This document shows positions 1-9,343 of a DNA stretch of 9,343 nucleotides, piece after piece. The translations under genes and the position numbers were made by a program. Location: the NCBI GenBank assembly GCA_031278025.1, contig JAITLF010000035.1, positions 1-9,343 on the forward strand, in the 5' to 3' direction. Position 1 is the stretch's first letter; each line of letters starts with the position of its first letter. The notes under the pieces are model-generated. The model did not search any database, had not been told where the DNA came from, and saw nothing but the letters and a program-made list of their open reading frames with translations. The stretch comes from Treponema sp. (lineage in GTDB: Bacteria > Spirochaetota > Spirochaetia > Treponematales > Breznakiellaceae).

Positions 1-93
1 AAACAGATGGCCTGGTCAGAAGAATATCTAGAGGGCTTGATATTCCACTCGGGATTTGCCAATCACACGGAACCTTCTCCGGCCAACCCTTGA
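1..93 (+). CDS. C-terminal end of an unrecognised protein (partial, cut by window edge)
   Basis: Frame 1 is open from the first base to TGA at 91-93 and encodes about 30 residues, including MAWSEEYLEGLIFHSGF and ending ANHTEPSPANP. The composition looks like ordinary protein and the stop lies 9 bases before the ATG of the methyltransferase remnant, which would suit a two-gene phage or restriction-modification style cassette. I do not recognise the family. Frame 3 is also open (to about 207) and contains LRIFNALALG, which is shared with a repeat copy near the right end, so the true reading frame here is not certain. Confidence 0.4.
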   Translation, partial: KQMAWSEEYLEGLIFHSGFANHTEPSPANP

Positions 94-120
94 GAATTTT
101 TAATGCGCTCGCCCTGGGGG
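69..120 (+). repeat. Dispersed repeat, copy 1 (spans ATG of methyltransferase remnant)
   Basis: These 52 bases align without gaps to the reverse complement of 8742-8793 (41 of 52 identical). The last 28 bases (93-120) differ at only one position. The core ATGCGCTCGCCCTG at 103-116 also occurs at 8917-8930. The repeat covers the end of the upstream frame, its stop codon and the first codons (MRSPWG) of the methyltransferase remnant. Confidence 0.75.
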
Positions 121-883
121 CTGATACCGCCCCACCGGTTATAGTGCGAACCCTTTCTGGGAGGGGCCGCGATATTTTTCGCTACGGAACCGTCAAAGGT
201 TGAGATCATCAATGATACCAACGGAGAACTCATCAACTTTTATGAAGTACTCCAGCGGGATTTTACAGCCCGGGAGAAGGAAGTGGCTATAAGCCTTCAC
301 AGCCGGAAATAATACCGGCAGGCTGAGGTCATCTCGGTAGTTATGGCAAGAAGCTGGCTAACAAAAGAGCCGCCTTCAATAGTGATTACGCCCTCCGGCT
401 CCAAAAGGTTCAGATCGGGTGCTGCGATGCCCTCAGGATCATCAAAAGCCGGGACATGCCGGATGCGTTCTTCTATCTTGATCCGCCCTATGTGGGAGCG
501 GCTCAGGGCCATTATGACGGATATACCCAGGAGGACTTCGATATTCTGTTGAAGCTTCTGGAGAGCCTCAAGGGAAAGTTCCTGCTGAGTTCATATCGGA
601 ACAAGAAGGTGATCCACAAAGTATGATACGTAATTCATTGTACTACAAAGAATTAACGACATTTTTTCATCATACTTTGTGGATCACCACCCGGAATAAA
701 TCTCTGGCGGATTTTACCGAGGGGAACGGCTGGCAAACAATAGAGTTTGCCATGTCTTCCCCTATGACGCATGGACATAAAACCCAAGGGAGAAAAGTCG
801 AAGTGTTGACGGGTAACTATCCTATAGCGGTAAAGCCGGGGGCCAAGAGCGGGAAGGGACAGGTGAGCGGAGAGGAGGGATAG
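103..883 (+). pseudogene. Broken D12-class (Dam-like) adenine-specific DNA methyltransferase
   Basis: The intact family transfers a methyl group from S-adenosylmethionine to N6 of adenine. Motif I-like EPFLGGAAIFF is encoded at 148-180, INDTNGELINFYEVLQRDF lies just after it, and the catalytic DPPY motif is at 480-491 within AFFYLDPPYVGAAQGHYDGY. The C-terminal part (from about 692) includes NGWQTIEFAMSSPMTHGHKT and VEVLTGNYPI. The gene is clearly dead. About 20-30 residues including the usual GGK segment seem missing after MRSPWG. TAG at 142-144 and TAA at 310-312 interrupt frame 1. Reading moves to frame 3 near 334-342 with an apparent internal deletion. An inverted-repeat element at about 606-691 then shifts the tail to frame 2, which ends at TAG 881-883. 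Such orphan methylases are typical cargo of prophages. Identification is by motif recognition, not by a search. Confidence 0.9.
606..691. mobile_element. MITE-like inverted-repeat element, copy 1
   Basis: A perfect 20-base inverted repeat (608-627, GGTGATCCACAAAGTATGAT, against 669-688) encloses an AT-rich 41-base centre with no coding capacity. It interrupts the methyltransferase remnant. CGGAACAAG at 597-605 and CGGAATAAA at 692-700 flank it and both encode Arg-Asn-Lys, as expected of a 9-base target duplication that has since diverged at two positions. Removing one flank plus the insert (95 bases) restores the frame across the junction. The arms match those of the element at 7254-7364 at 17 of 20 positions. 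The left arm stops the interrupted frame with GTA-TGA at 621-626. No transposase is present, so mobilisation would be in trans. Confidence 0.75.
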
Positions 884-886
884 AGG

Positions 887-910
887 AAAGGCGGGATGAG
901 GCCCGCCTTT
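887..910 (+). terminator. Stem-loop after the methyltransferase remnant
   Basis: AAAGGCGGG (887-895) pairs perfectly with CCCGCCTTT (902-910) across a six-base loop, starting four bases after the TAG of the remnant. The T run is only three bases, so it is a weak or relic intrinsic terminator; the outer A/T pairs would let it act in either direction. Confidence 0.5.
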
Positions 911-943
911 AACGGCGTTTTAAGGCGGTTTTAAGCGGTAACA

Positions 944-991
944 AATTCCTATTTTCAGTGCAAATCTGGCGTTATGGAATTCCTATTTTCA
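944..991 (+). repeat. 14-base direct repeat with 34-base period
   Basis: AATTCCTATTTTCA occurs at 944-957 and again at 978-991. It sits in the non-coding stretch between the terminator-like hairpin and the GC-rich repeats. The preceding bases (914-934) also show a short tandem of GGCGTTTTAA and GGCGGTTTTAA. No function is evident. Confidence 0.6.
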
Positions 992-1029
992 ACGCTACGT
1001 TACAACCCTGCGGGTTTCTTCCTGCTCCC

Positions 1030-1162
1030 TGCGGGGCTCTGCCCCGCACCCCGCCGGGGGACCAGGAGCGGAGCCCCGCCGAGTCCGGGCAGCGCCCCGC
1101 CGGGACCGGGCGGAGTCCCGCAGGGTCTGGGCGGCGCCCTGCGGGGACCGGGCAGTGTCCGG
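1030..1162. repeat. GC-rich hairpin followed by 21-base tandem repeats
   Basis: TGCGGGGC (1030-1037) and GCCCCGCA (1041-1048) form a perfect eight-pair stem with a TCT loop. Imperfect 21-base units follow at 1066-1086, 1087-1107, 1108-1128, 1129-1149 and a partial one at 1150-1162. They start GGGCGG or GGGCAG in most units and have CCCGC in the middle. The 21-base period gives open frames with seven-residue repeats such as RPAGTGR, which I regard as a by-product. The block abuts the stop codon of the minus-strand TPR lipoprotein gene and may form strong structure in its 3' end, but no T run for an intrinsic terminator is seen. Confidence 0.8.
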
Positions 1163-1163
1163 C

Positions 1164-2921
1164 TTAGTATCCGCCGCCTAAGAGGGAGGAGTATTCGGCG
1201 GCGTAGCGTCTAAGCTGGGGGTTGTCCGGGGCAAGGGCAAGGGCTTGTTTCAGGTAGAATACCGCCCGGCTGTCGTCTTTGCGGCGGCGGTAGATTTCAA
1301 ACATGGCGGTTAGGGCGGAAAGATTGCGGGGGTCCTCGAACAGGCTGGAGCGGAGGTCGTTCATCGTCGCATCCTCGTTGGTCCGCAGGCGGCTGCGAAG
1401 GTAGTAATACCGACCCTTAAGGGCACCGCCGGGCAGGGTCGAAAGGCGGCCCTCTATCAGCCGGACGGCTTCGTCGTTACGGCCCGTGTCGATGAGGGCG
1501 GTAATGTAGGCGTTTATCCCCTCTTCGGCGGCGGTGTCCCGCTCGTAGAGTTCCCGCGCGGCCTGGAGCGCCGCGGAATTGTTGCCCAGTCCCCGTTCAA
1601 CCGTGTAGGCGCTCAGGAGATCCTGGGGCGACCGCCGTTCCACAAGAAGACGGTCCAGGAAGGAGCGAGCCTCGCTCCAGGCTTCCCGGTCTATGGCATC
1701 CTGAAGGGCCAGATTCACCACCAATAGGGAAGGGTCCCCGGCGGCCAGCAGGCGGTTCAGGAGTTCCCGGCCTTCGCGCCGGTCTTCGGGTCGGGTGGAC
1801 TCCATGAGGAGCCGGGAGGCGTAGACTGCGGCTTCGTCATCCGTGGGATAGGTCCTGATGAGGGAACGCAGGTAGTTGAGGGCGGAATCCCGGTTGCGGT
1901 AGCCTTCGGCCTGGACGCGGGCCCGCAGAAAGAGGTAGAGCCGGTTATTAGGGTCCACGGCCCCTACCATGTCCAGGGGTGCCTGGGCCTGGAGGAATTG
2001 TCCCTGCTCTACCAAAACATGGGCCCGCATCAGGATGAACGCGCTGTCCCGACTGTCCCGCTGGAGAACTTCGGCGATAACCGGATCGGCCCGGGACCAG
2101 TCCTGGTTGTTATAGTACGCAACGGCTAGTTGGCGTTTTACGACCAGGTTGTCCGGATACTGAATAACCAGGTCTGAAAGCAGGCGTATGGCTTCCGGTC
2201 TTTTGCCCTGCCGCTCCAGGATCCGCGCCAGGCCCAGGACCGCCGGGTAGCAGTCCCGGGAAATGGCATAGGCCCGGTTGTACTCCTCCACCGCCGCGTT
2301 AAGGAGGCTGGAGCGCTCGTAGATAAGTCCCAGGAAGAAGGGGGCAAGGACGGAATTTTTGTTCAAATCCCTTGCCCGTATCAGGTCCGTCCGGGCTGCG
2401 TCCAGCTTTTCGGGGCGGGTTTCCCGGAGCAGGGCCAGGAAGGGAAGCGTATGTTCCAGGTAATCCTGAGAGTTCTGAGGGGCGTGGACGTAATTCCCCC
2501 GTTCCGTCTCCCGGAGTATGCGGGTATAGGCGTGGGCTGCGGGAGGGGCTGGCGTGGGATACTGGGTTTGCAGGGAGGGATAGAGCTTTTGGAGCAGGGT
2601 TACGGCAACGGCGTTCATGAGCCGGCCGAATTCGGACTCCCTTAGGTTCCGATCCCCAATCAGTGTGAGGGCTTTGAGCAGGGACGGGTAAGAGCCGTTC
2701 TCGACCAGGGTGCGGAGCTCCTCGGCTATGCCCCCCCCAACGCGGGAGGGGGGCTGATTGTCAGGAACTACGGGAACGGGGTTTAAGGGGACCTCCTGGA
2801 CCTGGGGCCTGGTTCCGCAGGAAAAAACAAACCCGCAAAAGAGGAACAGGTAAAAGATACGTATGCCGGATACCAGGGGATCGGGAAGAAGGCGGCGGCG
2901 ATCTTCCGTAATACGACTCAC
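1164..2921 (-). CDS. Large TPR-repeat lipoprotein
   Basis: The product is 585 residues. The start is GTG at 2921, which overlaps the stop of the upstream membrane-protein gene as GTGA and has a GAGG element about ten bases ahead of it. A basic N-terminus is followed by a hydrophobic stretch (about 20-34) and a spirochaete-type lipobox FVFSC with Cys35, so the mature protein should be lipid-anchored in the periplasm. Residues about 36-65 are a Pro-rich linker. From about 190 to the C-terminus there are successive helical TPR-like units, for example LAPFFLGLIYERSSLLNAA, YPAVLGLARILERQGKRPEA and AVFYLKQALALAPDNPQL. TPR lipoproteins usually act as scaffolds for envelope complexes; the partner is unknown here. 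A run of eight Gs in the coding strand (2731-2738), near residue 63, could be slippage-prone. The role is inferred only from architecture. Confidence 0.9.
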   Translation of the reverse strand: MSRITEDRRRLLPDPLVSGIRIFYLFLFCGFVFSCGTRPQVQEVPLNPVPVVPDNQPPSRVGGGIAEELRTLVENGSYPSLLKALTLIGDRNLRESEFGRLMNAVAVTLLQKLYPSLQTQYPTPAPPAAHAYTRILRETERGNYVHAPQNSQDYLEHTLPFLALLRETRPEKLDAARTDLIRARDLNKNSVLAPFFLGLIYERSSLLNAAVEEYNRAYAISRDCYPAVLGLARILERQGKRPEAIRLLSDLVIQYPDNLVVKRQLAVAYYNNQDWSRADPVIAEVLQRDSRDSAFILMRAHVLVEQGQFLQAQAPLDMVGAVDPNNRLYLFLRARVQAEGYRNRDSALNYLRSLIRTYPTDDEAAVYASRLLMESTRPEDRREGRELLNRLLAAGDPSLLVVNLALQDAIDREAWSEARSFLDRLLVERRSPQDLLSAYTVERGLGNNSAALQAARELYERDTAAEEGINAYITALIDTGRNDEAVRLIEGRLSTLPGGALKGRYYYLRSRLRTNEDATMNDLRSSLFEDPRNLSALTAMFEIYRRRKDDSRAVFYLKQALALAPDNPQLRRYAAEYSSLLGGGY

Positions 2922-3478
2922 GGTCTCGTGTCCTCAGATTTTCCTTTAGTTCCCAGGGAAATTAAAACCAGAATAAGACCGGCAAGTACCAGCAGGAGGG
3001 GCCATCGGTCCAGCATGAATTGCTTGAAGGAAAAGGACACCACATCCAGGGAAAAGATCAATAATACGCAGCCTAAAATAATGAACGCCAGAGAGGGAAC
3101 CACATACCAGGGCCGGATCTTTCCATAATGGCGCCAGCCTGCGGGGATCAGGGCAAGGCCGGCAAAGACCGACAGGATAGGCCACCAGTTTGTAAAGACC
3201 AGGGGCAGTATCTTCAAAGCGGACAGGAAAAGAAAGAATCCCACCTGTAAAAAAAAAGTAGCAAGGAAAAGGTAGTGGGAACGTTTGTTGAATTTTACCG
3301 CTAAAAACGCGCAGCCTGAACCAATAATAACAAAAACAAAGGAACCCAAAACGGATACCTCGGATGTTTCAGCCAAGCTACCCAAAAGAAACGCGCAGCC
3401 TAAAAGCATGAATAAGAGGCCGAAGATAAAAATGAGCCGTGCGGTTATCTTTTGAATCCTAATACGATGCATACTCAT
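2918..3478 (-). CDS. Small multi-pass inner-membrane protein of unknown function
   Basis: The product is 186 residues with about six hydrophobic segments: roughly residues 12-33, 44-62, 68-89, 94-113, 122-143 and 157-176. Short basic loops such as KFNKRSH and GWRHYGKIRP separate them, and the tail GTKGKSEDTRP is charged. No catalytic motif is visible and I do not recognise a named family; the repeated pattern of short Trp-containing loops before hydrophobic segments (NWWPILSVFAGL, DRWPLLLVLAGL) recalls LiaF-type DUF5668 membrane segments. Start is ATG at 3478, with a second in-frame ATG at 3472; neither has a Shine-Dalgarno sequence, and the predicted promoter would leave a leader of only about five bases. 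A nine-T run in the coding strand (3249-3257) is a possible frameshift hotspot. It heads a two-gene operon with the TPR lipoprotein. Confidence 0.8.
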   Translation of the reverse strand: MSMHRIRIQKITARLIFIFGLLFMLLGCAFLLGSLAETSEVSVLGSFVFVIIGSGCAFLAVKFNKRSHYLFLATFFLQVGFFLFLSALKILPLVFTNWWPILSVFAGLALIPAGWRHYGKIRPWYVVPSLAFIILGCVLLIFSLDVVSFSFKQFMLDRWPLLLVLAGLILVLISLGTKGKSEDTRP

Positions 3479-3481
3479 AAT
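3452..3481 (+). promoter_or_regulatory. Candidate sigma-70 type promoter for the rightward envelope operon
   Basis: TTGAAT (3452-3457) and CATAAT (3476-3481) are spaced by 18 bases, matching consensus at 4 of 6 and 5 of 6 positions. It overlaps the first codons of the divergent membrane-protein gene. Transcription would begin near 3488 and include the hairpin at 3506-3527 in the leader. Confidence 0.35.
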
Positions 3482-3489
3482 ATACCGTT

Positions 3490-3519
3490 AATATACCGCG
3501 CCGGGGCTTCCCTTGCCAA
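3490..3519 (-). promoter_or_regulatory. Candidate sigma-70 type promoter for the leftward operon
   Basis: On the minus strand TTGGCA (3519-3514) and TATATT (3495-3490) are spaced by 18 bases, each 5 of 6 to consensus. The predicted start near 3483 is only about five bases ahead of the ATG at 3478, implying a leaderless or near-leaderless message. The decamer TAATATACCG is repeated at 3478-3487 and 3489-3498, one helical turn apart, and could be an operator or a duplicated -10 region. Confidence 0.45.
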
Positions 3520-3527
3520 TGGGAAGC
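3506..3527 (+). other. Stem-loop in the leader of the rightward operon
   Basis: GCTTCCC (3506-3512) pairs with GGGAAGC (3521-3527) across an eight-base loop. The loop contains in-frame TTG (3513) and ATG (3519) codons, which argues against using them as starts of the downstream lipoprotein and favours ATG 3543. No T run follows, so it is not an obvious terminator. Confidence 0.5.
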
Positions 3528-3542
3528 CTCCATGATAGAATA

Positions 3543-4664
3543 ATGTCGGTGAAAATTTGTTTATCTGCAGTGGCTGCATCGAATTTCTTAATAATCCTGT
3601 ACATTGGGGTATTTTTTTCCGGCTGCGAGAACGGGGGGACGGTCCTCGGTGGCGGTGTTTCAGAGGAGCGGGGAATATTTTCTCCCTCCGATTCGTATTA
3701 CATAACCGGCGATAAGAATCAGCAGGAAACTTTTCAAGACCTTTTCACGCTCCTGGAAATTGACGGACAGACCGACCTGGACCAATTCCCCGTGGTCCAG
3801 GAAATCGCCAGGGAATATGTCCGGGAAAAGGAATATGGCCGGCTCATCAATTTCCTCAATTCATGGATCGCGGAATACCCGGAAGATTCCTATACCGCCT
3901 ATTACTTCTTCATGATCGCCTTCGCGTATGTTCAGCAGGAAGCCTACCCGGTGGCGGCCATATACTTCGACATCATCATAAAAAACCACCCGGATCTTAT
4001 TGTTCGGGGCGAATCAATTCATTTTATCGCACTAAACCAGCTTATTTCCCTGGTAACCAACCCGGAACAACTGATTGGGTATTACCAGGCGCTGATCTCC
4101 CGGTTTCCCGACAAGATGGATTTGGGTCTTGCCTACTTCATGTTGGGCCGGGCGTATGAACAGACCGGCGACTGGAACGGCGCCATCCAAGCCTACGCCA
4201 AATTCCTCCCCTATTACGGCACCGTGATTCCCGGCTTTCCCGATGCCTACACCTATGCAAAACAGCTTGTTGATTTCAACAAGTCTCCCAAGGATTGGAC
4301 TTTTGAAAATCTGAACATCCTGCTTGGCGCCATCAGAGCCGCGCTGGATACGGGAAACAGCGTCCGGCTCAGGCAGTTCCGGGCAAAGGTGAACTTCTTT
4401 GCCCGCTCCTGGGAGCAGGAAGACGAAGATAACGCGGGCATGGCGGAATTCAACTTTTCGGATTTTATGCGGGGGAACCGCATCCGTTACGCGGCGCAGT
4501 TGGATTCCGAATCCAACGCCAATGAAGCCTTCCTGCGTACCTGGGGTTGGTCCCAGTATCTTTCGGTCTGGTACTTTTATTTTAGGAAGATATATTTCCC
4601 CCCGGACCCGGAGATTCACGGTCGCTGGGAATGGGCGGGGATTTATTATGGGGAGAAATTTTGA
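3543..4664 (+). CDS. Helical-repeat (TPR-like) lipoprotein
   Basis: The product is 373 residues from ATG 3543, chosen because earlier in-frame starts (TTG 3513, ATG 3519) lie in a hairpin loop; GTG 3549 is another candidate, and none has a good ribosome site. A hydrophobic N-terminus ends in a lipobox FFSGC (Cys28), predicting a lipid-anchored periplasmic or outer-membrane protein. Residues about 90-230 form paired amphipathic helices typical of TPR or BamD/YbgF-like modules, for example EYGRLINFLNSWIAEYPED, YPVAAIYFDIIIKNHPD and LGRAYEQTGDWNGAIQAYAK. The C-terminal third is rich in aromatic residues (TWGWSQYLSVWYFYF) and has no recognised domain. It is translationally coupled (TGATG) to the lytic transglycosylase gene, so it may be a partner or localiser of that enzyme. 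That role is inference. Confidence 0.88.
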   Translation: MSVKICLSAVAASNFLIILYIGVFFSGCENGGTVLGGGVSEERGIFSPSDSYYITGDKNQQETFQDLFTLLEIDGQTDLDQFPVVQEIAREYVREKEYGRLINFLNSWIAEYPEDSYTAYYFFMIAFAYVQQEAYPVAAIYFDIIIKNHPDLIVRGESIHFIALNQLISLVTNPEQLIGYYQALISRFPDKMDLGLAYFMLGRAYEQTGDWNGAIQAYAKFLPYYGTVIPGFPDAYTYAKQLVDFNKSPKDWTFENLNILLGAIRAALDTGNSVRLRQFRAKVNFFARSWEQEDEDNAGMAEFNFSDFMRGNRIRYAAQLDSESNANEAFLRTWGWSQYLSVWYFYFRKIYFPPDPEIHGRWEWAGIYYGEKF

Positions 4665-6238
4665 TGAATCCTTTGAGACTGTTCCAAAAACACCATCAAC
4701 TCGTTAGTGAGGAGGAAGCTGCGGACGTGTTTCGCATGTCCGGCCCCTCGCTCCGGCCCTTCGGCCCCCCGTTGCCCTTTCTCCGGGGTTTGTTTGACCG
4801 CGATACTGGTCAACCTTGCCCCCGTAACGTCCCTGCCGGGGTTTTGGAACCGCCTCTTTTATCGGGGAAGTTGAAACAAATTGCCGTTGCCGCAGCCGTT
4901 TTGCTGGCGGTAAACACGGTTTGGGGAGCGGAACAGATGGTATCCGGGCAGTCGATACGGGAGACAGCGGTGGAGGCGATGCCGGTCAACGGGGAGGCTC
5001 CGGATCCGGGGCGGCCCTTACGGCAGGTAATGCCGTTGGAGGAGGACGCGGTGGAACGACTGCCTGTAGGGGTCTTCTCCGGAATGGCCCTGGCCCCGGT
5101 GATACCGGGGTTGGAACATCCCCTTACCCAGCGGTATATCAGCCACTACACCAGCCCCGGCGGTCTTTCCTGGCTTAAACAGGCCATGGCACGGGGAGAA
5201 CCCTATCTGGCCTTCATACGCCGGGAAATTGAGGAGCGGGAATTGCCGCCGGAACTGCTGTACCTGCCGGTGATCGAGTCCGCCTTCCTGTCCACGGCCA
5301 AAAGCGCCTCCGGGGCTGTGGGGCTTTGGCAGTTCATGAAGAACAGCATAACCCCCTTTGACATGAAGGTTACTGAATGGATGGACGAGCGGATGGATTT
5401 CTGGAAGTCCACCCAGGGCGCCCTCAGCAAGCTACAGGACAATTTCAAGCAGCTTCAGGACTGGCCCCTGGCATTAGCGGCTTACAACGCGGGACTGGGG
5501 GCGGTCAACCGGACCATCAGCCGGACGGGAATTAAAGATTACTGGGAACTTTCAGACAAAAAGCACTTTAAGAGTGAAACCGTACACTTTGTCCCCAAAC
5601 TTCTGGCGGTGGCGGCTATCGTTTCCGACCCCCGGCGTTACGGCCTTGATGCCCTGTGGCCGGAGGACCCCCAATGGACGCGGGTTCCCGTGGGGCGCCC
5701 GGCGGACCTGGAAATCCTGGCGGAAGCGGCGGGGATAGACGGGGAAGTCCTTAAGGCGGCCAACCGGGAGCTTTATTACGGCGTTACCCCTCCCGGCAGC
5801 GGGTATTCCCTGAAGGTACGGGCCGCCGATGAGGCCGCCGTACGGGAGGTCCTAGATCAGACGGAGATACCACTTATCTTGTATCACTACCATACCATTC
5901 AATCCGGCAACACTCTTTCGGAACTGGCCCAGCATTACGGGGTCTCCGTAGCTCAGATCACCGAGGCCAATCCGGGCATACGGGCGCGGTTCCTGCGTAT
6001 AGGACAGCGTATACGTATACCCGCCGTCAGGGATGTCCGTCCCTATATGCAGGCCGGCGCTTCCAAGCGGACGGACGCCGCCGATTTTACGGGAACTCAT
6101 CTGGTAAAGCAGGGAGAAACCCTCTGGTCCATAGCCCTGGCCTATGACGTGGACCCCGAAGCCCTGGCAGCCGCCAACGGCATAAGCATGGAGGCTACCT
6201 TGCGGGTAGGAAAAACCCTAAAAACGCCGGTAAAATAA
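4664..6238 (+). CDS. MltD-like membrane-bound lytic transglycosylase with two LysM domains
   Basis: The enzyme family cleaves the MurNAc-GlcNAc bond of peptidoglycan to form 1,6-anhydro ends. Start ATG 4664 overlaps the upstream TGA as TGATG and has GGGGAG eight bases ahead. The product is 524 residues. Residues 70-88 (LKQIAVAAAVLLAVNTVWG) are a signal peptide or anchor. The SLT domain spans about 158-330, with YLPVIESAF containing the expected catalytic Glu205, then SGAVGLWQFM, MDERMDFWKST and WPLALAAYNAGLGAVN, all family hallmarks. LysM domains lie at about 409-453 (HTIQSGNTLSELAQHYGVS) and 478-522 (HLVKQGETLWSIALAYDVD) and should bind peptidoglycan. The first 69 residues are an unusual Pro/Gly/Arg-rich cytoplasmic tail from a GC-rich stretch; TTG 4871, directly before the signal segment, could be an alternative or ancestral start. 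Domain identification is strong; the exact N-terminus is not. Confidence 0.93.
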   Translation: MNPLRLFQKHHQLVSEEEAADVFRMSGPSLRPFGPPLPFLRGLFDRDTGQPCPRNVPAGVLEPPLLSGKLKQIAVAAAVLLAVNTVWGAEQMVSGQSIRETAVEAMPVNGEAPDPGRPLRQVMPLEEDAVERLPVGVFSGMALAPVIPGLEHPLTQRYISHYTSPGGLSWLKQAMARGEPYLAFIRREIEERELPPELLYLPVIESAFLSTAKSASGAVGLWQFMKNSITPFDMKVTEWMDERMDFWKSTQGALSKLQDNFKQLQDWPLALAAYNAGLGAVNRTISRTGIKDYWELSDKKHFKSETVHFVPKLLAVAAIVSDPRRYGLDALWPEDPQWTRVPVGRPADLEILAEAAGIDGEVLKAANRELYYGVTPPGSGYSLKVRAADEAAVREVLDQTEIPLILYHYHTIQSGNTLSELAQHYGVSVAQITEANPGIRARFLRIGQRIRIPAVRDVRPYMQAGASKRTDAADFTGTHLVKQGETLWSIALAYDVDPEALAAANGISMEATLRVGKTLKTPVK

Positions 6239-6262
6239 CGGGGGAATAAAGGTACGCAGGAC

Positions 6263-7147
6263 ATGAAGAAAGGCTGTATTACAGGGATATTGGTTTGGAT
6301 AACCGTAGCGGTTACCGGGCAGACGAAGATTGATATTTCCGGGATGATCGAGTGGGAGCGGATGGAACTAAACGCCACGGTAACGCTAAATCTGGCTTCC
6401 GCGGGGATTAAGCTTCCTGCGGGACGGTCCCAGGCGGAAGAGATCATCAACATTGAATACATCAACCTCATACTGCCCTATATTTCGGCCATTCCCATAG
6501 ACTCTTCGGATACTATAGAAGATTTGATAAACCGGGGCGAATTCTCCCTTCGCCTTCCGTCTTTTATCGCCGATACCGCCCGGAAGATTCCTCCTGCCTT
6601 ATCCGCTGACCTTACCGCCCTTTCCGCTGCGTATACCATAGACCTTAGGAACATCAGTTCCCGGATTATCAGGCACAGCCGGGCCATGGAACTGCCGAGG
6701 CCCCTTACCCCCGTTCCGGCGGCGGAATACTCAGGGGTCATCATCATCGCAAGCGAAGAGATGCCCGTCCACGGCGGGAACCACGCCGCCCTGGTAGAAC
6801 CCTGCATCTTCCCCAAGGTGTGGGACACGAATATGAACCTCATTTACAACCGGAATATCCTTGACCCGAATAGGAGCGAAAAAATCGCGCCGGTCATGTA
6901 CGTGTCCGAATCCAACATTTTCCGCCCCACCCCTTCGGGGTTAAGTCCGGAACTGGTGGAGCTGGTGGGAACCAACCCCCTGCGTATCATAGCCCGCGGC
7001 GTCTTCGGCGCCCGGCCTACGGACCCTGTCATAGACCGTGAGGACGCCCTGATCATCCTCTCCTCGGAGGCCAACCGCCGGCTCCTGCGGGAAGGCCGGG
7101 TTGCCTTTGCGCTGCATGAAAAAACCTTGAAAAATCCCCTTAAATAA
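6263..7147 (+). CDS. Exported protein with LPP20/FlgP-like sequence pattern
   Basis: The product is 294 residues. ATG 6263 follows the transglycosylase stop by 24 bases, with AAAGG and AGGA elements upstream. MKKGCITGILVWITVAVTGQ is a signal peptide without a lipobox cysteine at its end. Residues 155-198 (EYSGVIIIA, PCIFPKVWDTNMNLIYNRN) resemble the segment 'GLIIDARG..PA..PKI.D.DG..VYG' that I recall from LPP20/FlgP-like surface and flagellar proteins. Residues 211-283 (VMYVSES, TNPLRIIARGVFG, TDPVIDREDALIILSSEANRRLL, RVAFAL) follow the same family's layout of a conserved tail. In those families the proteins act at the outer membrane or around the flagellar motor. Here the assignment rests on memory of the pattern and needs a profile search. 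As third gene of the run it is probably co-transcribed with the transglycosylase. Confidence 0.8.
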   Translation: MKKGCITGILVWITVAVTGQTKIDISGMIEWERMELNATVTLNLASAGIKLPAGRSQAEEIINIEYINLILPYISAIPIDSSDTIEDLINRGEFSLRLPSFIADTARKIPPALSADLTALSAAYTIDLRNISSRIIRHSRAMELPRPLTPVPAAEYSGVIIIASEEMPVHGGNHAALVEPCIFPKVWDTNMNLIYNRNILDPNRSEKIAPVMYVSESNIFRPTPSGLSPELVELVGTNPLRIIARGVFGARPTDPVIDREDALIILSSEANRRLLREGRVAFALHEKTLKNPLK

Positions 7148-7151
7148 CCCT

Positions 7152-7174
7152 CCCCCCACCATTTTTATGGGGGG
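7152..7174 (+). terminator. C6/G6 stem-loop after the rightward operon
   Basis: CCCCCC (7152-7157) pairs with GGGGGG (7169-7174) five bases after the stop codon of the exported protein gene. A second short hairpin, GGGG-TTCGAAA-CCCC (7171-7185), overlaps the right arm. No T run follows, so termination efficiency is uncertain, but position and stem strength fit an operon end. Confidence 0.45.
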
Positions 7175-7253
7175 TTCGAAACCCCAGGGTCGCCGCCCAT
7201 GTTTGGCATAATTCCAGGAAACCTCTCTTTCCTCACGGGAACCGCTCTTTTTT

Positions 7254-7364
7254 GGGTGGTGATGCAGAACGTATGATAAAAACGGAACTATCACCTCCAT
7301 CCTGGTATTCTTTTTTATCGACTATGGCCATGTGGGACTTATCATACTTTCCGCATCACCACCC
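7254..7364. mobile_element. MITE-like inverted-repeat element, copy 2
   Basis: The outer 26 bases at each end (7254-7279 and 7339-7364) are inverted repeats matching at 24 of 26 positions, starting GGGTGGTGATGC and ending GTATGATAA. The 59-base centre is non-coding and unlike that of copy 1. The inner 20 bases of each arm match the arm of copy 1 at 17 of 20 positions. The flanks are T-rich on both sides, so no clear target duplication can be read. Its right arm forms the last codons and stop of the DUF4105 gene. As RNA the element would be a long hairpin between two convergent genes and may also help terminate both. Confidence 0.75.
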
Positions 7365-8691
7365 TTTTGCGATATACGGTCGTCAAAGCCAGGGCCGCCG
7401 CGATGGGCAGTATAAGCGCCAGGTCCACCTGGTTCTGCTGGTAAAACCGGGGGAGCATCTTTATCACCATAGTGAGGACGCCGCCGAAGAATACGTACAT
7501 CCAGAGTATCCTGAGGAGGCTGCCGGGGAAGTCCTGAGCGAAACGGCCTGACCGGGAACCCCTCTTTCGCTTGCCGCAGCCCCTGGCCATCATAACGCCC
7601 AGGGGAACCGCCGCCAAAAGCAGGGGGTTGACGTAGATAAGATTACTGTTGTGATAGGTGTAATCGTGGTTCGTGAAGAAGGCCATAAAAAAGAGGAGCG
7701 TACCGGCTGCGCCGAAAAAGAGGCCGAAGAGCGCGTGGGAGACGCCCAGAAGGATGCGGCCAGCCACGGGCCGTTTGCGGCGGATACGGGCAAAGACGCA
7801 TAAAAGGAGGGCTGCGGCAAGACCCGCGGCAAGTTCCCTGGGCCACTGCCTGCGGGGGACCGCCAGAACCGGGGGGCGATCTGCCGCCCTGTTCACGGCT
7901 TCCAGGGAACTTACAAGGGGCCGTTCCCTGCCTTCAGGATCGGTATAGGCAAAATCCCGGATGCAATCCCCTATTTTTTGCGGCAGGAACATTTCCTGCC
8001 ACACGGTGATGGGAACGTCTATGTCCTGGCCCATCCAGAAGTTGAGTATCCAGTCATAGAAGGGAGAAGACCAAAGGTGCCGCCTGACATGCTGCCGAAA
8101 GGTATACCGGCCCGGGGCCCCGCCGAATGCGGTACGGAACTGGCCGTCTGTGGCAATGTCCAGAATGTCCCGTACTCTGGTGGCGCAATTATCCTTAAAG
8201 TGGTGGTAGTAATAGTTCCGGTTTTCCGGAAGGATGTTCCATTCTGCGAAACGGCGTATTTCCTCTTTCTTTTGAGCCGGCAGGTCCAGGGTATACACGG
8301 TGATGTCCCGGTTGGTGTTGCGGTAGGCCCGAAATACCGAATCCGCGGGGGATGCGGCGCACCGGTAAAGGAGCCGGCCAAAGGCGAAATTCACAAAAAA
8401 GCGCTCGGCATCAAAGGAGAAGACGCCCCAGTCATAGAAACGGCTCTGCCCGGTAAGGGCGTCATCAATAACCAGGGCAATATGTCCCCATCGGAAGTAA
8501 AGCTGGTCCCCCGGTCCCATGACGGCGATCTTAACCGTAAGGTAGCCGCCCCGGTCCCCGGATCCGCCGGTCTGGGAAGGGGCGGACGTACCGGCGGACG
8601 CACCGGCGGGAAAAAGAGAAGCCAGGAGGAACACGGCGCTTAGGGCGGCGGCCTTTCGCGCAGGCGGGCGCGGCAGCAGGCGATTCTTCAT
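7342..8691 (-). CDS. DUF4105 (Lnb N-terminal periplasmic domain) protein with multi-pass membrane tail
   Basis: The product is 449 residues from ATG 8691 (MKNR). An upstream in-frame ATG at 8706 would add five residues, but the predicted promoter overlaps it; neither has a normal ribosome site. Residues about 1-33 are a signal peptide ending in AGASA. The periplasmic domain spans about 50-270 and shows the DUF4105 hallmarks WGHIAL (His70) and YYYHHFKDNCATRVRDILD (Cys169). DUF4105 is thought to have a papain/NlpC-like fold, so these are likely catalytic. Four hydrophobic segments follow at about 286-302, 314-340, 355-368 and 392-412, with another at 421-440; NHDYTYHNSNLIYVNPLLL between them is typical of the family. 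The last residues (VVMRKV) and TGA come from the inverted-repeat element. The natural substrate is unknown; action on peptidoglycan or envelope proteins is a guess from the domain and the neighbouring lytic transglycosylase. Confidence 0.9.
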   Translation of the reverse strand: MKNRLLPRPPARKAAALSAVFLLASLFPAGASAGTSAPSQTGGSGDRGGYLTVKIAVMGPGDQLYFRWGHIALVIDDALTGQSRFYDWGVFSFDAERFFVNFAFGRLLYRCAASPADSVFRAYRNTNRDITVYTLDLPAQKKEEIRRFAEWNILPENRNYYYHHFKDNCATRVRDILDIATDGQFRTAFGGAPGRYTFRQHVRRHLWSSPFYDWILNFWMGQDIDVPITVWQEMFLPQKIGDCIRDFAYTDPEGRERPLVSSLEAVNRAADRPPVLAVPRRQWPRELAAGLAAALLLCVFARIRRKRPVAGRILLGVSHALFGLFFGAAGTLLFFMAFFTNHDYTYHNSNLIYVNPLLLAAVPLGVMMARGCGKRKRGSRSGRFAQDFPGSLLRILWMYVFFGGVLTMVIKMLPRFYQQNQVDLALILPIAAALALTTVYRKRVVMRKV

Positions 8692-8697
8692 CCCGCC

Positions 8698-8726
8698 ATT
8701 TTGCATGATACCGGGGCGTATGACAA
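8698..8726 (-). promoter_or_regulatory. Candidate promoter for the DUF4105 gene
   Basis: On the minus strand TTGTCA (8726-8721, 5 of 6 to consensus) and CAAAAT (8703-8698, 4 of 6) are spaced by 17 bases. Transcription would begin at about 8691, on the ATG chosen as start, again implying a leaderless message. The -10 match is weak. Confidence 0.3.
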
Positions 8727-8741
8727 TCCGGCCCTAATTTC

Positions 8742-8793
8742 CCCCCAGGGCGAGCGCATTAAACATTCTTAGGGAACAGCCGCCACAGGTTCC
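8742..8793 (-). repeat. Dispersed repeat, copy 2
   Basis: This is the reverse complement of the repeat at 69-120, 41 of 52 identical and 27 of 28 in the core (8742-8769). A stop codon (TAA) occupies the same place as the TGA of copy 1, 9 bases before the shared ATG. In another frame both copies encode LR(I/M)FNALALG, with the Leu codon changed silently (TTG versus CTA). The copy sits just upstream of the DUF4105 promoter. Confidence 0.7.
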
Positions 8794-8814
8794 CTTACCG
8801 CCGGTACTACCGGC
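8771..8814. other. Two consecutive stem-loops in the right intergenic region
   Basis: AGGGAAC (8771-8777) pairs with GTTCCCT (8789-8795) across 11 bases. Immediately beyond, GCCGGTACTACCGGC (8800-8814) is a near-perfect palindrome with a single central base. The first stem lies within repeat copy 2 but is not conserved in copy 1. They could be regulatory structures or protein-binding palindromes upstream of the DUF4105 gene; no stronger call is possible. Confidence 0.4.
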
Positions 8815-8913
8815 AGCTGACGGCGGCGGGGCCTGCGGCGTGCAAAACCGGGTTTTTGCGTTGCACAAACCCGGGTCCGGCAACACCGGAGCCCCGGCGG
8901 GGGTATTCTTTTT

Positions 8914-8934
8914 TTTATGCGCTCGCCCTGAGGG
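8914..8934 (+). repeat. Dispersed repeat, copy 3 (core only)
   Basis: This matches the core of copy 1 (100-120) at 19 of 21 positions, including an exact ATGCGCTCGCCCTG at 8917-8930, and is preceded by a run of eight Ts. It is inverted relative to copy 2, so the two bracket about 190 bases (8742-8934). In the methyltransferase-like frame it hits a TGA at 8929-8931. Confidence 0.65.
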
Positions 8935-9120
8935 TGTCCCAAAGACGCCTTCCATATTGCCTACGTCAGTCACAGGACACTGTTGCAAAACACCCTCAAG
9001 CAAATCGGCATAGACCCGTTAGAAAGGTCCTTTCGGGAGAAACGGATACAAACCTGTCCTATTGCCCAAACCGCCTATACAGTTTTACAAAAGAAGGCCC
9101 TCGAAGAATTGCAAGGTTAG
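8932..9120 (+). pseudogene. Possible remnant of an unrecognised coding sequence
   Basis: Frame 1 is open for about 62 codons to TAG at 9118-9120 and reads as plausible protein, for example LLQNTLKQIGIDPLERSFRE and AYTVLQKKALEELQG, with a codon mix like that of the real genes in the window. It has no ATG start: the in-frame ATG at 8917 is cut off by TGA at 8929. It begins directly at repeat copy 3. A longer overlapping frame (8856-9215) is also open, with less protein-like content, so chance cannot be excluded. I recognise no family. Confidence 0.3.
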
Positions 9121-9158
9121 CTCCGCTTTTAAGATTCTGGACAATCCCGATTTTGGAT

Positions 9159-9187
9159 AAAAAGGGCTGCCCGGTCCTGGACAGCCC
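9159..9187 (-). terminator. Intrinsic terminator on the minus strand
   Basis: Read on the minus strand, GGGCTGTCC (9187-9179) pairs with GGGCAGCCC (9172-9164), with one T-G wobble and a six-base loop, followed directly by TTTTT (9163-9159). This is a textbook Rho-independent terminator for a transcript entering from the right edge or starting in the last 150 bases. Confidence 0.75.
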
Positions 9188-9343
9188 TATAGCCCTACTC
9201 TCCCCCGCCTATTGATGCTTACTGAGGTATACCTGAATCCGTACAAAAAACCACCAAAAATTGTAACACACGGCCGATTATCCCCAAAATAGAATCATCA
9301 CCGTCATAGTACAGGCACATTGATAATTATTTTCCTGGAATAA
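9188..9343 (-). other. Non-coding stretch upstream of the minus-strand terminator; possible small-RNA region
   Basis: No convincing ORF is visible on either strand. On the minus strand one frame runs in from the edge and stops at TAA near 9278 (ending MTVMILFWG), so it may hold the end of a gene outside the window. A weak promoter-like pair on the minus strand, TTGGGG and TACAAT spaced by 16 bases (about 9287-9260), would give a transcript of roughly 90-95 bases ending at the terminator. Both readings are tentative. Confidence 0.25.

Follow-up and report, generated by a model that had tools for sequence, protein, structure and literature searches.

The window, a 9,343-nucleotide stretch of treponeme DNA, contains two short inverted-repeat elements that are almost certainly miniature, non-autonomous derivatives of the IS1 family (ISAba3-like), presumably inserted in trans. 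By sequence comparison, the ends of both elements are IS1-family (ISAba3-like) terminal inverted repeats. A sequence-only reading of the window had described the two as non-autonomous inverted-repeat elements of the MITE type, with conserved ends and variable centres, and this description was borne out. The same reading had not recognised the ends, which can now be assigned to IS1, and had taken the elements for two copies of one family, which they are not: element 2 is an IS1 with internal deletions, and element 1 is part of a MITE lineage of its own, with nothing but the IS1-type ends in common with element 2.

The gene content of the window, judged by protein relatives, is that of a termite-gut treponeme and comprises two TPR proteins, a LysM lytic transglycosylase, a DUF4105/Lnb_N protein and a partial D12 adenine methylase. 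Its closest relative, the best among 80 of the 148 confirmed loci in genome_contigs, is the Treponema MAG contig Cc175_bin43 (L086, genome G001), with which window positions 1162-7148 and 7366-8731 are colinear at about 92% nucleotide identity. The alignment is absent just before position 1162, and positions 1005-1163 are GC-rich, with four copies spaced 21 bp and inverted repeats. The last ~60 bases of the relative's contig form a long single-base run that is likely an assembly artefact. The window also holds a second dispersed repeat, TTTAATGCGCTCGCCCTG and variants, at 99-119, 8743-8763 and 8913-8933; it was present at 18 places in 5 of the 11 relatives' genomes searched (at most one mismatch; 0 places for the reversed pattern). 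Positions 69-120 and 8742-8793 form an inverted pair of 52 nt that is 79% complementary.

With up to 3 mismatches allowed, the window contains the arm pattern GGTGGTGATNNNNNNNGTATGAT four times, where shuffled sequences lead one to expect 0.03 occurrences. The two inverted-repeat elements with shared arms are real, as had been claimed; the inner arms are alike at 17 of 20 positions, each element-2 arm showing 3 mismatches to the element-1 arm over the 20-base inner arm. Complementarity between the two arms is 100% over 20 bases for the inner arms of element 1 and 92% over 26 bases for the arms of element 2. When folded, both elements beat every one of 200 shuffles on both strands (z of -8.0/-8.6 for element 1 and -5.0/-6.0 for element 2). 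The longest open stretches inside the two elements are 29 and 36 codons, and so neither has a transposase gene of its own. Element limits were fixed by copies in relatives that carry perfect 8-bp duplications; the limits first proposed, 606-691 and 7254-7364, were right to one base and are replaced by those in Table 1.

Table 1. Positions of the two elements, their parts and the neighbouring genes (window coordinates unless a locus is named).
Feature	Position	Strand	Basis or remark
Element 1, 87-bp IS1-end MITE (GAAGGTGATCC...GGATCACCACC)	605..691		arms, fold, relatives' copies
Element 1 left terminal inverted repeat	605..627	+	2 mismatches to GGTGGTGATN7GTATGAT
Element 1 right terminal inverted repeat	669..691	-	0 mismatches to GGTGGTGATN7GTATGAT
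Element 1 left target-site duplication CGGAACAA	597..604		flank comparison, homologues
Element 1 right target-site duplication CGGAATAA	692..699		7/8 identical to left
Internal palindrome TAATTCATTGTACTACAAAGAATTA, 25 bp, inside element 1	631..655		sequence; also outside MITEs in relatives
D12 N6-adenine methyltransferase, piece before element 1	456..604	+	PF02086, tblastn
Methyltransferase remainder after element 1, starting with duplicated RN codons	692..883	+	tblastn
Element 2, 109-bp IS1 with two internal deletions	7255..7363		alignment to L306
Element 2 left IS1 end	7255..7280	+	L306 left end, alignment 30/36, E 6e-7
Element 2 internal IS1 segment	7281..7301	+	L306 element 203-223, 19/21, E 6e-4
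Element 2 right IS1 end, last transposase codons	7298..7363	+	L306 element 724-789, 61/66 (92%), E 1e-20
Element 2 possible left target duplication CTTTTTTG	7247..7254		6/8 match, weak
Element 2 possible right target duplication CTTTTGCG	7364..7371		6/8 match to left, weak
DUF4105/Lnb_N gene	7342..8706	-	last codons supplied by element 2
Arms GGTGGTGATN7GTATGAT	605-627, 669-691, 7255-7277, 7341-7363		pattern search
Palindrome sites	window 631-655; L319 135-159; L366 and L371 at 1501-1525		

The sequence-only reading pictured elements mobilised in trans by a transposase whose gene would lie between the same terminal repeats. Relatives have such genes: in L260, L306, L210 and L235 an IS1 transposase gene is flanked on both sides by these arms. 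L260 is a complete IS1 copy of 797 bp with one 233-aa ORF, the same ends and a perfect 8-bp duplication (CCGTAAAG). Its transposase matches NF033558, 'IS1 family transposase', with 188.8 bits (cut-off 100) and PF03400 with 88.3 (cut-off 24.1), and the zinc-ribbon PF03811 reaches 21.7 bits, under the cut-off of 26.1. Full IS1 copies in relatives (L260, L306, L210 and others) measure 0.77-0.83 kb and have a transposase gene that is whole or decayed. Shorter pieces next to arms include an IS1 transposase N-terminus (L193; InsA zinc ribbon, PF03811) and a C-terminus (L191; PF03400); a third, from L194, matched no Pfam family. In G001, the loci L176 and L182 each hold the right end of an IS1, bearing the same arm and truncated where the contig stops; the encoded transposase C-termini finish roughly 8 bp away from the arm and are 86-87% identical to that of L260 over 29-30 aa. 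The L260 transposase was matched in 33 of the 60 loci scanned, of which 23 have the arm, some of these being the same place twice. The 10 matching loci without the arm show identities of only 24-48%, indicating that other IS1 groups or fragments are also present. At L171, an ORF at 2092-2448 (- strand), which we take to resemble an IS30-type transposase, is found some 600 bases away from an arm of the IS1 type and is perhaps a nested or neighbouring insertion.

Among plasmid records, the best matches to the L260 transposase are Acinetobacter IS1 transposases, at 62% identity. An IS1 copy from an A. pittii plasmid has GGTGGTGTTTCAAAAAGTATGCTG at both ends, which differs from the treponeme arm at 4 of 24 positions; the short flanks of the fetched copy, when compared, did not match each other. 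In a published account of ISAba3-like IS1 elements (PMC6382973), two copies with the same terminal repeat bound a composite transposon with 8-bp duplications, and their end, GGTGGTGTTTCAAAAAGTATGCTG, agrees with the window's GGTGGTGATCTACAAAGTATGCTG at 20 of 24 positions. ISAba3-like elements are autonomous, whereas the two elements in the window have no transposase gene. The IS1 copies of termite-gut treponemes (L260, L306, L210) likewise have the same ends as the window's elements, and 8-bp duplications in several cases, but differ from them in having a transposase gene.

The target-site duplication of IS1 is usually 8-9 bp. We compared the flanks of 43 arm pairs within 1 kb in the fetched loci, with identical pairs removed and the window's two included; pairs more than 1 kb apart or without 8 flanking bases were dropped, uncounted. 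The 8-bp flanks at the expected boundary were alike at 7 or 8 positions in 10 of the 43 pairs, six of them perfectly. By contrast, 5000 shufflings of the right flanks gave a mean of 0.47 pairs alike at 7-8 positions, with a maximum of 5, and a mean of 0.14 perfect pairs. Fewer than 6 of the 8 flank bases match in 29 of the 43 pairs, and shuffling yields a mean of 1.9 of 43 pairs with 6 or more matches. The pairs without a duplication could result from mis-joined repeats in MAGs, age or recombination.

Element 2 was matched at all in 8 of 195 genomes. Its reference, L306, is a 789-bp IS1 from G029 that is flanked by a perfect duplication (AATTTCCG) and has a transposase apparently split over two frames. 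The left, middle and right parts of element 2 align in order to L306, and element 2 is thus an IS1 with two internal deletions. The L086 locus is without element 2; the right junction alone aligns there, with no clean empty site. The encoded DUF4105 protein ends in YRKRVVMRKV* in the window, its last residues coming from element 2, versus YRKD* in L086. The initial view that one copy lies in a dead gene and the other between genes holds for the first copy and needs correcting for the second, since element 2 is not wholly intergenic and runs into the DUF4105 (Lnb_N) gene at its 3' end.

Element 1 appears to have broken a D12 adenine methylase gene, which is now dead. The piece before the element matches PF02086 with E 2.5e-4 and 21.3 bits, just under the 22-bit cut-off. 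We compared both pieces by tblastn with 12 methylase loci from 12 of the 195 genomes, which are homologues and may differ in locus; the first piece matches 8 of the 12 and the second 9. Both pieces are matched at 8 of these loci, all without the insert, and at 6 of the 12 the pieces overlap in frame at the RN codons, which are single there and duplicated in the window. At L355 and L356 the two matches are separated by 41 and 14 bases and are not in frame with each other; this leaves no room for the element, but these two genes may not be whole. Homologous sites without an insert were found for both elements, although the one for element 2 is not a clean empty site.

The closest counterpart of element 1 is an 87-bp copy at another site, in G004 (L339), that is identical to it at 76 of 87 positions; its flanks differ from those of element 1 and match each other at 2 of 8 positions, with no visible duplication. 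Related MITEs of 238-249 bp occur in G001, G004 and G135. Compared with these MITEs, element 1 agrees at 43-45 of its first 51 bases (left end) and at 52-55 of its last 61 (right end). In the 248-bp MITE of G001 the outer palindromes start at 27 and 188, 161 apart, with a third between them. As 248 minus 161 is 87, a deletion between repeated palindromes explains both the length and the sequence of element 1, which fits a 248-bp MITE that would have lost the 161 bp between two 25-bp palindrome copies. The interior of element 1 showed no match to full IS1 copies beyond the ends.

Evidence on copy number and dispersal comes from the genomes of relatives, which carry many arms that are not confined to the positions seen in the window, as expected if the elements move. 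A loose arm search of relatives turned up a near match lying not far from the end of L120. With two mismatches allowed, we found 28 arms in G002, the genome of L120 (reversed pattern, 1), and 11 in G001, the genome of L086 (reversed pattern, 4); G003, one of three genus genomes searched, gave no arms and no IS1 match. The stricter 20-base arm is present in 54 of the 195 family genomes, with 0 matches to the reversed pattern. Several arms in relatives sit some 95-119 bases from the point at which a contig stops, repeats being places at which assemblies break. Related MITEs or MITE ends occupy several sites each in G038, G001 and G004. Two MITEs on different contigs of G038 (L222 and L290) are 94.7% identical, and L290 is flanked by a perfect 8-bp duplication. 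The exact two-arm pattern at a window-like length had no match in genome_contigs or viral_contigs; this search was strict, as the arms of the 87-bp copy in G004 are mutated and most elements exceed the allowed gap. A one-arm pattern matched 85 viral stretches, which by our own estimate is near chance for 15 fixed bases.

Both copies might have an IS1 origin and yet be fossils that are immobile in this host, a possibility that we take seriously without favouring it. It is consistent with the drifted flanks (7/8 for element 1 and 6/8 for element 2), with the two deviating positions in the left outer arm of element 1 and with the several relatives' IS1 copies that are partial or bear stops. However, element 1 retains two perfect 20-bp inner arms, and relatives have intact IS1 copies with perfect duplications.

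Conserved terminators or regulatory sites, as opposed to mobile DNA, would also present as strong hairpins such as those at both elements, and element 2 does lie between convergent genes. Yet neither hairpin is among the 18 terminator-like sites listed, which combine a GC-rich stem, a short loop and a T-run, and the same arms terminate full IS1 copies with 8-bp duplications. Relatives gave no support for a conserved terminator or regulatory site at orthologous positions, their arms being many and not confined to such places, and the sole Rfam match was mir-142 (E 0.21, 24.7 bits versus a cut-off of 57). Given the terminator scan, the absence of element 2 from L086 and the frame that element 1 interrupts and that continues in 6 of the 12 homologous loci, we rejected this explanation, which is highly improbable. 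REP-like palindromes, whose single-stranded hairpins would be handled by a REP-associated transposase (RAYT/IS200-type), would likewise be short, palindromic and dispersed, and the internal palindrome does occur outside MITEs. This origin, too, is highly improbable and was rejected on the 8-bp target duplications, which REP-type elements are not known to produce, and it sits poorly with IS1 transposase genes within the same arms.

In the preferred reading of miniature IS1 derivatives, the arms would be bound in trans by an IS1 transposase encoded at another place in the genome, which would insert the elements through an 8-bp staggered cut. One such insertion would have entered the D12 adenine methylase gene and broken it, and another would have taken place at the 3' end of the DUF4105 gene. 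Element 2 is an IS1 from which two deletions have removed most of the transposase gene, and element 1 would derive from a 248-bp MITE through loss of the part between repeated palindromes.

Comparable elements are known from other hosts. MITEAba12 and the Sulfolobus elements SMN1 and SM3A, as described in two reports (PMC6382973, PMC3718332), are likewise short, have terminal inverted and direct repeats and are mobilised in trans. Hosts and partner elements differ from those considered here, the Sulfolobus partners being ISC1733 and ISC1058 (PMC3718332). Rickettsia palindromic elements and REP sequences, according to a further report (PMC10969869), are similarly small palindromes in and between genes. 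Unlike these, the outer arms in the window are IS ends with target duplications, and only the inner 25-bp palindrome is REP-like. Among the papers listed by literature searches, none was seen from its title or abstract start to treat IS1-derived MITEs in spirochetes.

The inner palindrome has a distribution of its own. Allowing up to 2 mismatches, TAATTCNTTNTANTANAANGAATTA has 2-23 sites per genome in the 8 genomes tested, 114 in total, with 0 matches to the reversed pattern. Some of these sites belong to IS1-end MITEs, which carry between one and three copies each, and others stand alone. We inspected 23 palindrome loci, 15 from G139 and 8 chosen from other genomes, and found 5 inside an ORF of at least 90 aa and 18 outside. 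Ten hand-picked palindrome neighbours were scanned; DnaA is among them and 3 of the 10 had no Pfam match. One palindrome copy is upstream of dnaA, and in L366 and L371 the palindrome lies between divergent LacI and ABC-permease genes. A speculative and rather unlikely proposal is that the lineage of element 1 disperses a 25-bp palindrome that has a function. If the palindrome were a protein-binding site or a structural hairpin, IS1 transposase would carry operator-like sites to new places in treponeme genomes, and the length of an element would be reset whenever a deletion occurred between its palindromes.

The elements belong to a known kind and leave the general picture unchanged. For termite-gut spirochetes, they define an IS1/MITE system that includes autonomous and miniature forms as well as deletion intermediates and 8-bp duplications, and in which one miniature element lies inside a DNA adenine methylase gene. 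This system is useful for annotation and is a case of MITEs arising from an IS by stepwise deletion.
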